From the IMG/VR virus record IMGVR_UViG_3300027708_000022, positions 62,001-126,000 of that record: a stretch of 64,000 nt of DNA. One strand, written 5' to 3'. The notes under the pieces were generated by a model. The model saw only the letters and a program-made list of their open reading frames with translations. It had not been told where the DNA came from and did no database searches. Made by a program: the position numbers and the translations under genes. Source of the stretch: a virus. Below, one piece after another: positions 1 through 64,000 of this stretch (positions are counted from its first letter, which is position 1; each line of letters begins with the position of its first letter).

Positions 1-3
1 TTT

Positions 4-1686
4 TTGTTAATGAAAAGAGAAGTTAATAAACTTGCTAAATTGGAAAAAGTATCTCCTGCGACTAATGTGGACAGATCATTGGATGCGGAAACAGGAACAA
101 CAGATACTACACAACCATCTAAAATTGAAACTGAAAAAGGTGGATTTAATATTTTATTGTTAATTGCTGCTGTTGCCGCTGTTGCAACAGCTGTAACGGT
201 GGGATATGAAAATTTAAAAGAGTCATTTGATTCCACTATATCAGAATCTTTGAAACCACTTTTACATTTTGGTTCAGATTTATTTGAAGAATTTGAAAAT
301 ATATTTGATTGGACAGAATTAAGAATGTCTGATTTATCCGACCTTGCAGAAGATACAATGGATTTTTTCAAAGAAAATCTTTCTAAATTATTTAATATGG
401 ATGTTTTAGGTAAAATTAAAGATATTGCCAACAATGTTATCTCTAAATTTTTAGGAACGGATAGTGGTGGTGATAATGTAAAAACTCAAATTTATGATCC
501 TGAAGCTGAGAGAAATGCTGGAGAAGCAGAAGCTCAACATTATATGCGTGATAGGGAGTCAGCATTAGTAGCTGCTCAAAATGATCCAAATACCAAAACA
601 CGAAAGAAAAGATCAAGTAAAATTTTGGATATGGAGGGATTATTATCTGGTGAAAATGCTCTAGGTAATGTTATAGCTTCAGGTGAAAGTCGTGGAGCTG
701 GATACAATGCGTACAATAAAGGAACTATAGGAAATAAAATAATTGGTTCGGATAAAAAAATAGATTTTTCTAGTATGACACTTGATGAATATTTTAGAAG
801 ATCCGAATTGCCATCTAATGATCCTGATAAGTTATTTGCTGTTGGAAAATATCAAATAATTCCAGATACGATGAAAGGTATTGTTAAAGCTTTAGGGGTT
901 GATACAAAAACAACACAGTTAACACCTGATGTACAAGAATCTTTTTTTAAATATCTTGTTAGTAATAGAAGAAATTTGAACGCATATCTCAAAGGTAAAT
1001 CTGATGACTTAAATGGAGCTATTCTTGACCTTGCTAAAGAATGGGCAGCTGTCGGTGTTCCATATGATAATCCAGACGGGAAACAATTAAAAAGGGGACA
1101 ATCATATTATTCCGGAACAGGTGGTAATGCGGCTAGTCTTTCACCTGAAATCATTGGTCAAGCTTTAGTTAAACAGAGAAGTGATAATTTAACTTCACCG
1201 ACAACAGCATCAGCAAAAACACCATTACCAACTGCATCAGTAACACCAACAACAGTACCAACAACAACATTATCAAAAACACCATTACCAACTGCATCAG
1301 TAACACCAACAACAGTACCAACAACAACATCATCGAACATCACCAACAATACCAATACCAACAACATTACAGCACCAACAACAACGAACATCACCAACAA
1401 TACCAATACCAACAACATTACAGCACCAACAACAACGAACATCACCAACAATACCAATACCAACAACATTACAGCACAAGATATAACTTCGATAAAAACA
1501 GCATCTATATCTCCGAATGTTATTGGTAGTAAACCTAATAACCAAAAAACGGTGTATATTCCTGTTCCTATTTCCTCCGGATCTGGTGGAAACAATCAAG
1601 ATAATGTAACAAATTCAAGAAACAAATTAAAAGAGGATTATGTTGCACGATTAATGTGGAACAATCTTGTTAATAATCTCGGATAA
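4..1686 (+). CDS. Lysozyme/transglycosylase-like structural protein, possibly 5'-partial
   Basis: One of only two rightward genes. The frame is open to the left edge, so the start may lie outside the window; an in-frame ATG is at base 10. About residues 48-66 form a hydrophobic segment, followed by a helical region. Residues about 205-350 look like a lysozyme or soluble transglycosylase fold: a GES motif carrying a likely catalytic Glu, then AVGKYQIIPDTM and a helical tail. The C-terminal third is a Thr/Asn/Pro-rich repeat linker followed by a short basic end. Such proteins in T4-like phages are usually virion or tail components that open peptidoglycan. That role is inferred. It converges on gp32. 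Confidence 0.7.
   Translation: MLMKREVNKLAKLEKVSPATNVDRSLDAETGTTDTTQPSKIETEKGGFNILLLIAAVAAVATAVTVGYENLKESFDSTISESLKPLLHFGSDLFEEFENIFDWTELRMSDLSDLAEDTMDFFKENLSKLFNMDVLGKIKDIANNVISKFLGTDSGGDNVKTQIYDPEAERNAGEAEAQHYMRDRESALVAAQNDPNTKTRKKRSSKILDMEGLLSGENALGNVIASGESRGAGYNAYNKGTIGNKIIGSDKKIDFSSMTLDEYFRRSELPSNDPDKLFAVGKYQIIPDTMKGIVKALGVDTKTTQLTPDVQESFFKYLVSNRRNLNAYLKGKSDDLNGAILDLAKEWAAVGVPYDNPDGKQLKRGQSYYSGTGGNAASLSPEIIGQALVKQRSDNLTSPTTASAKTPLPTASVTPTTVPTTTLSKTPLPTASVTPTTVPTTTSSNITNNTNTNNITAPTTTNITNNTNTNNITAPTTTNITNNTNTNNITAQDITSIKTASISPNVIGSKPNNQKTVYIPVPISSGSGGNNQDNVTNSRNKLKEDYVARLMWNNLVNNLG
1215..1487 (+). repeat. In-frame tandem repeats (2 x 60 bp, then 3 x 51 bp)
   Basis: Two 60-bp units (20 residues, TPLPTASVTPTTVPTTT core) run from 1215 to 1334. 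Three 51-bp units (17 residues, NITNNTNTNNITAPTTT) run from 1335 to 1487. Copies are nearly identical, so the array is recent or prone to slippage. Both periods are multiples of three and keep the frame. Confidence 0.95.
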
Positions 1687-1691
1687 CAAAA

Positions 1692-1709
1692 AACCCGCCG
1701 AAGCGGGTT
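1692..1709 (-). terminator. Intrinsic terminator with UUCG tetraloop downstream of gp32
   Basis: Read leftward this is AACCCGC-TTCG-GCGGGTT followed directly by a T run, so a 7-bp stem with a UUCG loop and U tract. It lies 23 bp past the gp32 stop. The plus-strand direction has no T run, so it mainly ends the leftward transcript. C(UUCG)G loops are typical of T4-type terminators. Confidence 0.9.
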
Positions 1710-1731
1710 AAACTCTATTGTGGAGATAAGT

Positions 1732-2631
1732 TTATTTTGTGTCTGCTAGTGAATTAAAGTAATCCATTTCTTCATCGGCTTCAGCAACAACTTTCTTATC
1801 AAGTGCAGCTAAGTCCTCTTCTTTAAATGAATCTAACACAGCAGTTTCCGCCTTAGTTCTAGGATTTTCAACACCTGCGAAACCAAGAACCTTATCGAGG
1901 CGAGCTTTGAGTACATCATAAGATTTAAACTGTCCCTTCTCTGTGAATTCTTTTAGTGAGAATTCTTTCTTCCAGAGAGCTTCAAGTTTTTCATCGTCAC
2001 CATCAAACAATGCAGACATACCAGCAAATTCTGACTTGTCATAGTTGCGATAACCTTCAACATTACGAATCTTCAATTTGAAGTTAGCACCTTCCCACAT
2101 ATCAAATGGGTTAACTGGTGATTCATCAGCAAATTCTGGATTCATTGCTTCGGAAATCTTATCGAAAATCTTTTTACCAAACTTATAGAGTTTGATTTGA
2201 CCTTCGTTTTCTGGATTGCTTGGGTCAGAAAGAACCAAGATATTAGCCATGTAAGTCAACTTACGTTTCTGTTTACGGACAATCTCTTTGTTGGCTTCGA
2301 TGCCTGAATTCCAAAGAGTGCTGTTGTGTTCACAGACAGGACATTTATCGTTTAATGTTGTCAAGCAGTTGTCAATAAACCAACCGCCAGGTCCCTGAAA
2401 ACCATGACTGAAAGTACGAACCCAAGGAAGAGCATCATCACCGTCTACAGCAGGTGCAGGCAAGAAACGAATCTGTGCCATACCGTTACCTGATTTATCT
2501 ACTGATGGTTGCCAAAGGCGGGTGTCATCTTTTGAACCGGCTTCTGAAGAACCGGATTGAGTATCGTTGATTGCTTTGGTGAGTTTGTCCAAAGAACTAC
2601 GATCACGTTTTAAATTTGCGAAATTCGACAT
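1732..2631 (-). CDS. 32: Single-stranded DNA-binding protein, T4 gp32 family
   Basis: 299 residues, close to T4 gp32 (301). The OB-fold core contains SGNGMAQIRFLPAP, matching the T4 NAGNGQAVIRFLP region. A zinc site is visible as a His in RTFSHGF plus three Cys in DNC...CPVC. The C-terminus is acidic (EADEEMDYF), as needed in this family for recruiting replication partners. The N-terminus is basic. It coats ssDNA during replication, recombination and repair. The start has GAGGTAA as ribosome site. It is next to gp59, gp33 and dsbA as in T4. Confidence 0.97.
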   Translation of the reverse strand: MSNFANLKRDRSSLDKLTKAINDTQSGSSEAGSKDDTRLWQPSVDKSGNGMAQIRFLPAPAVDGDDALPWVRTFSHGFQGPGGWFIDNCLTTLNDKCPVCEHNSTLWNSGIEANKEIVRKQKRKLTYMANILVLSDPSNPENEGQIKLYKFGKKIFDKISEAMNPEFADESPVNPFDMWEGANFKLKIRNVEGYRNYDKSEFAGMSALFDGDDEKLEALWKKEFSLKEFTEKGQFKSYDVLKARLDKVLGFAGVENPRTKAETAVLDSFKEEDLAALDKKVVAEADEEMDYFNSLADTK

Positions 2632-2690
2632 TTTTTATTACCTCGTATTTAATGTATGTTAATGTATATTTTTTATCCACATGATGCATG

Positions 2691-2704
2691 ATATACTAGT
2701 ATAT
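2691..2704. promoter_or_regulatory. Palindromic -10-like element in the gp32 leader
   Basis: A perfect 14-bp palindrome ATATACTAGTATAT lies 60 bp upstream of gp32. On the minus strand it contains TATACT in the context GCATATATACTAG, which is shared word for word with the leader promoter near 23420. No good -35 is present, so this may be an activator-dependent middle promoter or a gp32 operator. Confidence 0.35.
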
Positions 2705-2733
2705 ATGCTTCTTCCAAGTGGGTGGATCACAAC

Positions 2734-3327
2734 TCATAATATAACCTTCTTCAAAATCAACTTGTATTTTACATCATCTAGCATAAGAAATGCGGCATAC
2801 TTGGTCAATTTCATTTCATATTCTGGCCATCGGATAGTATCCGTAATTCTTTTGTTCCACATGGGCAAGAAATTAAGGATTCTGTTTAGGATGATTAGTG
2901 TCTCTGGAGATATCTCTTTACGCAAAGCTTTAGTTAAGAGTACTGGATAGTCTCCATTCGTCACCAAAACATCGTTTGGATTCTTACAGACTGAGAACAA
3001 GTTTCTACATTCATTTTCAAAGGTATAAGACATTGATTGTATAACCTTCTGTCTTTGCCTATAGATAATTTCACACTCTTCACCTAGTAGAGTGCCAACC
3101 CAAACTTTGCTATCTTCCAAAAGATTAGCCACAAGAAAATTGATGTAATCATCTTTAATTGGATGTTTACGGGATAACTTGTAGAAGTGGAATTTATCCT
3201 TACGATTTTCAAACGTAATAACGCTGACGTTACTTTTCCCATTATATTTTAGATAGTCATAAGATTTTTGGGTAAAATGTAACTTGAGTCCGTTGTATAT
3301 AGAGAAGGCTTCATAACCTGTCATCAT
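2734..3327 (-). CDS. 59: Loader of DNA helicase, T4 gp59 family
   Basis: 197 residues (T4 gp59 is 217). DKFHFYKLSRKH followed by INFLVANLLEDSKVWVGTL aligns well with T4 gp59 DKYFFQKLSEKY and FISNLVANQDAWIGDI. A later region with FENECRNLF matches the T4 FEEDIRNIY segment. The family loads the gp41 replicative helicase onto gp32-coated forks. The position between gp33 and gp32 is the T4 order. It overlaps the gp33 end by four bases. Confidence 0.9.
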   Translation of the reverse strand: MMTGYEAFSIYNGLKLHFTQKSYDYLKYNGKSNVSVITFENRKDKFHFYKLSRKHPIKDDYINFLVANLLEDSKVWVGTLLGEECEIIYRQRQKVIQSMSYTFENECRNLFSVCKNPNDVLVTNGDYPVLLTKALRKEISPETLIILNRILNFLPMWNKRITDTIRWPEYEMKLTKYAAFLMLDDVKYKLILKKVIL

Positions 3328-3557
3328 ATTGGTAATCGTGGACTTTTATTCTTCAGTAAGTTAAATTCAATTGCATTACATTCAATTTTGCCTTTAAGGT
3401 TGGCGTTAATTAATGTTGATGCTACCTCGATTTCCAATCCAGTCTTTCTACAGTATTCAACGATAGCCTCAATGTAATTGTAGTCGGTACCAGAAACCAT
3501 TTTTTCAATCTCTACTGCAAACTTCATCATTTCATCCTTAGTTGGCATTATTTTCAC
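3324..3557 (-). CDS. 33: Late-promoter transcription coactivator, T4 gp33-like
   Basis: 77 residues. The core IEKMVSGTDYNYIEAIVEYC resembles T4 gp33 IEKMVEEFGMSYLEATTAFL, and the C-terminal KIECNAIEFNLL matches KIQSEAIDENLL. In T4, gp33 bridges RNA polymerase, the gp55 late sigma and the sliding clamp. The protein is shorter than T4 gp33 at its N-terminus. Synteny between dsbA and gp59 supports the call. TATAAATA late promoters elsewhere in the window fit its presence. Confidence 0.85.
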   Translation of the reverse strand: MKIMPTKDEMMKFAVEIEKMVSGTDYNYIEAIVEYCRKTGLEIEVASTLINANLKGKIECNAIEFNLLKNKSPRLPI

Positions 3558-3826
3558 TTAACAATTGTTTCATATAACGATTCAAATTGTTCATGAGTAG
3601 CAACTTCTTCATCAAAGTTTTGTCTATGATAAACCTTAACTAATTTGCTAACCAATCGTTTAGGTAATTGCAGGTCTTTTGCAATGGCGGCTACAGACTC
3701 TTTGATATAGTCCTTTTCACCTTCCATTCGTGTCATTGCACCAGAACATTCTTTGAGAACATCCAACAATTTCTTTTGATCTGCTGGATTAGAAATCTGA
3801 TTAACACTCAATTGTACTACAGCCAT
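3554..3826 (-). CDS. dsbA: Double-stranded DNA-binding protein DsbA-like
   Basis: 90 residues, versus 89 in T4 DsbA. The C-terminal half LVKVYHRQNFDEEVATHEQF matches T4 LLALYHKDNRDVFEAETEEV. DsbA binds dsDNA and enhances late transcription in T4. It is the first gene of the dsbA-33-59-32 set and overlaps gp33 by four bases. An upstream ribosome site GGAG is present. Confidence 0.85.
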   Translation of the reverse strand: MAVVQLSVNQISNPADQKKLLDVLKECSGAMTRMEGEKDYIKESVAAIAKDLQLPKRLVSKLVKVYHRQNFDEEVATHEQFESLYETIVK

Positions 3827-3861
3827 AATATAACTCCTGTTTAATTATAAAAAAAATATGA

Positions 3862-4512
3862 TTAGTCCCAAAGACCTTCGTAATACTTACCAAACAGGCG
3901 AAATCCGTTTTCTTTGCGCTTTTGCCAAGCCTTTAAACCAACCCAATCTACCTTGAGTTTACTTTGATAGTTACTATCATTATCCCAAGGAAATTTATCA
4001 TCACATTCAGAGTGGTCAAAAAATCTACCTTCGGCATCATCATCAACTTTCTGTTCAAATGCCCAAATCATTTCATCAAGAACCCATTCCCATCGAGCAT
4101 GAATATTTGGATAATCATCGTCATATGATTTATCTTCTTTATAAAAATCAAAGACGGATTGTTCTTCATACTCTTGTGTACCTGTTGTACGCAGGTGCTC
4201 AGGAACATCCTCAAGGTCAACAAAAGGTGAACCGTGTTTGGTTGCTTTAAGCTGCTTAAGCATTGGTAAAATGATTGGTGCTAGAGTGCTATCCATACTC
4301 CAAGTATCCCAATAATCAATCTTCGCATAGTCGATCTTTGGATGTACTACATCAAGGACTTTTCGGAGAGCTTCACAGATTGGATTTAGGCGGTCAGACC
4401 ACTTATCAATAAGCGGTTCTTTATAGTCAATCTCACGCCAGAAGAATACTTTCTCCAGTATGGTGTAAGGACTTAACCAATGGTTTCGGTATTTGTTGCT
4501 ATACACACGCAT
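3862..4512 (-). CDS. Conserved phage protein of unknown function
   Basis: 216 residues, rich in Trp, Asp and Tyr, with DTWSMDSTLAPIILPML and a C-terminal LKAWQKRKENGFRLFGKYY segment. It looks like a family widespread in large phages, but no catalytic motif is evident and I cannot give a function. The ribosome site AAGGAT precedes the ATG. Confidence 0.75.
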   Translation of the reverse strand: MRVYSNKYRNHWLSPYTILEKVFFWREIDYKEPLIDKWSDRLNPICEALRKVLDVVHPKIDYAKIDYWDTWSMDSTLAPIILPMLKQLKATKHGSPFVDLEDVPEHLRTTGTQEYEEQSVFDFYKEDKSYDDDYPNIHARWEWVLDEMIWAFEQKVDDDAEGRFFDHSECDDKFPWDNDSNYQSKLKVDWVGLKAWQKRKENGFRLFGKYYEGLWD

Positions 4513-4576
4513 TATTTTTTATCCTTACAAAAATTGAAATGACAGTTTTTCAACAGAACTGCCAAACTGAATTAAA

Positions 4577-5023
4577 TTAGAACTTGTACTTGATACCCGC
4601 AGTGATGACACTACCATTAAATCGAGTAACGCCAGATTCAGCATATTGATATGCATAGTCAAGTGTTCCTGCAACCGACTTTGTAAATGGTACAGTCAAA
4701 CCGAGACCAACAGTCCCTGCTGAACCACTTGTAGCGCTTTGATTGTTGAGGTATACATAACCAACTTTACCAGCAACTACCAAACTGTTCGTAGTATATA
4801 AATCATATGAGCCAGTAAGAGACCAACGATTCTGAGTAGAACCATTTAACCATGCTTGACCATATCCAGCTTCTAAACCTAGTTTGTCAAATTTCTGACC
4901 AGCGGTAACACCAGCTAAACCACCTGATGCACTACCAGTAACAGCACCACCATTAACACCAACTTCAAAAGCAGCTACGTTAAATGCTGCCAAAAGTGTT
5001 GCAATCAAAAGTACTTTTTTCAT
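4577..5023 (-). CDS. Exported outer-membrane beta-barrel protein
   Basis: 148 residues. A clear signal peptide (MKKVLLIATLLAAFNVAA) is followed by alternating amphipathic strands rich in Gly, Tyr, Ser and Thr, ending in KYKF with the C-terminal Phe that Gram-negative barrels use for BAM-dependent insertion. The size suits an 8-strand barrel such as OmpX or OmpW type. A phage-encoded outer-membrane barrel could block or alter receptor use (superinfection exclusion) or change permeability. That role is inferred from location only. It is monocistronic, with a hairpin (GTTAGGTT/AACCTAAC) in its leader around 5050-5081. Confidence 0.8.
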   Translation of the reverse strand: MKKVLLIATLLAAFNVAAFEVGVNGGAVTGSASGGLAGVTAGQKFDKLGLEAGYGQAWLNGSTQNRWSLTGSYDLYTTNSLVVAGKVGYVYLNNQSATSGSAGTVGLGLTVPFTKSVAGTLDYAYQYAESGVTRFNGSVITAGIKYKF

Positions 5024-5095
5024 TTATAAACTCCAAAGTTAATAAGAATGTTAGGTTATTATGATACAGGGTCAACCTAACAAAAACCCAACAAA

Positions 5096-5332
5096 TTATT
5101 TCGAATCAATAAATTTATAAAGTTTGTTTGCTTTTTCTAGAATCTTTTCTTCTGTTGGAAAATCAGGAAATCCAGGATGTGATGGTGGTGTAGTATTATT
5201 TTCCCGAGCGGTGGTAACCTGTGTATGAAAATTCTCATCAATTACCTGTCGTTTGCCATAATATTCATCATTAAGCATTCCTGCGGCCATCTTCAAAACT
5301 TCTAAACGCACTTCATATGGATTTAAACTCAT
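5096..5332 (-). CDS. Small conserved phage protein
   Basis: 78 residues, starting MSLNPYEVRLEVLKMAAGML and ending in a charged helix. Proteins with this N-terminus occur in T4-like marine and freshwater phages, with no known function. It lies directly downstream of the tmRNA, with ribosome site AAGGAG, so it may be cotranscribed with it. Confidence 0.7.
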   Translation of the reverse strand: MSLNPYEVRLEVLKMAAGMLNDEYYGKRQVIDENFHTQVTTARENNTTPPSHPGFPDFPTEEKILEKANKLYKFIDSK

Positions 5333-5374
5333 TTTACTTCTCCTTAGTGTGTGTAACTACTGTGTGTGTAAAGC

Positions 5375-5672
5375 GATAGTTGATTCTGTTTCCAAGTTCA
5401 ACTATCAAAACTCAGATGGTTATGCTTACGCAGCCATCAAAAAGCGATTATCGTTTGCTTTTATAGTTTTTTACTTTTAGCGACTATCTGTGTCGAGTTG
5501 TCCATTCCGTTACTTGTTGCCCAATCGAAACCTGGTCAGCCCATCAAAAGCATACTCGATCGTTTCCTGTCTTATCAATCTTATGACACCAAGTATGCTT
5601 TTGGTGGAGCTGGAGGGAATCGAACCCTCGTCTTGAACACTTTTCTCTTTACTTCATACAACTATACAACCA
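5375..5672 (-). ncRNA. ssrA: Permuted two-piece tmRNA (ssrA), tag ANDNRFLMAA
   Basis: Read leftward, the acceptor piece comes first. It has a T arm GAGGG-TTCGATT-CCCTC (5629-5613) and CCAGCTCCACCA ending at 5602. An intervening segment follows whose ends form a perfect 10-bp stem (5592-5601 with 5547-5556). Then comes the coding piece, starting GGGCTGACCAGGTTTCGATT (from 5542), which matches the canonical tmRNA 5' end and pairs with CAGCTCC. The tag frame GCA...TAA at 5458-5426 encodes ANDNRFLMAA. A 9-bp hairpin (5375-5383 with 5398-5406) closes the 3' side. The order acceptor-spacer-coding is the circular permutation of two-piece tmRNAs. With SmpB it would rescue stalled ribosomes. The ends are approximate. 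Confidence 0.93.
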
Positions 5673-5679
5673 TTATATA

Positions 5680-6360
5680 TCACTTCACGATTTTAGTCAA
5701 TGGTGAATTCGCTAAAAACGACAATAATTGGGTACGGTACATATACTTTTGCCTAACAAAGATTTGTGGTTGCCCGCCTTCTACTGCAATGGCAACAACT
5801 ATAGTATCAATTGTTTTGTTAGTTAATTCCTCAAACATTTCAGCATAAGCCGTACATTGTAGGAAATAATTTAGAATGTTTTCTTCCAACTTTTCTTTTG
5901 ATGAGGACTTATAATCTATGATTGATAACCTTTTATTCCATTCTGCAATAGTATCAACACGACCAGCAATTCTCAGCTTGTCAGAATAAAGTGGTTGTTC
6001 AATTGCATATATCTTACCGATATTTTTATCCAATTCAGGACGCAATTGAAAAAACAACTCTTTAATATTTGGCATCATATTGCGAATTTTTAAATCACTC
6101 ATTTCATTGAGCAAATATTTTTCACAAGCCAAATGCAATGCTTCACCTCGGCGTGAGGCACGACCTGATACTTTATTGGCTTCTTCTTCACCAACTCGGT
6201 TACGCCATGCATCAATAGCACCTTTGTTCATAGACCCAAGTACTGTTGTTACTGACGGGTATGCTTTGCCTGAAGGTGTATAATATAACCGACCAGATTC
6301 TGTTGTCTTTGCTTCCATCTCAAAATCTAATTCAGGTAACTTCTCATGTGTGAAAATCAT
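5680..6360 (-). CDS. PD-(D/E)XK exonuclease, RecB/MGME1-like
   Basis: 226 residues. Motifs in order: an RGEALHLACE helix, IAGRVDTIAEW (Asp), LSIIDYKSS (D-x-K catalytic pair) and a QCTAYAEMFEEL helix (Q-xxx-Y motif). This is the RecB/Cas4/MGME1-type nuclease core, used by T4-like phages in DNA processing or recombination. The N-terminal SGKAYPSVTTVLG is also typical. It lies just upstream of the tmRNA acceptor piece and its stop is eight bases before the proposed RNA. Confidence 0.88.
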   Translation of the reverse strand: MIFTHEKLPELDFEMEAKTTESGRLYYTPSGKAYPSVTTVLGSMNKGAIDAWRNRVGEEEANKVSGRASRRGEALHLACEKYLLNEMSDLKIRNMMPNIKELFFQLRPELDKNIGKIYAIEQPLYSDKLRIAGRVDTIAEWNKRLSIIDYKSSSKEKLEENILNYFLQCTAYAEMFEELTNKTIDTIVVAIAVEGGQPQIFVRQKYMYRTQLLSFLANSPLTKIVK

Positions 6361-6680
6361 CTATTTCTTGTTCTTTTAGTAATGCGGTCAACGTGCTTTT
6401 TAACTACTTGTGAGGTTCTAACTTCTTTGATAGATTTTTTATAATATCTTTCACCAACGGTACTGCTAGGGTGTGCCTCTGCAACCTTTGATAAAACTTC
6501 TTTCCATCCATCACCAGCCTTTTGGTCTGGAGTTCCACCTGAAGATGAAACGATAGCAGGTGCTGTCATCACAGTTTCAATATGTGGATTTTCAAGAAGA
6601 TACTTTTCTCTTTCTGATATCTTCATAAAAGATTCAAAAACTTCACTTGTCTTGGTATCAATAAATCTATAAGTTGGCAT
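6357..6680 (-). CDS. Conserved phage protein (MPTYRF family)
   Basis: 107 residues from the ATG at 6680, chosen because CCGGAG sits nine bases upstream; a longer upstream frame lacks such a site. It starts MPTYRFIDTKTSEVFESFMK and has a conserved WKEVLSKVAEAHP block, a family common in T4-like cyanophages and relatives. It resembles FmdB-type proteins at the N-terminus but lacks the zinc cysteines. Function unknown. It overlaps the previous gene by 14 bases. Confidence 0.8.
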   Translation of the reverse strand: MPTYRFIDTKTSEVFESFMKISEREKYLLENPHIETVMTAPAIVSSSGGTPDQKAGDGWKEVLSKVAEAHPSSTVGERYYKKSIKEVRTSQVVKKHVDRITKRTRNR

Positions 6681-7230
6681 TAAACCACTCCGGTACAGGA
6701 CGACTATTAACCTTGCCTTTCCATGATGCAAGGTGTTGCTTATTACTTATGTAATAATTCCTGTAGGATGCCAAAGAATTACCTGCAATTTTAACATCAT
6801 CAGGCATAGCAGTTGTAGGTTCTGTGAAACCAGTAAGTGCAATATTATCAGGTACCATATCATGTAACATCTGTACTAATCCATCACGCTCACATTTATG
6901 GACTTTACCATAGCGATAGGTATATTCTTTACATAATTCAACTAAAAGGTTTGATAACCAAAAATAGTTACCAACAGAATGTCTCACCCAAACAGCGGAA
7001 GGATGATTAATGTGAGTTGCACTATACATAACAGATTCACGAGCATCCGGTAAAATCCATCTTTTGACATTGCGACCAGTAAAAGATTTTTGTACAGATT
7101 CATCACCATCTAAAACTCGATGAGCAGTGGAAAGAAGCTGACAATATTCTAATATCATTTTAATGGTGTGTTTGTCATTGTGCATTTCGGCACAAAGCTT
7201 AGGATCATGGTGTAAGTAAAAAATGTTCAC
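6667..7230 (-). CDS. Conserved phage protein with His-rich N-terminal motif
   Basis: 187 residues from a GTG at 7230, whose GTGA overlaps the TGA of the preceding 41-residue gene and implies translational coupling. The N-terminus NIFYLHHDPKLCAEMHNDKH and the following KMILEYCQLLSTAHR are strongly conserved in many large phages. His, Asp and Glu clusters suggest a metal site, but no enzyme family is certain. It may be a nucleic-acid enzyme by context (next to a nuclease). Confidence 0.78.
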   Translation of the reverse strand: MNIFYLHHDPKLCAEMHNDKHTIKMILEYCQLLSTAHRVLDGDESVQKSFTGRNVKRWILPDARESVMYSATHINHPSAVWVRHSVGNYFWLSNLLVELCKEYTYRYGKVHKCERDGLVQMLHDMVPDNIALTGFTEPTTAMPDDVKIAGNSLASYRNYYISNKQHLASWKGKVNSRPVPEWFNANL

Positions 7231-7352
7231 TTCGCTTGAACCCACTTACGAACAACATCGGTCAAACCTTGATGGTCATAGATTGGGGTAACACTCGGTT
7301 GGAAAACATCAAACATTTTTTTCCATAGAATCTGATAATTAAAATGATACAT
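7227..7352 (-). CDS. Small conserved-type ORF, 41 residues
   Basis: The ORF fills the gap between its neighbours exactly, has AGGA ten bases before its ATG, and ends in a TGA that overlaps the next start. The peptide begins MYHFNYQILWKKMFDVFQ and is rich in aromatics. Function unknown. The tight coupling is the main evidence that it is translated. Confidence 0.6.
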   Translation of the reverse strand: MYHFNYQILWKKMFDVFQPSVTPIYDHQGLTDVVRKWVQAK

Positions 7353-7372
7353 TTGAAATCCTATTGCGTGGG

Positions 7373-7750
7373 TTAAACTGATTCTTCAATTTTAGTAACT
7401 GTAATTGTTTCAGGTTCTTCGGCCTTAGGCAATTCGGTTGCTTTCAACTCTTGCAAACTAGCAACAGGTTTTTCTGCTGTAGTATTGTGTATGCCAGCAC
7501 GGCGCATATATTGTTTCAATTCATCAACATTCACTAGCTGGTAGCCAGCAACTTTACGACCGTCTTTGATAACTTTAATTATACCACGCATTTTTGTTTT
7601 GATTGCCCACATATAGGTCGACAATTTATACATTTGAATTTGGTCACCCAAGAGGATCCCAATTTCTTCCGTTGTTACAACCTTACCAGAAATCATTACA
7701 GTTAATACTTTTTGGGTATGATTCAACCTAACTGTTTTTACTTTTGCCAT
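7373..7750 (-). CDS. Small basic protein, possible DNA-binding regulator
   Basis: 125 residues from the ATG at 7750; the upstream TTG start would include the ribosome site GGAG itself. The body is a basic alpha/beta domain (VKTVRLNHTQKVLTVMISG, then LLGDQIQMYKLSTYMWAIK), followed by a Pro/Glu-rich tail. The order of helices could be a winged helix, but this is only a guess. Confidence 0.6.
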   Translation of the reverse strand: MAKVKTVRLNHTQKVLTVMISGKVVTTEEIGILLGDQIQMYKLSTYMWAIKTKMRGIIKVIKDGRKVAGYQLVNVDELKQYMRRAGIHNTTAEKPVASLQELKATELPKAEEPETITVTKIEESV

Positions 7751-7794
7751 TATATAAAACTCCAATTTAATTATTAATAACTACCATGGTATCA

Positions 7795-7826
7795 CAATAC
7801 TGCCTGTAAGTCAAGCAGTCTTTCGG
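7795..7826 (-). promoter_or_regulatory. Sigma70-like promoter upstream of the 7750 gene
   Basis: The minus strand has TTGACT about 17 bp before GATACCATGG in the same spacing as the strong early promoters, but with a poor -10. A weaker member of the set. Confidence 0.35.
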
Positions 7827-7829
7827 CAA

Positions 7830-8057
7830 TCATCGGTAATATACCGAAAAACGATTGGCGAAATCTTTCAGGCAATCCTGCATACGTTGATGGCGTGGCC
7901 GAATATCAGAAAAGCAGGTTCGTGGCCCACGATACCGAATTCGGAACTTCTTGCCTTTTTTACGCAATAGCGTTTTCACTTCATCAAGGTATTCAATAGG
8001 AACATTTTTGTACCGTGCCATTTCACGATAATTCACGAAAGGGGATAAATTCATCAT
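7830..8057 (-). CDS. Hypothetical basic protein
   Basis: 75 residues, strongly basic (KTLLRKKGKKFRIRYRGP), with two Cys. Its ATG overlaps the stop of the GP88-family gene (ATGA), so it is cotranslated with it. No family recognised. Confidence 0.65.
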   Translation of the reverse strand: MMNLSPFVNYREMARYKNVPIEYLDEVKTLLRKKGKKFRIRYRGPRTCFSDIRPRHQRMQDCLKDFANRFSVYYR

Positions 8058-8857
8058 GCCGCCATTGTCATCATAATTGTTGGAAACTTAGGAATCGGCA
8101 TAAACTTGCTAAATGCCGATGGACCGTTAGGAACATATTTCACAAAACCGGATGTATCTTTTTTGGCTTTGCCTTTTGCATACAGACCAACAACAACATC
8201 TTTAGGATCCAAGAAACGGAGGTCGGATTCATCACCGTTAAACACAGGAGTGTCCATGTAAAATTCAGGCATCGGTACCGTTTTCTTGAGACCGAAAACT
8301 GTAGCTACATTATAACCTTCGAACATAGCACGGTTAACATCAACGTCATTACCGTCAGCTGCCGAAAACGTCAGATGGTAATTTTTAAAAGCTTTCACTT
8401 TACGACCAAGAACCTTGGTGTAATCGTAGAATTGTATTTCAGGAAATGCCATGAAAACATTGGTGTATGATTGTTCATTCACCAGAACCTCATACTTCTC
8501 CCATGAAAGGTCAGAAGTACCGTTCAAACGGAAAACAGGAATCAGACCTTTTTTTGCAGCCTGCTTAATTCCTAATTGAATGTCTTTTACCAACAAATTC
8601 ATAAATGTAATACGATCCTCGAAAAACATTTTTGTTTTACGGATTCTTGCTTTTTGAATCATGTTAGTGGTTTCGCCTTTTTTGAACATACCGCCACGAC
8701 CGGCAGTATTCAAGCAAGCAGAAGTGCATCCAACGGTTGCTTTTGGACAAGTGTTATGTCCCGATAAATCAGCAGGTGCTAAATGCAAGATAAAAGTCAA
8801 ATATCCAACTGATTGACCTTTGAGGGTCTTGGGATTGCCCGTAGATAATAATTTCAA
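8054..8857 (-). CDS. GP88-family phage protein with Cys cluster
   Basis: 267 residues. The N-terminal LSTGNPKTLKGQSVGYLTFI and the cluster CPKATVGCTSACLNTAGRGG are the hallmark of the phage gene product 88 family. The three Cys resemble a metal or iron-sulfur ligand set, but the activity is unknown. Downstream blocks LNGTSDLSWEKY and AFPEIQFYDYTKV are also conserved. A strong early promoter (8888-8915) is 30 bases upstream. Confidence 0.85.
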   Translation of the reverse strand: MKLLSTGNPKTLKGQSVGYLTFILHLAPADLSGHNTCPKATVGCTSACLNTAGRGGMFKKGETTNMIQKARIRKTKMFFEDRITFMNLLVKDIQLGIKQAAKKGLIPVFRLNGTSDLSWEKYEVLVNEQSYTNVFMAFPEIQFYDYTKVLGRKVKAFKNYHLTFSAADGNDVDVNRAMFEGYNVATVFGLKKTVPMPEFYMDTPVFNGDESDLRFLDPKDVVVGLYAKGKAKKDTSGFVKYVPNGPSAFSKFMPIPKFPTIMMTMAA

Positions 8858-8887
8858 AATACTTCCTTTTTCTAATCAACAGGTACC

Positions 8888-8915
8888 ATTATACACGAAC
8901 CAAGGCAGGTGTCAA
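8888..8915 (-). promoter_or_regulatory. Early sigma70-type promoter
   Basis: Minus strand TTGACA, 16-bp spacer ending TTCGTG, then TATAAT followed by GGTACCTGTTGA. This is the type sequence of the early promoter family in this window. It reads into the GP88-family gene. Confidence 0.92.
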
Positions 8916-8929
8916 GGATTATCTGGTAG

Positions 8930-8972
8930 TGTTGTAAAAAAACAACATACATAATGTTGTAAAAAAACAACA
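8930..8972. repeat. Two tandem copies of the TGTTGT-N-ACAACA dyad
   Basis: Dyads at 8930-8947 and 8955-8972, with A/T-rich loops. They sit between the stop of the upstream gene and the -35 of the early promoter. Outer AGTGTTGT and ACAACACT arms could also pair across both copies. Confidence 0.85.
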
Positions 8973-9326
8973 CTATCTCCGCATCGTTGCCTGGTCTCTT
9001 GCTTCTTCCTCTGTAAAGATAGGAACTGCATTGGACTTGTGTAGCGTGCCTATCCCCATCATTTTAGATCCTGTGTATACGACCCCCTTAACTTCTTTGG
9101 TCGCCGTTCCTACAGACGTTCCTACAGAGGGATAGACGGGGGTTTTGCGACTAGCTAAAACAACCCCAAGATTAGGTCGTTTAGTAGATACTAAAGACTT
9201 TTTAGACTTGGTAAAGTTAGTCTTAATACTATTGATTTCTTTAAGCCAATCATTATATTCTGCCATTTCTTTTTTGGTTTTATTTTTAATAAACTTTTTT
9301 GGCGATTTTGTACTAGTATAAATCAT
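8973..9326 (-). CDS. Conserved phage protein
   Basis: 117 residues. The C-terminal GVVYTGSKMMGIGTLHKSN followed by AVPIFTEEEARD is a conserved signature in T4-like cyanophages and pelagiphages. The N-terminal half is Lys-rich and probably helical. Function unknown. Its start overlaps the SWIM gene stop. Confidence 0.75.
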   Translation of the reverse strand: MIYTSTKSPKKFIKNKTKKEMAEYNDWLKEINSIKTNFTKSKKSLVSTKRPNLGVVLASRKTPVYPSVGTSVGTATKEVKGVVYTGSKMMGIGTLHKSNAVPIFTEEEARDQATMRR

Positions 9327-9712
9327 AATGAATCCTTCACAGCATCAACGTGTTTGCATTTACCGCGGTAACCAAAGCCAACGCAGCTGCATGAAAAATA
9401 ACGGTTATCCGTAACTTCTACGGTATAATTTTTATCGTTTGAATTTACATTAAATAATTGGACATTTTTAGGAATAATACGTTTAGTATTATCCTTCGTT
9501 TCATCTTTTATTAATTTTGATAATCCATCATGTTGGATTTTGATAAACTTCCGCCTAGATTTACTAAATTCTAGCGGTGTTTTTAATTGATTAATAATAG
9601 TATCTCCCTCTTTAATATAGGCGATTAATTTGCCTTTATTGTTGAGCAAGTAGGTATTATTAGGGACGTTATACTCGCAGTCCCAAACGGTGATTTCTTT
9701 TATAATTTCCAT
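9323..9712 (-). CDS. SWIM-type zinc-binding protein, predicted leaderless mRNA
   Basis: 129 residues from the ATG at 9712. The C-terminus has YFSCSCVGFGYRGKCKHVDA, a C-x-C-x(n)-C-x-H SWIM finger usually bound to nucleic acids or protein partners. The -10 TATAAT of the promoter ends at 9719, so the transcript should start at or next to the A of the ATG. The longer reading frame begins inside the -10 itself. No ribosome site fits between. Confidence 0.78.
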   Translation of the reverse strand: MEIIKEITVWDCEYNVPNNTYLLNNKGKLIAYIKEGDTIINQLKTPLEFSKSRRKFIKIQHDGLSKLIKDETKDNTKRIIPKNVQLFNVNSNDKNYTVEVTDNRYFSCSCVGFGYRGKCKHVDAVKDSL

Positions 9713-9718
9713 ACCACC

Positions 9719-9746
9719 ATTATACACTAATGATGGTAGGTGTCAA
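9719..9746 (-). promoter_or_regulatory. Early sigma70-type promoter with start codon at predicted +1
   Basis: Minus strand TTGACA-16 bp-TATAAT, then GGTGGT and ATG. The start codon lies seven bases after the -10, so the message would be leaderless. Confidence 0.9.
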
Positions 9747-9762
9747 GGTTTATTCCTAGTAA

Positions 9763-9780
9763 TGTTGTTTTTCTACAACA
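9763..9780. repeat. TGTTGT-N-ACAACA dyad abutting a stop codon
   Basis: TGTTGTTTTTCTACAACA directly follows the TAG (9781-9783) of the 54-residue gene and lies 16 bp before the promoter -35. Confidence 0.85.
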
Positions 9781-9945
9781 CTACCCTTGGAGTAGTTGCT
9801 TCTCTCCGGATTCTCTCAGGTCTTCCTCAAATGCGTATAATTTCAGGCGATTCAATTCACGGCGCATGGATTCCAAGTCACCAATGTTTTCAGCAATCAA
9901 TGCTTCTAGCTTAGCAATTTTCATTTCGATTTCTTTAACTAGCAT
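9781..9945 (-). CDS. Small coiled-coil protein, 54 residues
   Basis: ATG at 9945 with GAGG seven bases upstream; overlaps the previous small gene by 11 bases. MLVKEIEMKIAKLEALIAEN is a regular heptad helix, and the rest is also helical and charged. Function unknown. Confidence 0.65.
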   Translation of the reverse strand: MLVKEIEMKIAKLEALIAENIGDLESMRRELNRLKLYAFEEDLRESGEKQLLQG

Positions 9946-10084
9946 TTTTTTCCTCATCTTTAAGCATACGATACGTTGCTTTATCTTTGTGTTTCTTACG
10001 AAACTGTTTAAGGGTTTCTCTATCTATATTTTTTTTAAACTTAGATTTTTGAGTTTTTTCAATCTTAGAACCACCGACTATCAT
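9935..10084 (-). CDS. Small basic protein, 49 residues
   Basis: ATG at 10084, five bases after the ClpP stop. The peptide is very Lys-rich (QKSKFKKNIDRETLKQFRKK). Position within the ClpP transcript and overlap with the next gene support it. No family recognised. Confidence 0.6.
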   Translation of the reverse strand: MIVGGSKIEKTQKSKFKKNIDRETLKQFRKKHKDKATYRMLKDEEKNAS

Positions 10085-10088
10085 GTTA

Positions 10089-10667
10089 CTAACCTAAAAT
10101 ATGGTCTGCAATATTTAACTTAATCAATTCCTTGGCCGTTAGATATGCATCACTTGGTCCAAGGAGTTTTGATTTAATAGTACGAGATTCCAGACCGGAT
10201 GCACCTCGTAAAATTTCCATCATTCGTTCGTTACAATATTCGGCTTCTTTCATTGCTGCTTTGATATCATGGTATTTGCCTTCCATAACATCTGAAAATT
10301 GATGACACATGATACCGGTGTTCGGTGATATGTATCGTTTACCTTTTGTGCCACAAGCAAAAATTAGAAATGCTGCGGACATAATTGATCCTGTGCCAAT
10401 AGTAACAATAGGGTATTGGCTAGTACGCATAATATCAATCAAAGCAAATGCTTGATATAACTCACCACCCATTGAATTGATATACAACTTCAATTCTTTA
10501 CCCTTTACATAATCACACATATTTTCATACATAATCCATTGTATAACTTTCTTTATGTTATCTTCCGCAATATCACCGGAAAGATAGTGTGTACTATTTT
10601 CTAAAAACTTCAGCTGAATCTTATCTTCCGCTGGCAAAAACTCTTCTTGTACATAACTGTGCTTCAT
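10089..10667 (-). CDS. clpP: ATP-dependent Clp protease proteolytic subunit-like
   Basis: 192 residues, the usual ClpP size. LKLYINSMGGELYQAFALID is the oxyanion-side beta/alpha unit, TGSIMSAAFLIFACGTKGKR carries the candidate nucleophile Ser, and GIMCHQFSD carries the His. Compared with E. coli ClpP (ASMGAF), the Ser is one residue closer to the Phe, so activity needs testing. Phage ClpP may assist head maturation or reprogram host proteolysis. The ribosome site AGGA precedes the ATG. Confidence 0.88.
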   Translation of the reverse strand: MKHSYVQEEFLPAEDKIQLKFLENSTHYLSGDIAEDNIKKVIQWIMYENMCDYVKGKELKLYINSMGGELYQAFALIDIMRTSQYPIVTIGTGSIMSAAFLIFACGTKGKRYISPNTGIMCHQFSDVMEGKYHDIKAAMKEAEYCNERMMEILRGASGLESRTIKSKLLGPSDAYLTAKELIKLNIADHILG

Positions 10668-10710
10668 TCTTTTCCTATCACTTTTGATTATTTAGATTTT
10701 AAAGAAATCA

Positions 10711-11457
10711 TTAAGTTAAAATTGTAATTCCTGGACCGACACTCATTGGTGTTCTGTTTGATAACCATGGGAAACTTCCATTATACTTCTCACTATTAAT
10801 CCTGTTACCTTCTTCAAAAAACTCTTTGGTAACGGAGTTTGGATTTCCATCTAATCGGTAATTCATTGTGTATGCATTGGTACAAGCAAACTTTGGAAAA
10901 TGACTTTTCAGGTTGCTAAAGAATTGTCTATCAGCACCCCATTGTGCGTACCATGCATGACCAATTTTAACAGCAACATCACACTTAACTGCAAACGATG
11001 AGGTGTCGATATGATGTACTTGGTCATTAAAGTATACTGGCCACTTACCTAGTGATTCACAATTGTCATCACAGAGGTAATTGCCATCTTTGTCGTATAT
11101 CTTTCTTAGGGAATAAGCCCAATCATTACCTTCTTTAATTTTGTTAATTAGTTTTTCCACATGACATGGATCATACCAATTGTCCTCATCAAGGTAACAA
11201 ATGATATCAGCATTAACAAGGAAGGAACAGGCAGCGTATACACGATGCCCATACCAGCCCTTGCCAACATTTTCTTCTAGAATAATACTACGCACATTTT
11301 TAAGGCCGTTTAATTCCATTTGGACATCCAGGTGATGCTCTTTACCGTCCGTGAATACATAGTGAACCAAATTTTGGTATGTTTGGTTGTTGACACTCAA
11401 CAAACAATCTTTTAATTCTTTTTTACAAATTGTGGGAGTTACGACAGCTACTTTCAT
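10711..11457 (-). CDS. Family 2 glycosyltransferase
   Basis: 248 residues. MKVAVVTPTICKKELKDCLL starts the GT-A fold; VNADIICYLDEDNWYDPCHV contains the DxD metal and nucleotide-sugar site, and GADRQFF lies near the acceptor side. Phage GT2 enzymes modify DNA bases, phage capsids or host surface glycans. The target cannot be read from sequence. Isolated from the surface-sugar genes at the right end. Confidence 0.88.
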   Translation of the reverse strand: MKVAVVTPTICKKELKDCLLSVNNQTYQNLVHYVFTDGKEHHLDVQMELNGLKNVRSIILEENVGKGWYGHRVYAACSFLVNADIICYLDEDNWYDPCHVEKLINKIKEGNDWAYSLRKIYDKDGNYLCDDNCESLGKWPVYFNDQVHHIDTSSFAVKCDVAVKIGHAWYAQWGADRQFFSNLKSHFPKFACTNAYTMNYRLDGNPNSVTKEFFEEGNRINSEKYNGSFPWLSNRTPMSVGPGITILT

Positions 11458-11460
11458 AAT

Positions 11461-11892
11461 TTACACCGGAATGTCAATTTCAGGGAAGGCTTCTTTACAG
11501 ATTTTAGCCGTTAGGTATTTAATACCCAAATCTTTCTTCAATAAACGAACAAGCAAATCAGCCTCATCTTTATGTAATGCTTCAAGGATGACAATCATCA
11601 ATTGTTCTTGCTTCTTGGTTGTGATTGCTGTTTTCAATGGATGATTAGTAATGAATCTATACATCTTATTCATTTCACTATCAAGGTATGCAAAATTTAA
11701 ACCAGCTGGTTCAACCGCAGGCCGATATGGTGGTGCTTGAATATCGAACTTGACATGGGGGTTTAATCCCATAATCAAAAACTCTTTAAAACGTGGATCA
11801 GCGTGTTTGCGTAAAACTGCAACCCGAGTTTCACGGGTAGTTGCTTTATTAAACTCTTGGAATATTTCGGAATATAACAGATTAGAACTCAT
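11461..11892 (-). CDS. Conserved cyanophage-type protein (DUF6433-like)
   Basis: 143 residues from the ATG at 11892; a TTG four codons earlier is less likely. RFKEFLIMGLNPHVKFDI followed by YRPAVEPAGLNFAYLDSEM is the signature of a family next to rnh in T4-like cyanophages. Predicted all-helical. Function unknown; replication context suggests a role there. Overlaps the RNase H stop. Confidence 0.8.
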   Translation of the reverse strand: MSSNLLYSEIFQEFNKATTRETRVAVLRKHADPRFKEFLIMGLNPHVKFDIQAPPYRPAVEPAGLNFAYLDSEMNKMYRFITNHPLKTAITTKKQEQLMIVILEALHKDEADLLVRLLKKDLGIKYLTAKICKEAFPEIDIPV

Positions 11893-12730
11893 CAATGGAT
11901 CCAATTAAATTAGTTAGTCGGTTTGCTATCATATAATTCAAAAATTCTTGTTTAGTATGAACCTTCGTGGTTTCATAGGTATCTATGATACTTTGTTTTA
12001 GGGTCTCAGGTATTTGTGTTAAATCAATCAGCATTCGATTACGATTGAAATTACGCAACATCAACTCATTGCAAAATTCTTCAGGTGGTTGGTTCATCCA
12101 TTGACCAATCTTAACTTCTGTAATTGCTTTTTGACGAATGCCATCAACGATTACATTATCTGCACTTAGAATATTTGGAATACCATCACCTTTATCACCA
12201 CGAATAATCATCTGTTTCAATTGAGCCGTTGGGTCATTTTCTTTGATAAACTTCTTCATAATAGGCGAGTATTGGTCAACATTTGGATATTTCTGTAATT
12301 GAGCAAAGTCTTTATCAGAGGATAAAATCATCACTTTACTAGAACCAGAATATCGCCTCGTCAATACACCAATGATATCGTCAGCTTCTGCTGTGTCAAT
12401 ATCAAGCACTTTATATGGTGAATGATTCCTAAGCTCATCTTTGATTTTATGTAATACTTCAAAGATAGAAGTCCAATCATGTCCAGAAGCTTCACGGCTT
12501 TTCTTACGAAGTCCTTTGTAAAAAGGAAAGATATCACGGCGCCAATATTTTCTATTGTCGCAGGCAATGACAACTTCCGGGCCATGTGATTGTTTAAATT
12601 TCTTCACATAGGTACGGATAGTATTGAGGATCATGTGGCGAACCAAAACCTCATCAACAGGAGTTTTGGAAGAACCAATTTGTTCCATCAAGTTAGCAAT
12701 AGCTACCTGATTATAATCGAATATTATCAT
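11882..12730 (-). CDS. rnh: RNase H / 5'-3' exonuclease, T4 rnh family
   Basis: 282 residues. FEN-type acidic clusters are visible: MIIFDYN, VVIACDNRKYWRRDIFPFYKG, DIDTAEADDIIGVL and ILSSDKDFAQLQ, then GDKGDGIPNI. In T4 this enzyme removes RNA primers and adjacent DNA from lagging-strand fragments. Length is near T4 Rnh (305). It is upstream of the DUF6433-like gene in one transcript. Confidence 0.93.
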   Translation of the reverse strand: MIIFDYNQVAIANLMEQIGSSKTPVDEVLVRHMILNTIRTYVKKFKQSHGPEVVIACDNRKYWRRDIFPFYKGLRKKSREASGHDWTSIFEVLHKIKDELRNHSPYKVLDIDTAEADDIIGVLTRRYSGSSKVMILSSDKDFAQLQKYPNVDQYSPIMKKFIKENDPTAQLKQMIIRGDKGDGIPNILSADNVIVDGIRQKAITEVKIGQWMNQPPEEFCNELMLRNFNRNRMLIDLTQIPETLKQSIIDTYETTKVHTKQEFLNYMIANRLTNLIGSIDEF

Positions 12731-12743
12731 AATGATCCATAAT

Positions 12744-13826
12744 TTATTTTATAACTTTCAATAATATTGTATCACGATTCAGACGACCATTGAGGCAAGA
12801 TTCCTTTGCTTTTACCGATTCGATGACATTACGCAAGAATACCTTAGACCCCTTTACAACTTCAGGCAATATTGCCTCTGGTTTTCGTAAGGTCTTTTGC
12901 ACAGATTTCATTTCGCTAAAATTCAGCAAACTTGTTCCTTTGATACTAAAACCAGCAGCATCTAGAGCATGATAAACACCTAGTTTTCTAGTTTTAACAT
13001 TAAACACCCATAGCTGTGTTGCACCAATAATTGTTTTAGGCACCTCAGACTTCAATTTCAATTCATCATTAGATTCACAGAATTGGACTTTTGCAACTAA
13101 TTGGTCTGCCGATATAGCCTTACGCTTGCGAGGTTTTCTTGTTAATTTGGATGCTTCACTTAATTTCATTGCATCGGTGATAATTAAATCACAGAATGTC
13201 ACAAGCTTTTTTAATTCTGATTTACTGAAATTGGAATAACCTTCTTTCAATAACGAATCATCGGTGCTCAATACTTCATCAAATTCAGCTCTACGTTTAC
13301 GGAAGATTTCAATCAGGCGAGTAGCGTGCATTGCCTTAACTCTATCGTGCATAATGCCGAAAGGTGAAGTTTGCTTCGAGAATTCACTAGTGATATAATC
13401 ATCAATAGCACCTTCCAACTCTCCTGCAACTTCAGAGACTTTTTCCGCTAGTCGGTCTTGTATAGTGACTACTGGAACTTTTTTTGTATCCTCGGTTGTT
13501 TTGGACTCATCCAGAGACATTAACTCGGTAACAGTTTGTTTAAGATTACCAACGGTTGCTTCAGGTAGAATTGTGCCATTGGCAACAATACGACACAAGA
13601 AACCTATTGTAACATAGGTCTTGCTAGTATCCAATTTGCCTAAGATTTTATGTTTCTTGGCATAATCCGCAATGTACTTAGCCGCAGTTTTAGCATCCTT
13701 ACTAGAATGATACCAATTCAGAGCTGCTGAAATTTCACTTTGAGATTCTAACTTTTCATGTTTTGGTTCTGCTGTCTTACCTAAAATACGGTCAATCTCT
13801 TCCGAAGTTTTTATTTGCTTTGCCAT
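12744..13826 (-). CDS. Conserved phage protein, replication cluster
   Basis: 360 residues, Lys/Glu-rich and mostly helical, with LTRKPRKRKAISADQLVAKV in the middle and a beta-rich end (IIGATQLWVFNVKTRKLGVY). Similar proteins sit beside rnh in T4-like cyanophages. No enzyme motif. Ribosome site GAGG upstream. Confidence 0.75.
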   Translation of the reverse strand: MAKQIKTSEEIDRILGKTAEPKHEKLESQSEISAALNWYHSSKDAKTAAKYIADYAKKHKILGKLDTSKTYVTIGFLCRIVANGTILPEATVGNLKQTVTELMSLDESKTTEDTKKVPVVTIQDRLAEKVSEVAGELEGAIDDYITSEFSKQTSPFGIMHDRVKAMHATRLIEIFRKRRAEFDEVLSTDDSLLKEGYSNFSKSELKKLVTFCDLIITDAMKLSEASKLTRKPRKRKAISADQLVAKVQFCESNDELKLKSEVPKTIIGATQLWVFNVKTRKLGVYHALDAAGFSIKGTSLLNFSEMKSVQKTLRKPEAILPEVVKGSKVFLRNVIESVKAKESCLNGRLNRDTILLKVIK

Positions 13827-14106
13827 TTAATAATTCCTCATAAGTATATTTGCCATAGGAGTCTATGAACATAATACCATTTACCGTTTCTTGTACCGTG
13901 TTACTTATATACTTAGCTGCCTTTAAAACCGATTTTGCATCAGAAAATACGGCACACTTGCCAAACATCTCATTTAGTACAATCGGATTTAAATCATAAG
14001 CCATCGTATCATCATTAAAAGAATCGTAGAGGTAAATATACTTATCTTCTGAATAGGTAACTCGGTAACCGTCTTTTGTGATTAGAATATAAACGCCATC
14101 TTCCAT
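13792..14106 (-). CDS. Hypothetical protein
   Basis: 104 residues with a beta-rich N-terminus (VYILITKDGYRVTYSEDKYI) and a helical C-terminus. Overlaps the following gene by 35 bases. No family recognised. Confidence 0.65.
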   Translation of the reverse strand: MEDGVYILITKDGYRVTYSEDKYIYLYDSFNDDTMAYDLNPIVLNEMFGKCAVFSDAKSVLKAAKYISNTVQETVNGIMFIDSYGKYTYEELLNGKANKNFGRD

Positions 14107-14321
14107 TATCTTTCCAGAACCACATAGTCTCCGAAATACTTATCGAAAACAGCTACCAAATTCTCATAATCACCAGCCATCATTTCTTCACGGATTTGAG
14201 TTGCATCCAATTCTAATTGTTTAGCAAATCGTACGGCATATCCCATTAAGGCATATGCATTACCATCAGGACCGGTCAGGTCGATTACTCTTTCATATAC
14301 ATCTTTTTTATCACGAATCAT
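14106..14321 (-). CDS. Small conserved phage protein
   Basis: 71 residues. YERVIDLTGPDGNAYALMGY is a frequent signature of small proteins in large phages. All-helical after that. Function unknown. First gene of the transcript starting at the promoter near 14350. Confidence 0.75.
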   Translation of the reverse strand: MIRDKKDVYERVIDLTGPDGNAYALMGYAVRFAKQLELDATQIREEMMAGDYENLVAVFDKYFGDYVVLER

Positions 14322-14348
14322 AGTAAATCTCCGTTGGTTAACAGTACC

Positions 14349-14377
14349 ATTGTATCATAGTATAAGACTAATTGCAA
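14349..14377 (-). promoter_or_regulatory. Sigma70-like promoter
   Basis: Minus strand TTGCAA, 17-bp spacer, TACAAT followed by GGTACTGTT, a diverged member of the early promoter family. It follows a strong terminator and reads into the 14321 gene and the RNase H cluster. Confidence 0.65.
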
Positions 14378-14380
14378 GAC

Positions 14381-14416
14381 AAAAAAAAGATAGTGTTGTT
14401 TTTACGCAACACTATC
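14381..14416 (-). terminator. Intrinsic terminator built on the dyad motif
   Basis: Minus strand GATAGTGTTG-CGTAAAAA-CAACACTATC (perfect 10-bp stem) followed by eight T. It is an extended copy of the 18-bp dyad repeat, and shows that at least this copy can act as a terminator for the tRNA and ligase-like genes upstream. Confidence 0.85.
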
Positions 14417-14454
14417 AGGCAAATGGTACTTTCAAATAAATTCAGGATGCTTTG

Positions 14455-14530
14455 TGGGACCAACTGGATTTGAACCAGTGACCCATTTCTTATGAGGAAA
14501 TCGCTGCTAACCTGACTGAGCTATAGTCCC
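14455..14530 (-). tRNA. tRNA with CAT anticodon (Met or Ile2)
   Basis: 76 nt cloverleaf with loop CTCATAA. No CCA encoded. The acceptor stem is extended by a perfect 12-bp flanking inverted repeat (AGGATGCTTTGT outside). CAT could be elongator Met, initiator or lysidine-modified Ile. Confidence 0.92.
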
Positions 14531-14575
14531 ACAAAGCATCCTTTTAAAAAGAATACAAACATTATTTAATTGATC

Positions 14576-15562
14576 TTAATGTCCTAACGTCTTTTTAAAT
14601 TTATGTAAATCTTCATCTTTATCCAAATCAATATGACTCTTATTTAAACCTTTGACTCCATCAGGATGAAAAGCTACTGTTCTAGCACTCTTGTTACCTT
14701 TTTGTTTTTCACGAATTCTCCATTTTCCTTTACCTGAAATAGAAGGTAATCCATGTCCAGTTTCATCTTTATCACCAACCTTATAGGTTCCGTGGCCGCC
14801 AACTTGTAATACATGAACATGATGATCTTTTAAATAACCTTCGGCTGGATGTAAATTTGGATGTTTAATTTCAATTGATTTTGTTCGACCACTAGCGGTT
14901 GTTTCGGATTTTTCTGGATCAGGATCATGTTTATTCATATGTTCTAGAATACCAGATTTTTCAATATGTTTTGCATATTCTGGTCGTTTTGCTTTTTGTG
15001 CATCCTTAATATGCCAACCTTTTGGTTTACCAGTTTTAGTATCCTTCTCTTTACTATGATGAATCGTTAATTGTCCCATGGCTGCGGTTACACCATCTTT
15101 GGTTTCACCGTTAAGTAAGTGTCCTGAAACAACGCCAGCATGAAAATGCCCCTTTTTCTTATTCTCAACCGAGAAATCTGTGCCACTAGTTGAACCGGCA
15201 CCAGATAAATGTTTAGGCATAACACCATGTTTTTTCAATCTATCAACAAAATCAGATTCATATTTGTGGCCTTTGTTACTAGGCTCATCACCGGGTTTAT
15301 GTAACTTGGAAATAGGAATAACATGATGATTGCCAGTTTCATCTTCGGCATGGACATGAATCTTACCATTGATATGTTCAGATTTGTGAATTTTGATAGC
15401 TGAGCCTTTTGGAAGGTCATCATGCTCTTTAGCTAAAACGTGGGTTGGTTTATTTGAACCAACATGAGGGTCAATGTATCTTTTTTTATGGTCCTCACCA
15501 GTTGCACCAGATGCAGTTAAAATTCCACGTGCTTCAATAATAAATGTTTGGAATGAAATCAT
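14576..15562 (-). CDS. His/Lys-rich conserved phage protein, possible nuclease-like core
   Basis: 328 residues. The N-terminus SFQTFIIEARG resembles the N-terminal signal-like segment of several T4-like structural and late proteins. A central GTDFSVENKKKGHFHAG and GETKDGVTAAMGQL could be a PD-(D/E)XK-type core, but spacing is unusual, so this is only a suggestion. The rest is a His/Gly/Lys-rich repeat-like sequence. It is coupled by ATGA to the ligase-like gene before it and shares that late promoter. Confidence 0.65.
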   Translation of the reverse strand: MISFQTFIIEARGILTASGATGEDHKKRYIDPHVGSNKPTHVLAKEHDDLPKGSAIKIHKSEHINGKIHVHAEDETGNHHVIPISKLHKPGDEPSNKGHKYESDFVDRLKKHGVMPKHLSGAGSTSGTDFSVENKKKGHFHAGVVSGHLLNGETKDGVTAAMGQLTIHHSKEKDTKTGKPKGWHIKDAQKAKRPEYAKHIEKSGILEHMNKHDPDPEKSETTASGRTKSIEIKHPNLHPAEGYLKDHHVHVLQVGGHGTYKVGDKDETGHGLPSISGKGKWRIREKQKGNKSARTVAFHPDGVKGLNKSHIDLDKDEDLHKFKKTLGH

Positions 15563-16752
15563 TTTCTCACCTTTAACAAATTTTGTTTAGCAAACTCAGC
15601 ACGATTAACTAATTTATCTGGACCGTGTTTGCTATTAACAACAAAACCCTCTGGTTTAGATTTTTTACCTTCAATATGGTGGTCATAGTCACCCTCATGT
15701 GTTTCTAAAGATTTAACCAAGTGATTCTTTGCTTGAGCTAAATGATGGTGCATTGATAACAAATTAGCATAGTGTTGTTTGTTCTTTTCAACGTGAGCAA
15801 TTTGTTCTGCACCTTCAGCAGTTTTAGCGTTTTTCGATTTCTCAGTCTTAACCTTTGATGCTTCTTTTTCATGATGAGCAGCAAGATGTTCTTTGAATCC
15901 TTTTACATTTGGTACTTCATCATGGCGAACTGTCTTGTTAATATAAGTTGAGAGATGACCAACATCACCAGAATGTTTTGGATGAATAGCATTATACATT
16001 GCATGACCATGAGTATCATGAATTTCTTTTGCTGCATTCATGTGTCTTTGAAAACCTGATTCGTTTTCTTCTGAATGTCTAACCTTTGATGTATCATGTT
16101 CAGCACCATGTAAGTGTACATCAGGATGATGTTTGAATTGACTTATATCTACATGAGGAGATGATGATAAACTTGCAATATCTTTACCATGATACTGTTG
16201 ATGAACAACTACGCCAATCTTTGATCTTTTAATTGCTTTAGCGTTTTGACCCTTGGCTGTGTAAGTAATTGTATTAGGCGTGAAAGAAACATCACCCTTT
16301 GCTTCAAGAATGAAAGATTCATGAATCCTGTGATCTTCGCTTGTATGCATCAAATCACCGTGAAATACTCCAGTTTTTGGTGATACTTTCTTCAGATGGT
16401 CAAGTGCGGTATGTAATTTAGAAGCAAGACCTGGAGCATGACCATGATTTCGATCAATATCTTCATGAGTATGGTTGATTTTTGGATTCTTGTTACCGAT
16501 AGATTTAGTGGCAACGAAGAACTTACCATTCTCCGGGTGATGACCAAAAACAATTGCTGGAGAACCATCATACTTCATTGTCAAGTTGGAACTTTGGCGT
16601 CCAGCTTTCATATGAGCATGAGCATTCATTAAAGCAGCATGAGCTTGTTCAAATCCAGCGTGACCATGCATCAATGGACGATCTTCTGGATGAGTAATAT
16701 GCTGAAGTTTACCTTCGGTTTCTTCTTTTAGAAAAGATTTAAAATTTAACAT
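15559..16752 (-). CDS. Ligase-like covalent nucleotidyltransferase (His-rich)
   Basis: 397 residues. Motif I is NLTMKYDGSPAIVFG (KxDG with the adenylated Lys). Motif III-like KFFVATKSIGNK, then GVFHGDLMHT, and motif IV/V EGFVVNSKHGPDKLVNR follow in the right order for the DNA/RNA ligase superfamily. The protein has an unusual His content (over 40 His). Homologues in T4-like cyanophages are uncharacterised. The substrate (DNA nick, RNA or tRNA) is unknown; it lies next to the tRNA island. A late promoter is upstream. Confidence 0.75.
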   Translation of the reverse strand: MLNFKSFLKEETEGKLQHITHPEDRPLMHGHAGFEQAHAALMNAHAHMKAGRQSSNLTMKYDGSPAIVFGHHPENGKFFVATKSIGNKNPKINHTHEDIDRNHGHAPGLASKLHTALDHLKKVSPKTGVFHGDLMHTSEDHRIHESFILEAKGDVSFTPNTITYTAKGQNAKAIKRSKIGVVVHQQYHGKDIASLSSSPHVDISQFKHHPDVHLHGAEHDTSKVRHSEENESGFQRHMNAAKEIHDTHGHAMYNAIHPKHSGDVGHLSTYINKTVRHDEVPNVKGFKEHLAAHHEKEASKVKTEKSKNAKTAEGAEQIAHVEKNKQHYANLLSMHHHLAQAKNHLVKSLETHEGDYDHHIEGKKSKPEGFVVNSKHGPDKLVNRAEFAKQNLLKVRK

Positions 16753-16795
16753 GGTTTTTCTCGATTACTTTATAAAAGTATAAAAAGTTATCTTA

Positions 16796-16803
16796 TATTT
16801 ATA
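16796..16803 (-). promoter_or_regulatory. T4-type late promoter TATAAATA
   Basis: Minus strand TATAAATA 44 bases before the ligase-like start. Matches the gp55/gp33-dependent late consensus, so this pair is probably late. Confidence 0.8.
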
Positions 16804-16838
16804 TTAAAATAATTTACTACTTATACAAAAATATAAAT

Positions 16839-16915
16839 TGGTACGGATGACGGGACTCGAACCCGTAGAACCTTAATTTTAAGTCAAGTATGTAAACCAA
16901 TTCCATCACATCCGC
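16839..16915 (-). tRNA. tRNA-Leu (TAA)
   Basis: 77 nt including encoded CCA; anticodon loop CTTAAAA; T loop TTCGAGT. Six bases downstream of nothing but the next tRNA, so cotranscribed. Confidence 0.93.
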
Positions 16916-16920
16916 ATTAC

Positions 16921-16995
16921 TGGCACCCCCAGCAGGAATCGAACCTACGTTTACCCTTTAGAAGAGGGATGTATTTTCCACTATACTATGGGGGC
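16921..16995 (-). tRNA. tRNA-Arg (TCT)
   Basis: 75 nt with CCA; anticodon loop CTTCTAA in stem CCCT/AGGG. Reads AGA, a codon often rare in GC-rich hosts. Confidence 0.94.
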
Positions 16996-17000
16996 ATTAC

Positions 17001-17077
17001 TGGTGCCTCAGGCGGGACTCGAACCCGCAGAATTTCGCTTCTAAGGCGAACACGGCTACCAATTACGTCACCGAGGC
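17001..17077 (-). tRNA. tRNA-Leu (TAG)
   Basis: 77 nt with CCA; anticodon loop CTTAGAA in a perfect TTCGC/GCGAA stem. Confidence 0.94.
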
Positions 17078-17078
17078 A

Positions 17079-17306
17079 TTACCTACGCATCTTCCAAGTG
17101 TATTCTTCACCACTTGGGAGTTTTCCATCTTCTACTGAATCAACACCCATCTTACCAACTTGGTTTGGATTCTCACCAACCATAGTGACATAAGAAGCAC
17201 GACCAACATTACGCAAATGGTTAGTTAATGTTAACGCTTCAACCATATCAATGTAATCTTGACTACACGCTTGTCCATTAGGATTTGTCCAATACACTTT
17301 GTACAT
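17079..17306 (-). CDS. Small protein within the tRNA island
   Basis: 75 residues from the ATG at 17306 (AAGGTG upstream). MYKVYWTNPNGQACSQDYID then a conserved-looking ALTLTNHLRN and GENPNQVGKMG. Its stop is one base from the Leu tRNA 5' end. No function recognised. Confidence 0.65.
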   Translation of the reverse strand: MYKVYWTNPNGQACSQDYIDMVEALTLTNHLRNVGRASYVTMVGENPNQVGKMGVDSVEDGKLPSGEEYTWKMRR

Positions 17307-17325
17307 AATCACCTTATATAATACT

Positions 17326-17401
17326 TGGTGCTGCCCACAGGAATCGAACCTGTTTCAACGGTTCTTCAAACCGCCGCTATGACCACATCAGCTAGAGCAG
17401 C
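17326..17401 (-). tRNA. tRNA-Phe (GAA)
   Basis: 76 nt with CCA; anticodon loop TTGAAGA. Confidence 0.93.
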
Positions 17402-17407
17402 ATAACT

Positions 17408-17482
17408 TGGTACATCGTGACGGGATCGAACCGCCGACAATCTCGGTGTAAGCGAGGAGCTCTACCGCTGAGCTAACGATGC
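17408..17482 (-). tRNA. tRNA-Val (TAC)
   Basis: 75 nt with CCA; anticodon loop CTTACAC in CTCG/CGAG stem. Confidence 0.93.
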
Positions 17483-17494
17483 ATTAATTCACTT

Positions 17495-17568
17495 TGGGGT
17501 GACTACTGGGAGTTGAACCCAGACTAGCAGAATCACAAACTGCGTTGCTACCGTTACAACATAGTCAC
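17495..17568 (-). tRNA. tRNA-His (GTG)
   Basis: Anticodon loop TTGTGAT; discriminator C, as His tRNAs need, followed by CCA. Flanked by a long imperfect inverted repeat (TTAATTCATTTTGG outside), which extends the acceptor stem. The -1 base is T, not the usual G. Confidence 0.9.
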
Positions 17569-17593
17569 ACCAAAATGAATTAACATTTTGGAC

Positions 17594-17616
17594 TTGGTGT
17601 TGCGTACACCAAGTAA
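17594..17616. other. Hairpin between His tRNA and Ro-like gene
   Basis: ACTTGGTGT-TGCGT-ACACCAAGT, a 9-bp stem eight bases past the stop of the Ro-like gene. No U tract, so a processing or stability element rather than a clear terminator. Confidence 0.5.
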
Positions 17617-17623
17617 AACGATA

Positions 17624-19030
17624 TTAGACCTTGTATCGGTCAGACATAATGGCTTTCAACATGATAGCTTCTGGAGTAAACTCTGAAGTATCTGCTGCAA
17701 GAATTGCTTTAACGATTGAAGGACTGAACCCTGAAACCAAAGCAACACCTGATTCATCATGCTTAACAGGTACGTTATCTGATGAATTGATATTCCAAAA
17801 AACAACTTTAGGAACTTCATAGCCATTTGAGGCGAATTGACGAGCAATCATCTCCATGGCCGAATCATCATGTTCTACGCAAGCATTGAATTGCATATCA
17901 GACAGAATCAACAGCATTGATGGCATATCTTCCTGTGGTACTTTGCCTTTTACAGCAACATTTAAAATCTTCATCATGGCTTTCACCAAGTCAGTAGACA
18001 TACCCCATTCGGATCTAACCATTTGATCCATCTTCTGAATGACATTACCTTTTAGGTTAAGCAATTGCGGATCACTTGAGAATGTTAAAAAGGTGTCTTT
18101 GAAAACTCCTTTGTTCTTATCTGCAAGGTATAGACCAAGAGATACAGAAACATCCATACATGATACTGAACTGTTACGACCAGCAGGGCATGACATAGAA
18201 CCAGAAACGTCAACTAAAGGTAATACATTCGCATCACCAACAAAATTCTCTAAAGCATCCCATTGGGCTACAATGTGGTCTTTTTCGGTTTTGTTGTATG
18301 AACCGTATGCTACGCCTTTCAATACATCATAAGGGAATACTGCACCAGCATTCACCTTAACTTTTGGATCGGTACCTTTAACCAATTCAGCCACATACTC
18401 CGCAAACTTTTCAGTATTACGGTAGAATGCTTTCTTGTAACGGCTAGCCGCCAAAGAAGGCACATGACTGAAATTGATGTTATCCCAATCCTTAGCACAC
18501 ATTTGAGATTCTACCACTTTAGTCATTTCAACCAAAGACTTACGATAGAACTTAGGTGTCATGCCGAAGAACTCACGCAATTCACGAGCAACTTCACCTT
18601 TGCGGGGTGTCCATTTTGCCGCCAATCCGTTTTTAGCTCTCAGAGCATCACCAAGCAAAGTGTATGCTTGTGACTTCAATTCAGAAGTCTGGAAAACAAA
18701 TAGGTCATCCCAACGACCAACTTCAGGTACTTTCCCAAGTAGCTTCATTGCCAAATCAGGACGATTGGTTTCCAAATACTTCAGAATCTGGCGAAACAAC
18801 TCACGCTCGCCAGCGCCACCACGAACATCACGAGACCATAAGGCAACTCGCAATGCTAATTCTTCATCCTGCACCAAAGCAGAAACGAAGTCAGCTGTGA
18901 TATCTTTACCGCGGCTGGCACCGATTTTATAGAACAAATCAACTACAGCATTAGCAGTAGATTTGCGAGCTTTCATACCATTGTCGGTACGAGCTTCTTG
19001 ATTTTGAACTGCGTTTACAAATGAATTCAT
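17624..19030 (-). CDS. Ro60-like RNA-binding protein (TROVE/DUF2828-type repeats plus vWA)
   Basis: 468 residues. The N-terminal half has helical-repeat sequence with the conserved ALWSRDVRGGAGERELFRQI block of the TROVE/DUF2828 superfamily. The C-terminal half is a von Willebrand A domain: LPLVDVSGSMSC gives the MIDAS DxSxS, and SMLLILSDMQFN the later Asp. Bacterial Ro binds Y RNAs and misfolded RNAs and works with exonucleases. It lies inside the tRNA island, and two repeated hairpin elements (19053-19206) lie between the Gly tRNA and its start. Ribosome site GAGGAAG. DUF2828 and Ro proper cannot be separated without a profile search. Confidence 0.82.
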   Translation of the reverse strand: MNSFVNAVQNQEARTDNGMKARKSTANAVVDLFYKIGASRGKDITADFVSALVQDEELALRVALWSRDVRGGAGERELFRQILKYLETNRPDLAMKLLGKVPEVGRWDDLFVFQTSELKSQAYTLLGDALRAKNGLAAKWTPRKGEVARELREFFGMTPKFYRKSLVEMTKVVESQMCAKDWDNINFSHVPSLAASRYKKAFYRNTEKFAEYVAELVKGTDPKVKVNAGAVFPYDVLKGVAYGSYNKTEKDHIVAQWDALENFVGDANVLPLVDVSGSMSCPAGRNSSVSCMDVSVSLGLYLADKNKGVFKDTFLTFSSDPQLLNLKGNVIQKMDQMVRSEWGMSTDLVKAMMKILNVAVKGKVPQEDMPSMLLILSDMQFNACVEHDDSAMEMIARQFASNGYEVPKVVFWNINSSDNVPVKHDESGVALVSGFSPSIVKAILAADTSEFTPEAIMLKAIMSDRYKV

Positions 19031-19052
19031 AATATTACTTCCTCAATTTAAC

Positions 19053-19101
19053 AGGTTAACTTTTTCAAGTTGGCTTTGAATTTTATTGCTGAACTTAACC
19101 T
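19053..19101 (-). repeat. Family B inverted-repeat element B0
   Basis: Minus strand TTTAGGTTAA...TTAACCTGTTA with CAGCAA ten bases in. It shares the TTTAGG, CAGCAA and CCTGTTR landmarks with B1-B3 but has a different stem sequence (AGGTTAA/TTAACCT), i.e. compensatory change. It forms the leader of the Ro-like gene. Confidence 0.65.
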
Positions 19102-19110
19102 AAAAACAAC

Positions 19111-19206
19111 AGGATGGTTTCTACTTTTTGTTTTTCAAGTGAGAAAATCGAAACTCACTATCCGATGGCGATTTTACCCGCCGAGTATTTTTGCTGCACC
19201 CATCCT
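19111..19206 (-). repeat. Family B inverted-repeat element B1
   Basis: 96 nt bounded by AGGATGG/CCATCCT. Inside are CAGCAA, hairpin GGCG/CGCC and hairpin AGTGAG/CTCACT. Longest member, immediately downstream (transcriptionally) of tRNA-Gly(TCC). Confidence 0.75.
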
Positions 19207-19212
19207 AAACCT

Positions 19213-19286
19213 TGGAGCGAGATATCAGAATCGAACTGATAACAACAGATTGGAAATCTATAGTTTTACCATTAAACTAATCTCGC
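19213..19286 (-). tRNA. tRNA-Gly (TCC)
   Basis: 74 nt with CCA; anticodon loop TTTCCAA. Confidence 0.93.
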
Positions 19287-19295
19287 CTACTTAAA

Positions 19296-19772
19296 CTATG
19301 CTGCTTTATCTAATACGAATTTTAAACGATCCGCAGCGAAAGATGCGGCAAACGCTTGAGGTTTTACCAGAGGGATAACATTACACATACCTCTAATATA
19401 CCCAACTGCCTCATTGATAACGCATGAACTACCGTGCATTTCATCAGGATTAATATCCAAATGTACCTCAACATCACGGTCTTCCAAAACGTCTTTTAAC
19501 TTCAAATATAATTCGGCAATTTTATATACTTCCGTCATTAATCTCATTCTTGGTTTATCTTTTCTTTGATCCCAATCTCTTTCAGTTTGGACTTCACCAA
19601 AGATTTTACAACCATTCTTACCATTAATATGTACTACAATAGCTAAAGTGTAATCAGCATACCAATCTTTACCAATGAGGAAACGAGCCGAGTCCGCACC
19701 GATATAAATCTTAGTCTCAGGACTTTGTGCTTCAATAAACTCTTTCACTTCATTAACATCAATCTTACGCAT
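19296..19772 (-). CDS. RNase H-like protein, DUF458/YkuK family
   Basis: 158 residues. IYIGADSARFL (first Asp), RLMTEVYKIAELYL, VEVHLDINPDEMHGSS (second acidic site) and the KPQAFAASFAADR C-terminal signature define the DUF458 ribonuclease H-like family. It is placed between Gly tRNA genes, so tRNA or other RNA may be the substrate, but the family's activity is not established. Ribosome site AAGGAG. Confidence 0.85.
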   Translation of the reverse strand: MRKIDVNEVKEFIEAQSPETKIYIGADSARFLIGKDWYADYTLAIVVHINGKNGCKIFGEVQTERDWDQRKDKPRMRLMTEVYKIAELYLKLKDVLEDRDVEVHLDINPDEMHGSSCVINEAVGYIRGMCNVIPLVKPQAFAASFAADRLKFVLDKAA

Positions 19773-19795
19773 GATTACTACTCCTTTTAAAAACT

Positions 19796-19869
19796 TGGAG
19801 CGGGTAGAGAGAATCGAACTCTCAAATATTCCTTGGCAAGGAATTAGGTTACCTTTACATCATACCCGC
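19796..19869 (-). tRNA. tRNA-Gly (GCC)
   Basis: 74 nt with CCA; loop TTGCCAA in a perfect ATTCC/GGAAT stem. Confidence 0.94.
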
Positions 19870-19875
19870 ATAACT

Positions 19876-19950
19876 TGGCACCGCCCGAAGGATTCGAACC
19901 CTCACCAGCTGATTTGGAGTCAGTTGTGCTGCCGTTGACACTAGAGCGAT
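19876..19950 (-). tRNA. tRNA-Trp (CCA)
   Basis: 75 nt with CCA; loop CTCCAAA in CTGA/TCAG stem; discriminator G. Confidence 0.93.
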
Positions 19951-19960
19951 ATAATACAAC

Positions 19961-20020
19961 AGGATAGATTTTAACGGTTTTGATTAGAAGTCAAATGTTT
20001 TAATTTGCTGTTACTATCCT
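19961..20020 (-). repeat. Family B element B2, tRNA-like
   Basis: 60 nt bounded by AGGATAG/CTATCCT. Carries TAACAGCAAA and a perfect 5-bp stem with a 7-nt loop CTTCTAA, identical to the Arg(TCT) anticodon loop, but lacks normal D and T arms. Lies between Trp and Ile tRNAs. Confidence 0.75.
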
Positions 20021-20025
20021 AAAAC

Positions 20026-20102
20026 TGGTACAGAGTATTGGGCTTGAACCAATGACCTACGCCTTATCAAGACGTTGCTACTACCAACTGAGCTAACTCT
20101 GC
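20026..20102 (-). tRNA. tRNA-Ile (GAT)
   Basis: 77 nt with CCA; loop TTGATAA. Confidence 0.93.
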
Positions 20103-20111
20103 ATTAATACT

Positions 20112-20186
20112 TGGAAGGTCCTGAAGGAATCAAACCTTCACTTTTTCGTTCGTAGCGAAATGTAATATTCATTTTACTAAGGACCT
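20112..20186 (-). tRNA. tRNA-Arg (ACG)
   Basis: 75 nt with CCA; loop CTACGAA in TTTCG/CGAAA stem. Needs host TadA for inosine. Confidence 0.93.
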
Positions 20187-20192
20187 AAAACT

Positions 20193-20269
20193 TGGTGGTG
20201 AAAGTAGGATTCGAACCTACGACCGTTACCGTATGAAGGTACTGCTCTACCAAACTAAGCTACATCACC
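20193..20269 (-). tRNA. tRNA with CAT anticodon (probably elongator Met)
   Basis: 77 nt with CCA; loop TTCATAC; G1-C72 pair and GTAGCTTAG D arm fit elongator Met, but Ile2 is not excluded. Confidence 0.9.
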
Positions 20270-20282
20270 ATAATGTTCTTTG

Positions 20283-20357
20283 TCTGGATAGTAGGATTTG
20301 AACCTACAGCCTCCTCGTTCCAAACAAGGCCGTCTACCAGATTGACAATATACCCAG
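20283..20357 (-). tRNA. tRNA-Pro (TGG)
   Basis: 75 nt, loop TTTGGAA. No CCA encoded; the acceptor stem is extended by a perfect 10-bp flanking inverted repeat (20274-20283 with 20358-20367). Confidence 0.93.
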
Positions 20358-20379
20358 ACAAAGAACACTACCTAAAAAA

Positions 20380-20454
20380 TGGTGGACCGTGAGAGAATCG
20401 AACTCTCAATTTCTGGTTGCAAACCAGATGTGTTCCCATTAGCACTAACAGCCC
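20380..20454 (-). tRNA. tRNA-Ala (TGC)
   Basis: 75 nt with CCA; loop TTTGCAA in TCTGG/CCAGA stem. Confidence 0.93.
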
Positions 20455-20464
20455 TCTAAACAAC

Positions 20465-20518
20465 AGGATGGAATTTTCTTTTTATCAATAAAAGTTTTTT
20501 TGTTGCTGTTACCATCCT
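20465..20518 (-). repeat. Family B element B3
   Basis: 54 nt bounded by AGGATGG/CCATCCT with TAACAGCAA and an inner CTTTT/AAAAG hairpin. Lies between Ala and Tyr tRNAs; flanks GTTTT and GTTGT match B2. Confidence 0.75.
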
Positions 20519-20527
20519 AAAACTTGA

Positions 20528-20608
20528 TGCGTCAGGTAGGGATCGAACCTACTTGTCCTAAAACCACGGGGTTACAGCCCGCTGCCCTGCCATTAGAGCA
20601 TCCAACGC
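20528..20608 (-). tRNA. tRNA-Tyr (GTA)
   Basis: Class II tRNA with extended variable arm; loop CTGTAAC. The 3' end is followed by TCA instead of CCA. Confidence 0.9.
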
Positions 20609-20616
20609 ATTAAAAC

Positions 20617-20691
20617 TGGCTCCGTGATTAGGAATCGAACCTAACTATGACAAATTAACAGTTTGCTCCCACACCTTGCGGGTCTCACGGA
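20617..20691 (-). tRNA. tRNA-Asn (GTT)
   Basis: 75 nt with CCA; loop CTGTTAA. The 5' end overlaps the last codons of the HNH gene by about seven bases. Confidence 0.92.
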
Positions 20692-21230
20692 ATTATTTTT
20701 TTCAATCTCTTTCTTATCGCTGTATCCGAAATATTTAACTTTTCAGCCACATTAATTATAGTATCATTCTTTAATAATTCTGTTAAATCTATATTATCCC
20801 AATCTACTTTAAATTTTGATTTAGAAGAACAAGATAAAGAACAATATTTATTGAACAATGGTTTATCTTTTTCACAAACAGGACATGAATCCATTTCAGT
20901 TAGTTTTTCTTGTTTATAACTTGTAAAATTTTCATCAAATTTTGTATAATCTTCAGGCATTTTTACAATATCACTATGAACCTCACTATGACAATTATGA
21001 CATAATAAAATGCATTTTCTCAATTCTTCAACAATAGATAACCAATTTTTAGGATTTGCTCGTATTGCTCCAAAAGATAATTCTTTCATGTTTGGGTCTA
21101 TATGGTGTAGGGCTAAAGCACTATCACATTTATTATATCCACATATTTGACAACAATTTCCCATAGACTCTATTATTCGTTTTTTGGTATTTTGTCGCCA
21201 TCTTTTTACTGCTTCTGAATTTTTACTCAT
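20685..21230 (-). CDS. HNH homing endonuclease in the tRNA array
   Basis: 181 residues. CCQICGYNK, ALALHHIDPNMKELSF and CILLCHNCHSEVH form an HNH/treble-clef nuclease. A second Cys pair (CPVC...CSLSC) adds a zinc module, and the C-terminal NVAEKLNISDTAIRKRL is a helix-turn-helix for site recognition. It has its own TATAAATA promoter and a good ribosome site, and sits between tRNAs, so it is a mobile free-standing gene. Its A/T-rich codon use differs from neighbours. Confidence 0.9.
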   Translation of the reverse strand: MSKNSEAVKRWRQNTKKRIIESMGNCCQICGYNKCDSALALHHIDPNMKELSFGAIRANPKNWLSIVEELRKCILLCHNCHSEVHSDIVKMPEDYTKFDENFTSYKQEKLTEMDSCPVCEKDKPLFNKYCSLSCSSKSKFKVDWDNIDLTELLKNDTIINVAEKLNISDTAIRKRLKKIIP

Positions 21231-21263
21231 AAAACCTCTGTTTTAAAAATTAACTTAATTTGT

Positions 21264-21271
21264 TATTTATA
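21264..21271 (-). promoter_or_regulatory. Late promoter TATAAATA of the HNH gene
   Basis: Minus strand TATAAATA 34 bases before the HNH start, inside an otherwise early/stable-RNA cluster. The gene appears to have arrived with its own late promoter. Confidence 0.8.
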
Positions 21272-21293
21272 ATTTTAAGGTTTTATAAAAACT

Positions 21294-21370
21294 TGGTTGC
21301 GGAGTCCTGGATTCGAACCAGGGGTCTACAGCTTATGAGGCTGCCGGGATGACCTCTTCCCTAACCCGCA
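21294..21370 (-). tRNA. tRNA with CAT anticodon (possible initiator Met)
   Basis: 77 nt with CCA; loop CTCATAA in CAGC/GCTG stem; 3' end CCGCAACCA as in initiator tRNAs, but the first pair is U-A, not C-A. Identity is uncertain. Confidence 0.88.
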
Positions 21371-21379
21371 ATTAAAACT

Positions 21380-21497
21380 TGGTGTCGCACTCAGGATTCG
21401 AACCTGAACCACTTCCTTTTCGATGGAATTTTGGTATGCTGTTTATATTCTTGTCAGAATACGTTAATAAGTGTGCTACCGTTTACACCAATGCGAC
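21380..21497 (-). tRNA. Interrupted tRNA with 42-nt insertion
   Basis: 118 nt from GTCGCAT to GTGCGAC-ACCA with intact acceptor, D (GTGT/GCAC) and T arms. Removing 21429-21470 leaves 76 nt with a perfect CTTCC/GGAAG anticodon stem and an 8-nt loop ATCGAAAA. The insert contains hairpin GTATTC/GAATAT. The anticodon cannot be assigned. Either a disrupted tRNA or an unusual intron-like insertion. Confidence 0.7.
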
Positions 21498-21506
21498 ATT
21501 AAAACT

Positions 21507-21580
21507 TGGTGCCCTATGACAGAATCGAACTGCCGTGACCTGATTACAAAACAGGTGTAATACCATTATACTAATAGGGC
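21507..21580 (-). tRNA. tRNA-Thr (TGT)
   Basis: 74 nt with CCA; loop TTTGTAA. Confidence 0.92.
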
Positions 21581-21586
21581 GAAACT

Positions 21587-21661
21587 TGGCGACTCATGGG
21601 AGAATCGAACTCCCGTAACAGGATAGACAATCCCGTGTAATAACCATTATACTAATGAGCC
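21587..21661 (-). tRNA. tRNA-Asp (GTC)
   Basis: 75 nt with CCA; loop TTGTCTA. Its 5' end is the exact edge of family A element A1. Confidence 0.93.
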
Positions 21662-21737
21662 ATATTGAAATACACTATACGGGTCTACGTCCCGTGGCAC
21701 TTTAGACTTTCATTGCCTATAAATGTACTTCAATATG
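21661..21737 (-). repeat. Family A inverted-repeat element A1
   Basis: 77 nt bounded by CATATTGAARTAC/GTAYTTCAATATG (12 of 13 paired). Inside are hairpins GGCA/TGCC and ACGGG/CCCGT, giving a three-way junction. Spacer between Lys and Asp tRNAs. Confidence 0.85.
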
Positions 21738-21742
21738 ACAAC

Positions 21743-21816
21743 TGGTGGGGGCACAGAGAATCGAACTCTGATAGACCGGTTAAAAGCCGGATATTCTACC
21801 TTTGAATTATACCCCC
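21743..21816 (-). tRNA. tRNA-Lys (TTT)
   Basis: 74 nt with CCA; loop CTTTTAA in CCGG/CCGG stem. Confidence 0.93.
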
Positions 21817-21873
21817 AAAAGTTTGTCACTCTTGTCACTATCCATGACAATACTCCTATAAAAACAAACAATA

Positions 21874-21948
21874 TGGTACACCGTATGGGTTACGATCCCA
21901 TCTAGCCACCTTGAAAGGGTGGTGACCTCACCAGAAGTCTAACGGTGC
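21874..21948 (-). tRNA. tRNA-Glu (TTC)
   Basis: 75 nt with CCA; loop CTTTCAA. The T loop is ATCGTAA instead of TTCRANY, so T54 is missing, which is unusual. Confidence 0.9.
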
Positions 21949-21966
21949 ATTAAAATTTACTACTCT

Positions 21967-21981
21967 AATTTTTAAAGAACA
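21967..21981 (-). promoter_or_regulatory. boxA antitermination element 1
   Basis: Minus strand TGTTCTTTAAAAATT, matching the bacterial rRNA boxA (TGYTCTTTAAMAATT), about 20 nt after the predicted start of the tRNA transcript. Confidence 0.85.
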
Positions 21982-22006
21982 TCACTGCATTTCTTACTAT
22001 GTGTCC

Positions 22007-22034
22007 ATTATACATGAACCACTTGGTAAGTCAA
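22007..22034 (-). promoter_or_regulatory. Stable-RNA sigma70 promoter 1
   Basis: TTGACT-16 bp-TATAAT (minus), then boxA. Drives Glu tRNA and downstream tRNAs. The stretch of about 80 bp is nearly repeated at 23103-23185. Confidence 0.9.
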
Positions 22035-22047
22035 CAACTAATTTTAT

Positions 22048-22063
22048 TGTTGCCTAAACAACA
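22048..22063. repeat. TGTTG-N-CAACA dyad upstream of stable-RNA promoter
   Basis: TGTTGCCTAAACAACA, 14 bp upstream of the -35. A short copy of the dyad motif found at the early promoters. Confidence 0.7.
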
Positions 22064-22078
22064 CTAAAGCTACCTTAC

Positions 22079-22156
22079 TGGAAGTGCGAGTCAGATTTGA
22101 ACTGACGATTTTACGGGTTTGCAATCCGTTGCTTTTGACCACTCAGCCATCGCACT
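22079..22156 (-). tRNA. tRNA-Cys (GCA)
   Basis: 78 nt with CCA; loop TTGCAAA. Confidence 0.9.
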
Positions 22157-22164
22157 ATTAAAAA

Positions 22165-22251
22165 TGGCGGGTAGTATAGGATTCGAACCTATGCACCTTT
22201 ACGGTGGACGGCTTAGCAAGCCGCTGCCTTCGACCACTCAGCCAACTACCC
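22165..22251 (-). tRNA. tRNA-Ser (GCT)
   Basis: 87 nt class II tRNA with long variable arm and CCA; loop TTGCTAA. Its first six bases contain the stop codon of the phosphoesterase gene. Confidence 0.94.
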
Positions 22252-22842
22252 ATTTCCGTTACTAAAACCTACCTTACCGCCTTGTGCTTCAATTCTCTTA
22301 ATTACATCTTCAAAAAGAATCGGTGCAAAATCTGTTTGTTCAACGCATACACAATGATAACGAGGATCAATTTCCGTTTCGCTGTAGATAATTTCTCCAG
22401 TCGGATAATTAATACCTTTCGCCTTCATAACACGATTCGTATGGAGGTGTCCATGAATGTTTACACCAAATCTTCCAAGATTTTCTGGATGAAGTGGAAT
22501 ATGGCTAAGAATCATTCCGTTCATTACATGATAAGCACGAAGCTCTCTGAAATGTTCACGATATTCATCATCTTTAAAAATATCATGGTTACCACGAATA
22601 AGAACTTTGTCACCATTAAGTCTACGCATAATACCAAGGCTTTTGCGTTTCATCACTACGTCACCAAGGTGATATACTTTATCGTTCTTTCCTACTCTTT
22701 CGTTCCAGAGTTTGACCATCGCTTCATCCATTTCATCAGGATCAGTCCATGGTCTAATCTTAACTCCGGTATCTTGGTGTGTAAAACGACATACACCAGC
22801 GTGTCCAAAATGTGTGTCGCTAACAAGAAATACTGCTGGCAT
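22246..22842 (-). CDS. Calcineurin-like metallophosphoesterase
   Basis: 198 residues. All metal motifs are present: SDTHFGH, HLGDVVM, IRGNHD, LSHIPLH and HGHLHTN. Such phage enzymes may act on RNA ends, cyclic phosphates or nucleotides; its position inside the tRNA island hints at an RNA substrate, which is inference. The stop codon lies inside the Ser(GCT) tRNA. Ribosome site AGGAG. Confidence 0.92.
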   Translation of the reverse strand: MPAVFLVSDTHFGHAGVCRFTHQDTGVKIRPWTDPDEMDEAMVKLWNERVGKNDKVYHLGDVVMKRKSLGIMRRLNGDKVLIRGNHDIFKDDEYREHFRELRAYHVMNGMILSHIPLHPENLGRFGVNIHGHLHTNRVMKAKGINYPTGEIIYSETEIDPRYHCVCVEQTDFAPILFEDVIKRIEAQGGKVGFSNGNG

Positions 22843-22861
22843 ATTAGTCTCCTATAAAATA

Positions 22862-22954
22862 TGGCGGGCGGCAGAGGAGTCGAACCCCATCCCCATTACA
22901 GAGAACCTGGTTTTCAAGGCCAGTCGCAGGACCATCCCCGCTGCATTACCACCC
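22862..22954 (-). tRNA. tRNA-Ser (TGA)
   Basis: 93 nt class II tRNA with CCA; loop CTTGAAA. Its 5' end coincides with the edge of element A2. Confidence 0.94.
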
Positions 22955-23029
22955 ATATTGAAGTACACTCCTGATTCTGTTCGATAAAACAGAATGTTGG
23001 CTAGCCTACCTGAAATGTACTTCAATATG
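22954..23029 (-). repeat. Family A inverted-repeat element A2
   Basis: 76 nt bounded by a perfect CATATTGAAGTACA-type inverted repeat. Starts within the CCA of tRNA-Gln and ends at the first G of tRNA-Ser, so it is the whole spacer. Inner hairpin ATTCTGTT/AACAGAAT. Confidence 0.88.
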
Positions 23030-23101
23030 GCAGCGGTACTTGGGATCGAACCAAGGATAACGGATTCAAAATCCATCGTGATACCATTTCACTATACCGC
23101 A
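23028..23101 (-). tRNA. tRNA-Gln (TTG)
   Basis: 74 nt with CCA; loop TTTTGAA. First tRNA of the upstream transcript. Confidence 0.92.
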
Positions 23102-23117
23102 ACATATTTACTACTCT

Positions 23118-23132
23118 AATTTTTAAAGAACA
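23118..23132 (-). promoter_or_regulatory. boxA antitermination element 2
   Basis: Same TGTTCTTTAAAAATT as at 21967, followed by the same AGAGTAGTAAAT. About 20 nt into the tRNA-Gln transcript. Confidence 0.85.
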
Positions 23133-23153
23133 TTTATTTCTTACTATAGGTCC

Positions 23154-23181
23154 ATTATACACGAACCACTTAATAAGTCAA
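23154..23181 (-). promoter_or_regulatory. Stable-RNA sigma70 promoter 2
   Basis: TTGACT-16 bp-TATAAT (minus) with TTCGTG before the -10 as in the early family. Reads into boxA 2 and tRNA-Gln. Confidence 0.92.
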
Positions 23182-23220
23182 CAACTATTTACAGTCTGTC
23201 GTTTTTACACAACATCAAAA

Positions 23221-23410
23221 CAAAAACCCTAGAAACTTTCGTTTACTAGGGTTTGTGATGAATTAGATTTTATCTAATATACTACGTTACACAAACCCCA
23301 TTTGATCCAATAAAGCCGCTATTCTCATTTTTTGATGAGCGATAATCGGCCGGCCATGTCGCTAACGACTGGCATCTTGGTGTTGAGAGTGTATGTATAG
23401 TTTTCATCAT
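23221..23410 (-). ncRNA. Structured leader/attenuator or small RNA (candidate)
   Basis: About 190 nt between a sigma70 promoter and an intrinsic terminator, with no convincing gene; a 42-codon frame from about 23411 is weak. Hairpins: AGCGA/TCGCT, CTCAT/ATGAG, then GGGTTTGTG/CACAAACCC (23290-23298 with 23249-23257) enclosing ATTAGAT/ATCTAAT. The last stem shares AAACCC with the terminator stem, so the two are mutually exclusive. Readthrough would enter the tRNA island. This fills the gene-free stretch 23105-23476. Confidence 0.6.
23222..23254 (-). terminator. Intrinsic terminator of the leader RNA
   Basis: Minus strand AAACCCTAG/CTAGGGTTT (9-bp stem, inner AAACGAAAGTTT) followed by TTTTTG. 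Confidence 0.85.
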
Positions 23411-23416
23411 AGTCCT

Positions 23417-23445
23417 AGTATATATGCTTTTTGTTCTGCGGTCAA
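23417..23445 (-). promoter_or_regulatory. Sigma70-type promoter of the leader RNA
   Basis: TTGACC-17 bp-TATACT (minus). The -10 context AGCATATATACTAG also occurs in the gp32 leader. Confidence 0.75.
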
Positions 23446-23476
23446 GCACTTTTTTCACTGTTACCTAAAAATATTT

Positions 23477-23764
23477 TCACTTTACCAATACATCTTTATT
23501 TTTAACAACTTCACCATTCGGATGATTATAAGCAACGAAGCCATCTTCATCTTTGAATGCTACTCCTTCCCAAAAATACTCTTTTTTCTTAAAATGAGTA
23601 ATCTGTTCTTCGGTAAATTCAGATACATCCATTCGCATTTCACCTAAGTGTTCTTGCCAATTATCATCAGCTACATTAGCGATACGGAATGCTTCATCTT
23701 TATTTTCGGCCTCGACCACATGAACCATACGGAAGACACCGATACTTTCAACAATATATTTCAT
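23477..23764 (-). CDS. Hypothetical protein
   Basis: 95 residues, alpha/beta, acidic middle (MDVSEFTEEQITHFKKK), Val-rich N-terminus with EAENKDEAFRIA. Last gene of the early region read toward the leader promoter. No family recognised. Confidence 0.65.
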   Translation of the reverse strand: MKYIVESIGVFRMVHVVEAENKDEAFRIANVADDNWQEHLGEMRMDVSEFTEEQITHFKKKEYFWEGVAFKDEDGFVAYNHPNGEVVKNKDVLVK

Positions 23765-23766
23765 AA

Positions 23767-23982
23767 TTATCCTTTAACAGAAATTTTAACTCGCAGAAAC
23801 CATGCTAAAACAATAACTGCACACCAAGTACTAAAAGTATAAGGAATCTCCAGAATTGGGAATAACGTATTTAATGCCCAAACGACAAAAATCGGGCCTA
23901 AAGTAAAAATTGCAACAACCAGCAAGATAGCGGTCAGTCCGCCAAGTGCCATAATAATATTTTCTTTAAGTTTATCCGACAT
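23767..23982 (-). CDS. Small two-helix membrane protein
   Basis: 71 residues from the ATG at 23982 (GGAGATAAAA upstream). Two hydrophobic segments: IIMALGGLTAILLVVAIF and a longer FVVWALNTLFPIL...CAVIVLAWFL. The motif WALNTLFPILEIPYTFSTW is common in small phage membrane proteins. Function unknown. Confidence 0.75.
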   Translation of the reverse strand: MSDKLKENIIMALGGLTAILLVVAIFTLGPIFVVWALNTLFPILEIPYTFSTWCAVIVLAWFLRVKISVKG

Positions 23983-24271
23983 TTTTATCTCCAATCGAAA
24001 ATTCTAGCTTGGAAAGTGAGTCCCAGCGAAAACTTCGCCAACCTTTTGCTTCAACATCATACACAGGTTGTGCTTCATCTGAATATTTTCGTGTTCCAGC
24101 ACTTTCCGACGACTTTTCCGACTTAGGAATTCGTGATTCTGACAAAGTAGAGACCATTTTACGCTCAGTACCGTCTTTTTTCGTAAAAGTCAGCGTTACA
24201 ACTTCACTTTTCAGTAAACCCTTCAACCAATTTCTTGCTTCAACATCACTAAAATCAAATTTTTCACTCAT
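23972..24271 (-). CDS. SH3-like beta-barrel phage protein (DUF2693 type)
   Basis: 99 residues. VVTLTFTKKDGTERKMVSTL and VYDVEAKGWRSFRWDSLSKL are the two signatures of a small phage family with an SH3-like barrel fold. The role is unknown, possibly RNA or protein binding. Overlaps the next start. Confidence 0.82.
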   Translation of the reverse strand: MSEKFDFSDVEARNWLKGLLKSEVVTLTFTKKDGTERKMVSTLSESRIPKSEKSSESAGTRKYSDEAQPVYDVEAKGWRSFRWDSLSKLEFSIGDKNVG

Positions 24272-24274
24272 TTT

Positions 24275-24661
24275 TCAATTCTCCGCAATTTCTTTAGCAT
24301 AATTTTTCAGTTTTAATAGTGTAACACGACTCAAAGTACTTTTGAGGTAATCATCGACCCATTTATAACTATTTTCCGTCTTTCTAACAAAGCATCCATA
24401 CACATTTGCACGAATCAAGCCGTAAACATATGCCTCTGGATCACTAAAAATGGCTTCAAAGTGGTCATCAAATTCTGGATCGCCATTTTCACTTCGTTTA
24501 AAAAATATAACATGGTACATATCACCGAATTTAGTGCCATCAACTTTTTTACCTTTATCAAAACTATCCAAAAAATCAAAATAGGACAATTTCAGGGAAC
24601 CTTCATCGTTTCCCGGCATAAGGTAAAACCCATCAAATTGGGTCGCATTAGGTTCCGACAT
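24275..24661 (-). CDS. Hypothetical protein
   Basis: 128 residues from the ATG at 24661 (AGGA eight bases upstream); a longer frame runs antisense-free but overlaps the 46-residue gene. Aromatic-rich with acidic patches (KRSENGDPEFDDHFEAIFSD). No family recognised. Confidence 0.6.
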   Translation of the reverse strand: MSEPNATQFDGFYLMPGNDEGSLKLSYFDFLDSFDKGKKVDGTKFGDMYHVIFFKRSENGDPEFDDHFEAIFSDPEAYVYGLIRANVYGCFVRKTENSYKWVDDYLKSTLSRVTLLKLKNYAKEIAEN

Positions 24662-24788
24662 AAACATCCTTTTGTACGGTACGCTTGGTGCGGTTACGGT
24701 CATAGACCTTTTTTGAAACCGCAACTCGCATACGGTACTTGGGTGTTCTCAAATCCTTTGCGATAAGGTTACGCTTGGTCAAACTCAT
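24648..24788 (-). CDS. Small basic protein, 46 residues
   Basis: ATG at 24788 with AAGGAT upstream, overlapping the upstream stop (ATGA) and the downstream start by 14 bases. Lys/Arg-rich throughout (MSLTKRNLIAKDLRTPKYRM). Possibly nucleic-acid binding. Confidence 0.65.
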   Translation of the reverse strand: MSLTKRNLIAKDLRTPKYRMRVAVSKKVYDRNRTKRTVQKDVYVGT

Positions 24789-24943
24789 TCAAAATCCTTT
24801 AACGAGCCCGCTTTACGGGCACCACAAAACATTAGTAGAAGGCCGACAGCCGAAATTCCATAAAAAATTAAATCAGAACCACCCTCAATACCAGAGGCGA
24901 CAAACACGATTAAAAATCCCAAAAGAAAAGTAGCTATGCCCAT
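24785..24943 (-). CDS. Small membrane protein, 52 residues
   Basis: Starts in a TGATG overlap with the upstream stop and ends in an ATGA overlap with the next gene. Two hydrophobic stretches (IATFLLGFLIVFVA and ISAVGLLLMFCGA). No family recognised. Confidence 0.65.
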   Translation of the reverse strand: MGIATFLLGFLIVFVASGIEGGSDLIFYGISAVGLLLMFCGARKAGSLKDFE

Positions 24944-25098
24944 CAGTAATTATCATCCGAAACAGCATCAGAATAATCCAAAACGTCAAATACCCACTCA
25001 ACAGGTATGCCTAACTTCCGAGCTATCATCAGAGGAGTATTGTCGGAATCTTCCAACAAAATCTGAATATCGGTAAAAACATCTTTCATTACAGCCAT
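24943..25098 (-). CDS. Small helical protein, possible HTH
   Basis: 51 residues from the ATG at 25098 (AAGGATTTAAA upstream). The segment PLMIARKLGIPVEWVFDVLD looks like a helix-turn-helix. Acidic C-terminus. Function unknown. Confidence 0.6.
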   Translation of the reverse strand: MAVMKDVFTDIQILLEDSDNTPLMIARKLGIPVEWVFDVLDYSDAVSDDNY

Positions 25099-25099
25099 T

Positions 25100-25366
25100 T
25101 TAAATCCTTGACAAATTAATAACACGACCTGGATAATCATTGTGAAATACCGCAACAGGGCAATACACGATTTTACCAACTCGACCCTTATCTTCAGCAT
25201 CCGACCATGAGTCCTTGGTCACAATGATTTTATAGGCATTGTAGCCTTGCTCATTGGTGATTTCTAAAATTTCACCTTCAACGAAACAATCTTCACGACC
25301 AACCATTGGTTTAAAATCGTAAGAGCGAATAACATCACGGACTTCAAATTTTTCGGCTTTCAACAT
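25100..25366 (-). CDS. Conserved small phage protein
   Basis: 88 residues from the ATG at 25366 (AAGGAAAT upstream). FEVRDVIRSYDFKPMVGRED and VEGEILEI suggest a small beta-barrel seen in several phages. First gene after promoter 25396-25423. Confidence 0.7.
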   Translation of the reverse strand: MLKAEKFEVRDVIRSYDFKPMVGREDCFVEGEILEITNEQGYNAYKIIVTKDSWSDAEDKGRVGKIVYCPVAVFHNDYPGRVINLSRI

Positions 25367-25395
25367 TTTATTTCCTTTCTCATTCAACAGGAACC

Positions 25396-25423
25396 ATTAT
25401 ACACTAACCGGCAAGGGAGTCAA
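25396..25423 (-). promoter_or_regulatory. Early sigma70-type promoter
   Basis: TTGACT-16 bp-TATAAT, then GGTTCCTGTTGAATG. Family member. Confidence 0.9.
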
Positions 25424-25438
25424 GGACTTTTTGGATAA

Positions 25439-25456
25439 TGTTGTAAAAAAACAACA
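25439..25456. repeat. TGTTGT-N-ACAACA dyad
   Basis: TGTTGTAAAAAAACAACA, directly after the stop of the 35-residue membrane gene and 15 bp before the promoter. Confidence 0.85.
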
Positions 25457-25564
25457 CTAGAAATTTAAATATTTACTTGCAATAAGAGCAAATACCAAAG
25501 CAATTCCTGCCAATATAATCGGCGCAATAATAATACAACCTATTGCAAGTAAAATACTAATCAT
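25457..25564 (-). CDS. Small membrane peptide, 35 residues
   Basis: ATGA overlap with the preceding peptide. Almost wholly hydrophobic (LLAIGCIIIAPIILAGIALV). Possibly envelope-acting, function unknown. Confidence 0.55.
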   Translation of the reverse strand: MISILLAIGCIIIAPIILAGIALVFALIASKYLNF

Positions 25565-25659
25565 AATATAAAAAATACATATACTAAAAAACAATTAATA
25601 ACTACATAAACAGCACCAATTAATAAAATGGTTGCTATGTCATAAATGAATCTTGGCAT
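25561..25659 (-). CDS. Small membrane peptide, 32 residues
   Basis: TGATG overlap with the upstream gene and AAGGAAGAT ribosome site. One membrane span (ATILLIGAVYVVINCFLVYV). Confidence 0.55.
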   Translation of the reverse strand: MPRFIYDIATILLIGAVYVVINCFLVYVFFIL

Positions 25660-26027
25660 CAATCTTCCTTAGGTGGGTTTGACCGCTCATCCCAAATTTT
25701 CTCACACTCTTGCTTGGTGTAATCACCGTAACGCTGGCAATCAATTAAGAACAATGGTTTATTTCTATCTATTTCTTTTTTAATCCTAGCTTCTTCAACT
25801 TCAATCGGATCTCTCAGAGCTACTGCCGCATTAGCATCAGCTATTGCTTCATTTTTCACTCCCATAACCGGCATAGCTAAGACATAAACACAAAAAATGA
25901 TACCTGCGCCAATCACGACATACTTCCAAATAAACCCTAGTATAAAGACGCAAATAACGGCGAACACAGCATACTGGAGAATGCTTGTTGTAATTCCAAC
26001 AGAGGCTAGATTATCAAAAAGATTCAT
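25659..26027 (-). CDS. Membrane protein, unknown function
   Basis: 122 residues from the ATG at 26027, one base after the lipoprotein stop. Two adjacent membrane spans near residues 18-55, then a charged helix with two Cys (LFLIDCQRYGDYTKQECEKI). It follows a lipoprotein gene, which suggests an envelope function. Confidence 0.7.
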   Translation of the reverse strand: MNLFDNLASVGITTSILQYAVFAVICVFILGFIWKYVVIGAGIIFCVYVLAMPVMGVKNEAIADANAAVALRDPIEVEEARIKKEIDRNKPLFLIDCQRYGDYTKQECEKIWDERSNPPKED

Positions 26028-26028
26028 T

Positions 26029-26277
26029 TTAGTATGGTTCACAATGCACATTAACTGGAACTAAAACACGGCCACCTGAGTCCACCTTTTGTGCGGTGTA
26101 TTCAACATTAGGCCGCAAGCGAGCACGGATACATTCACGAGCAGCCTGTACGACCTCATTACGGTGCATTGCTTCCGGGCCAGTATACCCACTTAGTTTA
26201 TACACAGGAGCTTTTGGTGCTGAAGAACAACCGGAAAGAACCACGATACCAACAACCAATAATAATTTAAATTTCAT
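26029..26277 (-). CDS. Predicted lipoprotein
   Basis: 82 residues from the ATG at 26277 (GGAG upstream). Signal sequence MKFKLLLVVGIVVLSGC with lipobox LSGC, then a short mature region with two more Cys. In an early cluster this could be a superinfection-exclusion or envelope-modifying protein rather than a spanin. Inference only. Confidence 0.75.
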   Translation of the reverse strand: MKFKLLLVVGIVVLSGCSSAPKAPVYKLSGYTGPEAMHRNEVVQAARECIRARLRPNVEYTAQKVDSGGRVLVPVNVHCEPY

Positions 26278-26279
26278 TT

Positions 26280-26564
26280 TCAACTCCATGTACGGTGACG
26301 TTCCGCCACCCATTCGTTACCATCGTATTCTTCAATATACCAATCGACCTCATCTGGAACTTCCACGATTTTCAAATCAGCACAAGCACCGTTTGCCATT
26401 CCACCCATTTCATGGACTAGTTGAACCAAAGCCTCATCATTACGAAGGATCTCACGGTCATAAAAGTGATCCGTGAATTCCATACCTTTCAATTCTAGGT
26501 AACGAGCAATTCCCGCATCTGACAAACTAAAACCACCATAACAATTATTAATTACAACTTTCAT
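26280..26564 (-). CDS. Conserved phage protein (KVVINNCYGGF family)
   Basis: 94 residues from the ATG at 26564 (AGGTG upstream). The N-terminus MKVVINNCYGGFSLSDAGIA is a signature common in many tailed phages. The remainder is acidic. Function unknown. Confidence 0.8.
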   Translation of the reverse strand: MKVVINNCYGGFSLSDAGIARYLELKGMEFTDHFYDREILRNDEALVQLVHEMGGMANGACADLKIVEVPDEVDWYIEEYDGNEWVAERHRTWS

Positions 26565-26573
26565 AATATTCAC

Positions 26574-26885
26574 CTAAAAAGTATTAAGAGTAGGTTCCAA
26601 TTCCGCAATCAACTCACGTTCCCGTTGATGAGCAGGTTTTCGACCACGAACAATTTCCAAAACTTCATACCGATAATCAGCCTCGATATTGTCACGGAGA
26701 AAACAACAGAAAGACCAATCCTTGTTTTCTTTCATAGCACGGCTGACGTGCTTCTGCCAGCGAACCTTAACTGACCGAACAAACGCTTGACCCTGTGCAA
26801 CGGTTAGACCGATATACGAATCACCGGTATCCTCGCAGATAACACGATATAAAACATGGTTACGGTCAGACCGTTTTTTTCTCAT
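26574..26885 (-). CDS. GIY-YIG-like nuclease domain protein
   Basis: 103 residues. VLYRVICEDTGDSYIGLTVA is a GIY-YIG-type beta hairpin (LYR and YIG), followed by RWQKHVSRA and a late Glu. Small stand-alone GIY-YIG proteins in phages can be homing or DNA-repair nucleases. First gene behind two tandem promoters. Confidence 0.75.
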   Translation of the reverse strand: MRKKRSDRNHVLYRVICEDTGDSYIGLTVAQGQAFVRSVKVRWQKHVSRAMKENKDWSFCCFLRDNIEADYRYEVLEIVRGRKPAHQRERELIAELEPTLNTF

Positions 26886-26913
26886 AAAATTCTTTTCTCA
26901 TTCAACAGGTACC

Positions 26914-26941
26914 ATTATACACTAATCACGGTATAAGTCAA
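26914..26941 (-). promoter_or_regulatory. Early sigma70-type promoter
   Basis: TTGACT-16 bp-TATAAT with GGTACCTGTTGA after it. Proximal of a tandem pair. Confidence 0.9.
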
Positions 26942-26968
26942 GGACTGTGCTAAAATACAACACTTTAA

Positions 26969-26986
26969 TGTTGCATAAAAACAACA
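26969..26986. repeat. TGTTGC-N-ACAACA dyad
   Basis: TGTTGCATAAAAACAACA between the two tandem promoters; a partial copy in the opposite sense lies at 26947-26963. Confidence 0.8.
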
Positions 26987-27012
26987 CTATTCCCTCTCAC
27001 TCAACAGGTACC

Positions 27013-27040
27013 ATTATACACGAACCGTGACCAAAGTCAA
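27013..27040 (-). promoter_or_regulatory. Early sigma70-type promoter
   Basis: TTGACT-16 bp-TATAAT, TTCGTG spacer end. Distal promoter of the tandem pair; no gene lies between the two. Confidence 0.9.
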
Positions 27041-27042
27041 GG

Positions 27043-27264
27043 TCATTGTTGTATAGGGACAACACTATCAGACCATCTGATCCTAAAGAGGGTCATCATA
27101 AAAGAGTCCTCAAAATCCATCCATGGGTAATAGGCATCACGGTCTTTGATTATTGTGCCTTGTTCTTTCATCCATGCATTGAATTCTTCAATATCATGGT
27201 TTTTGTTTTCCAGCCACCAAATGGCTGCATTAAAATAATAAGGGTCAACAGGAAGTTTGTACAT
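27043..27264 (-). CDS. Hypothetical protein, C-terminus encoded by the dyad repeat
   Basis: 73 residues, Trp-rich (FNAAIWWLENKNHDIEEFNA, DAYYPWMDFEDSF). The last residues SVVPIQQ are read through the 18-bp dyad, and the stop overlaps the next promoter region. No family recognised. Confidence 0.65.
   Translation of the reverse strand: MYKLPVDPYYFNAAIWWLENKNHDIEEFNAWMKEQGTIIKDRDAYYPWMDFEDSFMMTLFRIRWSDSVVPIQQ
27047..27064. repeat. TGTTGT-N-ACAACA dyad inside coding sequence
   Basis: TGTTGTATAGGGACAACA, six bases upstream of the -35; overlaps the end of the 27264 gene. Confidence 0.85.
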
Positions 27265-27267
27265 ATA

Positions 27268-27720
27268 TCACCATGAGGAACTGTAGTAGAAATTGATATT
27301 GTGTTCCTTGACCTGAGTTAAATCAAGGAGAACATCCAGACGTTCCACAGTATACTTTAATTGCTCTAAGTACCATTCATCAACCTCTGTAGAACCAAAA
27401 AAGAATCCAGATTGTGGAGGAAGCAGCTCATCTGCTCTGGATGGATCAGCTAAAACCTTATTGCAGATATCTCGCAATTCCACCAAATCTTCGGTACTAA
27501 CATGATACTCAGCACAGTTATCCACACCATCTTGGATTTTACTTACGAACCAACGGTGGATAGCATTCGCCTTGCGCCAATACATAGCTTCAAAGCTAAT
27601 CTGTTCAACTTCACCAGAGAAACCAAAATCAATGGCTGAAACTAATTCACGCAGCTTAGCATCCTCAGGATTATACTTTGAGAGGTACCGCTTGGCTGTC
27701 AAATACATATCTAAACCCAT
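27268..27720 (-). CDS. Conserved phage protein (GLDMYL family)
   Basis: 150 residues from the ATG at 27720 (AGGAG upstream, TGATG overlap). MGLDMYLTAKRYL, FEAMYWRKANAIHRWFV and PQSGFFFGSTEVDEWYLEQL are conserved in many phage homologues. Function unknown. Confidence 0.78.
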   Translation of the reverse strand: MGLDMYLTAKRYLSKYNPEDAKLRELVSAIDFGFSGEVEQISFEAMYWRKANAIHRWFVSKIQDGVDNCAEYHVSTEDLVELRDICNKVLADPSRADELLPPQSGFFFGSTEVDEWYLEQLKYTVERLDVLLDLTQVKEHNINFYYSSSW

Positions 27721-28040
27721 CACTTACTCCTAATATCAATAACTTCAATAGTTGCAACTCCTTCAAGGTCTTTCTTAAAGGACTCAAGAACACCACTTGC
27801 ATAACCACTTAGACCAAACGAATTCTTACCACACTTGTAGACACTACCAGAATGGTTAATAAAGTCATAATGATCCTCATGCTCAATCGTTTCAGTAATC
27901 CCGGAACTTAACTTCCAAGAATCACTTCCAAGATAACCACCGTACCATGAAGCCATCACCTTGCGGTTAACTTCTCCATCATTAGTTCTAAACTCCACAA
28001 CAATCCATCCATCTGGAGTATATGTTCTTTCACCCATCAT
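27720..28040 (-). CDS. Hypothetical protein
   Basis: 106 residues, beta-rich, with YTPDGWIVVEF and SWYGGYLGSDSWKL. Two adjacent ATG starts are possible. Cotranscribed with neighbours by overlapping ends. No family recognised. Confidence 0.65.
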   Translation of the reverse strand: MMGERTYTPDGWIVVEFRTNDGEVNRKVMASWYGGYLGSDSWKLSSGITETIEHEDHYDFINHSGSVYKCGKNSFGLSGYASGVLESFKKDLEGVATIEVIDIRSK

Positions 28041-28041
28041 T

Positions 28042-28350
28042 TCACCTATCTAATTGACTCAACGCTTCACAGATACAAGAATCTGCACAGGACATTTGAT
28101 CCTCAATCTCCGTCAGACCAGCTTCACAGGCCTCATGGTATACATCAGAAAGTAAACCCTGAGCATGGTTAAGTTTTGTAATCATACCGTCACGGTCGTA
28201 GGAGGATTCCAAAGGTTTCCCCAAGCACAACTCAAGCATACGAGCTCTCAAATCTAGAATCGTTTTCTCTTGTTCCTCCATAACCATACCATACCGTTTA
28301 ACGATATTTTTAAGGGACTCATTTTCTTTCAATAATTGTTTTTCACTCAC
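28042..28350 (-). CDS. Coiled-coil protein
   Basis: 102 residues if the GTG at 28350 is used (GGGA upstream); ATG at 28362 is the alternative. Strong coiled coil (KQLLKENESLKNIVKRYG), then an acidic Cys-containing C-terminus. Function unknown. Confidence 0.6.
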   Translation of the reverse strand: MSEKQLLKENESLKNIVKRYGMVMEEQEKTILDLRARMLELCLGKPLESSYDRDGMITKLNHAQGLLSDVYHEACEAGLTEIEDQMSCADSCICEALSQLDR

Positions 28351-28351
28351 T

Positions 28352-28576
28352 TTAAATCCCATAATCACGTTTAATCAAGTAGCGTATATAATCAATGTCA
28401 CCAGAACCATCATTAATGGTTTGCAGGATATCTTGGACAACCAGCTCACCGAATAACGCAAGGTCACCATCAGTACCTGGTTCTTTTGTATGAACCAAAG
28501 TAACATTATCTCCAGTTCTCTCAAACTTAATAAAGTAACCAGCTTGTTCCGCAAGTACTGCTAATCTACCGTTCAT
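28352..28576 (-). CDS. Hypothetical protein
   Basis: 74 residues starting MNGRLAVLAEQAGYFIKFER, similar in its first helix to the MNERxxxLAxxAG start of the EREACA-type paralogues in this window, but lacking that motif. Begins in an ATGA overlap. Confidence 0.65.
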   Translation of the reverse strand: MNGRLAVLAEQAGYFIKFERTGDNVTLVHTKEPGTDGDLALFGELVVQDILQTINDGSGDIDYIRYLIKRDYGI

Positions 28577-28770
28577 TCGTGTCCCTCTTTAATCAAACCG
28601 TTTACAAGGTTAAGGTCAAACTGTAAATTACCAATAATGTCTTTGAGTACCTGATACTCATGGCTATGCACATCACGGTCATTGATAACAATATCAAGGT
28701 ACATTTTGGCAGCCTTAGATTGTGCTTTCGCCAATTCAGCCTCTAACAAAACTCGTCTATCTTTTAACAT
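28573..28770 (-). CDS. Small helical protein
   Basis: 65 residues, almost all helical and charged (VLLEAELAKAQSKAAKMYLD). Starts within the end of the upstream gene. No family recognised. Confidence 0.62.
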   Translation of the reverse strand: MLKDRRVLLEAELAKAQSKAAKMYLDIVINDRDVHSHEYQVLKDIIGNLQFDLNLVNGLIKEGHE

Positions 28771-28934
28771 TCTTCATCCTCATAATGTTCATCTTCAGGG
28801 TGACCCTGATCCGGGCCAGTATAATGAGGGTTGCGTTCCCATGTATCATAATCGGAAAGAACCCATTGCTGGTCTGCTCTATCTTGACCAACATTCCACA
28901 CCCACTCACGAACGGCTTCTCGCATAAAACTCAT
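28764..28934 (-). CDS. Small acidic conserved phage protein, 56 residues
   Basis: ATG at 28934. The sequence has REAVREWVWNVGQDRADQQW and SDYDTWERNPHYTGPDQGHP, a pattern seen in small phage proteins, ending in an acidic tail. Overlaps both neighbours, as expected for this dense cluster. Confidence 0.68.
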   Translation of the reverse strand: MSFMREAVREWVWNVGQDRADQQWVLSDYDTWERNPHYTGPDQGHPEDEHYEDEEC

Positions 28935-29203
28935 TTTAACATCCTTTTAAACACGGGAACCAAACGGCGCCGTAGACGCTCTTGACGAGCTTCCGAATCA
29001 TTACGCCAATCTAAAGTATTGCGCCAACTATAACAATCGTAGTATTCATTATTAGAATGCTCTGCATAAAACTTAGCAGCCTGGTGTGCTGATTTAAATC
29101 GTTTGGTATACAGATATTCTTTGTTGAGGTAATAATCTTTCAATTGCCAATTAATTACAATTTGTTTAACACTCTCAACTTTAACAGGAAGTCTTTCACT
29201 CAT
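28931..29203 (-). CDS. Hypothetical basic protein
   Basis: 90 residues, Tyr- and Arg-rich, with YSWRNTLDWRNDSEARQERL near the end. ATGA overlap upstream. No family recognised. Confidence 0.65.
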   Translation of the reverse strand: MSERLPVKVESVKQIVINWQLKDYYLNKEYLYTKRFKSAHQAAKFYAEHSNNEYYDCYSWRNTLDWRNDSEARQERLRRRLVPVFKRMLK

Positions 29204-29427
29204 TTCTGTTCCTCCATAGACCTAACGAATGCTGCGAATTGCTCAAGGTTCAGATTATCCTTCAACTCTCTGGCAGCTGCTAATGCCTTCACAGCAATAC
29301 AATCATCCAAATGGTCAAACTCAATATCAGCACCACAGCAGGCCATATAGTCAACACCATACTGGTCAGTATCTCTGCATTCCGTATACTCTTTAAGAGC
29401 TGCTACGATTAGATCCAATTGCTTCAT
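29200..29427 (-). CDS. Small protein, LDLIxAALE paralogue family
   Basis: 75 residues: MKQLDLIVAALKEYTECRDT then ALAAARELKDN. The same pattern (I-x-x-I-I-x-A-L-E ... AL-AARELKEL) occurs at 30052-30306 and 36815-37057, so it is one of three paralogues. Common in betaproteobacterial phages. Function unknown. Confidence 0.72.
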   Translation of the reverse strand: MKQLDLIVAALKEYTECRDTDQYGVDYMACCGADIEFDHLDDCIAVKALAAARELKDNLNLEQFAAFVRSMEEQK

Positions 29428-29717
29428 AATTCAATCCTTGCTGATGGTTTATATACTTCAAAATCTGCTGAAAATTCTTCATTGTATTTCTTGATACTTG
29501 TCCAGTACCCATTATCCCAATCGGAACTGTTTATGTAAAATATCACAGAAAAATTATCCGTTAGCTTTAATACTACTTGATTATCTTCTAATGTAAACCC
29601 TTGCTCAATCCTATCACCAAGATAGAACACATGATAACCTTTCTTGAGGTACCGATTAATCTTAGCAGCCTTCTTTAAGGCATTCAAGTAGCGGCGCTTG
29701 TGAATGGTTAAAATCAT
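29424..29717 (-). CDS. Hypothetical protein
   Basis: 97 residues, basic N-terminus (RRYLNALKKAAKINRYLKKG), beta-rich middle, SSDWDNGYW. Overlaps both neighbours. No family recognised. Confidence 0.62.
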   Translation of the reverse strand: MILTIHKRRYLNALKKAAKINRYLKKGYHVFYLGDRIEQGFTLEDNQVVLKLTDNFSVIFYINSSDWDNGYWTSIKKYNEEFSADFEVYKPSARIEL

Positions 29718-30055
29718 TCCGTCACCTCCATATTTTTGCCAATCTCTGCCGCTGCTCGCACGATCGCTCGTCTTGTGGCTGCGTAGGGATCATCGTTAGT
29801 TACTGGCTCAATTGATTCAATATCAAAAAGCCACACACAAGCTTCTTCTCCGTTAAACACAACTCCAAGAGTCAATTTCACCGCCAGTCGCAGAGCATCA
29901 CCATCATCGGTTAATGGATTCCAAAACTTCTTTTCTTTTGTGTGTTTTTCTCCAATGATTAGGCCAATCCAAAGGTCGTCTGCGTTTACTGATTGCGCCT
30001 TTACGTTTAAGCCAGCAGACTTAGCTGCAAGTTCTAGCAGTTCTTGGTCTGTCAT
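29714..30055 (-). CDS. Conserved phage protein (WNPLTDDGDALRLA family)
   Basis: 113 residues. KFWNPLTDDGDALRLAVKL and YAATRRAIVRAAAEIGK are signatures of a family frequent in phages and prophages of Burkholderiales and pseudomonads. Function unknown. Supports the host inference. Confidence 0.78.
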   Translation of the reverse strand: MTDQELLELAAKSAGLNVKAQSVNADDLWIGLIIGEKHTKEKKFWNPLTDDGDALRLAVKLTLGVVFNGEEACVWLFDIESIEPVTNDDPYAATRRAIVRAAAEIGKNMEVTE

Positions 30056-30306
30056 TTCGTCACCTCGTCTAGTGCGTAGAGTGGTCGGTATCTTAAATAA
30101 CTAGGCAAATCATTTGGTTCTAAGTATGAAAGCGCTTGTCCACTTGCAAACTTCAAAGCAAATGTTTCCCACGCCACAGGCTTCAACTCCCGCAACTCAC
30201 GGGCTGCGGCAAGGGCTTTTTCTACAATGTGATACTGAAAGTTTGCTTTATCAGAATTGTCTGACGCAAACTCTAAAGCTGCGATAATTGTTTCAATCTT
30301 GTTCAT
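30052..30306 (-). CDS. Small protein, LDLIxAALE paralogue family
   Basis: 84 residues from the ATG at 30306, which overlaps the upstream TGA. MNKIETIIAALEFASDNSDK and KALAAARELRELKPVAW match its paralogues at 29200 and 36815. Confidence 0.7.
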   Translation of the reverse strand: MNKIETIIAALEFASDNSDKANFQYHIVEKALAAARELRELKPVAWETFALKFASGQALSYLEPNDLPSYLRYRPLYALDEVTK

Positions 30307-30536
30307 GTGTTTTTTCCCATCAATCCTTTGCCAAGTCGGGCTTTTTCCATTCCACGCCTGTCCTGTTTGATGCGCCGTTCGGTAGCCCAATGTTCTTTCA
30401 TTGTGATACCACTGCGATACATTTCCCCGTAACCATTCAAGGTGTCTTTACGTTTGTTCACTTCGCCACCTTTGTTAATGACTCTAGCAGTACCAACGTG
30501 CCTGTCATCACCTCGTAAATATTTTCCAACATTCAT
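30303..30536 (-). CDS. Small basic protein
   Basis: 77 residues, rich in Arg, Lys and Gly (GDDRHVGTARVINKGGEVNK, ERRIKQDRRGMEKARLGKG). Possibly nucleic-acid binding. Overlapping starts and stops on both sides. Confidence 0.65.
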   Translation of the reverse strand: MNVGKYLRGDDRHVGTARVINKGGEVNKRKDTLNGYGEMYRSGITMKEHWATERRIKQDRRGMEKARLGKGLMGKNT

Positions 30537-30808
30537 TTAGAACCTCTTGCTCTGATTAAATCAGCCAGTCTATAGCATTGTTTATGTAAAATTTCGTTTT
30601 CAGTAACTGGCGCTACCCGGCCTGCATCATCGCATAATTGAGCACAGGCCTCCCGTTCTCTTGCCACAGCCTCAGCTGTTACTAGTTCGGCAAAGCGATC
30701 CAGTTGATCCAGAAGCATTGCATTTTCATGTGCATAGTCCCGTTCATTGTGAAATACAAACCATGCTTTTTCAGCCATACGTTTCAATTGCTCGTATCGT
30801 TCGTTCAT
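30533..30808 (-). CDS. Small protein with EREACA motif
   Basis: 91 residues: MNERYEQLKRMAEKAWF, then FAELVTAEAVAREREACAQLC, then a Cys-containing helix and IRARG end. The EREACA-x-x-C motif marks a large family of small proteins in betaproteobacterial phages. A paralogue is at 37199-37477. Function unknown. Confidence 0.75.
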   Translation of the reverse strand: MNERYEQLKRMAEKAWFVFHNERDYAHENAMLLDQLDRFAELVTAEAVAREREACAQLCDDAGRVAPVTENEILHKQCYRLADLIRARGSK

Positions 30809-30809
30809 T

Positions 30810-30926
30810 TTAATCCTTTGAGATTAGTGAAGCTAACCAATAGATAATTAAAGTTGTACCAGTACCGGTAACCGTACCGATACAGAGACCAAGAAAAACA
30901 GCTGTTGAAATTTCAGACACATCCAT
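30810..30926 (-). CDS. Small membrane peptide, 38 residues
   Basis: ATG at 30926 with AGAGGT eight bases upstream. One membrane span TAVFLGLCIGTVTGTGTTLI. The longer frame is out of place inside the zinc-finger gene. Confidence 0.6.
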   Translation of the reverse strand: MDVSEISTAVFLGLCIGTVTGTGTTLIIYWLASLISKD

Positions 30927-30927
30927 C

Positions 30928-31122
30928 TCATTTACCTCTAATAGTTTTAATTTTTTCCATGCGCTCATATTCATCACGACAGTCCGCGGAACAGAATGCA
31001 CCTTGCGTAGGTTCTTCACACTCTAAGCACTTACCAGTCTTTTCTGGTACAGCTAAGCGATTCTGCCTAAGCTCATTAATATAAGCCTCGACCTCAACGC
31101 TACTATCTCTAAAGGTTGACAT
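30928..31122 (-). CDS. Small zinc-finger protein (DksA-like)
   Basis: 64 residues. CLECEEPTQGAFCSADCRDEYERM is a four-Cys zinc ribbon like that at the C-terminus of DksA/TraR-type proteins, preceded by a short helix. It may modulate RNA polymerase; this is inferred from the fold only. Confidence 0.7.
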   Translation of the reverse strand: MSTFRDSSVEVEAYINELRQNRLAVPEKTGKCLECEEPTQGAFCSADCRDEYERMEKIKTIRGK

Positions 31123-31125
31123 ATC

Positions 31126-31245
31126 TTAACCCTCAAAGTAATCAGAATAGAGTTCCACCAAGCGCTCGCTAGGGAGACCAGAGAGCATATCGGTAGTGAA
31201 ACCGGGAACAAAGCTAAGAACCTCAATCAATTCAGGGCGAGTCAT
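31126..31245 (-). CDS. Small acidic protein, 39 residues
   Basis: ATG at 31245 with GGAG upstream; stop adjoins the next ribosome site. MTRPELIEVLSFVPGFTTDM then LPSERLVELYSDYF. No family recognised. Confidence 0.6.
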   Translation of the reverse strand: MTRPELIEVLSFVPGFTTDMLSGLPSERLVELYSDYFEG

Positions 31246-31247
31246 AT

Positions 31248-31538
31248 TTAATCTCCAGAATAACCGTAATCTTCATCGGTACCATAACCGGCAGAAGCCA
31301 TACCAGAATCAAAGTCACCATCCATCGAATCATCAAAGTCCGATTCATCTTCTAAGAGCTCATCGGTATCAATATCACAGGAATCCATGTAATCACTAAA
31401 ATTAACATCATAAGCAATTGGATCCATCTCTTTCAGAATAGCAGAGGGAGAGAATTCAATACCTGCAATAATGACAGGGCCAGATTCATCTAGCATATCA
31501 TCGAAGCTCTCATAGGCTTCTTCCATAGTCTTAATCAT
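31248..31538 (-). CDS. Very acidic small protein
   Basis: 96 residues from the ATG at 31538 (overlap with the upstream TGA). The C-terminal half is Asp/Glu/Gly-rich (DTDELLEDESDFDDSMDGD), so it might mimic DNA or bind basic partners. Function unknown. Confidence 0.65.
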   Translation of the reverse strand: MIKTMEEAYESFDDMLDESGPVIIAGIEFSPSAILKEMDPIAYDVNFSDYMDSCDIDTDELLEDESDFDDSMDGDFDSGMASAGYGTDEDYGYSGD

Positions 31539-31627
31539 ACAATGCTCGCTAAAAAGAGGTAAGAGACAAAAAAGGCCACAGTACAGAGTACCAGGCAAAT
31601 AACATCTTCCACAAAACTGTATTTCAT
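31535..31627 (-). CDS. Small membrane peptide, 30 residues
   Basis: ATG at 31627 with AAAGGAAAG upstream. One membrane span VICLVLCTVAFFVSYLFLA. Confidence 0.58.
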   Translation of the reverse strand: MKYSFVEDVICLVLCTVAFFVSYLFLASIV

Positions 31628-31657
31628 AATCTTTCCTTTAGTGATTCAACAGGATCC

Positions 31658-31685
31658 ATTATACACGAACCAAGGCAGGTGTCAA
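31658..31685 (-). promoter_or_regulatory. Early sigma70-type promoter
   Basis: TTGACA-16 bp-TATAAT followed by GGATCCTGTTGAATC. The -35 overlaps the stop codon of the upstream gene. Confidence 0.92.
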
Positions 31686-31927
31686 GCTAGACTGTTGTTT
31701 TTAGGCAACACAGATAACTCACGATTATCGGACACATAATCCACATAATGGTTTTCAAGACTAACCCGCTCACGAACTGCACCGTAAACCACGATTGGGT
31801 GATCTAGAACCACACCGTGTTCGACTTCTCCACCGTATTTGACACGGCTGTATTCTACACGACCGGTAATGGGAAACTCTCCCATGTAATGACCTGAAAC
31901 GAACATACCTTCAAGATTCCAATTCAT
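31682..31927 (-). CDS. Hypothetical beta-rich protein
   Basis: 81 residues from the ATG at 31927 (AAAGGAAAG upstream). GRVEYSRVKYGGEVEHGVVL and VVYGAVRERV recur in several phage small proteins. Its end is encoded by the dyad repeat and its stop overlaps the next -35. Confidence 0.68.
   Translation of the reverse strand: MNWNLEGMFVSGHYMGEFPITGRVEYSRVKYGGEVEHGVVLDHPIVVYGAVRERVSLENHYVDYVSDNRELSVLPKNNSLA
31693..31710. repeat. TGTTGT-N-GCAACA dyad inside coding sequence
   Basis: TGTTGTTTTTAGGCAACA, seven bases upstream of the -35 TTGACA. Confidence 0.85.
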
Positions 31928-31937
31928 AATCTTTCCT

Positions 31938-32132
31938 TTAGTTACTGCACAAGTAGCAATCACCGTTTTCGGCATCAACATCAACGACCTGGTACCAGAC
32001 ATATTTAAAACCATAGTGTGATGCCTTGATGAAGTCACAACGATCCTCTGCCTGTGCTTCGGTTGGGTACACACCCAAGATGACACCATCTCCGTTCTCA
32101 AATTCACCACGGACAATGTGTATTAAATTCAT
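31938..32132 (-). CDS. Hypothetical protein
   Basis: 64 residues: GDGVILGVYPTEAQAEDRCD and a C-terminal Cys pair. First gene behind a promoter, ribosome site AAGGAAG. No family recognised. Confidence 0.65.
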   Translation of the reverse strand: MNLIHIVRGEFENGDGVILGVYPTEAQAEDRCDFIKASHYGFKYVWYQVVDVDAENGDCYLCSN

Positions 32133-32162
32133 TTAACTTCCTTTCTTAACTCAACAGGATCC

Positions 32163-32190
32163 ATTATACACGAACCAGTGGTGGTGTCAA
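32163..32190 (-). promoter_or_regulatory. Early sigma70-type promoter
   Basis: TTGACA-16 bp-TATAAT with GGATCCTGTTGA. Proximal of a tandem pair. Confidence 0.92.
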
Positions 32191-32208
32191 GGACTATCTT
32201 AGCACTAA

Positions 32209-32226
32209 TGTTGTATTTAAGCAACA
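32209..32226. repeat. Consensus dyad TGTTGTATTTAAGCAACA
   Basis: Exact consensus copy, 18 bp upstream of the -35, between two tandem promoters. Confidence 0.88.
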
Positions 32227-32257
32227 ATGTAATAATCTCAAAGGAACGACACCGTCC

Positions 32258-32285
32258 ATTATACAGTACCCTTTAAAGGTGTCAA
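32258..32285 (-). promoter_or_regulatory. Early sigma70-type promoter
   Basis: TTGACA-16 bp-TATAAT but followed by GGACGGTGTC instead of the usual box. Distal of a tandem pair. Confidence 0.88.
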
Positions 32286-32305
32286 GCCCTATATTAGGTA
32301 ATCTT

Positions 32306-32323
32306 TGTTGTATTTAAGCAACA
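32306..32323. repeat. Consensus dyad TGTTGTATTTAAGCAACA
   Basis: Exact consensus copy two bases after a gene stop (32326-32328) and about 20 bp from the -35. Confidence 0.88.
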
Positions 32324-32325
32324 GT

Positions 32326-32526
32326 CTACCGCCAGTCAAAGGCATATTCATGCCCCACCAAAGATACATCGACCTTGCCATTGTAGTCCTTAAACAACTT
32401 GGAGAACACCTGGCGAGCTTGAGGTTCACTTGCAAGGACAAACAGAGTACCATTCACAAAGTAAGCCTGACGTTCCTGTTTAAGAACCTTTGCTACTTTG
32501 TCCAAAACGATTTTCTCGAAACCCAT
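32326..32526 (-). CDS. Hypothetical protein
   Basis: 66 residues, alternating Lys and Val (GFEKIVLDKVAKVLKQERQ), alpha/beta. Ribosome site AAGGAAT. No family recognised. Confidence 0.65.
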   Translation of the reverse strand: MGFEKIVLDKVAKVLKQERQAYFVNGTLFVLASEPQARQVFSKLFKDYNGKVDVSLVGHEYAFDWR

Positions 32527-32535
32527 TTTTATTCC

Positions 32536-32703
32536 TTATTCTGACATACTAAAGTAAGCCTGTGCCACCGACTGAAGCATACTGTCAGAGAGACCCAGCT
32601 TATGCTTGATGACTTCAGGTGGTAAACGGAGGTGTAGCAGATTAGCAAACTGCCAAACCAAGTCCTCTGAAACGGTATTGCCTAGTTCTGTATAAGTTTT
32701 CAT
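32536..32703 (-). CDS. Small helical protein, possible HTH
   Basis: 55 residues from the ATG at 32703 (AAGGAAT upstream); the longer frame starts in the promoter -10. PPEVIKHKLGLSDSMLQSVA could be a helix-turn-helix. Confidence 0.6.
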   Translation of the reverse strand: MKTYTELGNTVSEDLVWQFANLLHLRLPPEVIKHKLGLSDSMLQSVAQAYFSMSE

Positions 32704-32743
32704 TCTGTAATTCCTTATTAACTTTATCAACTCAACAGGATCC

Positions 32744-32771
32744 ATTATACACTAACCGAGGCAGGAGTCAA
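32744..32771 (-). promoter_or_regulatory. Early sigma70-type promoter
   Basis: TTGACT-16 bp-TATAAT with GGATCCTGTTGA. Confidence 0.9.
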
Positions 32772-32797
32772 GGACTTTCGGCAAAGCGCTAGCGCCT

Positions 32798-32815
32798 TGT
32801 TGTATTTTTGCAACA
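32798..32815. repeat. TGTTGTATTTTTGCAACA dyad
   Basis: Near-consensus dyad in the gene-free spacer between two promoters; a GCGCTAGCGC palindrome is adjacent. Confidence 0.85.
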
Positions 32816-32867
32816 TAAAAGAGGTTGAGTATCCGCCACGTCCATCCCCTTTCGTTCGACAGGTACC

Positions 32868-32895
32868 ATTATACTCGGTACCTGTCTGGTGTCAA
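32868..32895 (-). promoter_or_regulatory. Early sigma70-type promoter
   Basis: TTGACA-16 bp-TATAAT; the spacer ends GAG instead of GTG. Tandem with the 32744 promoter with no good gene between. Confidence 0.88.
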
Positions 32896-32898
32896 GGG

Positions 32899-33123
32899 TT
32901 ATGTGGAGACTTGTTGCTTGGAAACAACAGGCATAACAGGGTGAGACCGAACAAAGTACAGAGTACAGTCCTCAGAGTTATCCTGTTCCATCTGCTTAGC
33001 GACCAACTCAGCATTACCAAGGTCTGCAAAGGCAAATCGAACCTGCTCTGCATACTCGCCCCCATCATCTAGAGGTGAATTGTCCATGGTATAACGCAGC
33101 ATCACAAGGTGGACTTCATTCAT
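32899..33123 (-). CDS. Hypothetical protein
   Basis: 74 residues: MNEVHLVMLRYTMDNSPLDD, then an acidic helix and VRSHPVMPVVSKQQVST. The last residues are read through a dyad repeat. Ribosome site AAGGAAT. Confidence 0.65.
   Translation of the reverse strand: MNEVHLVMLRYTMDNSPLDDGGEYAEQVRFAFADLGNAELVAKQMEQDNSEDCTLYFVRSHPVMPVVSKQQVST
32912..32929. repeat. TGTTGC-N-CAACA dyad inside coding sequence
   Basis: TGTTGCTTGGAAACAACA at the 3' end of the 33123 gene, 16 bp before the -35. Confidence 0.82.
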
Positions 33124-33125
33124 CT

Positions 33126-33239
33126 TTATTCCTTATTCATACGCATAAGTTTAGCCATGAGCATGGCTGTTTCCAGTTTAGCTTTCAACTCAGCACGAAC
33201 CCTTGCCAGGTCAGCACTCATTTTCTCGGTTTCTTTCAT
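33126..33239 (-). CDS. Small coiled-coil peptide, 37 residues
   Basis: ATG at 33239 with AAAGGAG upstream. Regular helix: MSADLARVRAELKAKLETAM. Directly downstream of element A3. Confidence 0.62.
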   Translation of the reverse strand: MKETEKMSADLARVRAELKAKLETAMLMAKLMRMNKE

Positions 33240-33257
33240 AACAACTCCTTTGTTTAC

Positions 33258-33371
33258 CATATTGAAGTACACTACAACTCTGGCAAGGATGATTTACGCC
33301 TCTAAATTTGGCAACATCATCGGGCTTTCCTAGGAACCCTTTCCAGTCATAAGGTAGTGTACTTCAATATG
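33258..33371 (-). repeat. Family A inverted-repeat element A3
   Basis: 114 nt with a perfect 18-bp terminal inverted repeat (CATATTGAAGTACACTAC). Inside, stems CTGG/CCAG, GGG/CCC and GATGAT/ATCATC form a branched structure. Unlike A1 and A2 it lies between two protein genes, where it makes up most of the 167-bp gene-free gap. Confidence 0.88.
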
Positions 33372-33406
33372 AGGTCTGGTATCCGCCAGACCTTGCGGTC
33401 AACAAC

Positions 33407-33727
33407 TTATGCTGCGAGCAAGTCAGGCATAACCATCTTAGTCACAACGACCTTAGAAGGCTTCTTAACTGCTTTGCGAACAGCTTTGAGCCCGACAGGT
33501 TTTGCCATCAGCGCATCGAGGCGTGCCTGTGCCTTAGCGATAGCGTTAGCACGTTTCACTTGCACGAGGTCAGCCTTGACCTGTTTAGTGAGTGACTTCT
33601 CAGCACGAGCCTGTTTAACTAAAGCGCTGACAATCAGTTTAGCTTCAGCGGTTTTCTGACGAGCTGCAACAAGAGCGGCACGAGCGGCGACCAATTCGGT
33701 CTGCGAGGGGGTGAGAACTTTTGACAT
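33407..33727 (-). CDS. Ala/Lys-rich histone H1-like protein
   Basis: 106 residues from the ATG at 33727 (AAGGAAG upstream). More than half Ala, Lys, Val and Arg, with a helical N-terminal half (ARAALVAARQKTAEAKLI) and a KAVRKAVKKPSK tail. Looks like a small nucleoid-type DNA-binding protein. No homology search was possible. Confidence 0.65.
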   Translation of the reverse strand: MSKVLTPSQTELVAARAALVAARQKTAEAKLIVSALVKQARAEKSLTKQVKADLVQVKRANAIAKAQARLDALMAKPVGLKAVRKAVKKPSKVVVTKMVMPDLLAA

Positions 33728-33783
33728 TTTTACTTCCTTAAAAAAGAGAATCAATTAACAGCGTTAGCACTACTACAGGAACC

Positions 33784-33811
33784 ATTATACACGAACCACT
33801 ACCAAAATCAA
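33784..33811 (-). promoter_or_regulatory. Early sigma70-type promoter (duplicate 1)
   Basis: TTGATT-16 bp-TATAAT. Part of a roughly 90-bp sequence repeated almost exactly at 34029-34121. Confidence 0.88.
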
Positions 33812-33825
33812 GCATTATCTGGTAT

Positions 33826-33868
33826 TGTTGTTTTTTAGCAACAGCAGATATGTTGTATTTAAGCAACA
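33826..33868. repeat. Two dyads, 33826-33843 and 33851-33868
   Basis: TGTTGTTTTTTAGCAACA and consensus TGTTGTATTTAAGCAACA; the second abuts the stop codon of the 45-residue gene. Confidence 0.88.
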
Positions 33869-34006
33869 CTAAACAGGACTCATTTCCGTTAACATTTCGG
33901 AAATATTCATCAAGAGGTCAGCATAGGCGTCCTCATCCAACGCAAGAGCATCAGCATAGGACTCGATCAATTCAGTAATGAGGGACTTCAATTTCGATTC
34001 AGACAT
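33869..34006 (-). CDS. Small acidic protein, 45 residues
   Basis: ATG at 34006 with AAGGAAG upstream. Helical and acidic (KSLITELIESYADALALDED). It is bracketed by the duplicated promoter segments. Confidence 0.62.
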   Translation of the reverse strand: MSESKLKSLITELIESYADALALDEDAYADLLMNISEMLTEMSPV

Positions 34007-34036
34007 TTTTACTTCCTTATCAACTCAACAGGAACC

Positions 34037-34064
34037 ATTATACACGAACCACTACCAAAATCAA
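34037..34064 (-). promoter_or_regulatory. Early sigma70-type promoter (duplicate 2)
   Basis: TTGATT-16 bp-TATAAT, same surrounding sequence as 33784-33811. Confidence 0.88.
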
Positions 34065-34078
34065 GCATTATCTGGTAT

Positions 34079-34121
34079 TGTTGTTTTTTAGCAACAGCAG
34101 ATATGTTGTATTTAAGCAACA
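34079..34121. repeat. Two dyads, 34079-34096 and 34104-34121
   Basis: Same pair as at 33826-33868. The stop codon of the 62-residue gene lies in the loop of the second dyad. Confidence 0.88.
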
Positions 34122-34300
34122 TCAAAAGGTACTGGAAACTTCTTTGCATGGAACTCGATCAAGTCAGCATCGGTCATGCAAGCAACCACAATTGAGTGCA
34201 ACCCAACCGAGGTATCAATTAAATCAAACGCCAGCTTACGGCGCATTTCAGCACTCAGAGGAGCTGTCCTCTGGGTCACCAAGAAATCATCTAAATTCAT
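34112..34300 (-). CDS. Hypothetical protein
   Basis: 62 residues, helical: NLDDFLVTQRTAPLSAEMRR. Ribosome site AAGGAAG. No family recognised. Confidence 0.62.
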   Translation of the reverse strand: MNLDDFLVTQRTAPLSAEMRRKLAFDLIDTSVGLHSIVVACMTDADLIEFHAKKFPVPFDVA

Positions 34301-34330
34301 TTTTACTTCCTTTCTTATTCAACAGGATCC

Positions 34331-34358
34331 ATTATACACGAACCATTGCCGGTGTCAA
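34331..34358 (-). promoter_or_regulatory. Early sigma70-type promoter
   Basis: TTGACA-16 bp-TATAAT with GGATCCTGTTGA. Confidence 0.92.
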
Positions 34359-34377
34359 GGACTTTCGAGCATTTGGC

Positions 34378-34395
34378 TGTTGTATTAAAGCAACA
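34378..34395. repeat. TGTTGTATTAAAGCAACA dyad
   Basis: Contains the stop codon of the sigma-like gene in its loop. Confidence 0.87.
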
Positions 34396-34648
34396 TATTG
34401 GCACGGATGGTATCACGAGCCATCCGCATGGTTTTGGCATGAATTGCCTGTACCCTTTGGGTGCATATACCATGCTCTTTTGCCAACTCAGCAAAGGTCA
34501 TGCCGTGAACCTCATGGCCAACTATGATATCAAGCGCACGAGCAGCGAGCTCTTTAGTGAATTGGTGGTCATGCGGGCCACGATGGTAGACTATACGTTG
34601 ATATACCAATCCAAGAGCTTTCTTTTGGTCTATGATATCGTCAAGCAT
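34385..34648 (-). CDS. Small sigma-region-4-like HTH protein
   Basis: 87 residues from the ATG at 34648. The C-terminal MTFAELAKEHGICTQRVQAI followed by HAKTMRMARD resembles sigma70 region 4.2, the -35-binding helix-turn-helix. Upstream helices resemble region 4.1. It could act as a transcription regulator of the early promoters or as an anti-host factor. That role is inference. Confidence 0.68.
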   Translation of the reverse strand: MLDDIIDQKKALGLVYQRIVYHRGPHDHQFTKELAARALDIIVGHEVHGMTFAELAKEHGICTQRVQAIHAKTMRMARDTIRANMLL

Positions 34649-34649
34649 A

Positions 34650-34964
34650 TTACACACCAACCCAGCGGACAGTCTTGAAATTAAACTTAGGGTCAAGGAT
34701 GTTACCACGAGCGAAGTTGGTGGCAGGTGCCTTGTAGGACTTGGCCATCAAGATATCACCGACCTTAAACTTAGGTGTCTCCCGAGCAACGATAAACGAG
34801 TGGACAGAACCTTTGATAACCACTTTGAGGTACTTACTGCCAGCCATCACGACCACACCCTCATTGAACCGCTTCACCATCTCTTGGTGTGCTGATAGAG
34901 GTGCGCTAATGTCAGCATAACTTGCCTTGATGGCCTCTAGGTACTTCTGAATCTGTTCTTTCAT
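34650..34964 (-). CDS. Hypothetical protein
   Basis: 104 residues from the ATG at 34964 (AAGGAT upstream). Helical N-terminus then a beta barrel-like part (VKVGDILMAKSY type). No family recognised. Confidence 0.65.
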   Translation of the reverse strand: MKEQIQKYLEAIKASYADISAPLSAHQEMVKRFNEGVVVMAGSKYLKVVIKGSVHSFIVARETPKFKVGDILMAKSYKAPATNFARGNILDPKFNFKTVRWVGV

Positions 34965-34994
34965 CTTTATATCCTTAATCATTCAACAGGTACC

Positions 34995-35022
34995 ATTATA
35001 CACGAACCCTGGTAGGTGTCAA
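34995..35022 (-). promoter_or_regulatory. Early sigma70-type promoter
   Basis: TTGACA-16 bp-TATAAT with GGTACCTGTTGA. First promoter (rightmost) of the early array. Confidence 0.92.
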
Positions 35023-35037
35023 GGTGGTAAAGATGGA

Positions 35038-35104
35038 TGTGCTTAAATACAACAGTTTTTATGTTGTATTTAAGCGACAGATACAGTGTTGTATTTAAGC
35101 AACA
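35038..35104. repeat. Three dyad-related copies, one inverted
   Basis: An inverted copy at 35038-35054, a one-mismatch copy at 35062-35079 and an exact consensus copy at 35087-35104. Confidence 0.85.
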
Positions 35105-35130
35105 AACAGCAGCTTTTTTGGATTTATCGC

Positions 35131-35158
35131 TTGACTTTGGGGCTGGTTAGCGTATAAT
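35131..35158 (+). promoter_or_regulatory. Rightward sigma70-type promoter
   Basis: TTGACT-16 bp-TATAATGG on the plus strand, the only early-type promoter facing right. It reads into the antisense of the 35482 gene, with no rightward gene evident. Confidence 0.75.
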
Positions 35159-35206
35159 GGTAGGTGTCGAAGGAAACGGGGTGGACACGGAGAGTGGGCG
35201 ATAGTT

Positions 35207-35482
35207 TTATAATCTATAACCATCGTCATCATCGTCCAAATTCGGTATATCCACCCAATAATCGTCAGCCAATAATGTCCGAAGTGGAGTATTAATTACC
35301 GATTGTCTCGCAATAGCCTCAGGTGTCTGATTATATTCGGTGGCAACTTCACGCATGGCCTCCCGCATTCTCTCTGTGGGTTCTCGGTCGGTACTCGCAC
35401 AGGATTGTGAGCAATATGGCCCACGTTTCCTGTGTTTTTTCTCGCAAAATTTACAGTTCTTTTCTTTGTATATTCCGGGCAT
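35207..35482 (-). CDS. Zinc-finger protein
   Basis: 91 residues. NCKFCEKKHRKRGPYCSQSC is a four-Cys finger, followed by REPTERMREAMREVATEYNQ and an acidic end. Similar fingers occur in small phage proteins. No strong ribosome site. Confidence 0.68.
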   Translation of the reverse strand: MPGIYKEKNCKFCEKKHRKRGPYCSQSCASTDREPTERMREAMREVATEYNQTPEAIARQSVINTPLRTLLADDYWVDIPNLDDDDDGYRL

Positions 35483-35532
35483 TTTACTACAGGCTGGTTG
35501 TTACCTGTTTCCGCAGTATATTATTCTGTTTA

Positions 35533-35781
35533 TTATATATATTGCAGCATATTATTCTGTGTTGAAAATGATATAGCATCTTGCTCACTAGCAAATGAGA
35601 ATGTAAATGTAGTCCACATATGGTGCCCATCCTCAAAGAAACAATGCCAAACTTTATTAGTATCAAGCCCTTGCCGCATCTCACCATGTTGTTCTCGGCA
35701 CCAATCCACCATTCGTTCGATATCATTCAGGGATCTATTATGATCCAATACTATGATAACTTTATGCATTAGTTCTATCAT
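35533..35781 (-). CDS. Hypothetical protein
   Basis: 82 residues (ATG at 35769 is an alternative start). MHKVIIVLDHNRSLNDIERM and SFASEQDAISFSTQNNM. A TATAAT occurs about 15 bases upstream without a clear -35. Confidence 0.6.
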   Translation of the reverse strand: MIELMHKVIIVLDHNRSLNDIERMVDWCREQHGEMRQGLDTNKVWHCFFEDGHHMWTTFTFSFASEQDAISFSTQNNMLQYI

Positions 35782-35831
35782 TCTGTTACCATCATATTAT
35801 ACAATACAACATAAACTGGTTTCATTCTGAT

Positions 35832-36029
35832 TTAATCTTTATAGAATTTTTTTAAATCGCTTATCTTCTTATCCATCATCTCTGGAGTGACAGGAATAGT
35901 ACATTCTCGTTCCTTTCTTTTCTTGATGATATATGAATTGTATGGTGAGGTAATAGCCGCCCATAAAACGAATAATATCCATTGAGTGTAGCCAATAATA
36001 TAATCAAGGTACTCTTTAATTGTTTTCAT
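35832..36029 (-). CDS. Small membrane protein
   Basis: 65 residues with one span (QWILFVLWAAITSPYNSYII) and a Lys/Glu-rich tail. Ribosome site AGGAT. Confidence 0.65.
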   Translation of the reverse strand: MKTIKEYLDYIIGYTQWILFVLWAAITSPYNSYIIKKRKERECTIPVTPEMMDKKISDLKKFYKD

Positions 36030-36039
36030 TCTTTATCCT

Positions 36040-36300
36040 CTATGCACGGAAGAAATAGGCTAACACTAGCATACCAACAATGACTAGCACAACCTTACCA
36101 ATAACTAACCATTTCTCAATTGGATCAGGAGTATGGTGACTTTCTATAACTTTATATTCATCTGACATATTACTTCCCTTTAATTGTTTTAATACCTGAT
36201 GGTCAATATACTTGGCTATCTCTTTTGATTTCTCAGTTAATACTCTCTCCGGTCTCATAGGCGGACAGGTATGTACTTTATTACACCGTGGGCATATCAT
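36040..36300 (-). CDS. Zinc-motif plus membrane protein, possible internal start
   Basis: 86 residues. ICPRCNKVHTCPP at the N-terminus is a short zinc knuckle; the C-terminus is one span (LVIGKVVLVIVGMLVLAYFF). An in-frame ATG at 36168 has a strong AAAGGGAAG site, so a 42-residue membrane peptide may also be made. Confidence 0.62.
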   Translation of the reverse strand: MICPRCNKVHTCPPMRPERVLTEKSKEIAKYIDHQVLKQLKGSNMSDEYKVIESHHTPDPIEKWLVIGKVVLVIVGMLVLAYFFRA

Positions 36301-36490
36301 TTATTCCCTCTATCCATGCTCGGATAATCTTACCATCATGTCTAATTACTCTATTCTCTACCCACTCCATATACCCAACTTTAGGGTCATTTGAATTGCT
36401 AGGACGATATTCATGGCATTCTTTACGCTCAACTTTCAATAACTTAGGTCGGCGTAGGGTTTTCTTAATTACTCTGATTGGTCTCATCAT
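36281..36490 (-). CDS. Small basic protein
   Basis: 69 residues, Arg/Lys-rich start (RPIRVIKKTLRRPKLLKVER), GYMEWVENRVIRHDGKIIRA end. Overlaps both neighbours. Confidence 0.62.
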   Translation of the reverse strand: MMRPIRVIKKTLRRPKLLKVERKECHEYRPSNSNDPKVGYMEWVENRVIRHDGKIIRAWIEGINDMPTV

Positions 36491-36806
36491 TTATATTCCT
36501 AATCATTTCTGCATATTCTTTTTTAAGTATACTGGCATAGGCATTGTCTAGCTCATACTTACCATACTTTTGTTCTGATAATACTCTAATAAGTAAATCT
36601 TGCTCTCTTACTCTGGATTCCAATTCTTTCAGTCGGTTCTGAGCGGCCTCAGCCTTTTTGTGTGATTCATAATCTCTTTTAATATATGGGTGTAGTGATA
36701 GCATACTATTGCACAAGGTATTCTGTTCTTTGAAATGGTCACGCTGCTTCTGTAGCTTTAATATCTTTTTCTTCAGTCGGCCTATGGTTACAGATTCTTC
36801 AGTCAT
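36465..36806 (-). CDS. Coiled-coil protein
   Basis: 113 residues, nearly all heptad-patterned helix (IGRLKKKILKLQKQRDHFKE and KELESRVREQDLLIRVLSEQ). Function unknown. Confidence 0.68.
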   Translation of the reverse strand: MTEESVTIGRLKKKILKLQKQRDHFKEQNTLCNSMLSLHPYIKRDYESHKKAEAAQNRLKELESRVREQDLLIRVLSEQKYGKYELDNAYASILKKEYAEMIRNINDETNQSN

Positions 36807-36814
36807 TTCGTCAC

Positions 36815-37057
36815 CTAATCAAGAATGTAAACAGGTATTGCGCCATACTCATCGGAGTCGCACGTTAAAAATCCGTCTAGCACATCACCCTCGCTAGTTG
36901 TGCGCCGACCAATCCACGCAACAGGATTCAACTCTTTCAACTCACGGGCTGCGTCGAGTGCTACAGTGTGGCGTAATTTTGTTAAACCCATAATGCTTGT
37001 GTCGTTTGTATGATGAGCAGACTCAAGAGCATCAATAATCAGATCAAGTTTGTTCAT
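36815..37057 (-). CDS. Small protein, LDLIxAALE paralogue family
   Basis: 80 residues: MNKLDLIIDALESAHHTNDT, ALDAARELKELNPVAWIG. Third paralogue of the family at 29200 and 30052. Ribosome site GGAG. Confidence 0.72.
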   Translation of the reverse strand: MNKLDLIIDALESAHHTNDTSIMGLTKLRHTVALDAARELKELNPVAWIGRRTTSEGDVLDGFLTCDSDEYGAIPVYILD

Positions 37058-37151
37058 TTACTATCTCCACCGGTGGTAATTGTTCTCTCTGACTCTTGAT
37101 ATTGTCCATTATACCTTTCACCTCACCTCTGATTGGGTTATCATGTGGCAT
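37044..37151 (-). CDS. Possible small protein, 35 residues
   Basis: ATG at 37151 without a strong ribosome site. MPHDNPIRGEVKGIMDNIKS, then LPPVEIVNEQ. It would overlap the next gene start. Weakly supported. Confidence 0.35.
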   Translation of the reverse strand: MPHDNPIRGEVKGIMDNIKSQREQLPPVEIVNEQT

Positions 37152-37198
37152 ATAGCAATATATTCTATTCAATAGTCTTAATAGGTTGTTCGGATCCA

Positions 37199-37477
37199 TC
37201 AGTCATTGTCACATATATCTTTTGAATTTTTTGTTCTATTAGCGGCTCTTGCTCTGATTGCATTTGCACAATACCAAGCACCATCTGCGCCGCTAACATC
37301 ATCACCCACAAGCCCTTCTGCCTCGTCCTCGCAAACTCTAGCACAAGCCTCACGCTCATCCTGTCTGATTAACTCAGTAAATCGTGTTAGGTTTAATGTC
37401 CCCGACATGAAACACCCCCAGTCTTCCGACCAAACGCCACCCGCTTGCACCGCTAACTCTTTTAATCGTTCGTTCAT
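37199..37477 (-). CDS. Small protein with EREACA motif
   Basis: 92 residues: MNERLKELAVQAGGVWSED, then FTELIRQDEREACARVCEDE and CANAIRARA. Paralogue of the 30533 gene and a typical betaproteobacterial phage protein. Confidence 0.75.
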   Translation of the reverse strand: MNERLKELAVQAGGVWSEDWGCFMSGTLNLTRFTELIRQDEREACARVCEDEAEGLVGDDVSGADGAWYCANAIRARAANRTKNSKDICDND

Positions 37478-37683
37478 TTTTTATCTCTCAATTTACCAAT
37501 AAACCCTAGATTCTTACCGCATTGACGGCATATCGCATCACAGGCCTGTGTCTCATTATACCCACCGTCATGCTTACACCTTGATTCTTTGTACCATTGT
37601 ATAACACTAATGATTGTAATTGTGGCAATAGCTAATACTATTGCCAACACAGTCAATATATCACCAATTGTATAGATAAACAT
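37474..37683 (-). CDS. Membrane-anchored zinc-motif protein
   Basis: 69 residues: one span (ILTVLAIVLAIATITIISVI) then CKHDGGYNETQACDAICRQC and GKNLGFIG, a recurrent small phage protein. Function unknown. Confidence 0.75.
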   Translation of the reverse strand: MFIYTIGDILTVLAIVLAIATITIISVIQWYKESRCKHDGGYNETQACDAICRQCGKNLGFIGKLRDKK

Positions 37684-37859
37684 TAGTATATACTCCCCTC
37701 TTGATTAGGTTCATTACTATTGGTACACTCAAGCTTATGGTCGGTGGCCTTTGGGCATCGTTTGTTCCCGCAGGTCGGACAGAGGCGCATACGCATAGTG
37801 AATGGTTTAAATGCAGTTAATGGTGTGCAAGTATGGCACCAACATTCAAGTTGTTTCAT
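37683..37859 (-). CDS. Small zinc protein (CPTCGNKRCPKATDH family), 58 residues
   Basis: ATG at 37859 with GGAG upstream. The sequence MRLCPTCGNKRCPKATDHKL followed by ECTNSNEPNQEGSIY is a signature of small proteins in Burkholderia and related phages. Four to six Cys likely bind zinc. Useful host clue. Confidence 0.8.
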   Translation of the reverse strand: MKQLECWCHTCTPLTAFKPFTMRMRLCPTCGNKRCPKATDHKLECTNSNEPNQEGSIY

Positions 37860-38119
37860 AATAAATCTCCAACGATGTTACTATATTTTTTAAGTTTCTC
37901 TAGTTTACGGGACATGGCCAGTTCTATGCCTGTCTCAGATATAAACCCTTGTTGCTCCAATAATACCACAATGCATAGCATATCACCAATCTCCTGTTCA
38001 AGGTCTAATCGGTTATTACCATTATCACCAAACCTACGGTATTTGGATACTGCCTGAATTACCTCGGCACATTCTTCCTGCAATATACCGAGGGTCTCCA
38101 TTAATTTGTTATCACTCAT
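37856..38119 (-). CDS. MazG-like nucleotide pyrophosphohydrolase
   Basis: 87 residues. EECAEVIQAVSKYRRFG and LEQEIGDMLCIVVLLEQQGF carry the EExxE...ExxD helices of the MazG/all-alpha NTP-PPase fold. It may hydrolyse (p)ppGpp-related or noncanonical nucleotides. Confidence 0.82.
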   Translation of the reverse strand: MSDNKLMETLGILQEECAEVIQAVSKYRRFGDNGNNRLDLEQEIGDMLCIVVLLEQQGFISETGIELAMSRKLEKLKKYSNIVGDLL

Positions 38120-38277
38120 TTAATATTACACACAGCCCGAATCTCTGATGCATCAAAACCTGCCATCATACCGGCAACGGTGCATTTATATTGAGTTTGA
38201 GTATGATACGCCGCAACACCAATCATCATAGCAATAAATAATAGGCCTGTGATACAGGCTAAAATTCCTTCTTTCAT
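38116..38277 (-). CDS. Small membrane protein, 53 residues
   Basis: ATG at 38277 with GGAG upstream, ATGA overlap with the next gene. One span ILACITGLLFIAMMIGVAAY then a periplasmic or cytosolic tail with two Cys. Confidence 0.65.
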   Translation of the reverse strand: MKEGILACITGLLFIAMMIGVAAYHTQTQYKCTVAGMMAGFDASEIRAVCNIK

Positions 38278-38666
38278 TTTACTTCTCCATTGTTAATATC
38301 ATTTTTTAAATCGTAAATCTGCCATGCACCAGCATTTTTAAGCATTATACTAGTTGGTGCAACACCCATGCCGGCATTTGGATCCATGCCATTACTATTA
38401 AAGGGTGTGGTCGGCATATGAGGCGGTAATGTCTGTGAAGCTGACGCTTTGTGTACCTTACTTTTGTGTTTGATTATCTGTATCAATTCATTGATTTGGT
38501 TGAGGTCAGGTCTATCTTTATATGACCCGAGATAGAACCCTTCAATATTTTCCACCCCACGCAATTGTATGGGATCACTCACATAAACATATTCATTCGG
38601 GTTGTATCCCATCTTATCAATATGGTGGTTATATTCATGCCGATTACCAGCAACAACGAATTTCAT
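38274..38666 (-). CDS. Conserved phage protein
   Basis: 130 residues. MKFVVAGNRHEYNHHIDKMG and ENIEGFYLGSYKDRPDLNQI form a Rossmann-like half shared by several phage proteins. Pro/Met-rich linker after. Function unknown. Confidence 0.72.
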   Translation of the reverse strand: MKFVVAGNRHEYNHHIDKMGYNPNEYVYVSDPIQLRGVENIEGFYLGSYKDRPDLNQINELIQIIKHKSKVHKASASQTLPPHMPTTPFNSNGMDPNAGMGVAPTSIMLKNAGAWQIYDLKNDINNGEVK

Positions 38667-38929
38667 TCTTTATCCTCTATGCATTTCATATATTCCCGCT
38701 GCTCAAATTTCTGCTCTTGCATGGTCTTTTCACCCCAAGCCTTGCGAGGGTTCATGCAAGCAATACAATTTTTATTACCACAACCAAACATAGAACGCTT
38801 TGCATACTTGTGTGGATTGTCTACCACATTATCATAACCATAGGCCTTGGCTATCTTTACCTTTCTTACCACTTTCTTGGACTTTTGCTGTAAACGCTCT
38901 GAATGCTTGAGTTTATCATCTGTACTCAT
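38663..38929 (-). CDS. Hypothetical basic Cys-containing protein
   Basis: 88 residues, Lys-rich, with FGCGNKNCIACMNPRKAWGE as possible zinc site. No family recognised, though similar small proteins occur in phages. Confidence 0.68.
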   Translation of the reverse strand: MSTDDKLKHSERLQQKSKKVVRKVKIAKAYGYDNVVDNPHKYAKRSMFGCGNKNCIACMNPRKAWGEKTMQEQKFEQREYMKCIEDKE

Positions 38930-39108
38930 TTCTTAATCAATCTCTCTATCATTCTTTGTGTTTTACTAACCAATTGGCCACCATGTAATTGGTAGGCTAA
39001 TATTTCAATTAAATCAACTGAATTAATTTCACCATCATAATCATCATCAAACCATTTTTGAATCTTGTATAAACCATTTTCTTGTGTAATTTTGTATCTA
39101 ACATTCAT
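38926..39108 (-). CDS. Small hypothetical protein
   Basis: 60 residues, YKIQKWFDDDYDGEINSVDL then a basic end. Possible EF-hand-like acidic loop. No family recognised. Confidence 0.6.
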   Translation of the reverse strand: MNVRYKITQENGLYKIQKWFDDDYDGEINSVDLIEILAYQLHGGQLVSKTQRMIERLIKK

Positions 39109-39722
39109 GATTTTAGCTCCGTAAGTTCACCTGTGTTACCAATATCACCACGAATAAAGGTATTGAAGGCAAGGCTAGTTCTAAGGTTTTTGCCTTCTTT
39201 TTGTTCAACCATATGCTGCAGCTCAGATGGAAACATAACAAGGGCACCTGTACCGACAGGGAACCACCATGATTCTGAATTGTATAGATTCCATGTGGCT
39301 ATATCAGGTTTGATTCTTTTGTATGCATCGGAACTATAGAACATGATCTTGTCTTTGTCCTTATTAGAATCAAGGTACAATACACCTGAGACCAGACTAT
39401 TTGGGTGTGCATGGCGATGGTGGTATTCACCAGGTTTTGTGTAATTGATCCATGATTGTGTGATATATGGTTTAACCTTATCTTTCACACACATAATATT
39501 GGTATAATATTCGGTAACATATTCATCCAATACCTTTTTGATATTAGCCATCACAGGTTGATTCAAAATGTAAGTATCAACTGTGTTAACATTACCATTA
39601 TTCTTTACAGTCTTGGATTGTTGTTGTTTAAAGAACGCCAGTTCTTCTTTAGTGTATGCTCGACCCATTTCACCAAACATAACAGGTGTCGGGAATAGGC
39701 CATGTACGATTGGTGTAATCAT
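39105..39722 (-). CDS. Putative 2OG-Fe(II) oxygenase
   Basis: 205 residues. HHRHAHPNSLVSGVLYLD gives the first metal His region and the strand after it, MFPSELQHMVEQKEGKNLRT gives the distal His and the Arg that would bind 2-oxoglutarate. This pattern is found in phage oxygenases of unknown substrate. A second oxygenase is at 59361-60140. Confidence 0.8.
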   Translation of the reverse strand: MITPIVHGLFPTPVMFGEMGRAYTKEELAFFKQQQSKTVKNNGNVNTVDTYILNQPVMANIKKVLDEYVTEYYTNIMCVKDKVKPYITQSWINYTKPGEYHHRHAHPNSLVSGVLYLDSNKDKDKIMFYSSDAYKRIKPDIATWNLYNSESWWFPVGTGALVMFPSELQHMVEQKEGKNLRTSLAFNTFIRGDIGNTGELTELKS

Positions 39723-40003
39723 ATAAGTTTCTCTAATCTAAGTGTTTTGACTTGATTATCGGGTAGAACAAAGGCTCTTGCTCTGAATGATGCTGTACCT
39801 GAAAGTATATCTTCAGATTTAGTAAACTCAACGAGTTTGAGCTCAATCATAGCTTCAGCTATTTTATGTGCAAGTCTTTGTTTGATTTCATTTTCGGTCA
39901 TGGTTCGACCAATTGTATCATAGTCACGAAGTTCCCATTGGCAAACTAAGGCCTTGCCGATGAGGTCAAACGATTTGATTTCTATTTGAGGGAGGTTGTT
40001 CAT
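39719..40003 (-). CDS. Hypothetical protein
   Basis: 94 residues: a beta strand start (IEIKSFDLIGKALVCQWEL) then amphipathic helices. Overlaps the oxygenase gene. No family recognised. Confidence 0.65.
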   Translation of the reverse strand: MNNLPQIEIKSFDLIGKALVCQWELRDYDTIGRTMTENEIKQRLAHKIAEAMIELKLVEFTKSEDILSGTASFRARAFVLPDNQVKTLRLEKLI

Positions 40004-40036
40004 AATATAGTCCTAATGTCACCAGTATATCATAGT

Positions 40037-40651
40037 CTATAAAAACTTGCGGCAAGGATGAAAGAACATTGCCACAAATTTCTTACCGTCTTTAGATGCA
40101 GCATCTAATTTGTACCCAATGTTGATTACTACCGCACGATCAATTGTATAGAACCATTTCATCTTGTACCACCAACCAATCTGGCCTTTTGAATTGGTTA
40201 CTTTCCAAAAACTAGAGTGACTAGTCTTAGTACCCCATAATTCATTGTTATCTCTTGCAACCAAATATACCATGTCGTTTGAATCATAACCAAGGCTCTG
40301 ACCGAACCCATATGCAGGGTTGCGACACAACCATAATATACGATAGGCATAACGCACCAACCAATTTGTATCATAATCATACCTGCGTAGGAATTTTATT
40401 ACACCACTCTGAAGTTCATAGTCGGCATAGTACATTTCATCAGCAGGTGCATCCGGTGTACTGAACCCTTTGAATATAGGCAATAGAAAGTCTCTCTTGA
40501 GGCCTGGATGTAATGATGGGAAACCTGTAACTTCTGATTCTTCTGCCTTGTATGTAAACAAAGCGATGATAGGTGAAAATACAATTGTCACCAGATCCAA
40601 TAATAATAGTGCAGGCACCTTCAGTACCCATAATAGGATAGATAATAACAT
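40037..40651 (-). CDS. Membrane-anchored phage protein (DUF7338-like)
   Basis: 204 residues. A hydrophobic N-terminus with two spans, then an aromatic-rich soluble domain (YDTNWLVRYAYRILWLCRNP). Homologues occur in phages of Burkholderiales and relatives. Function unknown. Confidence 0.72.
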   Translation of the reverse strand: MLLSILLWVLKVPALLLLDLVTIVFSPIIALFTYKAEESEVTGFPSLHPGLKRDFLLPIFKGFSTPDAPADEMYYADYELQSGVIKFLRRYDYDTNWLVRYAYRILWLCRNPAYGFGQSLGYDSNDMVYLVARDNNELWGTKTSHSSFWKVTNSKGQIGWWYKMKWFYTIDRAVVINIGYKLDAASKDGKKFVAMFFHPCRKFL

Positions 40652-40710
40652 TTTTTATTCCTTTTCTTGGATTATACTATTGTTCCATTACTTATAGTGG
40701 TAATGGTACA

Positions 40711-40733
40711 AACCCACCAGAAAGGTGGGTTTA
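40711..40733. terminator. Bidirectional hairpin terminator
   Basis: AAACCCACC-AGAAA-GGTGGGTTT, 9-bp stem with short T runs in both directions. Confidence 0.65.
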
Positions 40734-40747
40734 TTTGAGACAATTGC

Positions 40748-40966
40748 CTATACTGACAATTCTTCTTGTGGATCTTTTGAGGTCACAAAATTGACATACT
40801 CTACTGCATCATCTTCCTCTGTAAAATACCGAACGATGGTCTGTCCGGTATATAATGAGGTGAACAACAATAAAATATTACAATTTCGATATACGGAAAA
40901 CTTAATAGCCCACCCGTTGCGGGATACAGGGCTAAAACTTTTTGATTTAGCCTTTATTTCCAACAT
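40748..40966 (-). CDS. Hypothetical protein
   Basis: 72 residues from the ATG at 40966, overlapping the phasin-like gene end. MLEIKAKSKSFSPVSRNGWA, then aromatic strands and an acidic end. No family recognised. Confidence 0.55.
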   Translation of the reverse strand: MLEIKAKSKSFSPVSRNGWAIKFSVYRNCNILLLFTSLYTGQTIVRYFTEEDDAVEYVNFVTSKDPQEELSV

Positions 40967-41204
40967 AAGCAAATGACTTGAGTTTTCCGGTTTTGACGAT
41001 TTCTTTTGCATTTTCGCTACATTCTTTAACAATATCTATTACCTTACTGGTGTATGTAGTAAATGTAGAATTTGTAAGTTGGTCAAATGATTTGATGTTG
41101 GACACCTGAAATGCTTCAATAGTATTTAATACTGATTCAGCATATGATTTAATTTTGGCGTCAAATTGACTGACCATTGATTGTGGGTTAAACATATTAA
41201 ACAT
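40947..41204 (-). CDS. Phasin-like helical protein
   Basis: 85 residues: FNPQSMVSQFDAKIKSYAES, then FDQLTNSTFTTYTSKVIDIV. Amphipathic helices resemble phasin-type granule proteins common in polyhydroxyalkanoate-making bacteria. Ribosome site AGGA. Similarity judged by eye. Confidence 0.6.
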   Translation of the reverse strand: MFNMFNPQSMVSQFDAKIKSYAESVLNTIEAFQVSNIKSFDQLTNSTFTTYTSKVIDIVKECSENAKEIVKTGKLKSFAYVGNKG

Positions 41205-41205
41205 A

Positions 41206-41301
41206 TTATTTTCCTGTTTTAGTGTAGTATTCGATTCGTTGCAATCTGGCTTCTACGATTGCTGTAAATAGAACGGTGAAATATTTTGAAATTGTTTGCA
41301 T
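41206..41301 (-). CDS. Small peptide, 31 residues
   Basis: ATG at 41301 with TAGGAAT upstream. MQTISKYFTVLFTAIVEARL then QRIEYYTKTGK. Similar short peptides precede phasin-like genes in Burkholderiales elements, judged from memory. Confidence 0.5.
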   Translation of the reverse strand: MQTISKYFTVLFTAIVEARLQRIEYYTKTGK

Positions 41302-41309
41302 GGCTATTC

Positions 41310-41441
41310 CTAATTAAATTTGGTTTGCGTATAGATTCTCATTAAATTCTCAACTTCTGAAATAGTCTGAGGATTATTCTTTAGAATAAATGCCTCAAAC
41401 TGACACTTTGGTTTTAAATAAGATAAAAGTTTCTTAATCAT
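41310..41441 (-). CDS. Small peptide, 43 residues
   Basis: ATG at 41441 with AAGGACA upstream. YLKPKCQFEAFILKNNPQTI then LMRIYTQTK, resembling DUF3563-type small proteins of betaproteobacteria. Tentative. Confidence 0.55.
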   Translation of the reverse strand: MIKKLLSYLKPKCQFEAFILKNNPQTISEVENLMRIYTQTKFN

Positions 41442-41554
41442 AAATTGTCCTTACTAAGTATTTTAATAGGTATCGTTTGTACTAATACTTTTATTTAGAC
41501 AATATTATACTGCAAACGCACATTTTTTTAGGTATATTTGAAATTAACAACTGT

Positions 41555-41562
41555 TATAAATA
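41555..41562 (+). promoter_or_regulatory. Late promoter TATAAATA, rightward
   Basis: Plus-strand TATAAATA 59 bases before the homing endonuclease start; the only late promoter facing right. Confidence 0.8.
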
Positions 41563-41620
41563 GGTGTAGGTCACCGAGCTGTAACTCGTACCTACTCTAA
41601 CATTGTAAAGGAATGCCAGC

Positions 41621-42247
41621 ATGAATATTTATAAATCGCCAACACAGCGACAAATTGACAATTTCAAACCAACATTTTTATACTTAAAACGCCATAAGGA
41701 TACTAAACTTTATTATTTTGGAAAAACTGCTACATCCGATCCTGTAAAATACAACGGTTCTGGTAAATATTGGAAAAACCATTTGAAAAAATATGGCAAA
41801 AATATTGAAACTGTTTGGTACCAGAAATTTTACGACATACAGAAGTTAATTGGTTTTGCTTCAGCGTTTTCAGAAATTTTTGATATATCAAATTCAGAAT
41901 TGTTTGCAAATTTATGTGAAGAAAATGGTTTAGATGGTGGAGATCCAGGTAAAGCCGCATCAAAAAAAACTAGTCTTGCTCTGAAAGGCAGAAAACAGCC
42001 TCAATCTAGTATAGATAAACGAAAGAAAACCCTTTCAGAGAATCCTATCATTTTTACAGAAAGTCGTAAACAAAAAATATCAAAATCTTTAACTGGTAAA
42101 AAATTATCACAAAAACACATTGAAGCTATGAAACTTGGTTCAAAAACTGAAAAAAGCGTAGAATCTAGGAAACTTAATTTTGACAGAACCGGTAAAATAC
42201 CTTGGAATAAAGGTATTAAAACCGGTAATAAAAACTTAATCTCCTAA
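41621..42247 (+). CDS. Homing endonuclease-like protein with NUMOD motifs
   Basis: 208 residues, facing right against all neighbours. The N-terminus TFLYLKRHKDTKLYYFGKTA then YNGSGKYWKNHLKKYGK is a GIY-YIG-like variant seen in phage homing enzymes. The C-terminus has NUMOD3-type DNA-binding repeats (ISKSLTGKKLSQKHIEAMKL, WNKGIKTGNKN). Its end overlaps the phoH end by 12 bases, and it has its own late promoter. A mobile intruder beside phoH. Confidence 0.82.
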   Translation: MNIYKSPTQRQIDNFKPTFLYLKRHKDTKLYYFGKTATSDPVKYNGSGKYWKNHLKKYGKNIETVWYQKFYDIQKLIGFASAFSEIFDISNSELFANLCEENGLDGGDPGKAASKKTSLALKGRKQPQSSIDKRKKTLSENPIIFTESRKQKISKSLTGKKLSQKHIEAMKLGSKTEKSVESRKLNFDRTGKIPWNKGIKTGNKNLIS

Positions 42248-42979
42248 TTTTTCGCAAGCTATAATCCAAGATTTAACCAATGAAGATCGGCAGATATCTT
42301 CAGGAGTAAAATGAATCCTACTGAATTCAGGCATGGTTTCAGCAACCCTAAGAAAATCACCTAATCCGGAAATATCGTGTTTATTCTTAATTAGATCATT
42401 TTGTTTTGTGTCACCACAGAAAATTATCTTGGATCTGTAACCAACTCTAGTCACAATAGAAGATAACTCGTGGAATGTCATTGATTGACATTCATCAACT
42501 ACTACAATAGCATCATCAAAAGTACAACCTCTAAGAAAACTTGTACTTACAAATTGAATAAAATCCTGTTCACAAAGTCTCTGGTAAGCATCTTTGCGAC
42601 CAAATAGAGTTTCGCAAATTTGGTGATAAGGTTGTTCATATAAACTCATCTTATCTTCGACCGATCCTGGAGTAAATCCCATGTCTCGGCCTTGAACAGC
42701 TGACCGCACAATGATAACCTTTTTGAAAGGATTGGACTTATCCAATACTTCTTCTAAAGCTTTGTATAAAGCAATAAAAGATTTACCCACACCAGCTGAT
42801 CCTGACAACATCATAAAGTAGTCTTGTCTCTTGTATGCATCAAAAAATAGTTTCTGATTCTCAGTCAATGGGTCAAATGTCTTTAGGTCATCTATCCTGA
42901 TCTTCAGTTGTGTACCAGGTCGTGGTGTTGTAGGTTTAGGTTCTACAAAGGTGTCGGTTGTTTGCTGCTTTCTGGCCAT
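42236..42979 (-). CDS. phoH: PhoH-like P-loop ATPase
   Basis: 247 residues from the ATG at 42979 (AGGA upstream). Walker A is LSGSAGVGKSFIALYKALEE and Walker B IVVVDECQSM, then RVGYRSKIIFCGDTKQND, the PhoH core. PhoH proteins are common in marine and T4-like phages; biochemical role (RNA helicase or nuclease-linked ATPase) is unsettled. Confidence 0.93.
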   Translation of the reverse strand: MARKQQTTDTFVEPKPTTPRPGTQLKIRIDDLKTFDPLTENQKLFFDAYKRQDYFMMLSGSAGVGKSFIALYKALEEVLDKSNPFKKVIIVRSAVQGRDMGFTPGSVEDKMSLYEQPYHQICETLFGRKDAYQRLCEQDFIQFVSTSFLRGCTFDDAIVVVDECQSMTFHELSSIVTRVGYRSKIIFCGDTKQNDLIKNKHDISGLGDFLRVAETMPEFSRIHFTPEDICRSSLVKSWIIACEKLGD

Positions 42980-43389
42980 TTTAGTTTTCCTAATACATGG
43001 GTTTTGTGAATCTTGCAAGTTACCCAAGAGTTATAATACTGGTCACTCAATAGGGCGTGCCTGTTAAAAATCTCAAATGTTTCTAAATAATTACATTCGG
43101 ATCTAGTCTTACAAAGGTGTAGTATCTCTCTAGTAAATTTGTCCTCTCCTTCATGTTTAACTTCTGCTTGCAATTCTGTATTGCTTCCCCAATACTCTAG
43201 CCAATCACTGGCCTTCCGTACCTTTTTCTTTTTACCCTTGATTTGACGATAACCAGCCTTAGTGAACAATTTCTTGCCCACATACCGTTTACCTGTTTGA
43301 ATATTGGTGATAAGATACACATAGCCAATGTTATCGGCTATGTGTTCTTCTTTGAATTCTTCTGCTGTATTATGATAAAACCAAGTCAA
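42943..43389 (-). CDS. GIY-YIG domain phage protein, TTG start
   Basis: 148 residues, starting TTG with GAGGA eight bases upstream. GYVYLITNIQTGKRYVGKKL is the GIY-YIG core, then RKASDWLEYWGSN and LETFEIFNRHALLSDQYYNS with the late Glu. Conserved in T4-like cyanophages as a non-mobile protein. Overlaps phoH by 37 bases. Confidence 0.82.
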   Translation of the reverse strand: MTWFYHNTAEEFKEEHIADNIGYVYLITNIQTGKRYVGKKLFTKAGYRQIKGKKKKVRKASDWLEYWGSNTELQAEVKHEGEDKFTREILHLCKTRSECNYLETFEIFNRHALLSDQYYNSWVTCKIHKTHVLGKLKWPESSKQPTPL

Positions 43390-43391
43390 TA

Positions 43392-43538
43392 TTATTCCTC
43401 GTCTTGTTCCAACTCATTCTCTAGTATATATTCTGCACAGAAGGGACAAAACTTTGGATCATCTTCACATAACAACTCATCATAATCAATTGTAAATTTA
43501 GAATCACAATTTGAACAATGGTGCTTTAAACTTTTCAT
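43392..43538 (-). CDS. Small zinc-ribbon protein, 48 residues
   Basis: ATG at 43538 (TAAATG overlap with upstream stop). HHCSNCDSKFTIDYDE and KFCPFCAEYI form two CxxC pairs. Similar small proteins are found next to PhoH in T4-like phages. Confidence 0.75.
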   Translation of the reverse strand: MKSLKHHCSNCDSKFTIDYDELLCEDDPKFCPFCAEYILENELEQDEE

Positions 43539-43652
43539 TTATTTACCAAAATATGATTTAATTTTTGCCTGTGCGGCTACAGCCCAAAATGGTTGCGGAA
43601 AATTCCACCCAACAAAAACACCAACTGCGGACCAAAATAGAATTTCTAGCAT
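43539..43652 (-). CDS. Small membrane protein, 37 residues
   Basis: ATG at 43652 with AAGGAG upstream. MLEILFWSAVGVFVGWNFPQ then a short helix; a recurrent small T4-like phage membrane peptide. Confidence 0.65.
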   Translation of the reverse strand: MLEILFWSAVGVFVGWNFPQPFWAVAAQAKIKSYFGK

Positions 43653-43668
43653 TTAAATCTCCTTGTTA

Positions 43669-44472
43669 TCATTTACATTTACTATGTTTTTCTTTGAGTG
43701 CTGCATCAAAATTGACAGGCCATAGTGGCAATTTTGAGTTCTTATTTGCATTGGACGGCACAGGTATTACCATACCGGCATACTTCTCAATCTCCGCAAC
43801 CGTTGTTTGTACAGATGATATATTAGAACCTAATCCATTCTTATGTGGAAATAGAAAAGCGAAAGTCTCTCCTGTTTGAGTATCTATAACAACTTTGAAA
43901 AACGCTTTAGGAACAACAACTTTATTCACACCTATGGATGGGTCTCCGTATGCATATATTGGTCCAGTCGTAATTTGTAATGTGTGATTGCGCTGCCAAG
44001 CCCATACACGAACATCAGTTTCTAATACCTTCCAAATACCACGATTAAGGTTTGGTAATTGTGGAGACATATTGGTCATTAAAAATGATTCTAACTGAAT
44101 ATATTGGTCATATGATAAATCACCATCAGGAACATTATGTCCCTTATCATATCCTGTATCTGCATAGTCATCTGGTGTAGACCTTTTGTCTTTAGGTAAG
44201 GACACATCAGTAGCAAATGAATTAGTGCGTGGCCAACAACCCAACGCATTCTCAGGTTTTAGTGTGTATACTACATAAACAGGAATCTTTGCAATATTAT
44301 CATATACAGTATAGTAACCGTGCCGACAAATGGATGTTGTGTCTTTCTTTTGTATCACTGGTGCACCATAAGGTACAAACTGAGCACATGATTGGACAGG
44401 CAATGGTGCCTGTTGATCCCAACCAAACGCTGAAGGTACCACAAATAGTAATGTTAATAATAGATGTTTCAT
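43669..44472 (-). CDS. Exported DNA/RNA non-specific endonuclease
   Basis: 267 residues from the ATG at 44472. A signal peptide (MKHLLLTLLFVVPSAFG) precedes a NUC1/EndA-type domain: YDKGHNVPDGDLSY holds the catalytic His (DRGH-like), and TNMSPQLPNLNRGIWKVLE the metal-binding Asn. Export to the periplasm is expected, where it could destroy DNA of competing phages or salvage nucleotides. Several Cys suggest disulfides. Stop is followed by the small membrane gene; downstream of nrdB. Confidence 0.88.
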   Translation of the reverse strand: MKHLLLTLLFVVPSAFGWDQQAPLPVQSCAQFVPYGAPVIQKKDTTSICRHGYYTVYDNIAKIPVYVVYTLKPENALGCWPRTNSFATDVSLPKDKRSTPDDYADTGYDKGHNVPDGDLSYDQYIQLESFLMTNMSPQLPNLNRGIWKVLETDVRVWAWQRNHTLQITTGPIYAYGDPSIGVNKVVVPKAFFKVVIDTQTGETFAFLFPHKNGLGSNISSVQTTVAEIEKYAGMVIPVPSNANKNSKLPLWPVNFDAALKEKHSKCK

Positions 44473-44473
44473 T

Positions 44474-45472
44474 TTAATCCTTATTAGCACTACCCCACAC
44501 ATCATTCCATGTACCACTCAATGCACCCTTCGCATAGTCGGTAGCACGATTCTCAAAGAAATTGGTGTGAGTCGGTGCGTTAATCATTACTTCCACCCAC
44601 GGTAATGGGTTGCGTTTGACTTTGAAAATGCCTTTCATGCCTAGGCCAATCAATCGTCTATCTGCTATATATCTAATATATTTCTTTACATCTTCTTTAG
44701 TGAGGTTTTCACCTTCTACAATACCAAAGGCTAGGTCAATAAACCTATCTTCTAGTTCAACCATTTTCTCTGCAATGGCGTATATACTTGATTTCAGTTC
44801 ATCATTCCAAATCTCTGGGTTCTCGTTAATATAGGTCTTAAACAACTTCATCATGTTCTCAGCGTGCATTGTTTCATCAACAATAGACCAAGTAATGATT
44901 TGACCCATGCCCTTCATCTTACCGTGACGAGGAAAGTTTAGTAACATAATAAAGGAACTAAACAACTGCATACCCTCTGTGAATGCTGAGAACACCGCAA
45001 TGTGACGAGCTGTGTTCTCTTTTGTGCCATTCTTGTCTGAAATATCTAGAACATAATCATGTTTGTCTTTCATCTCCTGATACTGTAGAAATTCATTGTA
45101 TGTGGTATCAGGCAAACCAAGTGTTTCAATCAGGTGTGAGTATGCAGCAATATGTAATGCCTCACGAGCCGCAAAGCCCATCAACATCATACGAACCTCT
45201 GGTTGTGGGAAATATGGTAAATAGTTCTTTACATAACCACCTGCTACATCAATATCACCTTGAGTAAAGAATCGGAAGATATGTGTTAGAAATTGTTTCT
45301 CACCTTCTGTTAGTTTCTTTTTCCAATCTTTAACATCTTCAAGCATTGGTACTTCTGAGTGAATCCAATGCGACTGCTCATGTTTTAACCATGCATCATA
45401 TGCCCAAGGATAGTTAAATGGCTTAAAACTATCTCTTGCATCTGTAATTTTACTTTCTATTTTCTTAATCAT
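44474..45472 (-). CDS. nrdB: Ribonucleotide reductase class I beta subunit
   Basis: 332 residues from the ATG at 45472. Diiron ligands appear in AAREALHIAAYSHL (Glu, His, and the radical Tyr four residues on), AFTEGMQLF and SIVDETMHAENMM. The C-terminal tail GTWNDVWGSANKD would dock NrdA. It reduces nucleotides to deoxynucleotides for phage replication. Separated from nrdA by one conserved gene. Confidence 0.95.
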   Translation of the reverse strand: MIKKIESKITDARDSFKPFNYPWAYDAWLKHEQSHWIHSEVPMLEDVKDWKKKLTEGEKQFLTHIFRFFTQGDIDVAGGYVKNYLPYFPQPEVRMMLMGFAAREALHIAAYSHLIETLGLPDTTYNEFLQYQEMKDKHDYVLDISDKNGTKENTARHIAVFSAFTEGMQLFSSFIMLLNFPRHGKMKGMGQIITWSIVDETMHAENMMKLFKTYINENPEIWNDELKSSIYAIAEKMVELEDRFIDLAFGIVEGENLTKEDVKKYIRYIADRRLIGLGMKGIFKVKRNPLPWVEVMINAPTHTNFFENRATDYAKGALSGTWNDVWGSANKD

Positions 45473-46100
45473 CTTTTTTCTCATACATTGTGGTGTTTGT
45501 ATCTCCTAGTGCCCATTTAGCATCAGTCTCTACAGACCATCGCTTCGTTGCTACTCTGAAATCAGGGAGTTTTAATTCTTTGGGATTGCTACTTGGTTCC
45601 AAGATTATCATTCTATTGTTTGGTTGTGCTGCGTATTGACCATTATCACATTTAATAAAGTTATATGACTTATGATCTTCAACATCTTCACTAAAACCAG
45701 TATCAATTATATTAAAATCAGGGTGAGCCGAATCAACTGTAAACATATACTCACCATATCTCCAATCACCGACTTTCGTTTTAAACTTACACTTCATAGA
45801 TTGCAATTGTGCCTTTTTAATTACTGTAATATCATATGACAAACAATCCCACAATTGTAAATAATCTAAAGGCATTTCATTTTCAACTTTTTTCCAACAA
45901 AATGCATGAAGTGGTAACTTATCATACAATGCACCATATTCATTAAGATAGGCTTCAATACGGAAGGCCTGACCTCTTAATGATTTGATTGATACCCACC
46001 AACAAGGAACTAATTCACCAAATCCTTTTTGAAAATCATAAAGAAACTCTTTACGAACAAAACATTTTACTGGTGGTAGATTTGCAATAATATGTGCCAT
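45465..46100 (-). CDS. Conserved protein between nrdA and nrdB
   Basis: 211 residues from the ATG at 46100 (AAGG upstream). PPVKCFVRKEFLYDFQKGFG, CWWVSIKSLRGQAFRIEAYL and PLHAFCWKKVENEMPLDYLQ are conserved in T4-like cyanophages at the same place. Function unknown; constant linkage to nrd genes suggests a metabolic or regulatory link. Confidence 0.82.
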   Translation of the reverse strand: MAHIIANLPPVKCFVRKEFLYDFQKGFGELVPCWWVSIKSLRGQAFRIEAYLNEYGALYDKLPLHAFCWKKVENEMPLDYLQLWDCLSYDITVIKKAQLQSMKCKFKTKVGDWRYGEYMFTVDSAHPDFNIIDTGFSEDVEDHKSYNFIKCDNGQYAAQPNNRMIILEPSSNPKELKLPDFRVATKRWSVETDAKWALGDTNTTMYEKKDD

Positions 46101-46104
46101 GTTG

Positions 46105-47895
46105 CTAGCCTTCGCAAGCAATGCAAATTTCACCGGCAGCAATTGCTGACATATCCAATTCTTTAATAATTTCTCTTTCTATTCTTTTTGATACCTTATC
46201 AGCTTTAGCTAATTTCTCTGAGCGAGCATAGTAAAGCGTTTTTACTTTTCTTTTCCAGGCCATAAAATGAACAGCATGGAGATACTTCACATTAACATCT
46301 GGCCTAAAGAATAGATTTAACGATTGAGCTTGGTCAATATGTTGTTGGCGATCAGCAGCGTGTTCAATTACCCAAAATTGGTCAATTTCCATTGCTGTCT
46401 TGAATACAAACTTTTCATTTTCATCAAGCATCGTTAGGTGTTGTACTGAACCATCATTAGCAATGATACTAGACCATGTATCGGCCATCTGGTCATCAGT
46501 TAAATTTTTACTGCGAAGCAATGCATCAAGAAATTTATTCTTATTCAGGTGAGAACCTGACAAAGTATCTTGACGGTAAGCATTAGCCCGATAAGGTTCA
46601 ATACTAGGGCTAGTATTACCCATGATAATGGAACTGGATGCATTTGGTGCTATCGCCATAACATGACTAAAACGAAAACCAGTGCCCACAGCGTCAGGAG
46701 CTTCACCCCGTTCTTGGCCAAGTTGAATATTAGCATCATTTAATCCTTTTCTAATATGACTAAACATTTGATTGTTTGCGATTTTAGCCATCACACCTTC
46801 AAATGCCAAGTTTTTCTTCTGTAGGTAGGCATGGAAACCTAATGCACCAACACCAATCGACCTCTCACGCATTGCAGAGAATTTAGCACGAGCAATACCA
46901 TCATGTGCATGGTCAATGAAATACTGTAATACATTATCTAGCATCTCAGCTATGTCTTTTAGAAACAATGGATTATCTTTCCATTCATCATAGTATTCTA
47001 GGTTGACTGATGATAAACAACACACCGCGGTGCGGTCTTTGTCAGTAGGTAGAATAATCTCGGAACAGAGGTTTGATTGCTTAATTGATAGACCAAGTTT
47101 CTTTTGAAACTCAGGCATGGCACGGTTGCTTGTGTCGATGTAATGAATATATGGTTCACCTGTTAACATACGAGTTTCAAGTATGCGTTGCCATAATTCA
47201 CGAGCAGGAATGGTATCACGCACTTCACCAGAAGCGGGGTCTTTTAGTTCCCATGTATCGTCCACATTGGCATCCAACATAGAGGCCTCAACCAATTGCA
47301 TGAAGTCATCGGTGATATTAACACCGTGATGCAGGTTAAGTGTACGCATATTCTGGTCACCCGTTGGTTTACGCATCTCTAAAAACATTAGAATGTCTGG
47401 ATGATTGATATCAAGGTATGCAGCATAACTACCACGGCGTGTGCGGCCTTGACGATATGCCAATGACGATGCATCATAGGTTCTAAGGTGAGGCATAACA
47501 CCGGTTGATTTATCACCTGCACTACGAATGCCTACACCAATACCAATGCCACCACCCAACATTGATAACCAGTTTACTTCCGAGAGACAATCGACCAAAC
47601 CTTCTGCGCTATCATGAAGATAAGGTAAGAAGCATGATATAGGAAGGCCACGAGCACTACGCCCAAAAGAAAGAATGGGAGTAGAATAACTGAGCCAATG
47701 GTTACTGCTGTAGTCATATAATCTCTGCGAATGTTCCAAGTTTGACCCGAACGCTTTCGATACATATGCAAACCTCTCCTGTGGTGATTTTTCTTCTTCT
47801 TTCATGTACGATTCTTTCAATCGTAAAATACCTAATTCATCAAACAAACCATCACGAGAATAGTCTACCATAATACCGTTAACGATATCTTGCAT
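46105..47895 (-). CDS. nrdA: Ribonucleotide reductase class I alpha subunit (no ATP cone)
   Basis: 596 residues, shorter than E. coli NrdA (761) because the N-terminal allosteric ATP cone is missing. Active-site parts: GLPISCFLPYL (Cys), QSNLCSEIILP (radical Cys and Glu), TAVCCLSSVNL (second redox Cys) and the C-terminal CIACEG Cys pair. Lack of the cone would remove dATP feedback inhibition, as expected for a phage that needs high dNTP flux. Ribosome site GGAG. Confidence 0.95.
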   Translation of the reverse strand: MQDIVNGIMVDYSRDGLFDELGILRLKESYMKEEEKSPQERFAYVSKAFGSNLEHSQRLYDYSSNHWLSYSTPILSFGRSARGLPISCFLPYLHDSAEGLVDCLSEVNWLSMLGGGIGIGVGIRSAGDKSTGVMPHLRTYDASSLAYRQGRTRRGSYAAYLDINHPDILMFLEMRKPTGDQNMRTLNLHHGVNITDDFMQLVEASMLDANVDDTWELKDPASGEVRDTIPARELWQRILETRMLTGEPYIHYIDTSNRAMPEFQKKLGLSIKQSNLCSEIILPTDKDRTAVCCLSSVNLEYYDEWKDNPLFLKDIAEMLDNVLQYFIDHAHDGIARAKFSAMRERSIGVGALGFHAYLQKKNLAFEGVMAKIANNQMFSHIRKGLNDANIQLGQERGEAPDAVGTGFRFSHVMAIAPNASSSIIMGNTSPSIEPYRANAYRQDTLSGSHLNKNKFLDALLRSKNLTDDQMADTWSSIIANDGSVQHLTMLDENEKFVFKTAMEIDQFWVIEHAADRQQHIDQAQSLNLFFRPDVNVKYLHAVHFMAWKRKVKTLYYARSEKLAKADKVSKRIEREIIKELDMSAIAAGEICIACEG

Positions 47896-47912
47896 TAAAA
47901 ACTCCGTTATTA

Positions 47913-48593
47913 TTATTTTGTTACAAACTCTGACGCCATCGGGAATACTTTGGCAATTACTTCAGCACAGGCTCTTGCGACCTGCATATGTTCTTTTTGC
48001 GTACCGTTACCTGAACGCACTTGAATAAAGTGTAGCCAACTTCTGAGAGTGCCATTAACATATAAACGACTTACTGTTAGACCTTCTGGTAATACAACAC
48101 GAGCTTGTTCTTTTGCAATACCATGTGTTACTGCCCACTCATAAGCTTTCTTTGAAGAATTGATTACGTCTTGTTGTAACCATTTCCATTGTTCTTTAAG
48201 ATTTTCACCAAATAAAGTATCTTCAATCTCTACACTATTCTGACGATTCTTTGTGTCTTGCAACCTTGCTTCTCTCAATACGAAATCCAAATCTTTGGTT
48301 GGGTCAGCATATCGTTGACTAAATTCCTGGAAGGAAAAACTTCGGTGTCTTAGTATTTGTCTAGCAATATCCCTGGTGGTGGTAACCTCTAGACACACAC
48401 TCACAGTTTCCAATGGACTCCAATGAGCATTCTTTACCAAATAATTGATAAGTTTTTCTGAGGTTTCTGTATTGAGTTGGTTACTAGGGTTTGATACACG
48501 AGCGCAGAATGCAACCAAGTCTTGCATATTTTCTAAGCCTTCATTACGCATTTCTTCTGTTGGCTGACTATAGCTTATAATTTTCACGTTCAT
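47913..48593 (-). CDS. thyX: Flavin-dependent thymidylate synthase
   Basis: 226 residues from the ATG at 48593, overlapping the primase stop (ATGA). The ThyX signature RHRSFSFQEFSQRY is present (RHRxxSxxExSxRY). Makes dTMP with FADH2. C-terminal LPEGLTVSRLYVNGTLRSWL carries substrate residues. Part of a nucleotide-synthesis block with nrdA/nrdB. Confidence 0.95.
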   Translation of the reverse strand: MNVKIISYSQPTEEMRNEGLENMQDLVAFCARVSNPSNQLNTETSEKLINYLVKNAHWSPLETVSVCLEVTTTRDIARQILRHRSFSFQEFSQRYADPTKDLDFVLREARLQDTKNRQNSVEIEDTLFGENLKEQWKWLQQDVINSSKKAYEWAVTHGIAKEQARVVLPEGLTVSRLYVNGTLRSWLHFIQVRSGNGTQKEHMQVARACAEVIAKVFPMASEFVTK

Positions 48594-49618
48594 ACTTTTT
48601 TCCATTGATTAAATTTTATTTGAGCTTGCAACCCTCTGAAGGTGTTACTACTTATAATACTTTCTATTTCATCCGGTGAAATACCAGACATTATCACCTC
48701 ATTTATATCTTTACCTTGCAACGTATCAGGCCAAATCACAATGTTATGTCCTAATGTAATTGCAGATTGCATCATTCTCACAATATCCTTGTTTCGGTTT
48801 TCATTGTCATAAATTAAAACCTTATTAACGGCAGAAATTTTATCTGCTACTTGTATAAGGTTTGCATCAGCAGCTGCAAGACAGTTATTTATGAATAAAC
48901 TATCTATAGGACCCTCTACAATCTTTACCGTATCATGTATATTTAATCTATCCATACCGAATATAAGTTTATTATCACTAGTATCTGTCCGCACAGTAAC
49001 ATATCTCAGAGTCTTGTCCGAAGTCTCCAATGCACGGCCAGACACAGCTACAAGACTGTTGTACTCATCATAGAACGGTATAACTAGTCGTGCATCATCA
49101 AACAATACTTTGCCGTGATCTGGTACCAAGGCATCAATAAACTTCTTATAGTGTTGGGTGAACAATAATTTGCCATGTACACTATTGGGTATCTTTCTCT
49201 TAGTTAGGTATGTTAGGCAGAAATGACCAGTAGGCAACTTGTCACACCATTCGGCGTGTTCAAATGTTTTTTCTTTATCAACCTTATCAAATCTAGGTGA
49301 TGGTACATTAAAGGTTGGTTGTTTGGCATTAGTATGACCACTATTGCCAGACCTATATCGTTCAAGGATATATTCCTTGTATAGTGTACTATCAACGTGC
49401 TCAAGTAACTTACCTAGACTAGTGCCTAGGCCACAGTTTTTACATGAGTAGAAGAGGTTATTGCCTTTTTTGTAGACGTAACCGCGAGCCTTGGTAAGGT
49501 TCTTGGTTGAGTCGCCACAAACAGGACAGGAAAAGTTCCAAAGGTAATCATTTTTACGTTTGAAATTACGGAGACGGTGGGACAAGAGTCCCACAAATTT
49601 TGTTTCAATATGTATCAT
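48590..49618 (-). CDS. 61: DNA primase, T4 gp61-like, predicted leaderless mRNA
   Basis: 342 residues. NFSCPVCGDSTKNLTKARGY and FYSCKNCGLGTSLGKLLE form the zinc finger; IVEGPIDSLFINN and VLIYDNENRN form the Toprim site. It makes RNA primers for the lagging strand with the gp41 helicase. A promoter TTGCAT-17-TATACT ends seven bases before the ATG and no ribosome site is seen, so the message is probably leaderless. Confidence 0.92.
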   Translation of the reverse strand: MIHIETKFVGLLSHRLRNFKRKNDYLWNFSCPVCGDSTKNLTKARGYVYKKGNNLFYSCKNCGLGTSLGKLLEHVDSTLYKEYILERYRSGNSGHTNAKQPTFNVPSPRFDKVDKEKTFEHAEWCDKLPTGHFCLTYLTKRKIPNSVHGKLLFTQHYKKFIDALVPDHGKVLFDDARLVIPFYDEYNSLVAVSGRALETSDKTLRYVTVRTDTSDNKLIFGMDRLNIHDTVKIVEGPIDSLFINNCLAAADANLIQVADKISAVNKVLIYDNENRNKDIVRMMQSAITLGHNIVIWPDTLQGKDINEVIMSGISPDEIESIISSNTFRGLQAQIKFNQWKKV

Positions 49619-49624
49619 AATATA

Positions 49625-49653
49625 AGTATAACATAAAAACTAAGGCAATGCAA
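49625..49653 (-). promoter_or_regulatory. Sigma70-like promoter of the primase-thyX-nrd block
   Basis: TTGCAT-17 bp-TATACT (minus), start codon at predicted +1. Confidence 0.75.
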
Positions 49654-49655
49654 AC

Positions 49656-50153
49656 TTATTTTAACAATTTCTCTACAATATCTAGATGCCCAAACAACCA
49701 TCCACCAATACCGATGGCACCAACAATCATCCATTTCCACTTTTCTATTTCAGCAACCCTGTCACCAATTTTGCCTTTGTCCACATCTTTCTCGACAACC
49801 TTGTTTTGATTTTCATCTTGAGGTTTATGGTTAATCAAATCAGATCGTAATGCATCAATCCTTTCGGTAATGCGATGCTCAACTTGGTCTATCCTATCAT
49901 GAATTTCACGGTTGATTGTTGTAATTCTAGAATGAAGCTCTTTATAATCTTGCTTCAAATCATATTCTGCTCTCTCATGTTGCTCATGTTTATTATCATG
50001 CAAAGCGATCATCCTTATAAGGTTCATATTCATTTCTTGAATCTTTTCGATAGATTCGGATAGCTTGTCACATAACAAGCTGGTGTGCTGAATGTCTTTG
50101 TTCAACAAACCGACTTGTAATTTGACTTCATTGAATTCTTGTTCGATAGCCAT
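49656..50153 (-). CDS. Coiled-coil membrane protein
   Basis: 165 residues: long coiled coil (heptads with His and Arg, IDQVEHRITERIDALRSDLI) then a C-terminal span (WMIVGAIGIGGWLFGHLDI). Late promoter upstream. Possibly a lysis or virion accessory protein; similar proteins occur in T4-like cyanophages. Confidence 0.72.
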   Translation of the reverse strand: MAIEQEFNEVKLQVGLLNKDIQHTSLLCDKLSESIEKIQEMNMNLIRMIALHDNKHEQHERAEYDLKQDYKELHSRITTINREIHDRIDQVEHRITERIDALRSDLINHKPQDENQNKVVEKDVDKGKIGDRVAEIEKWKWMIVGAIGIGGWLFGHLDIVEKLLK

Positions 50154-50225
50154 TGTTTGATTCCATGTTTCTATATACCTTTATGATTGTTATTGCCCTA
50201 TAAAGGCCTTTGGTATAAGTATTCT

Positions 50226-50233
50226 TATTTATA
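50226..50233 (-). promoter_or_regulatory. Late promoter TATAAATA
   Basis: Minus strand TATAAATA 73 bases before the coiled-coil gene. The rest of the 186-bp gap (50154-50339) shows nothing else. Confidence 0.75.
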
Positions 50234-50339
50234 TTGATCTTACCATGGTAATCTATAGACTATCAAAAGCATACACCACCAATTATAACATCGTCAAGAG
50301 GGTTAAAGTGGTAATGTTATCAATTTATTTTAAGAATAC

Positions 50340-50594
50340 CTACAATGGTGGTTGGTGTGCAGGTGGTTGTGTGAAATTAGAAGTTATTTGAGTATTGTTG
50401 TTTTCACTAGAACTTATATCATCCATCGTTGCAAAACCCATATACGAACCAACCACAGCAGATACAAAGAGATAAAACGGCATTGCAATTGTACCAAGTG
50501 TGGGTGATTCAGATACTAAAATAAGTAACGGAAACACCAATCCAGCAAGCATTGATAGCCATGCCATTCTGCGCCTGTTTTTCCAACGATCCAT
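50340..50594 (-). CDS. Holin-like membrane protein
   Basis: 84 residues with two spans (MAWLSMLAGLVFPLLILV and IAMPFYLFVSAVVGSYMGFA), short charged N-terminus (DRWKNRRR) and a polar tail. Located right after the endolysin, so holin is the natural reading. Confidence 0.75.
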   Translation of the reverse strand: MDRWKNRRRMAWLSMLAGLVFPLLILVSESPTLGTIAMPFYLFVSAVVGSYMGFATMDDISSSENNNTQITSNFTQPPAHQPPL

Positions 50595-51220
50595 TACACA
50601 CCTAATATTCGTAATGCGTTTTCATAATATTTCTTTCTTTCTTCAAGACCATTATAACCACCATTGATGGCTCTTGTCAATCCTACTATATCACCGATAT
50701 CAGCAAATCTATTTAGATTATTAATTTTCCAGAACCAGCAGGCAGATTGTACAGCTAAATTTGGTTGTGAAACCAACTCAGGTTTAAGTAACGCTTCGTT
50801 ATCTTCAGACATGGAAAAGGATGCATAGTTATCTTTACCTGTTAACTGAATTAAACCACGACCACGATATTTGTAGCCATCACCAGAAGCTTCATCACCG
50901 TTACCTAAATCAGCACGGTTACCATATGCTCTGTTTGCAATAGCCTCTTGTTTGTTAGGCATTGCAACATAACGTGCAGCCACATCAGGAGGAAATCGAG
51001 TTGGCCATAGTCTTGTCAATGTTTCAGCACGATAATTCAAATTCTCTTCTAGTACCGTAAACTGACCAGACTCATGTGAACATTGTGCAATAAAGGCAGC
51101 AATGCGTAATGGTGTGGTTATATCGTAATTTGGCAATACCGACAACAGAGCTTCATGCCATTGAGCAACATAGTGGTTATTTGGAATCATTTGTTGCAAT
51201 TGTTCCCGTGATAAATCCAT
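50594..51220 (-). CDS. Endolysin, glycoside hydrolase family 19
   Basis: 208 residues from the ATG at 51220. FIAQCSHESGQFTVLEENLN contains the catalytic HES, and YKYRGRGLIQLTGKDNY the GH19 substrate loop; YGNRADLGNGDEASGDG holds the second acidic residue region. No signal peptide, so it needs the holin. Cleaves peptidoglycan at lysis. Confidence 0.94.
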   Translation of the reverse strand: MDLSREQLQQMIPNNHYVAQWHEALLSVLPNYDITTPLRIAAFIAQCSHESGQFTVLEENLNYRAETLTRLWPTRFPPDVAARYVAMPNKQEAIANRAYGNRADLGNGDEASGDGYKYRGRGLIQLTGKDNYASFSMSEDNEALLKPELVSQPNLAVQSACWFWKINNLNRFADIGDIVGLTRAINGGYNGLEERKKYYENALRILGV

Positions 51221-51221
51221 G

Positions 51222-51488
51222 TTATTTAACCAGTTCAAATATTTGTTTTTGTTTATTATACCAATTAATCCATGACTCTGATTTTATCAAACACTCTTGA
51301 TATAAACCATAATTTACAGAAACAACCCTAACAACATCGCTGAATTTTTTTGTGTTAGGATCAATTTCCATTAGATCTGGACATTTTACTTTTAAGTAAC
51401 TAGGTACTTCAGGGAATTTACGCTCGACGGGTGTTGCTACACACCCAGTTAAAACCATAATAGATAAGACCATAAGTATTTTTTTCAT
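51222..51488 (-). CDS. Outer-membrane spanin lipoprotein (o-spanin)
   Basis: 88 residues. Signal MKKILMVLSIMVLTGC with lipobox LTGC, followed by a soluble part PSYLKVKCPDLMEIDPNTKK typical of phage Rz1-type lipoproteins. It starts within the end of the i-spanin gene (ATGA overlap). Confidence 0.82.
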   Translation of the reverse strand: MKKILMVLSIMVLTGCVATPVERKFPEVPSYLKVKCPDLMEIDPNTKKFSDVVRVVSVNYGLYQECLIKSESWINWYNKQKQIFELVK

Positions 51489-51928
51489 TTCTTGTTTCTC
51501 GCAGCATCATTTAAAATTGAAATAGCTTCAGGTGGTACAACACAAACAGAATCAAGTTTTACAATCTCTTTAAGTATTCTATCTTGTATTGCAATTTGCA
51601 CATCTTTTATTTTTTGATTATTATCGTCTAACAATTTTTGTAATTCTTTATTAGCATTGTCAGATTGTAGTTGACTAACTTTAACTTTTTCTTCTAAGAC
51701 CAAAACTCTTTCTTTCCAAACCTTCTCATTATATAATGTGCCCTCAAAAAACACACCCACAACAAAAAATATCGCACAACCTATACGCAATGGTAAATTA
51801 TATTGTGTGATAAATGGAATATTTTTGATGAAATAAGTGGCAACACATCCAGCCATGCCAATTAAAACCATTAAGTGGATTAAAGATGCCCATATAGAAT
51901 GAAATAAATCTGTTATGAAAAACATCAT
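51485..51928 (-). CDS. Inner-membrane spanin-like protein (i-spanin)
   Basis: 147 residues. Membrane spans near the N-terminus (SLIHLMVLIGMAGCVATYFI and GCAIFFVVGVFFEG), then a periplasmic coiled coil (KVWKERVLVLEEKVKVSQLQ). Size is larger than Rz but the arrangement with the o-spanin fits. Ribosome site AGGAGG. Confidence 0.78.
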   Translation of the reverse strand: MMFFITDLFHSIWASLIHLMVLIGMAGCVATYFIKNIPFITQYNLPLRIGCAIFFVVGVFFEGTLYNEKVWKERVLVLEEKVKVSQLQSDNANKELQKLLDDNNQKIKDVQIAIQDRILKEIVKLDSVCVVPPEAISILNDAARNKK

Positions 51929-52104
51929 GCAACCTCCTGTGGGATTTTCCTACGAAAAAATGATTTAAAAGGTATAGGTTTCTTGCGCTTACCAACACCA
52001 GGTTCGCCTTTCGGGCCAACACCGAGGCCTGCAATTTCACCATCACCAGTATTGTTTACAGGTATACCACCTACCATTACAACACCATCTTCTTTTAATT
52101 TCAT
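51925..52104 (-). CDS. Small basic protein, 59 residues
   Basis: ATG at 52104; its stop overlaps the i-spanin start (ATGATG). Gly- and Lys-rich (IAGLGVGPKGEPGVGKRKKP). Close to similar small proteins upstream of lysis genes in T4-like phages. Function unknown. Confidence 0.62.
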   Translation of the reverse strand: MKLKEDGVVMVGGIPVNNTGDGEIAGLGVGPKGEPGVGKRKKPIPFKSFFRRKIPQEVA

Positions 52105-52493
52105 TTGATAGTCCTTAATGCATTTGCAATACTTGTATCAACCGGTATTTCCGATGATAGTATATCTTTACCTTTAATACTCCTCACGGTATCTGGCATA
52201 CAACTTAGGAATACCAAATAGGTTTTTAATGATGAATAATCTTCTTTTGCCATCTTATAGAACAATAACCTAGTAGCAGGTTCTGGACCAAATACATTAC
52301 AGAGTACAACAAGGTGATTCAATATCAGACGCTCTCTTATTTCACCAGTCTTACGGTGTCTAAAGAATAATCGTTTAAGATAATTGAATCGTTTCATGTC
52401 CTCTTTAAATTCACTCATTATACAATTAGGTTTGTCGTAAACTTTCATTGCGTAAATCAAGATATTTTCACTACTCAAGTCATCAAAGGACAT
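52101..52493 (-). CDS. Conserved phage protein
   Basis: 130 residues. RLFFRHRKTGEIRERLILNH followed by CNVFGPEPATRLLFYKMAKE is conserved in T4-like cyanophages. All-helical. Function unknown, late region. Confidence 0.78.
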   Translation of the reverse strand: MSFDDLSSENILIYAMKVYDKPNCIMSEFKEDMKRFNYLKRLFFRHRKTGEIRERLILNHLVVLCNVFGPEPATRLLFYKMAKEDYSSLKTYLVFLSCMPDTVRSIKGKDILSSEIPVDTSIANALRTIK

Positions 52494-52858
52494 TAATCTT
52501 CTTCTTCTAAACCCTCATCCTTAGATAGCATTTCTTCTACACCAGCTTCATCTGTCAATTTAGCATAGAAATCATAATTACCATCATCGGTGAGATAATA
52601 TAAAACATACAATAAAGAACCATCATGCAAATCAAAAACCGACTCATCTCCTTCTTCTTCGATATCATAAAGCACTGGCAAGTCAAAACCATACCTATGC
52701 AACACTTTACGCATCTTATAGAAACCAATTTCAGGAGACAATATGATATCATCAAGTTCCATTTCCAAATCGTGATTGACAGCGCCAGCAACAACCAAAT
52801 CTAAATCTGGTACTGTTACTGGCATAGCCAATTCTTTAAGAAACTCGGTGAATTTCAT
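52493..52858 (-). CDS. Conserved phage protein
   Basis: 121 residues from the ATG at 52858, one base after the structural gene's stop. Acidic alpha/beta; MRKVLHRYGFDLPVLYDIEE. Late region, unknown role. Confidence 0.68.
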   Translation of the reverse strand: MKFTEFLKELAMPVTVPDLDLVVAGAVNHDLEMELDDIILSPEIGFYKMRKVLHRYGFDLPVLYDIEEEGDESVFDLHDGSLLYVLYYLTDDGNYDFYAKLTDEAGVEEMLSKDEGLEEED

Positions 52859-52859
52859 A

Positions 52860-53420
52860 TTAGAATACTGGATCGCCATCGCCAGTCATTGAACCCATAG
52901 AAACTATAGTTTCAGTTGTTACACGATTAGCACGGCCACCCATTGTTACTGTGAACACAGCATTACCTGTATTTGGTGTAGCGATTGGTGTATTTGCATA
53001 TGAACCACCGCTAACAACAGTAATTGATGTAATATATCCAGCGGTATTAACGGCTACGTTTGCAACAGCAGCTGTGTTACCTGTACCACCGGCACCATTA
53101 CCTTGAGTGATAGTAATAAAACTATTAACTGCAACGGCACCTGAGTTAGCTGTGATAGATACAATCGGACCAGTTCCAACTTTACGAACAACCCAACCTG
53201 CGTGCTGCGGTTTGCCAGATAATCCAGTTGCATTGGTTTGTTCTGTTGTATCTACACCAAAAATACCTAGTGCAGAGTTGGCCATGAAAGCGTTAATTCT
53301 TGTGTTCGCAAAATAGACTTGGCCATTTTGCGATACTTGTGGTGTATTGCCGCCGTAGCCAACCATTTCTGATTGCTTTGGTACATTGTTAGCAGCATCT
53401 AGGTTCCCCCATAAACTCAT
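52860..53420 (-). CDS. Structural protein (MSLWGNLDAANN family)
   Basis: 186 residues. The N-terminus MSLWGNLDAANNVPKQSEMV and the HAGWVVRKVGTGPIVSI segment are shared with virion proteins of T4-like cyanophages and pelagiphages. Beta-rich, Gly/Thr/Asn-rich middle (a Big-like or beta-prism segment). Late promoter 30 bases upstream. Confidence 0.85.
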   Translation of the reverse strand: MSLWGNLDAANNVPKQSEMVGYGGNTPQVSQNGQVYFANTRINAFMANSALGIFGVDTTEQTNATGLSGKPQHAGWVVRKVGTGPIVSITANSGAVAVNSFITITQGNGAGGTGNTAAVANVAVNTAGYITSITVVSGGSYANTPIATPNTGNAVFTVTMGGRANRVTTETIVSMGSMTGDGDPVF

Positions 53421-53449
53421 TTTATTTCTCCTAAAATTCTGTTATATTC

Positions 53450-53457
53450 TATTTATG
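53450..53457 (-). promoter_or_regulatory. Late promoter variant CATAAATA
   Basis: Minus strand CATAAATA overlapping the stop of the 649-residue gene, 30 bases before the structural gene's ATG. Confidence 0.6.
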
Positions 53458-55402
53458 TGTTTTTTGTTATACTGGAAGTTAACTCAGGCTCTGATTGAAA
53501 CTTATCATCTCCACCTGGAGTAACCTTTTGTTCTTTTTTTTTAATTGCATCTTTTTTCTTTGCATCAGCCATGGCTTCACGAACAATCTGTAATTGACGA
53601 GATTCATATACGAGAGTTTCTAGTTTCTTTGGTGTTGCCTTCAACGACAATTGTGCAGGTGTTCCAATGTCAGCAGGCATATTAGCCGTAGTTTTAGAAA
53701 CTTCTTCTTTAGCTAATTTTCTAGTTGCTTTGATAATACCATTATATCTTTTTTCAAAATGGTCACCGTATTCTTTTGTTACTCCAGGTTTACCAGATTT
53801 AGCCTCAATACCAGCATTAATACCCTTTTTACTTAAATCTCTGGCTGCAGCAGGAATATAACTTTTTAAAGTATTCTTGCTCAATTCTTCGATTGGTTCT
53901 ACTTCTTCTTTCATCTCGGAGTACATATAGTCAGCTGCGGTTTGAATGTAATCAGTAGCAAGAGTAATCTTAGACTGCACCCACTCTGGCATATCTGTAT
54001 CAGGCTTCAATAATTCTTTAATCATATCAGCACAACGAGTTAGCGTTGCTAATTGATTCAAAGCCATATCGCCTTCATAGCCATACTCTTGCTCATCTTT
54101 GGATTCTTTGATGTGACCATACTTCTTTTTATACCATTCAGGCATTCCATTCTTTTGACGGAAATATCTAACGGTTGCAGAATCATTGGCTTGGTCACGA
54201 TATTTGTTTTCTGCGGTTGTGTTATGACTCTTCATTGCTTCAGCAGCTGCATGAGCATCTTTAGCAATATGAATCAAGGCCTCATTAGATTTTTTATGAT
54301 ACTCATGGCCTTCAAGTGGGTGTCTTTGTGAAGGACGGCCTTCTTGAACGAATTCTTCTTTAACTGAAGATTTTTGTGGTGTGACTGAGTGGATGTTAAT
54401 GTTCTTTTTACCACGCTTCTTCAAATCACTTTCTGCATAACGTCTTGCTGAATCTTTATCCGGTGCGTGTAGTGATAAATTACCAGAAGCAATACCATTT
54501 CCACTTGAGGAATCGTGACTATATCGAACACGATGTAAAGTTCCTTTAGCAGCTTCATCAACAAGTTCTGATTCTTCCGATACAGATTTCCAACCACCAC
54601 CCATTTCTTTATATTTTTTTGATGCCCAACCATTAGCATAGGCAGATGGATATACATCAAATTTAGATTTTGCTTGAGCAATTGCTCTTGACCATAACTC
54701 AGGGTTAGTTGGTTTATTTTTTTCGTCTAATTGTTTCATATTTTCATTTACCTTACTTTTAACATTGATTGGTGCGCCTTGTCTTTCGGCATTTGGATCT
54801 TGTTGCCTTTTTCTTCTCACAGCAGATGCTCTTTCTTTTTTACTTAAAGATGCTCTTTGTGCTTGTGACATACACTTAGGTTTAGGTTCACCAGGTTCTC
54901 TTGCACAAGGACCAATTGCTTCACCCTTACTATTAATTCTTTTCCAATCGCCTTTTGGATCGGTCTTACTAAACCATTTTCGTAAATCTTCTTTGAGTTC
55001 TGCTCTTCTCTCAGCATTAGATTTACGATTTGGGCTATCTGGATTCTTATAAGGAGTTTTTCTCATTCCTTCTTTGTCGTAATCACCTGATTTCTGTTTT
55101 GCGATTGCAGTAGCAGCAGCAATTGCAGCCGCAGCAGATTCATTCACAGCACCGTGAATTTTACACATACCACAATCTGGACAAGTCATTTCCATAACCT
55201 CATGACTCTCGTTGTGTTTATTTTTGCCAGCACAATGAGCTTTTTGACTGAATCCTTTAGGATGTGAACAGTTAATTGAACTCTTATATTTCTGACTCCA
55301 ACTTTCTTTCATGCAAGAGCCAGGAGAGAATGCTTTTTTGCCTGGCTTTGGTTTATAACCAGGCCAGCATCTTCCCTCTAAGAACTCAGACCACTTTTTC
55401 AT
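53453..55402 (-). CDS. Large mosaic late protein with DUF5872/6321-like modules
   Basis: 649 residues of linked short modules: RCWPGYKPKPGKKAFSPGSC and INCSHPKGFSQKAHCAGK at the N-terminus, KWFSKTDPKGDWKRI with ARREPG-like Cys motif next, then NPELWSRAIAQAKSKFDVYP and YANGWASKKYKEMGGGWK, and a KPNTLKSY-type helical unit near the end. Such modules are shuffled among late proteins of T4-like cyanophages and other aquatic viruses. Probably virion-internal or packaging-related; not proven. Confidence 0.7.
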   Translation of the reverse strand: MKKWSEFLEGRCWPGYKPKPGKKAFSPGSCMKESWSQKYKSSINCSHPKGFSQKAHCAGKNKHNESHEVMEMTCPDCGMCKIHGAVNESAAAAIAAATAIAKQKSGDYDKEGMRKTPYKNPDSPNRKSNAERRAELKEDLRKWFSKTDPKGDWKRINSKGEAIGPCAREPGEPKPKCMSQAQRASLSKKERASAVRRKRQQDPNAERQGAPINVKSKVNENMKQLDEKNKPTNPELWSRAIAQAKSKFDVYPSAYANGWASKKYKEMGGGWKSVSEESELVDEAAKGTLHRVRYSHDSSSGNGIASGNLSLHAPDKDSARRYAESDLKKRGKKNINIHSVTPQKSSVKEEFVQEGRPSQRHPLEGHEYHKKSNEALIHIAKDAHAAAEAMKSHNTTAENKYRDQANDSATVRYFRQKNGMPEWYKKKYGHIKESKDEQEYGYEGDMALNQLATLTRCADMIKELLKPDTDMPEWVQSKITLATDYIQTAADYMYSEMKEEVEPIEELSKNTLKSYIPAAARDLSKKGINAGIEAKSGKPGVTKEYGDHFEKRYNGIIKATRKLAKEEVSKTTANMPADIGTPAQLSLKATPKKLETLVYESRQLQIVREAMADAKKKDAIKKKEQKVTPGGDDKFQSEPELTSSITKNT

Positions 55403-56856
55403 TACTCGCCTTTAGCCTGTTTGGTTGCTGTTGCATACATCACAGACTTAGCATCTTTACCGTAACGATCTTTGAAACCAGATAATCCTTTTTTCATTGA
55501 TTTAACAATTTCTTCTTTCTTATCCGTTTCTGCATCAGTCAACTTACGTTCTGTTAAATCAATCTCAGCATACTTAACACCATTCACATCATTGTAGTCA
55601 ATGAATTCTACGGTTGTGTGAGTTTGTTCTTCAACTTGTTCAACACCTTCTTTAGCTAATCTATCAACTGCTTTTTTAACTCCAGCATCTCTATTTTTGA
55701 GAGTTACTGATGCCTTTTGGTATGCTTTTTTACCTTCAGCACCATCTGGTATGTCATTTGCTTTACGTGCTATCGAATCATACGACTTAAATGCTTTTTT
55801 GGCATATGATCCTAGTGTTTTCTTTGACAATTCATCCAACTGCTCATACTCTTCAGTCTGCATAAATTCTTCAAGTTCTTCTGGTGTGAAATCTTCCAAA
55901 GTTAACTCAATTTCTTCATTCTGAACAGCCTGAACAGCAGCCTTTGCAACTTCTGGTTGCTTCTTTGTACCAGCAGCACGTTGCTTTGCATCATCCAATT
56001 GAGCATCAAACTCAGCACTTGTTGGTTCTTCTGCTAATACTCTAAAAAGACCCTTAACACCACCTTCTGTGTAAGATTCAATCATCTCTGAGAATTTACG
56101 GCGGTGTACAACACCCTTACCTGTTTTCTCCATTTCACCTTGAGTAGTTTTCTTCTTCTCGCCTTTCTTCATATCTTGTGGTGCCTTACCATATTTCTTT
56201 TCGTATTCTGGAGTACCTGGAAACATTTCTTCAATTTCTTCTACTTCTTCTTTTCTCATTGAAGCCATAGCTCTTTGCGCTAATGATTTAGCACGATCCA
56301 TTTCTTTACCTTTTTGTACAGGCTTCTTGAAATTGCTTGGGTCATAATGTGATTTAGGTTTACCATATTCTTTATGGAAATCATTATGACTTAAATCTTT
56401 TAAGTCAGCATCTAATTGTGCCATTTTACTTTCATCTAAATCAACTTCTTCTGGTAATTTACCTTTTGGGCCATGTGTACCTAAAGCCGCTTTGATAGCT
56501 GGCTTAAGTTGCTTTGCTCTATCTTCACGGCGTTTTTTGGCATAAGCATCAGTTTCTTTACTATTACCTGGAGTATTCATTGCTGGAATATTTTCTAGAT
56601 TGGTTTGACCCGACCGAGGAAACTTATGAGGCAAGTTCATACCTGTGCGGGCAAGCAAGGTATCAGCTTCTTCAACACTTTCAACTTCTTCTTTCTTCAT
56701 TGAGCGAAGCTTCTTAAAGTCCTGAGCAGTCAATTCATCTTTTTCTGGTTCATGTACATCTAGTTTTTGTTGATTTGCGGTTAATGCTTTCTCACCCATC
56801 ATAATGCGAGCAGCAGCTTCAGCAACACTTCTCAGTTTTTTATTTTCGAATTCCAT
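55402..56856 (-). CDS. Mosaic late protein sharing modules with its neighbour
   Basis: 484 residues, acidic and helical. YDELSKKTLGSY-type units (LDELSKKTLGSYAKKAFKSY) resemble IEELSKNTLKSYIPAAARD in the 649-residue gene, and the end FKDRYGKDAKSVMYATATKQ is a recurrent cyanophage module. No enzymatic motif. Overlaps both neighbours by a few bases, so expressed together. Confidence 0.7.
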   Translation of the reverse strand: MEFENKKLRSVAEAAARIMMGEKALTANQQKLDVHEPEKDELTAQDFKKLRSMKKEEVESVEEADTLLARTGMNLPHKFPRSGQTNLENIPAMNTPGNSKETDAYAKKRREDRAKQLKPAIKAALGTHGPKGKLPEEVDLDESKMAQLDADLKDLSHNDFHKEYGKPKSHYDPSNFKKPVQKGKEMDRAKSLAQRAMASMRKEEVEEIEEMFPGTPEYEKKYGKAPQDMKKGEKKKTTQGEMEKTGKGVVHRRKFSEMIESYTEGGVKGLFRVLAEEPTSAEFDAQLDDAKQRAAGTKKQPEVAKAAVQAVQNEEIELTLEDFTPEELEEFMQTEEYEQLDELSKKTLGSYAKKAFKSYDSIARKANDIPDGAEGKKAYQKASVTLKNRDAGVKKAVDRLAKEGVEQVEEQTHTTVEFIDYNDVNGVKYAEIDLTERKLTDAETDKKEEIVKSMKKGLSGFKDRYGKDAKSVMYATATKQAKGE

Positions 56857-56872
56857 GTTTTTTCCTTTTGAA

Positions 56873-57178
56873 TTAACAATTCCATTTTCTTAGTGCTTTA
56901 TTAATACGGCTATCAGGATCTCTGGCGGTTTCAGCAGATGTGAGTTTTGATTTCATGCCACCCATTCTGGCACAAAATGATTTGCGGCGATTTGCTGATT
57001 TAGAACCTGGTTTCAACTTAGAAGGTTTAGTAGTAACTGCCATTGAAAGTTTTGAACCTGGATTATCACGGCGATATGATTCAATACCTTTACGATTCAA
57101 ACCACCTGCCTCTGATTTACCTTCTTTGCGAGTCCATGCAGGAGAGGCCTCAGCAATAAAATCTCTTAGTCTTTTCAT
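56873..57178 (-). CDS. DUF6321-like small basic protein
   Basis: 101 residues. AWTRKEGKSEAGGLNRKGIE, KPSKLKPGSKSANRRKSFC and ALRKWNC are the signature of this family, seen in T4-like phages and giant viruses. Basic; perhaps DNA-packing. Confidence 0.85.
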   Translation of the reverse strand: MKRLRDFIAEASPAWTRKEGKSEAGGLNRKGIESYRRDNPGSKLSMAVTTKPSKLKPGSKSANRRKSFCARMGGMKSKLTSAETARDPDSRINKALRKWNC

Positions 57179-59313
57179 GCTGCGTAATTCCTTTTACGGA
57201 AAGAAGTTAGGTTGATACCAACTTTCTTTAGTTCATCTTCTTTTTGGTCACCAATAGATGCCGTAGTTTCATCACCTTGTATTTCTTTAAATGGTTTCAG
57301 TTTGCCATTCTTGTCATAATTATCACCACCACCACGACCAAGACTTTCTCCAGATTGTGCCATCGAAAGTCCTGGTTCAATACTCATATCTATAGCTTCG
57401 GTAATGGCTTTTTCTTTTTTGGCCCGGATTTGTGCGAGGGTGATTTTGGTTTTGGACTTGGAGATTTCTTCGGTGATGGTTTCGCTTGAACCACTGGCTC
57501 TTCCACCGGTACTATTGGTATGACGTATACTGGCGCCGACACTTCCAAAACGGTCGGTGATTGAACTTCTTTCTTCTTGAATAGACTCATTAGTTTCTTT
57601 AGCATTTGGATTTCCTTTGATTTTGATAACATAAACTTTACCCATTGGATAAACAACACCATCATGTGTATGGGCTTCTTTAGCAGCAGAACGGCGTAAA
57701 ATGAATGTTCTTACTTTACCGGTTTTATCTTTCAATAGCTGACTATAATTTGAGTTAGAATATTCATTTATTTCTTCAAATGATTCATTAAAGAAACTTT
57801 CAAATTCTTCGTTAACTTTCTTAGTCACAGGTGCTTGCACTGGTTGTAGTTTATCATGTACTGAACGGTGTGTAACTTTATTGTCTTTACCGTAGCGACC
57901 AAAACCATAATAGTCCAAACCTAGTTTACGAGCTTCTTCTGCGGCCTTTGAATCTGGATGTGGTGAGGTCTTTGCGTCTTTCTTTGATACGGTAAGACTG
58001 TCTTTCTTTTGCAATTCAGCAGAAACCCACTCTCTAGCCTGTTTGCTTTTTGGTGGTGTACTTACAAACTTTTGTATTTGTTTGTAAAGGTCCAGCATTT
58101 CTTTCTTTTTAGCCTTAACAATATCAGGGTGTGCTGAGCGCAAATCTTCTGAATTATCAAACTCAGTATAATTTTCACCAAATATTTTTGCTAAATCTGG
58201 TCTTGCATTTTGCACAGACTGCCATTTCTCTCTTCTAAGGTTCTCTGGTACTGTACGACCACCACGTTGTCCACGTTCAACATTACGCATGGATGATACA
58301 TCATCTTTAGTATTAATTAAAACCATTGAAGTATCATAACCTAATTCTTCTAGGCGACCTTTGATTTTCTTAATTTTCTCTGGATCATCACCAGTACCAT
58401 TGATGATAACACCATTACGACCATGCAAAGCAAGACGCTCTCTCAATTCGGTTATACTCTTTGCTCTACCACGAGTAATATCACGTTCAGTTTTTTCAGA
58501 ATCAGGCATGGTTTTATTCAGACCCTGCTTGTCCATAAGATATTCAAGTGCTTTATCTGAATTGATTTCTGTTAGACCATGACCTGAAAGTGTGTTATCA
58601 AGAATATAATCTTTACCTGAACCTGGACCACCCGCTAAGAATACAGCCTTAAAGATGGCCTTATCATGTACACCTTCAACCAACAATTCTTCAAATGATG
58701 CATCAACATCTTCTTTAACACCCATGTGGTGACGTACATCATTGTACAATTCTTTTGCATGGTGTTCTGGTACATGACTAGGAACACCCTTCTTGAATTC
58801 ATTGAAGTTACCACTAGAAGCGTGTGCTCGCATTTTCGAAGCAGACATACCTTCTGCACCTTCGGCATCAGGGTCTCTCTCACCTGCGGAGTGTACTTTT
58901 ATGTGTTTAAAATTAAACAATGCACCTTCGTGGGTGCCATTGTATTTGTGTAACAACTTGTGATATTCTCCAGTGCGGTCTGAACCAGCAACCATGTGTA
59001 GGTGTGTCACACCTTGTTTGTGGAGTTTTGCAGCTTGTGTTAGGAAGTTTGGATGTTCTTTGTTCGATACTGTAATATTAGTTTTCGGAAAGAATCTTTT
59101 GGCGTGTTTGAATTTTGTTTCTGATGATAGAGGATTCTTCGTCTTATCCTGCGAATGCGATAAGACTACATGATGTGAAGCATTATGCTCTTTGGCAATT
59201 TCTTTTACTTTATCAACCAGTTTACCGTGACCGATTGTTGGAGGATTCATACGACCAAAGGCCAATACAGCGTGATTGTCCTTTGATTCTCTAATAAATT
59301 CTTTAAACTTCAT
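57175..59313 (-). CDS. Nucleotidyltransferase-kinase fusion protein
   Basis: 712 residues. Residues 1-190 are a cytidylyltransferase-like fold: LAFGRMNPPTIGHGKLVDKV holds the HxGH-type site (TIGH) and GVTHLHMVAGSDRTGEYHKL the second motif. Residues about 215-400 are a P-loop kinase: AVFLAGGPGSGKDYILDNTL, then INGTGDDPEKIKKIKGRLEE, as in zeta-toxin/AAA_33 kinases. The rest is Lys-rich with late-type modules. It may modify or salvage nucleotides or NAD precursors. Late promoter upstream. Confidence 0.82.
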   Translation of the reverse strand: MKFKEFIRESKDNHAVLAFGRMNPPTIGHGKLVDKVKEIAKEHNASHHVVLSHSQDKTKNPLSSETKFKHAKRFFPKTNITVSNKEHPNFLTQAAKLHKQGVTHLHMVAGSDRTGEYHKLLHKYNGTHEGALFNFKHIKVHSAGERDPDAEGAEGMSASKMRAHASSGNFNEFKKGVPSHVPEHHAKELYNDVRHHMGVKEDVDASFEELLVEGVHDKAIFKAVFLAGGPGSGKDYILDNTLSGHGLTEINSDKALEYLMDKQGLNKTMPDSEKTERDITRGRAKSITELRERLALHGRNGVIINGTGDDPEKIKKIKGRLEELGYDTSMVLINTKDDVSSMRNVERGQRGGRTVPENLRREKWQSVQNARPDLAKIFGENYTEFDNSEDLRSAHPDIVKAKKKEMLDLYKQIQKFVSTPPKSKQAREWVSAELQKKDSLTVSKKDAKTSPHPDSKAAEEARKLGLDYYGFGRYGKDNKVTHRSVHDKLQPVQAPVTKKVNEEFESFFNESFEEINEYSNSNYSQLLKDKTGKVRTFILRRSAAKEAHTHDGVVYPMGKVYVIKIKGNPNAKETNESIQEERSSITDRFGSVGASIRHTNSTGGRASGSSETITEEISKSKTKITLAQIRAKKEKAITEAIDMSIEPGLSMAQSGESLGRGGGDNYDKNGKLKPFKEIQGDETTASIGDQKEDELKKVGINLTSFRKRNYAA

Positions 59314-59347
59314 TTTATCCGCCTCTATAGCGTTATTGTTTATGATC

Positions 59348-59355
59348 TATTTATA
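59348..59355 (-). promoter_or_regulatory. Late promoter TATAAATA
   Basis: Minus strand TATAAATA 35 bases before the 712-residue gene; it lies immediately before the oxygenase gene stop. Confidence 0.8.
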
Positions 59356-59360
59356 CAATT

Positions 59361-60140
59361 TTAAATTCTATAAACCTCAGCAGAAGTCTTAGAATTAGAC
59401 CTTTTTTTAATCAAATCCAAAACAACCGGGTCATTCATTTGGTCACCATAAGGTGCAAAGAATGCTCTATCGTGCTGTTCTGAATTGACTCTAGGCTCAC
59501 ATAGGTAGTATATCGCCAGACTCTTACGATACACATTTTTTGGACAATCAATAGCCTCTGGCAATCCATGCCATGAGTTTTGTGTGGTATCAAACAACAC
59601 AGCACGATTGAATTTATTATGGACTTTGGTTACACATTCTTTTGGCAAATTGGTATCAGGGTCATGTGACCAAAATTCAAGTCCACCACCCCATTCTTCT
59701 TTCCAATTCGGTGTCAAGTAAATAATAACATTGATTCTTCTTTCCATTCCTAATTTAGGATGTATAGAATAATCCTTGTGCATATTCAATTTACCACCAC
59801 GTTGATGCATATGCCAACCACCACCATGCATACCATAATCAGCCACCAGATCATTAATACCCGTAAGTAACCTAATCTTGTGTACATATTCTGGTGTGTT
59901 CATTAAAGAAAATGCCTGATATGTGGTCTTTGGAAACAAATCCCAATTTGGTGTCAGTTTCTTATCTTCAATAGCATTCTTATACACAGACCAAATTTTT
60001 GGGTCATTGTAATCTGGAAATTCATCAGATAACTTTAGTGCTGTTTCTTCATCAAAGAAATTGTCAATTATCACATAATTAAATGGTTTAGCAGTTTTAA
60101 ATTCATTGTGAAATTTTAAGTAATCAAAGTAATTAATCAT
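59361..60140 (-). CDS. 2OG-Fe(II) oxygenase (prolyl-hydroxylase type)
   Basis: 259 residues. GKLNMHKDYSIHPKLGMERR gives the HxD motif, FDTTQNSWHGLPEA the distal His and YRKSLAIYYLCEP the 2-oxoglutarate Arg. The family hydroxylates proteins or small molecules. With the sugar genes downstream it may act on surface glycans or a virion protein. Confidence 0.88.
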   Translation of the reverse strand: MINYFDYLKFHNEFKTAKPFNYVIIDNFFDEETALKLSDEFPDYNDPKIWSVYKNAIEDKKLTPNWDLFPKTTYQAFSLMNTPEYVHKIRLLTGINDLVADYGMHGGGWHMHQRGGKLNMHKDYSIHPKLGMERRINVIIYLTPNWKEEWGGGLEFWSHDPDTNLPKECVTKVHNKFNRAVLFDTTQNSWHGLPEAIDCPKNVYRKSLAIYYLCEPRVNSEQHDRAFFAPYGDQMNDPVVLDLIKKRSNSKTSAEVYRI

Positions 60141-60787
60141 AAAGGGTATTTTTTGACAGTTATATTTTTATGTAATATGTTATGTAAGGAGAATAACCTT
60201 TCTACCACAAATGGAAAGTTTGGCACAAAATGGCCATTATATTCTTTACCTTTCACATATATGTATTCGTTCAGAACCGGATCTTCTGCACATATCTTTA
60301 AACATTTATCAATAAAATTCATATAATTTGTCCAAAATTTAGAATTACCTACAAAATAATTACAAGTTGCAAACTCTTCGGCTGTGTACCTGTATTCTCC
60401 TACTCTAGTTTCAATACCAAGTTTTGGAAATAATCTGTTACAGAAATCTATCATTCCAGGACACCACACATCTCCTTGTGTCCAAATATTTGCATATTGA
60501 TGTGGTAACTCTGGAAATGGGTCAATGTGATATACATCAAATCCAGGATTCTCTAGCATCCAATTCTTAAACACCTGTGCAGGTACTCTTGTTTTGTCAA
60601 ACCATAACCAAGACATAAGACCCCAATAAGCATCAGAGTCTTTGTGTTTCTCCAATAGTTTTTGCCACATTGGATATTCTCTCAAATGTGGCTGTGCGTT
60701 GATTGTATTGTCGTATGTTATGAATGCAGGATCTAAATGTGGTATTTGTTCCTGTCTATAGTATGCCTGATATATCTCTAGTTTCAT
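60137..60787 (-). CDS. Surface-sugar cluster protein, unknown
   Basis: 216 residues. MKLEIYQAYYRQEQIPHLDP and SWLWFDKTRVPAQVFKNWML suggest a glycosyltransferase-like fold seen in capsule or LPS clusters, but no DxD is certain. Translationally coupled on both sides. Confidence 0.65.
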   Translation of the reverse strand: MKLEIYQAYYRQEQIPHLDPAFITYDNTINAQPHLREYPMWQKLLEKHKDSDAYWGLMSWLWFDKTRVPAQVFKNWMLENPGFDVYHIDPFPELPHQYANIWTQGDVWCPGMIDFCNRLFPKLGIETRVGEYRYTAEEFATCNYFVGNSKFWTNYMNFIDKCLKICAEDPVLNEYIYVKGKEYNGHFVPNFPFVVERLFSLHNILHKNITVKKYPL

Positions 60788-61605
60788 TTTACCATATCTT
60801 CAACTATTTGTCTGATATCATACTTAGGAATGTAACCTAATGACTTTAACTTATCGTTTTTCATCCACATTGACTTGACCTGCACCTTCTGATGGAACAT
60901 AGGGATTTCGATTGGAACTAACTTCCCATCACCACCGATCAGGTCTTTTGCATACCCAATAATATCTTTGAAAAAGATTCTCTTGCCGTTGCCTATATTG
61001 TAGATAGTATCAGTCTCACCCATTTCAATTACCAAATTGATAGCAGCTGCAACATCTTCCACATGGATGTAATCACGATAAAGGTTACCGCCATCATATA
61101 CATTCACATCACGACCAGCTTTCAATTCATTAATCATATGTTGTAGGGCATTCTTCTGTGGTGATGCCTTCTTGTCTCCTTGACCCGCTACATTAGCTAA
61201 TCTAAGAATTCTATATTTAATATTGAATGTTTCACAATAAGAAATTAATAATTGTTCAGCACACCGTTTGGTGATAGAATAGAAACCTGTTGGGTTACAG
61301 TATGATGTTTCTTTTGCAGGCATCTCAGTATCACCATAGACAAACCATGAGCTGATGAAGTTGAAGATAATACCTGTATCTTTACATTGCTCAAGTACCC
61401 TTATCATAGTAGTTAGATTTGTATCAATATCAACATAAGGGTCAACCTTAACATTATAATTGGTTACAGTTGAAATGAAATACACAATTTCAGTTGCATC
61501 TAAGGACACTCTGTAATCGTTTCGGCCATTTACAATCATATCATGTTTTGTTTTAACATACTCAGACCCAACAAACCCTTTACCACCAAATACTTGTATT
61601 GTCAT
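60784..61605 (-). CDS. NAD-dependent epimerase/dehydratase (extended SDR)
   Basis: 273 residues. Rossmann motif QVFGGKGFVGSEY, then NFISSWFVYGD and the catalytic TGFYSITKRCAEQLL (Tyr and Lys). Works on nucleotide sugars; partner of the RfbH-like gene. Confidence 0.88.
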   Translation of the reverse strand: MTIQVFGGKGFVGSEYVKTKHDMIVNGRNDYRVSLDATEIVYFISTVTNYNVKVDPYVDIDTNLTTMIRVLEQCKDTGIIFNFISSWFVYGDTEMPAKETSYCNPTGFYSITKRCAEQLLISYCETFNIKYRILRLANVAGQGDKKASPQKNALQHMINELKAGRDVNVYDGGNLYRDYIHVEDVAAAINLVIEMGETDTIYNIGNGKRIFFKDIIGYAKDLIGGDGKLVPIEIPMFHQKVQVKSMWMKNDKLKSLGYIPKYDIRQIVEDMVK

Positions 61606-61787
61606 AATGCAGCTTTTAATTTTTCAATTTCTGAACTTGACATATAAATTTTATTAGTATAAGTTTGAACCTTATCGTCCTTTTTCACCTCACGGCGAAA
61701 TACCAATTCATATGTATCTGGTATATTAGTTAATTTGTTTTTTTCCAAAATTAACTTATAATCATTTCTTTCTATAATTACGGACAT
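61602..61787 (-). CDS. Small hypothetical protein
   Basis: 61 residues, beta-rich with Lys/Glu (VIIERNDYKLILEKNKLTNI). Between the two sugar genes, overlapping both. No family recognised. Confidence 0.6.
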   Translation of the reverse strand: MSVIIERNDYKLILEKNKLTNIPDTYELVFRREVKKDDKVQTYTNKIYMSSSEIEKLKAAL

Positions 61788-63058
61788 TTTTTTAATACCT
61801 CTTCGATATATTCAAAAACTTTATCATTCCAAAATGGTGGGCATCCTAAGATAAACACATGAGACAATGCTTTGTTTGCTAGTGGATACTTATTGTAATC
61901 ATCTAAATGTTTAAAACCTGGATGTAACAGAATATTACCAGCAAAATAATTGCGTGTTTGGATCTTATTAGCTTCTAAGTATGCAACTAATTTCTCTTTT
62001 TCTTGTTGTGTCTCACAAATGATTGGCACACCAAACCAAGACGGATCAGATTGAGGTAAAGTATCTGCAATTCGAACATTCAAATATTTTTCTAACAATA
62101 GGGACAATCGAGCTTTATGTTCACGGCGTTTTGTATCAATAAAGTCCACTTTCTCCAACTGAGCAATACCAATTGCTCCTTGCATATCGAGTGGCTTTAG
62201 ATTGTATCCTGCATGGGAGAAAATATACTTGTGGTCAATGATACCATCATATGTATCTAACCAACGGTCAAATCTATTACCACAAGTACCGCATGGCAAT
62301 TGGTTATTTGAACCAACACAATAGCAATCTCTACCCCACCAGCTTAGTGAGCGCACAATGTCAATAAATTCTGGTGTATTGGATGAAACCATGCCACCCT
62401 CACCAGTTGAAATGTGGTGTGCAGGATAGAATGATGTTGACCAACAGAAGTACATATCGGTAAGAAGTTTACCATTCCATTTTGTACCCAATGAGTCACA
62501 GTTATCACCAACTAGAATCAAATTATGTCGTTCACATAATTCTCTAATAAAATCCATGTCAGGTGGATTAGCAAGAACAGGTGATACAACAATAGCCTTT
62601 GTTCTAGGTGTAATCTTTGCTTCAATTAGATTAACATCAAAGTTTAGTGTATCAAACTCAATATCAACGAATACAGGTTTAAGATTGTTCTGCATCAATG
62701 GTGCAATCGTTGTTGGGAAACCAACTGGTGATACAATCACCTCATCATTATCTTGCCATTTGAAATGCTTCTTCAATGCACCAATCATCACCAAGTTGGC
62801 TGAACTACCTGAGTTGACCATGTGTGATTGTTTTACATTATATTTCTTTGAGAATCTAATTTGAAATTTCTCAACATTCTCGCCAGCAGAAATCCATTTG
62901 CCAGTTAGGAACGCCTTGAGAGATAACTCCATCTCCCTTTCGTCCCACAATTGACCTGAGTACATGACATAATCTTCACCGGGTTTGAAGTTGTCATAGT
63001 TCTGTAGGTACTTTGGTTTAGCCAGTTTTGCTAATTCTTTAATTTTCTCGTCAATCAT
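61778..63058 (-). CDS. RfbH-like 3-dehydrase (DegT/DnrJ/EryC1 fold)
   Basis: 426 residues. WSTSFYPAHHISTGEGGMVS has His where aminotransferases of this fold carry the PLP Lys, exactly as in CDP-4-keto-6-deoxyglucose 3-dehydrase (RfbH/E1). SWWGRDCYCVGSNNQLPCGT supplies the Cys set for the [2Fe-2S] cluster of that enzyme. The product would be a 3,6-dideoxyhexose for O-antigen-like sugar. The order with SDR, oxygenase and glycosyltransferase-like genes supports a sugar pathway. Confidence 0.85.
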   Translation of the reverse strand: MIDEKIKELAKLAKPKYLQNYDNFKPGEDYVMYSGQLWDEREMELSLKAFLTGKWISAGENVEKFQIRFSKKYNVKQSHMVNSGSSANLVMIGALKKHFKWQDNDEVIVSPVGFPTTIAPLMQNNLKPVFVDIEFDTLNFDVNLIEAKITPRTKAIVVSPVLANPPDMDFIRELCERHNLILVGDNCDSLGTKWNGKLLTDMYFCWSTSFYPAHHISTGEGGMVSSNTPEFIDIVRSLSWWGRDCYCVGSNNQLPCGTCGNRFDRWLDTYDGIIDHKYIFSHAGYNLKPLDMQGAIGIAQLEKVDFIDTKRREHKARLSLLLEKYLNVRIADTLPQSDPSWFGVPIICETQQEKEKLVAYLEANKIQTRNYFAGNILLHPGFKHLDDYNKYPLANKALSHVFILGCPPFWNDKVFEYIEEVLKKCP

Positions 63059-63780
63059 TAATATCTCTCAATTTGGCCATTGCCTGCCAAAACCCCCTCA
63101 CAATATAAATTATCAAATTGTACCAAGTATTCTTTCTTAATGTTACCAAAATGTGCGTGTTCAGTATCCACACCAAACTTATTGATAGTATTATATATCT
63201 GTGGTAATGTGTGTAAGTAATCATCCATTAACGATACACAGAACGAATACATTCTTGTAATCAATAAGTGGTCACAAGAAGATTCAATTTGTTTATTTGG
63301 TGGCAACCAAGACGGAATAGATTTTTTAAATACATACTTACCATACAAGTCATCATATGCCTTTGGATCATATCCTTCAAGTATATTTGTTCTACCTGAC
63401 AATTTGAATACTCTACGAACACCAGCCATCATTTGCTGTAATTCAGGATGAAATTTCAAAGAATTTAAAGTTTTAAACAATAACACAATTTCGGCTTGGG
63501 ATTTAAGACCTGCATTTGCAAGAGACATTGAATCTTCATTACCAAAAAGATTGATAAATTTATCAGAATATTGGCAAACACTAGCCATTGTGGCTTCGTC
63601 AACCATTCTTGATGAGGCATCTACTAATAAAATTATAGCAGAAGGTACACGTTTGCGTAAAGATTTTAATCCTAAAATTGTTTGATTCAATCTTGCTTCA
63701 TCATCAATAACACCAATGCTAGTTTTTAGGGCGGAGGTTACGATGAACAAGTCTCTATTAGGTATAATCATTTGTGCCAT
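63058..63780 (-). CDS. Surface-sugar cluster protein, unknown
   Basis: 240 residues (ATG at 63771, in an ATGA overlap, is an alternative start). FIVTSALKTSIGVIDDEARL and AIILLVDASSRMVDEATMAS suggest an alpha/beta glycosyltransferase-like fold. Function unknown. Confidence 0.65.
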   Translation of the reverse strand: MAQMIIPNRDLFIVTSALKTSIGVIDDEARLNQTILGLKSLRKRVPSAIILLVDASSRMVDEATMASVCQYSDKFINLFGNEDSMSLANAGLKSQAEIVLLFKTLNSLKFHPELQQMMAGVRRVFKLSGRTNILEGYDPKAYDDLYGKYVFKKSIPSWLPPNKQIESSCDHLLITRMYSFCVSLMDDYLHTLPQIYNTINKFGVDTEHAHFGNIKKEYLVQFDNLYCEGVLAGNGQIERY

Positions 63781-64000
63781 TCCGTATCAGGAAACATCTT
63801 AATCGTTTTATATTCAATGTTGAATTTACTATTATACACGAAGTCAATCAATTTTACAAGTTCTATTGGTGAAATTGCCTTACTTACATCACCACATGGG
63901 TAAGGTATATCTCTATTCCATAATGGTGTATCAATACCGCCTGGATGAATACTTGTTACTTTGATTCCTCTTGGTCGCAATTCTTGGCCAAGAACACCAG
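63768..64000 (-). CDS. Short-chain dehydrogenase, C-terminal part (cut by window)
   Basis: The frame stays open to the window edge, so only the last 77 codons are seen. LRPRGIKVTSIHPGGIDTPL is the SDR segment after the active-site Lys. Probably another sugar-pathway enzyme. Confidence 0.8.
   Translation of the reverse strand, partial: GVLGQELRPRGIKVTSIHPGGIDTPLWNRDIPYPCGDVSKAISPIELVKLIDFVYNSKFNIEYKTIKMFPDTEWHK

Follow-up and report, generated by a model that had tools for sequence, protein, structure and literature searches.

A tRNA-shaped RNA in a phage tRNA array carries a stem element that recurs before the start codon of a predicted Ro60-like gene

The window analysed here, a 64,000-nt stretch of a 162-kb viral record (IMG/VR IMGVR_UViG_3300027708_000022), contains within the record's tRNA array a gene for a 118-nt tRNA-like RNA, hereafter X, on the minus strand at 21380..21497 (5' end at 21497, CCA encoded at 21380-21382). 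X folds with an acceptor stem (5' strand GTCGCAT at 21491..21497, 3' strand GTGCGAC at 21384-21390), a D arm (GTGT/GCAC; 21473..21488) and a T arm (TCAGG-TTCGAAT-CCTGA; 21391..21407), all on the minus strand, confirming the 118-nt length and the three intact arms described in an earlier sequence-only reading of this DNA. That reading had also noted a hairpin in the extra segment, and the fold bears this out: the stem element at 21432..21466 (-), which we call the Ro-linked stem, comprises a hairpin of 7 bp with a GACA tetraloop (21445-21462) and a CAGCA strand at 21437-21441. In the unspliced fold, the place of the anticodon arm is taken by a TTCC-ATCGAAAA-GGAA hairpin with an 8-nt loop (21413..21428, -). 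The minimum free energy of X is -32.1 kcal/mol (z -3.6), a value equalled by 1 of 200 shuffled sequences. On the same strand are a gene for a 468-aa DUF2828/DUF7788 protein (Pfam; 17624..19030), the proposed partner of X, and, between tRNA-Asn and tRNA-Met, a 181-aa ORF at 20685-21230 that has no Pfam match and is HNH-like by sequence reading; L003, a related IMG/VR locus, lacks this ORF, and tRNA-Asn and tRNA-Met adjoin there. A tRNA-Ser(UGA) at about 22866-22953 (-) is missed by ARAGORN and gives a weak match to the Rfam tRNA-Sec model.

X is not called by ARAGORN at default settings and is not matched by the Rfam tRNA model (RF00005), even at E<=5. Taking out 21429-21470 leaves 76 nt with a CTTCC/GGAAG stem and an 8-nt loop, as the sequence-only reading had calculated, and this shortened form is called by ARAGORN as a tRNA of unknown isotype, 'cgaa'. 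X itself has neither the 7-nt anticodon loop, its loop being 8 nt after excision, nor the tRNA-model recognition of a canonical tRNA. The boundary of the insert in the window copy is ambiguous by a few nt. ARAGORN in intron mode proposed a Phe(AAA) tRNA with a 45-nt intron in X, a solution that we rejected for its poor fold and lack of support from relatives. We agree with the sequence-only reading that a group I intron, which has a catalytic core and spans over ~200 nt, would not fit into the 42-nt segment, and no Rfam intron family matched it. By similarity, no convincing parent of the exon parts of X was found among the 1898 distinct tRNAs of the loci.

The 117-118-nt form of X is whole in L002, L003 and L004, three near relatives from IMG/VR. 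None of the 42 insert positions is substituted between the window and L003 or L004 (0/42), and the 3' half of X is likewise unchanged, while the neighbouring tRNA-Thr differs at 3 and 18 of 74 nt (L003 and L004, respectively) and tRNA-Met at 6 of 77; the Lys-Asp spacer of L004 is largely different from that of the window. L003 alone is too close to the window to prove selection. Since the insert and the 3' half are unchanged where the adjoining tRNAs diverge, a recent killing insertion is disfavoured, and the earlier suggestion that the insertion had killed the tRNA is further weakened by the long form kept in L002-L004 and by a diverged family, described below, that keeps its counted stems through compensatory change. 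Long forms in relatives are one half of the finding that the sequence-only reading had named as speaking against itself. It had also advised looking for an uninterrupted allele in related phages; none turned up in the array stretches examined, and in these the near relatives L086-L089 lack the entire gene. A degenerate pattern of X matched 95 stretches in IMG/VR, of which only the window's near relatives and L025/L206 stand in a tRNA context. A nucleotide search with X in cultivated phages gave short partial matches only, and a genome-contig scan with one 24-mer gave no match.

Using a structural descriptor (acceptor, D arm, T arm, CCA and a long middle) that is blind to the insert sequence, we identified a diverged relative of X at L025:2353-2471. 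A covariance model built from these two sequences (R1) found further members in L033, L022, L260, L124, L119, L121, L125, L122 and L146, and the family ranges from 113 to 129 nt across related IMG/VR phages and cultivated phages; X, itself part of the model, scores 137.9 bits. When the acceptor, D, insert and inner T pairs were counted in a 12-member alignment (excluding the anticodon arm, a region that MAFFT misaligns), 98.7% of the cells were paired, with 46 two-sided changes compared with 15.4 in shuffled alignments and a covariation of 0.561 compared with 0.164. Two-sided changes occur in 5 of 7 acceptor pairs and 2 of 4 D-arm pairs, and 3 of 6 pairs of the Ro-linked stem covary.

Most members have an ordinary anticodon arm with a 7-nt loop (GUG, GUA, GUU or GUC) that lies wholly downstream of the insert, which places the extra arm between the D and anticodon arms. 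Together with the local TTCC-ATCGAAAA-GGAA hairpin of the unspliced fold, this speaks against the earlier claim of an anticodon stem split by the segment. In S13 copy 1 and Aeh1 copy 3, from two of the cultivated phages below, the insert seemingly falls within the anticodon loop. With the insert removed, ARAGORN recognises a tRNA in all but one of 10 members tested (9 of 10), and Asn, Asp, His and Tyr are among the isotypes called. Two members have no anticodon arm (L121:6403-6502 and L125:6068-6164), retaining CCA and the acceptor, D and T arms with the Ro-linked stem in the anticodon arm's place, and a CCA-ended RNA of L159 near 5636-5695 seemingly has only an acceptor-like stem around the element. 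One group of X-like members has an apparent T-stem bulge.

The core of the insert (AUYCUG...AGRAU-N4-CAGCA) and an element that brackets segments of the tRNA arrays are circular permutations of one RNA element: the bracket element UUUUAGGAUNNGUNCAGCAAA ... NNAUCCUGUUG is the insert helix opened at its other end, with examples in the window's tRNA array at 19959..20020 and 20463..20518 (both -). Counting by a strict pattern (a loose regular expression was rejected, with 683 matches against 198 in shuffled sequence), we found 357 bracket elements in 2.48 Mb of family loci, compared with 3 after shuffling and 2 in 0.76 Mb of other viral DNA. Nearly all are on the strand of the nearest tRNA (339 of 341), and 240 of 343 stand no more than 300 nt from a tRNA, in zones that together account for 30% of locus DNA. 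In a sample of 24 elements, covariation of the bracket helix was 0.730 compared with 0.150; as the strict pattern fixes part of this helix, the slide and shuffle controls weigh more than the percentage paired. A model built from bracket elements of other loci only, with the halves joined in insert order (R2), finds the window insert at 19.3 bits as rank 2 in 64 kb, at a modest E-value of 0.011 per 64 kb; rank 1 falls where two bracket elements adjoin. Of the 10 best R2 matches in 824 kb, 8 are X-like hairpins. It is this recovery of X-like inserts by a model trained on brackets that identifies the two as one element with two connectivities. We found no description of the element in the literature searched, a search that left most subscription journals and preprints outside its scope. 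A second bracket type, CCATATTGAAGTACA...TGTACTTCAATATGG, which encloses an RNA of 50-100 nt, is present in the window at 21659-21740 and 22953-23030 and in several copies in L025.

What the brackets enclose varies. A descriptor for circularly permuted tRNAs that is blind to the stem element returned 15 distinct candidates and none in shuffled sequence, and all 15 are bracketed by the element; the 15 include several near duplicates, and two loci (L060 and L066) show an overlap between the bracket and the predicted anticodon arm. These RNAs (L043:9861-9978, L038:9862-9980, L026:6043-6162, L159:5822-5941 and others) fold as full tRNAs with closed acceptors, the acceptor linkers being 3-6 nt and resembling hairpin caps (UUCG in L043). 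Other elements enclose a tRNA body in normal order or no tRNA at all, and 202 of 260 distinct elements have no internal T arm; in some RNAs, such as L121:6509, the tRNA is normally ordered and has its acceptor closed by the stem. In YrlA RNAs, the ends form a protein-binding stem and the body mimics a tRNA (PMC8394870). No record scored above the cut-off of the Rfam YrlA family RF02553 (best 39.1 bits, cut-off 69), and X itself was not listed; the best sub-threshold matches include permuted elements of L043, L028, L121, L124 and L026, which we regard as supporting and not as proof, given that controls also match below threshold.

Two bracket elements also lie upstream of the DUF2828 gene, one in its leader at 19051..19101 (AGGUUAAGUUCAGCAA...UUAACCUGUU) and the second at 19109..19206 (AGGAUGGGUGCAGCAA...CCAUCCUGUUG), both on the minus strand. 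The AlphaFold model of the DUF2828 protein is middling (mean pLDDT 72.3, pTM 0.67), and its structural matches are the TROVE domain 9KOP (Z 17.3), the Ro60 of Thermus phage phiLo (15.4), Ro-RNA complexes (14.3) and Deinococcus Rsr (11.3), compared with 9.4 and below for vWA-only proteins. The match to Ro60/TROVE structures spans most of the model's length. A PDB sequence search with the protein gave no match, where the fold comparison did; its identity to phiLo Ro60 is 17%. As modelled, the protein is a phage Ro60/TROVE-like protein, predicted to bind RNA. TROVE proteins have been described in jumbo phages, and a 'tRNA-like partner' in cellular organisms (PMC7824862). DUF2828 matches occur in 675 phage-collection records, and for the hundreds of phage records with predicted Ro-family proteins the element is a concrete candidate cognate RNA.

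Of 51 distinct DUF2828 genes, 45 are preceded by a bracket element at no more than 250 nt, compared with 13 of 508 other ORFs, and the median distance from element to start codon of the DUF2828 genes is 20 nt. A binding site just before a protein's own start codon is a common sign of autoregulation, and we propose from this position that the Ro-like protein may regulate its own gene through the leader element, although the leader elements could bind another factor.

R1 also finds X-like RNAs in the cultivated Synechococcus phage BUCT-ZZ01, Cronobacter phage S13, Vibrio phage nt-1 and Aeromonas phage Aeh1, and in BUCT-ZZ01 and S13 they stand in tandem a little downstream of the Ro-like gene. 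The X-like genes of nt-1 are at 99441-99555, 101471-101594 and 101868-101990. Those of Aeh1 and S13, X-family members by R1 and by eye, are annotated as odd-length tRNAs (tRNA-Val of 122 nt in Aeh1; tRNA-Ser of 121 nt and tRNA-OTHER of 113 nt in S13), in records that mention neither the stem nor the link to a Ro-like gene; odd-length phage 'tRNAs' in public records may thus be something other than tRNAs. In a small and non-random sample of phages, R1 matched 5 of 10 DUF7788 carriers, and R1 and R2 matched 0 of 4 tRNA-rich phages lacking DUF7788. At the thresholds used, no X-like RNA was found in the Ro-like carriers Munch, DLP_6 and Prevotella phage Lak-A1 (MK250015.1; DUF7788 protein at 50301-50852, E 1.2e-9). 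Two weak R2 matches in Lak-A1, outside a tRNA context, were judged to be chance.

We consider X to be probably a stable, CCA-ended, tRNA-shaped non-coding RNA whose extra stem is a proposed Ro-binding site, that is, a component of a phage Ro-RNP and not a broken tRNA. X would be transcribed together with the tRNA array, its ends probably being made like tRNA ends, and the DUF2828 Ro-like protein would bind the extra stem and the CAGCA strand, holding X as a tRNA-mimicking RNP. In relatives, the element closes Y-RNA-like RNAs with bodies that include whole permuted tRNAs, and before the Ro-like start codon it would allow the protein to regulate its own mRNA. That anticodon-less members keep the Ro-linked stem counts in favour of this Ro-RNP reading. 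Counting against it are the open CCA-bearing tRNA ends of X, where YrlA ends form the Ro stem; the tRNAs that ARAGORN finds after excision, mostly with 7-nt loops, which fit an intron too; and the Ro-like carriers without an X-like RNA, the middling AlphaFold model and the modest R2 E-value. The analysis supplies a predicted autoregulatory leader and a series of tRNA mimics (with an internal stem, permuted and anticodon-less), which are directly testable.

The most likely purpose of X, as judged from work on YrlA, would be that of a decoy or guide that soaks up or steers tRNA-targeting enzymes, for example anticodon nucleases; YrlA as a competitive inhibitor for an anticodon nuclease was an idea raised in 2020 (PMC7790460). 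Alternatively, the RNAs may be presented to a nuclease in the fashion of YrlA. If these RNAs guard against tRNA-cutting defences, they would be part of the reason for the large tRNA arrays of such phages.

The main rival to the Ro-RNP reading is excision, in which the segment would be a small intron of a new type and the stem with CAGCA a splicing motif, self-acting or served by an enzyme, that joins the tRNA halves where genes are permuted, ordinary tRNAs being the outcome. A small 'intron-like' element had been put forward in the sequence-only reading, and it is a possible one: excision restores an ARAGORN tRNA in 9 of 10 members, the D-arm/anticodon-arm junction carries the motif in both X-like and permuted genes with a site that is constant in most, and conserved 'enigmatic' tRNA introns are known in Lak phages (PMC6784885). 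We nevertheless judge an intron unlikely, given the 202 of 260 distinct elements with no internal T arm, the many elements in the Ro-like gene's leader, the existence of anticodon-less members and the stem at the acceptor of L121:6509, where excision would remove the whole tRNA. The window copy would yield an 8-nt loop and several members a bulged T stem, the short acceptor linkers of the permuted RNAs look like hairpin caps, and Lak-A1 has no R1 match. Neither RtcB nor tRNA_int_endo (PF01974) was found in any of 25 records, and Rnl1 in 1 of 25, which also argues against a BHB-type intron served by a phage splicing endonuclease; the missing splicing genes are not decisive, as the host could supply the enzymes. 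A related possibility, in our estimate quite unlikely, is that the stem and CAGCA form a new splicing or circularising motif through which tRNAs are made from interrupted and permuted genes, the Ro-like protein acting in their assembly. If true, such a way of maturing tRNAs would, to our knowledge, be without precedent in bacterial viruses.

It is very unlikely that X is the decayed form of a tRNA or X-like RNA that once worked and has lost its function in this phage: only in the window copy is there an 8-nt loop and no isotype to be assigned, and by ARAGORN all 20 amino acids are served by the other tRNA genes, but the stems, CCA and CAGCA of X are all intact, and its insert and 3' half carry no substitution in L003 and L004 beside the substituted tRNA-Thr and tRNA-Met. 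Just as improbable is an RNA-processing or antitermination signal of the tRNA array reused incidentally inside X, which would suit the crowding of elements around tRNAs but leaves unexplained their placement at Ro-like start codons, the enclosed permuted tRNAs and the hairpin within tRNAs.

Among known systems, X resembles YrlA (RF02553) with Rsr/Ro60 in joining a tRNA-like body (D, T and acceptor arms) to a Ro-binding stem, the binding by X being predicted, and in having a gene for a modelled Ro-family protein in the same genome; its permuted relatives share the YrlA topology, with a closed acceptor and ends in the stem. Unlike YrlA, X pairs its ends as a CCA acceptor and has the stem internally (in the relatives' bracket elements the stem does pair the ends), the stem sequence of its family differs (AUYCUGUU/AGRAU-N4-CAGCA), no match reaches the Rfam gathering score, most members have full anticodon arms, and each phage has many elements, one of them in the Ro-like leader. 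X is most likely Y-RNA-like in its working, by analogy, and we do not class it as a YrlA. The Ro60 of phage phiLo (PDB 9L5Y) has the fold predicted for the window's DUF2828 protein, but no cognate RNA element is described for phage Ro60 in the literature searched. Permuted tRNAs of archaea and algae have the 3' half ahead of the 5' half, as do the permuted relatives of X; the phage RNAs differ in that the break falls where the D arm meets the anticodon arm, the motif is a new one, the acceptor linkers are very short and no splicing endonuclease gene was found. The nearest published oddity is the set of tRNA introns in Lak megaphages, where a conserved segment lengthens tRNA genes (PMC6784885). 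These too are phage tRNA genes with a conserved extra segment, and Lak-A1 encodes a DUF7788 protein, but R1 has no match there, and insertion site and sequence are not comparable here.

Several other unusual RNAs were observed. The phage tmRNA at window 5369-5714 (-) matches the Rfam permuted tmRNA (118.9 bits) and beta tmRNA (92.4 bits) models over the same stretch, indicating a two-piece (split) form. A second class of CCA-ended tRNA-like RNAs, of 102-110 nt (L025:5921-6030, L010:9422-9524 and L050:19330-19431), has long odd anticodon and variable regions and lacks the Ro-linked stem. We also found tRNA-Ile(UAU) genes whose variable arm is class-II-like and longer than usual by a wide margin (L038:2748-2842, L121:7390-7484, L124:6933-7025 and others), and, in related phages, tRNAs with a CUA anticodon, called as Pyl, that are likely amber suppressors (L105:2618, L106:5961, L121:10494 and L125:10495).

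Follow-up and report, generated by a model that had tools for sequence, protein, structure and literature searches.

The RNA that precedes the tRNA operon of this phage is very probably (about 90%) a ribosome-mediated transcription attenuator, whose leader peptide would act as a checklist of the tRNAs that the operon supplies. The window, that is, the whole analyzed stretch of 64,000 nucleotides (positions 62,001 to 126,000 of IMG/VR record IMGVR_UViG_3300027708_000022), belongs to a viral record of 162 kb. At the level of sequence, we show below that full arrays of approximately 20 isotypes are paired with leaders containing all 20 amino acids (hereafter, pangram leaders), and small clusters with leaders enriched in their own amino acids.

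Leader ORF and competing hairpins in the window

A preliminary description of this region had proposed that a sigma70 promoter produces about 190 nt of RNA ending at a strong terminator, which was confirmed on the minus strand. The elements of the leader are as follows.

23440-23445, minus strand: -35 box TTGACC of the leader promoter, kept in relatives
23417-23422, minus strand: -10 box TATACT of the leader promoter, sigma70-type, with a 17-nt spacer to the -35 box
23282-23410, minus strand: leader ORF of 42 codons, peptide MMKTIHTLSTPRCQSLATWPADYRSSKNENSGFIGSNGVCVT, stop codon TAG, all 20 amino acids present
23290-23298, minus strand: antiterminator 5' arm GGGTTTGTG, within the last codons of the leader ORF
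23249-23257, minus strand: antiterminator 3' arm CACAAACCC, partner of GGGTTTGTG, overlapping the terminator 5' arm
23246-23254, minus strand: terminator 5' arm AAACCCTAG
23215-23232, minus strand: terminator 3' arm CTAGGGTTT (23232-23224) and U-tract

The promoter spacing places the predicted transcription start at approximately 23410 (minus strand), and the ATGATG of the leader begins only 6 nt past the -10 box; the leader mRNA in the window is therefore predicted to be leaderless or nearly so. A -10-like hexamer located 6-7 nt ahead of the ATG was present in 31 of 59 leaders, a spacing that predicts leaderless mRNAs in many of them. The leader ORF (23410-23282), which the preliminary description did not contain, starts at the predicted transcription start and terminates inside the antiterminator arm region, and this short ORF ahead of a terminator has counterparts in dozens of loci. 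We infer that the ORF is translated from the selection on its composition and stop position.

The antiterminator and the terminator, which has an additional inner stem (AAAC/GTTT), have AAACCC in common, so that the two helices are mutually exclusive, as had been proposed. In the window, their computed energies were nearly equal (-14.6 and -14.9 kcal/mol, respectively), and the 198-nt leader RNA folded better than 200 of 200 shuffled sequences (z = -4.5). A search for homologues with covariation, which had been suggested as a check, was run, and both helices covaried in an alignment of 46 relatives: the terminator helix was 99.8% paired with a covariation score of 0.42 (0.115 when shuffled), and the antiterminator helix was 85.5% paired with a score of 0.140 (0.055 when shuffled). 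In the MAFFT alignment (A1), a one-column register shift in the GAGGG group caused fewer antiterminator pairs to be counted. In a shuffle test designed to bypass this shift, using 24 loci picked blind to pairing, the helix between the antiterminator and the terminator 5' arm exceeded almost all shuffles. The antiterminator was more stable than the terminator in 59 of 65 leaders, and the stop codon lay 9-20 nt past the start of the antiterminator arm in 60 of 65. The leaders thus combine an intrinsic terminator with a mutually exclusive antiterminator. A further GC-rich hairpin GGCCGGCC is present in the window, as had been described, but it lies inside the leader ORF and is not conserved among relatives (which have GGCAGGCC), and it was dropped as a functional part.

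Competing hairpins plus a terminator ahead of tRNA genes would also suit a ligand riboswitch or T-box, in which the leader RNA directly binds a metabolite or uncharged tRNA. However, no described aptamer family was found in the window, where the Rfam matches were tRNA and tmRNA only, and the T-box family (stem I specifier loop, T-box bulge) gave no match at the gathering threshold. Moreover, the region upstream of the arm conserves no RNA fold; it conserves an ORF, whose composition and stop position are kept and which occurs in more than one reading frame with respect to the arm. The leader residues also follow the isotypes of the downstream tRNAs. We accordingly regard direct ligand binding as extremely unlikely. 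The alternative of riboswitch or attenuator that had first been put forward thus resolves strongly in favor of an attenuator; uncharged tRNA, then named as a candidate signal, was close in spirit, although the sensing would apparently be done by a translating ribosome rather than by direct binding.

The region between the terminator and the tRNA genes

Three elements follow the attenuator.

23154-23181, minus strand: second sigma70-like promoter TTGACT-16-TATAAT (11/12 match), between the terminator and tRNA-Gln
23116-23132, minus strand: boxA-like element TGTTCTTTAAAAATTAG, ahead of the first tRNA
16839-23101, minus strand: tRNA island behind the attenuator, first gene tRNA-Gln (23101-23028)

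Together with tRNA-Met at 14454-14530, the island makes 25 tRNAs covering all 20 amino acids. A boxA-like element was observed between the terminator and the first tRNA for 61 of 65 leaders. Attenuation with readthrough into the tRNA transcript, as the preliminary description had predicted, is strongly supported. The window phage probably has another source of tRNAs as well, given the 11/12 sigma70-like promoter located downstream of the terminator. This second promoter (23181-23154), which that description did not include, would bypass the attenuator there. It was found in the relatives L003, L005, L006, L088 and L101 but was missing from L002, L010, L013, L083 and L102, namely half of the close relatives examined. 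The same TTGACT-16-TATAAT boxes occur in three minus-strand promoters of the window (25423-25396, 23181-23154 and 22034-22007).

A good promoter behind the terminator could mean that the 190-nt transcript functions as a separate small RNA, ended by a terminator of its own, and that the tRNAs are expressed from the second promoter only. We find this scarcely credible, since in the relatives lacking the second promoter the terminator is followed directly by boxA and the tRNA, and since the composition of the leader matches the tRNAs.

Pangram leaders in relatives

Among the close relatives of the window, four peptide variants of the leader were found, each with 20 of 20 amino acids; where Arg was lost from one leader site, it was retained at the other. 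Of 26 diverged leaders (<50% identical), 14 contained all 20 amino acids, compared with 0.17 expected from phage protein composition; for this count, homologues were taken from a DNA pattern search, and one ORF per locus was picked blind to composition. The total number of amino-acid types over the leaders was 488, compared with 429 ± 6 when the pooled residues were shuffled, and the observed value was never reached. One diverged leader with 20 of 20 amino acids, MLSHKPMSQQSNEYRTPICADNSWAFAEGVCV (32 aa), has a different sequence. We also searched IMG/VR independently for a T-run with a boxA-like sequence behind it, blind to leader and antiterminator. Nearly all loci with a nearby downstream tRNA had a leader with 18-20 amino-acid types, ending approximately 60 nt before the U-tract; matches without a tRNA mostly had no such leader.

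The peptides of different phages had little or no sequence in common and shared composition alone. A DNA similarity search of INPHARED with the leader gave nothing useful, and tblastn searches with two pangram leaders returned chance matches only, which is unsurprising for a peptide whose composition alone is conserved. On these comparisons, the pangram composition of the leaders is selected. Full-array leaders remained near 20 of 20 even when the array lacked an isotype. We considered a rule that the residues missing from a leader correspond to the tRNAs missing from its array, and rejected it because it fails for Val in one lineage, whose leaders have no Val despite tRNA-Val in the arrays.

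Conservation of the ORF among close relatives, together with its probable translation, would also be consistent with a small functional protein, such as an antidefence peptide, encoded ahead of a constitutive terminator. We judge this very unlikely: between phages, composition alone is kept, and it follows the tRNAs of the operon, and the antiterminator is conserved and covarying.

Leaders of small tRNA clusters

Two kinds of non-pangram leader were found ahead of small clusters, with isotypes that match the leader residues, and for this reason records with multiple clusters were examined for attenuators, which were sought by RNA structure alone. Leaders and the tRNAs that follow them are listed here.

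Leader RRPQPQQPRR (MVYANNIRRPQPQQPRRLYA): ahead of tRNAs P,Q,P,Q,Q,R,P
Leader NNNNQQQYQQNNY / MRFNNNNQQQYQQNNYSGCVLL..: ahead of tRNAs N,N,N,Q,Y,Q
Leader ..KITTGTTTTTKTGKGKPM..: ahead of tRNAs M,T,T,K,K,M,K,G,G,N
Leader MKNRNHIHKHQIWHRD..: ahead of tRNAs W,H,H
Leader MIFTTFFTAFTTPEAWHAPEMA..: ahead of tRNAs P,P,A,E,F,T,H,T,W,M,T,A
Leader MTNWNHISNHISRNSI..: ahead of tRNAs H,N,W,S,I,R

Five further pairs were found in LR756502, a 642-kb phage (for example, QVQRQVVVDQDQPD ahead of P,P,D,D,D,Q,Q,Q,Q). Over 24 independent pairs, cognate residues were in excess by 0.209, compared with 0.021 ± 0.019 when the arrays were permuted (0 of 100,000 permutations), and the coverage of array amino acids by their own leader was 1.000, compared with 0.767 (permuted). 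The true assignment of leaders to arrays was the best permutation within each of four multi-cluster genomes, and for the five pairs of LR756502 it was the best of all permutations. The latter set is the cleanest confirmation because some of the example loci had suggested the test, and LR756502 was fetched later. By these permutation tests, the codons of a leader match the function of the operon that follows it. In addition, 309 of 469 leader codons were readable by the array's own tRNAs (260.7 expected, z = 4.8); given this modest enrichment, the sensor may be codon-specific as well as amino-acid-specific. In huge phages (L287-L288, L283-L286, L289-L295 and L319-L322), the tRNA genes are distributed over many small clusters. 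Several of these clusters have their own isotype-matched leader, and together they would form a natural series of few-isotype sensors.

The restricted leaders bear on the possibility that the device is a general sensor of translation, responding to ribosome loading or inhibitor stress, the pangram being a response to any slowdown. Such a sensor would accommodate the full-array leaders that stay near 20 of 20 with an isotype missing, and readthrough would also be expected from an untranslated leader, since a search of the structures gave no protector hairpin. However, the leaders of small clusters are restricted and repeat cognate residues, which would be unnecessary for a general sensor. This explanation appears improbable, with a small chance of being correct.

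Cultured phages and distribution

Matched leaders were also observed in the cultured Caulobacter phages phiCbK, CcrSC and CcrPW and in Brevundimonas phages; CcrPW came from a scan of tRNA-rich cultured phages, and relatives were found by DNA similarity.

CcrSC, leader TYRQFVRQIQFVRVNR / MSKTYRQFVRQIQFVRVNRTGLSRMVDGGTSI: ahead of tRNAs V,I,V,Q,N,R,F
phiCbK, leader MSKTYRQFVRQIQVVRNIRAGRSRMADEGFRD: ahead of tRNAs F,V,I,I,V,Q,Q
CcrPW, leader MMTYRNNVQQIRVRQFN..: ahead of tRNAs V,I,I,V,Q,Q,N,R

In these Caulobacter and Brevundimonas leaders, read by eye, the regulatory codons precede a GC-rich segment of the ORF (e.g. CGGGCGGGCC). By eye, this segment can pair with the terminator 5' arm, although the automated detector reported no such pairing. 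The arm of the Caulobacter phages seemingly lies in the middle of the ORF, which would imply a different masking geometry. Right behind the attenuator terminator of CcrPW (L315, 12946-13045), we noted an unannotated tRNA-Tyr-like sequence; the related phage Kikimora has an annotated tRNA-Tyr at the corresponding place, and the leaders include Tyr.

No attenuator or leader was detected in T5, PHB09, Ah1 or BUCT-ZZ01, and no leader was detected for many tRNA genes inside clusters. Since several tRNA-rich phages have no detectable leader, the device is common rather than universal. Scanning 84,980 bacterial and archaeal genomes with a pattern yielded four matches, at which the attenuator detector found no tRNA start; the attenuator version therefore looks phage-specific.

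Proposed mechanism

Under the attenuator reading, RNA polymerase would make an RNA starting at or beside the leader start codon, as the promoter spacing suggests. When decoding is fast, the ribosome would reach the stop codon just past the arm GGGUUUGUG and cover the arm, so that the terminator AAACCCUAG/CUAGGGUUU forms and transcription ends. When decoding fails at a codon ahead of the arm, or when the leader is untranslated, the arm would be free to pair with CACAAACCC; the antiterminator would then block the terminator, and the polymerase would pass the boxA-like element into the tRNA genes. Such a circuit would follow the classical logic of attenuation, and the quantity it measures would be the tRNAs of the operon itself. 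All Val codons of the window leader fall within the arm, and a ribosome stalled there should mask the arm instead of freeing it.

A leader that serves as a tRNA checklist implies that the phage would produce its tRNAs in response to a shortage of the matching ones. Such a shortage would most plausibly arise from host nucleases that destroy tRNAs, or from failing translation; amino-acid starvation is a poorer fit because extra tRNA would not cure it. We infer both the direction of regulation and the antidefence role, and a leader that trips on any missing tRNA would be a fitting on-switch for replacement tRNAs. On balance, we think it somewhat probable that leader-peptide checklists are widespread in phage tRNA operons and act as sensors of tRNA destruction, forming an inducible countermeasure to tRNA-cutting immunity that switches on replacements of the missing kinds, or of the whole set where the leader is a pangram.

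Comparison with known systems

The purpose of phage tRNA genes has been a matter of debate for decades, and to our knowledge their control is almost unstudied. Ribosome-mediated attenuators are established for amino-acid operons (the trp, his, leu, thr and ilv leader peptides, and pheM for pheST). The phage leaders resemble these in having a short leader ORF whose codons report on the operon's own function, an exclusive antiterminator and terminator, and an intrinsic terminator ahead of the genes. However, the known attenuators control biosynthetic enzymes or a synthetase, whereas the phage leaders would control tRNA genes, are phage-borne, may cover all 20 amino acids in one leader and are in many cases predicted to be on leaderless mRNAs; in the main phage family, the stop codon lies at the antiterminator arm, with no protector hairpin identified. 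As the downstream genes are tRNAs, we assign the leaders to the general mechanism only and do not name them amino-acid biosynthesis attenuators.

T-box riboswitches likewise respond to the state of tRNA and control translation-related genes through antitermination, but they bind uncharged tRNA via a structured stem I, whereas the phage leader apparently senses it via a translated ORF. Antitermination at rrn boxA is similar in that a GTTCTTTAAAA-like element precedes stable RNA genes (in the phages, for the 61 of 65 leaders given above); unlike in rrn, the phage element comes after an attenuator terminator. Phage tRNAs have been suggested, and also shown, to substitute for host tRNAs that defence nucleases destroy (PMC10264068, PMC11555353), and the arrays studied here are likewise sets of phage tRNAs that could do so. 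The eLife 2023 paper makes no mention of leaders or attenuation, and a leader acting as sensor and on-switch would add regulation on demand to such counter-defence. The phiCbK genome paper contains no description of a leader or attenuation, and we found no earlier account of such leaders among open PMC papers.

If the attenuator reading is correct, ribosome-mediated attenuation extends to tRNA genes, and the codons that list the operon's tRNAs reveal the signal being answered, namely failure to decode those codons. The leaders would be natural reporters of tRNA depletion, some of them reading all 20 amino acids, and the counter-defence hypothesis becomes directly testable in cultured phages (phiCbK and CcrSC on Caulobacter).

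Other features of the window

Between tRNA-Gln and a phosphoesterase gene, a tRNA-Ser-like sequence (22862-22950, minus strand) with the apparent anticodon TGA (CTGGCCTTGAAAACCAGG) was not called by ARAGORN; the array order of relatives has two Ser tRNAs at this place. The island also contains genes for a DUF7788/DUF2828 protein (17624-19030, minus strand) and an RNase H-like protein (19296-19772, minus strand), both assigned with Pfam. Outside the island, the gene at 57175-59313 (minus strand) encodes a cytidyltransferase-like domain (PHROG) fused to a Zeta-toxin/AAA_33 kinase-like domain (Pfam). The window further carries a phage tmRNA gene (5369-5714, minus strand), for which the best Rfam match was the permuted tmRNA model (118.9 bits) and which matches the betaproteobacterial tmRNA model as well; the presence of tmRNA ribosome rescue next to a tRNA sensor is suggestive.
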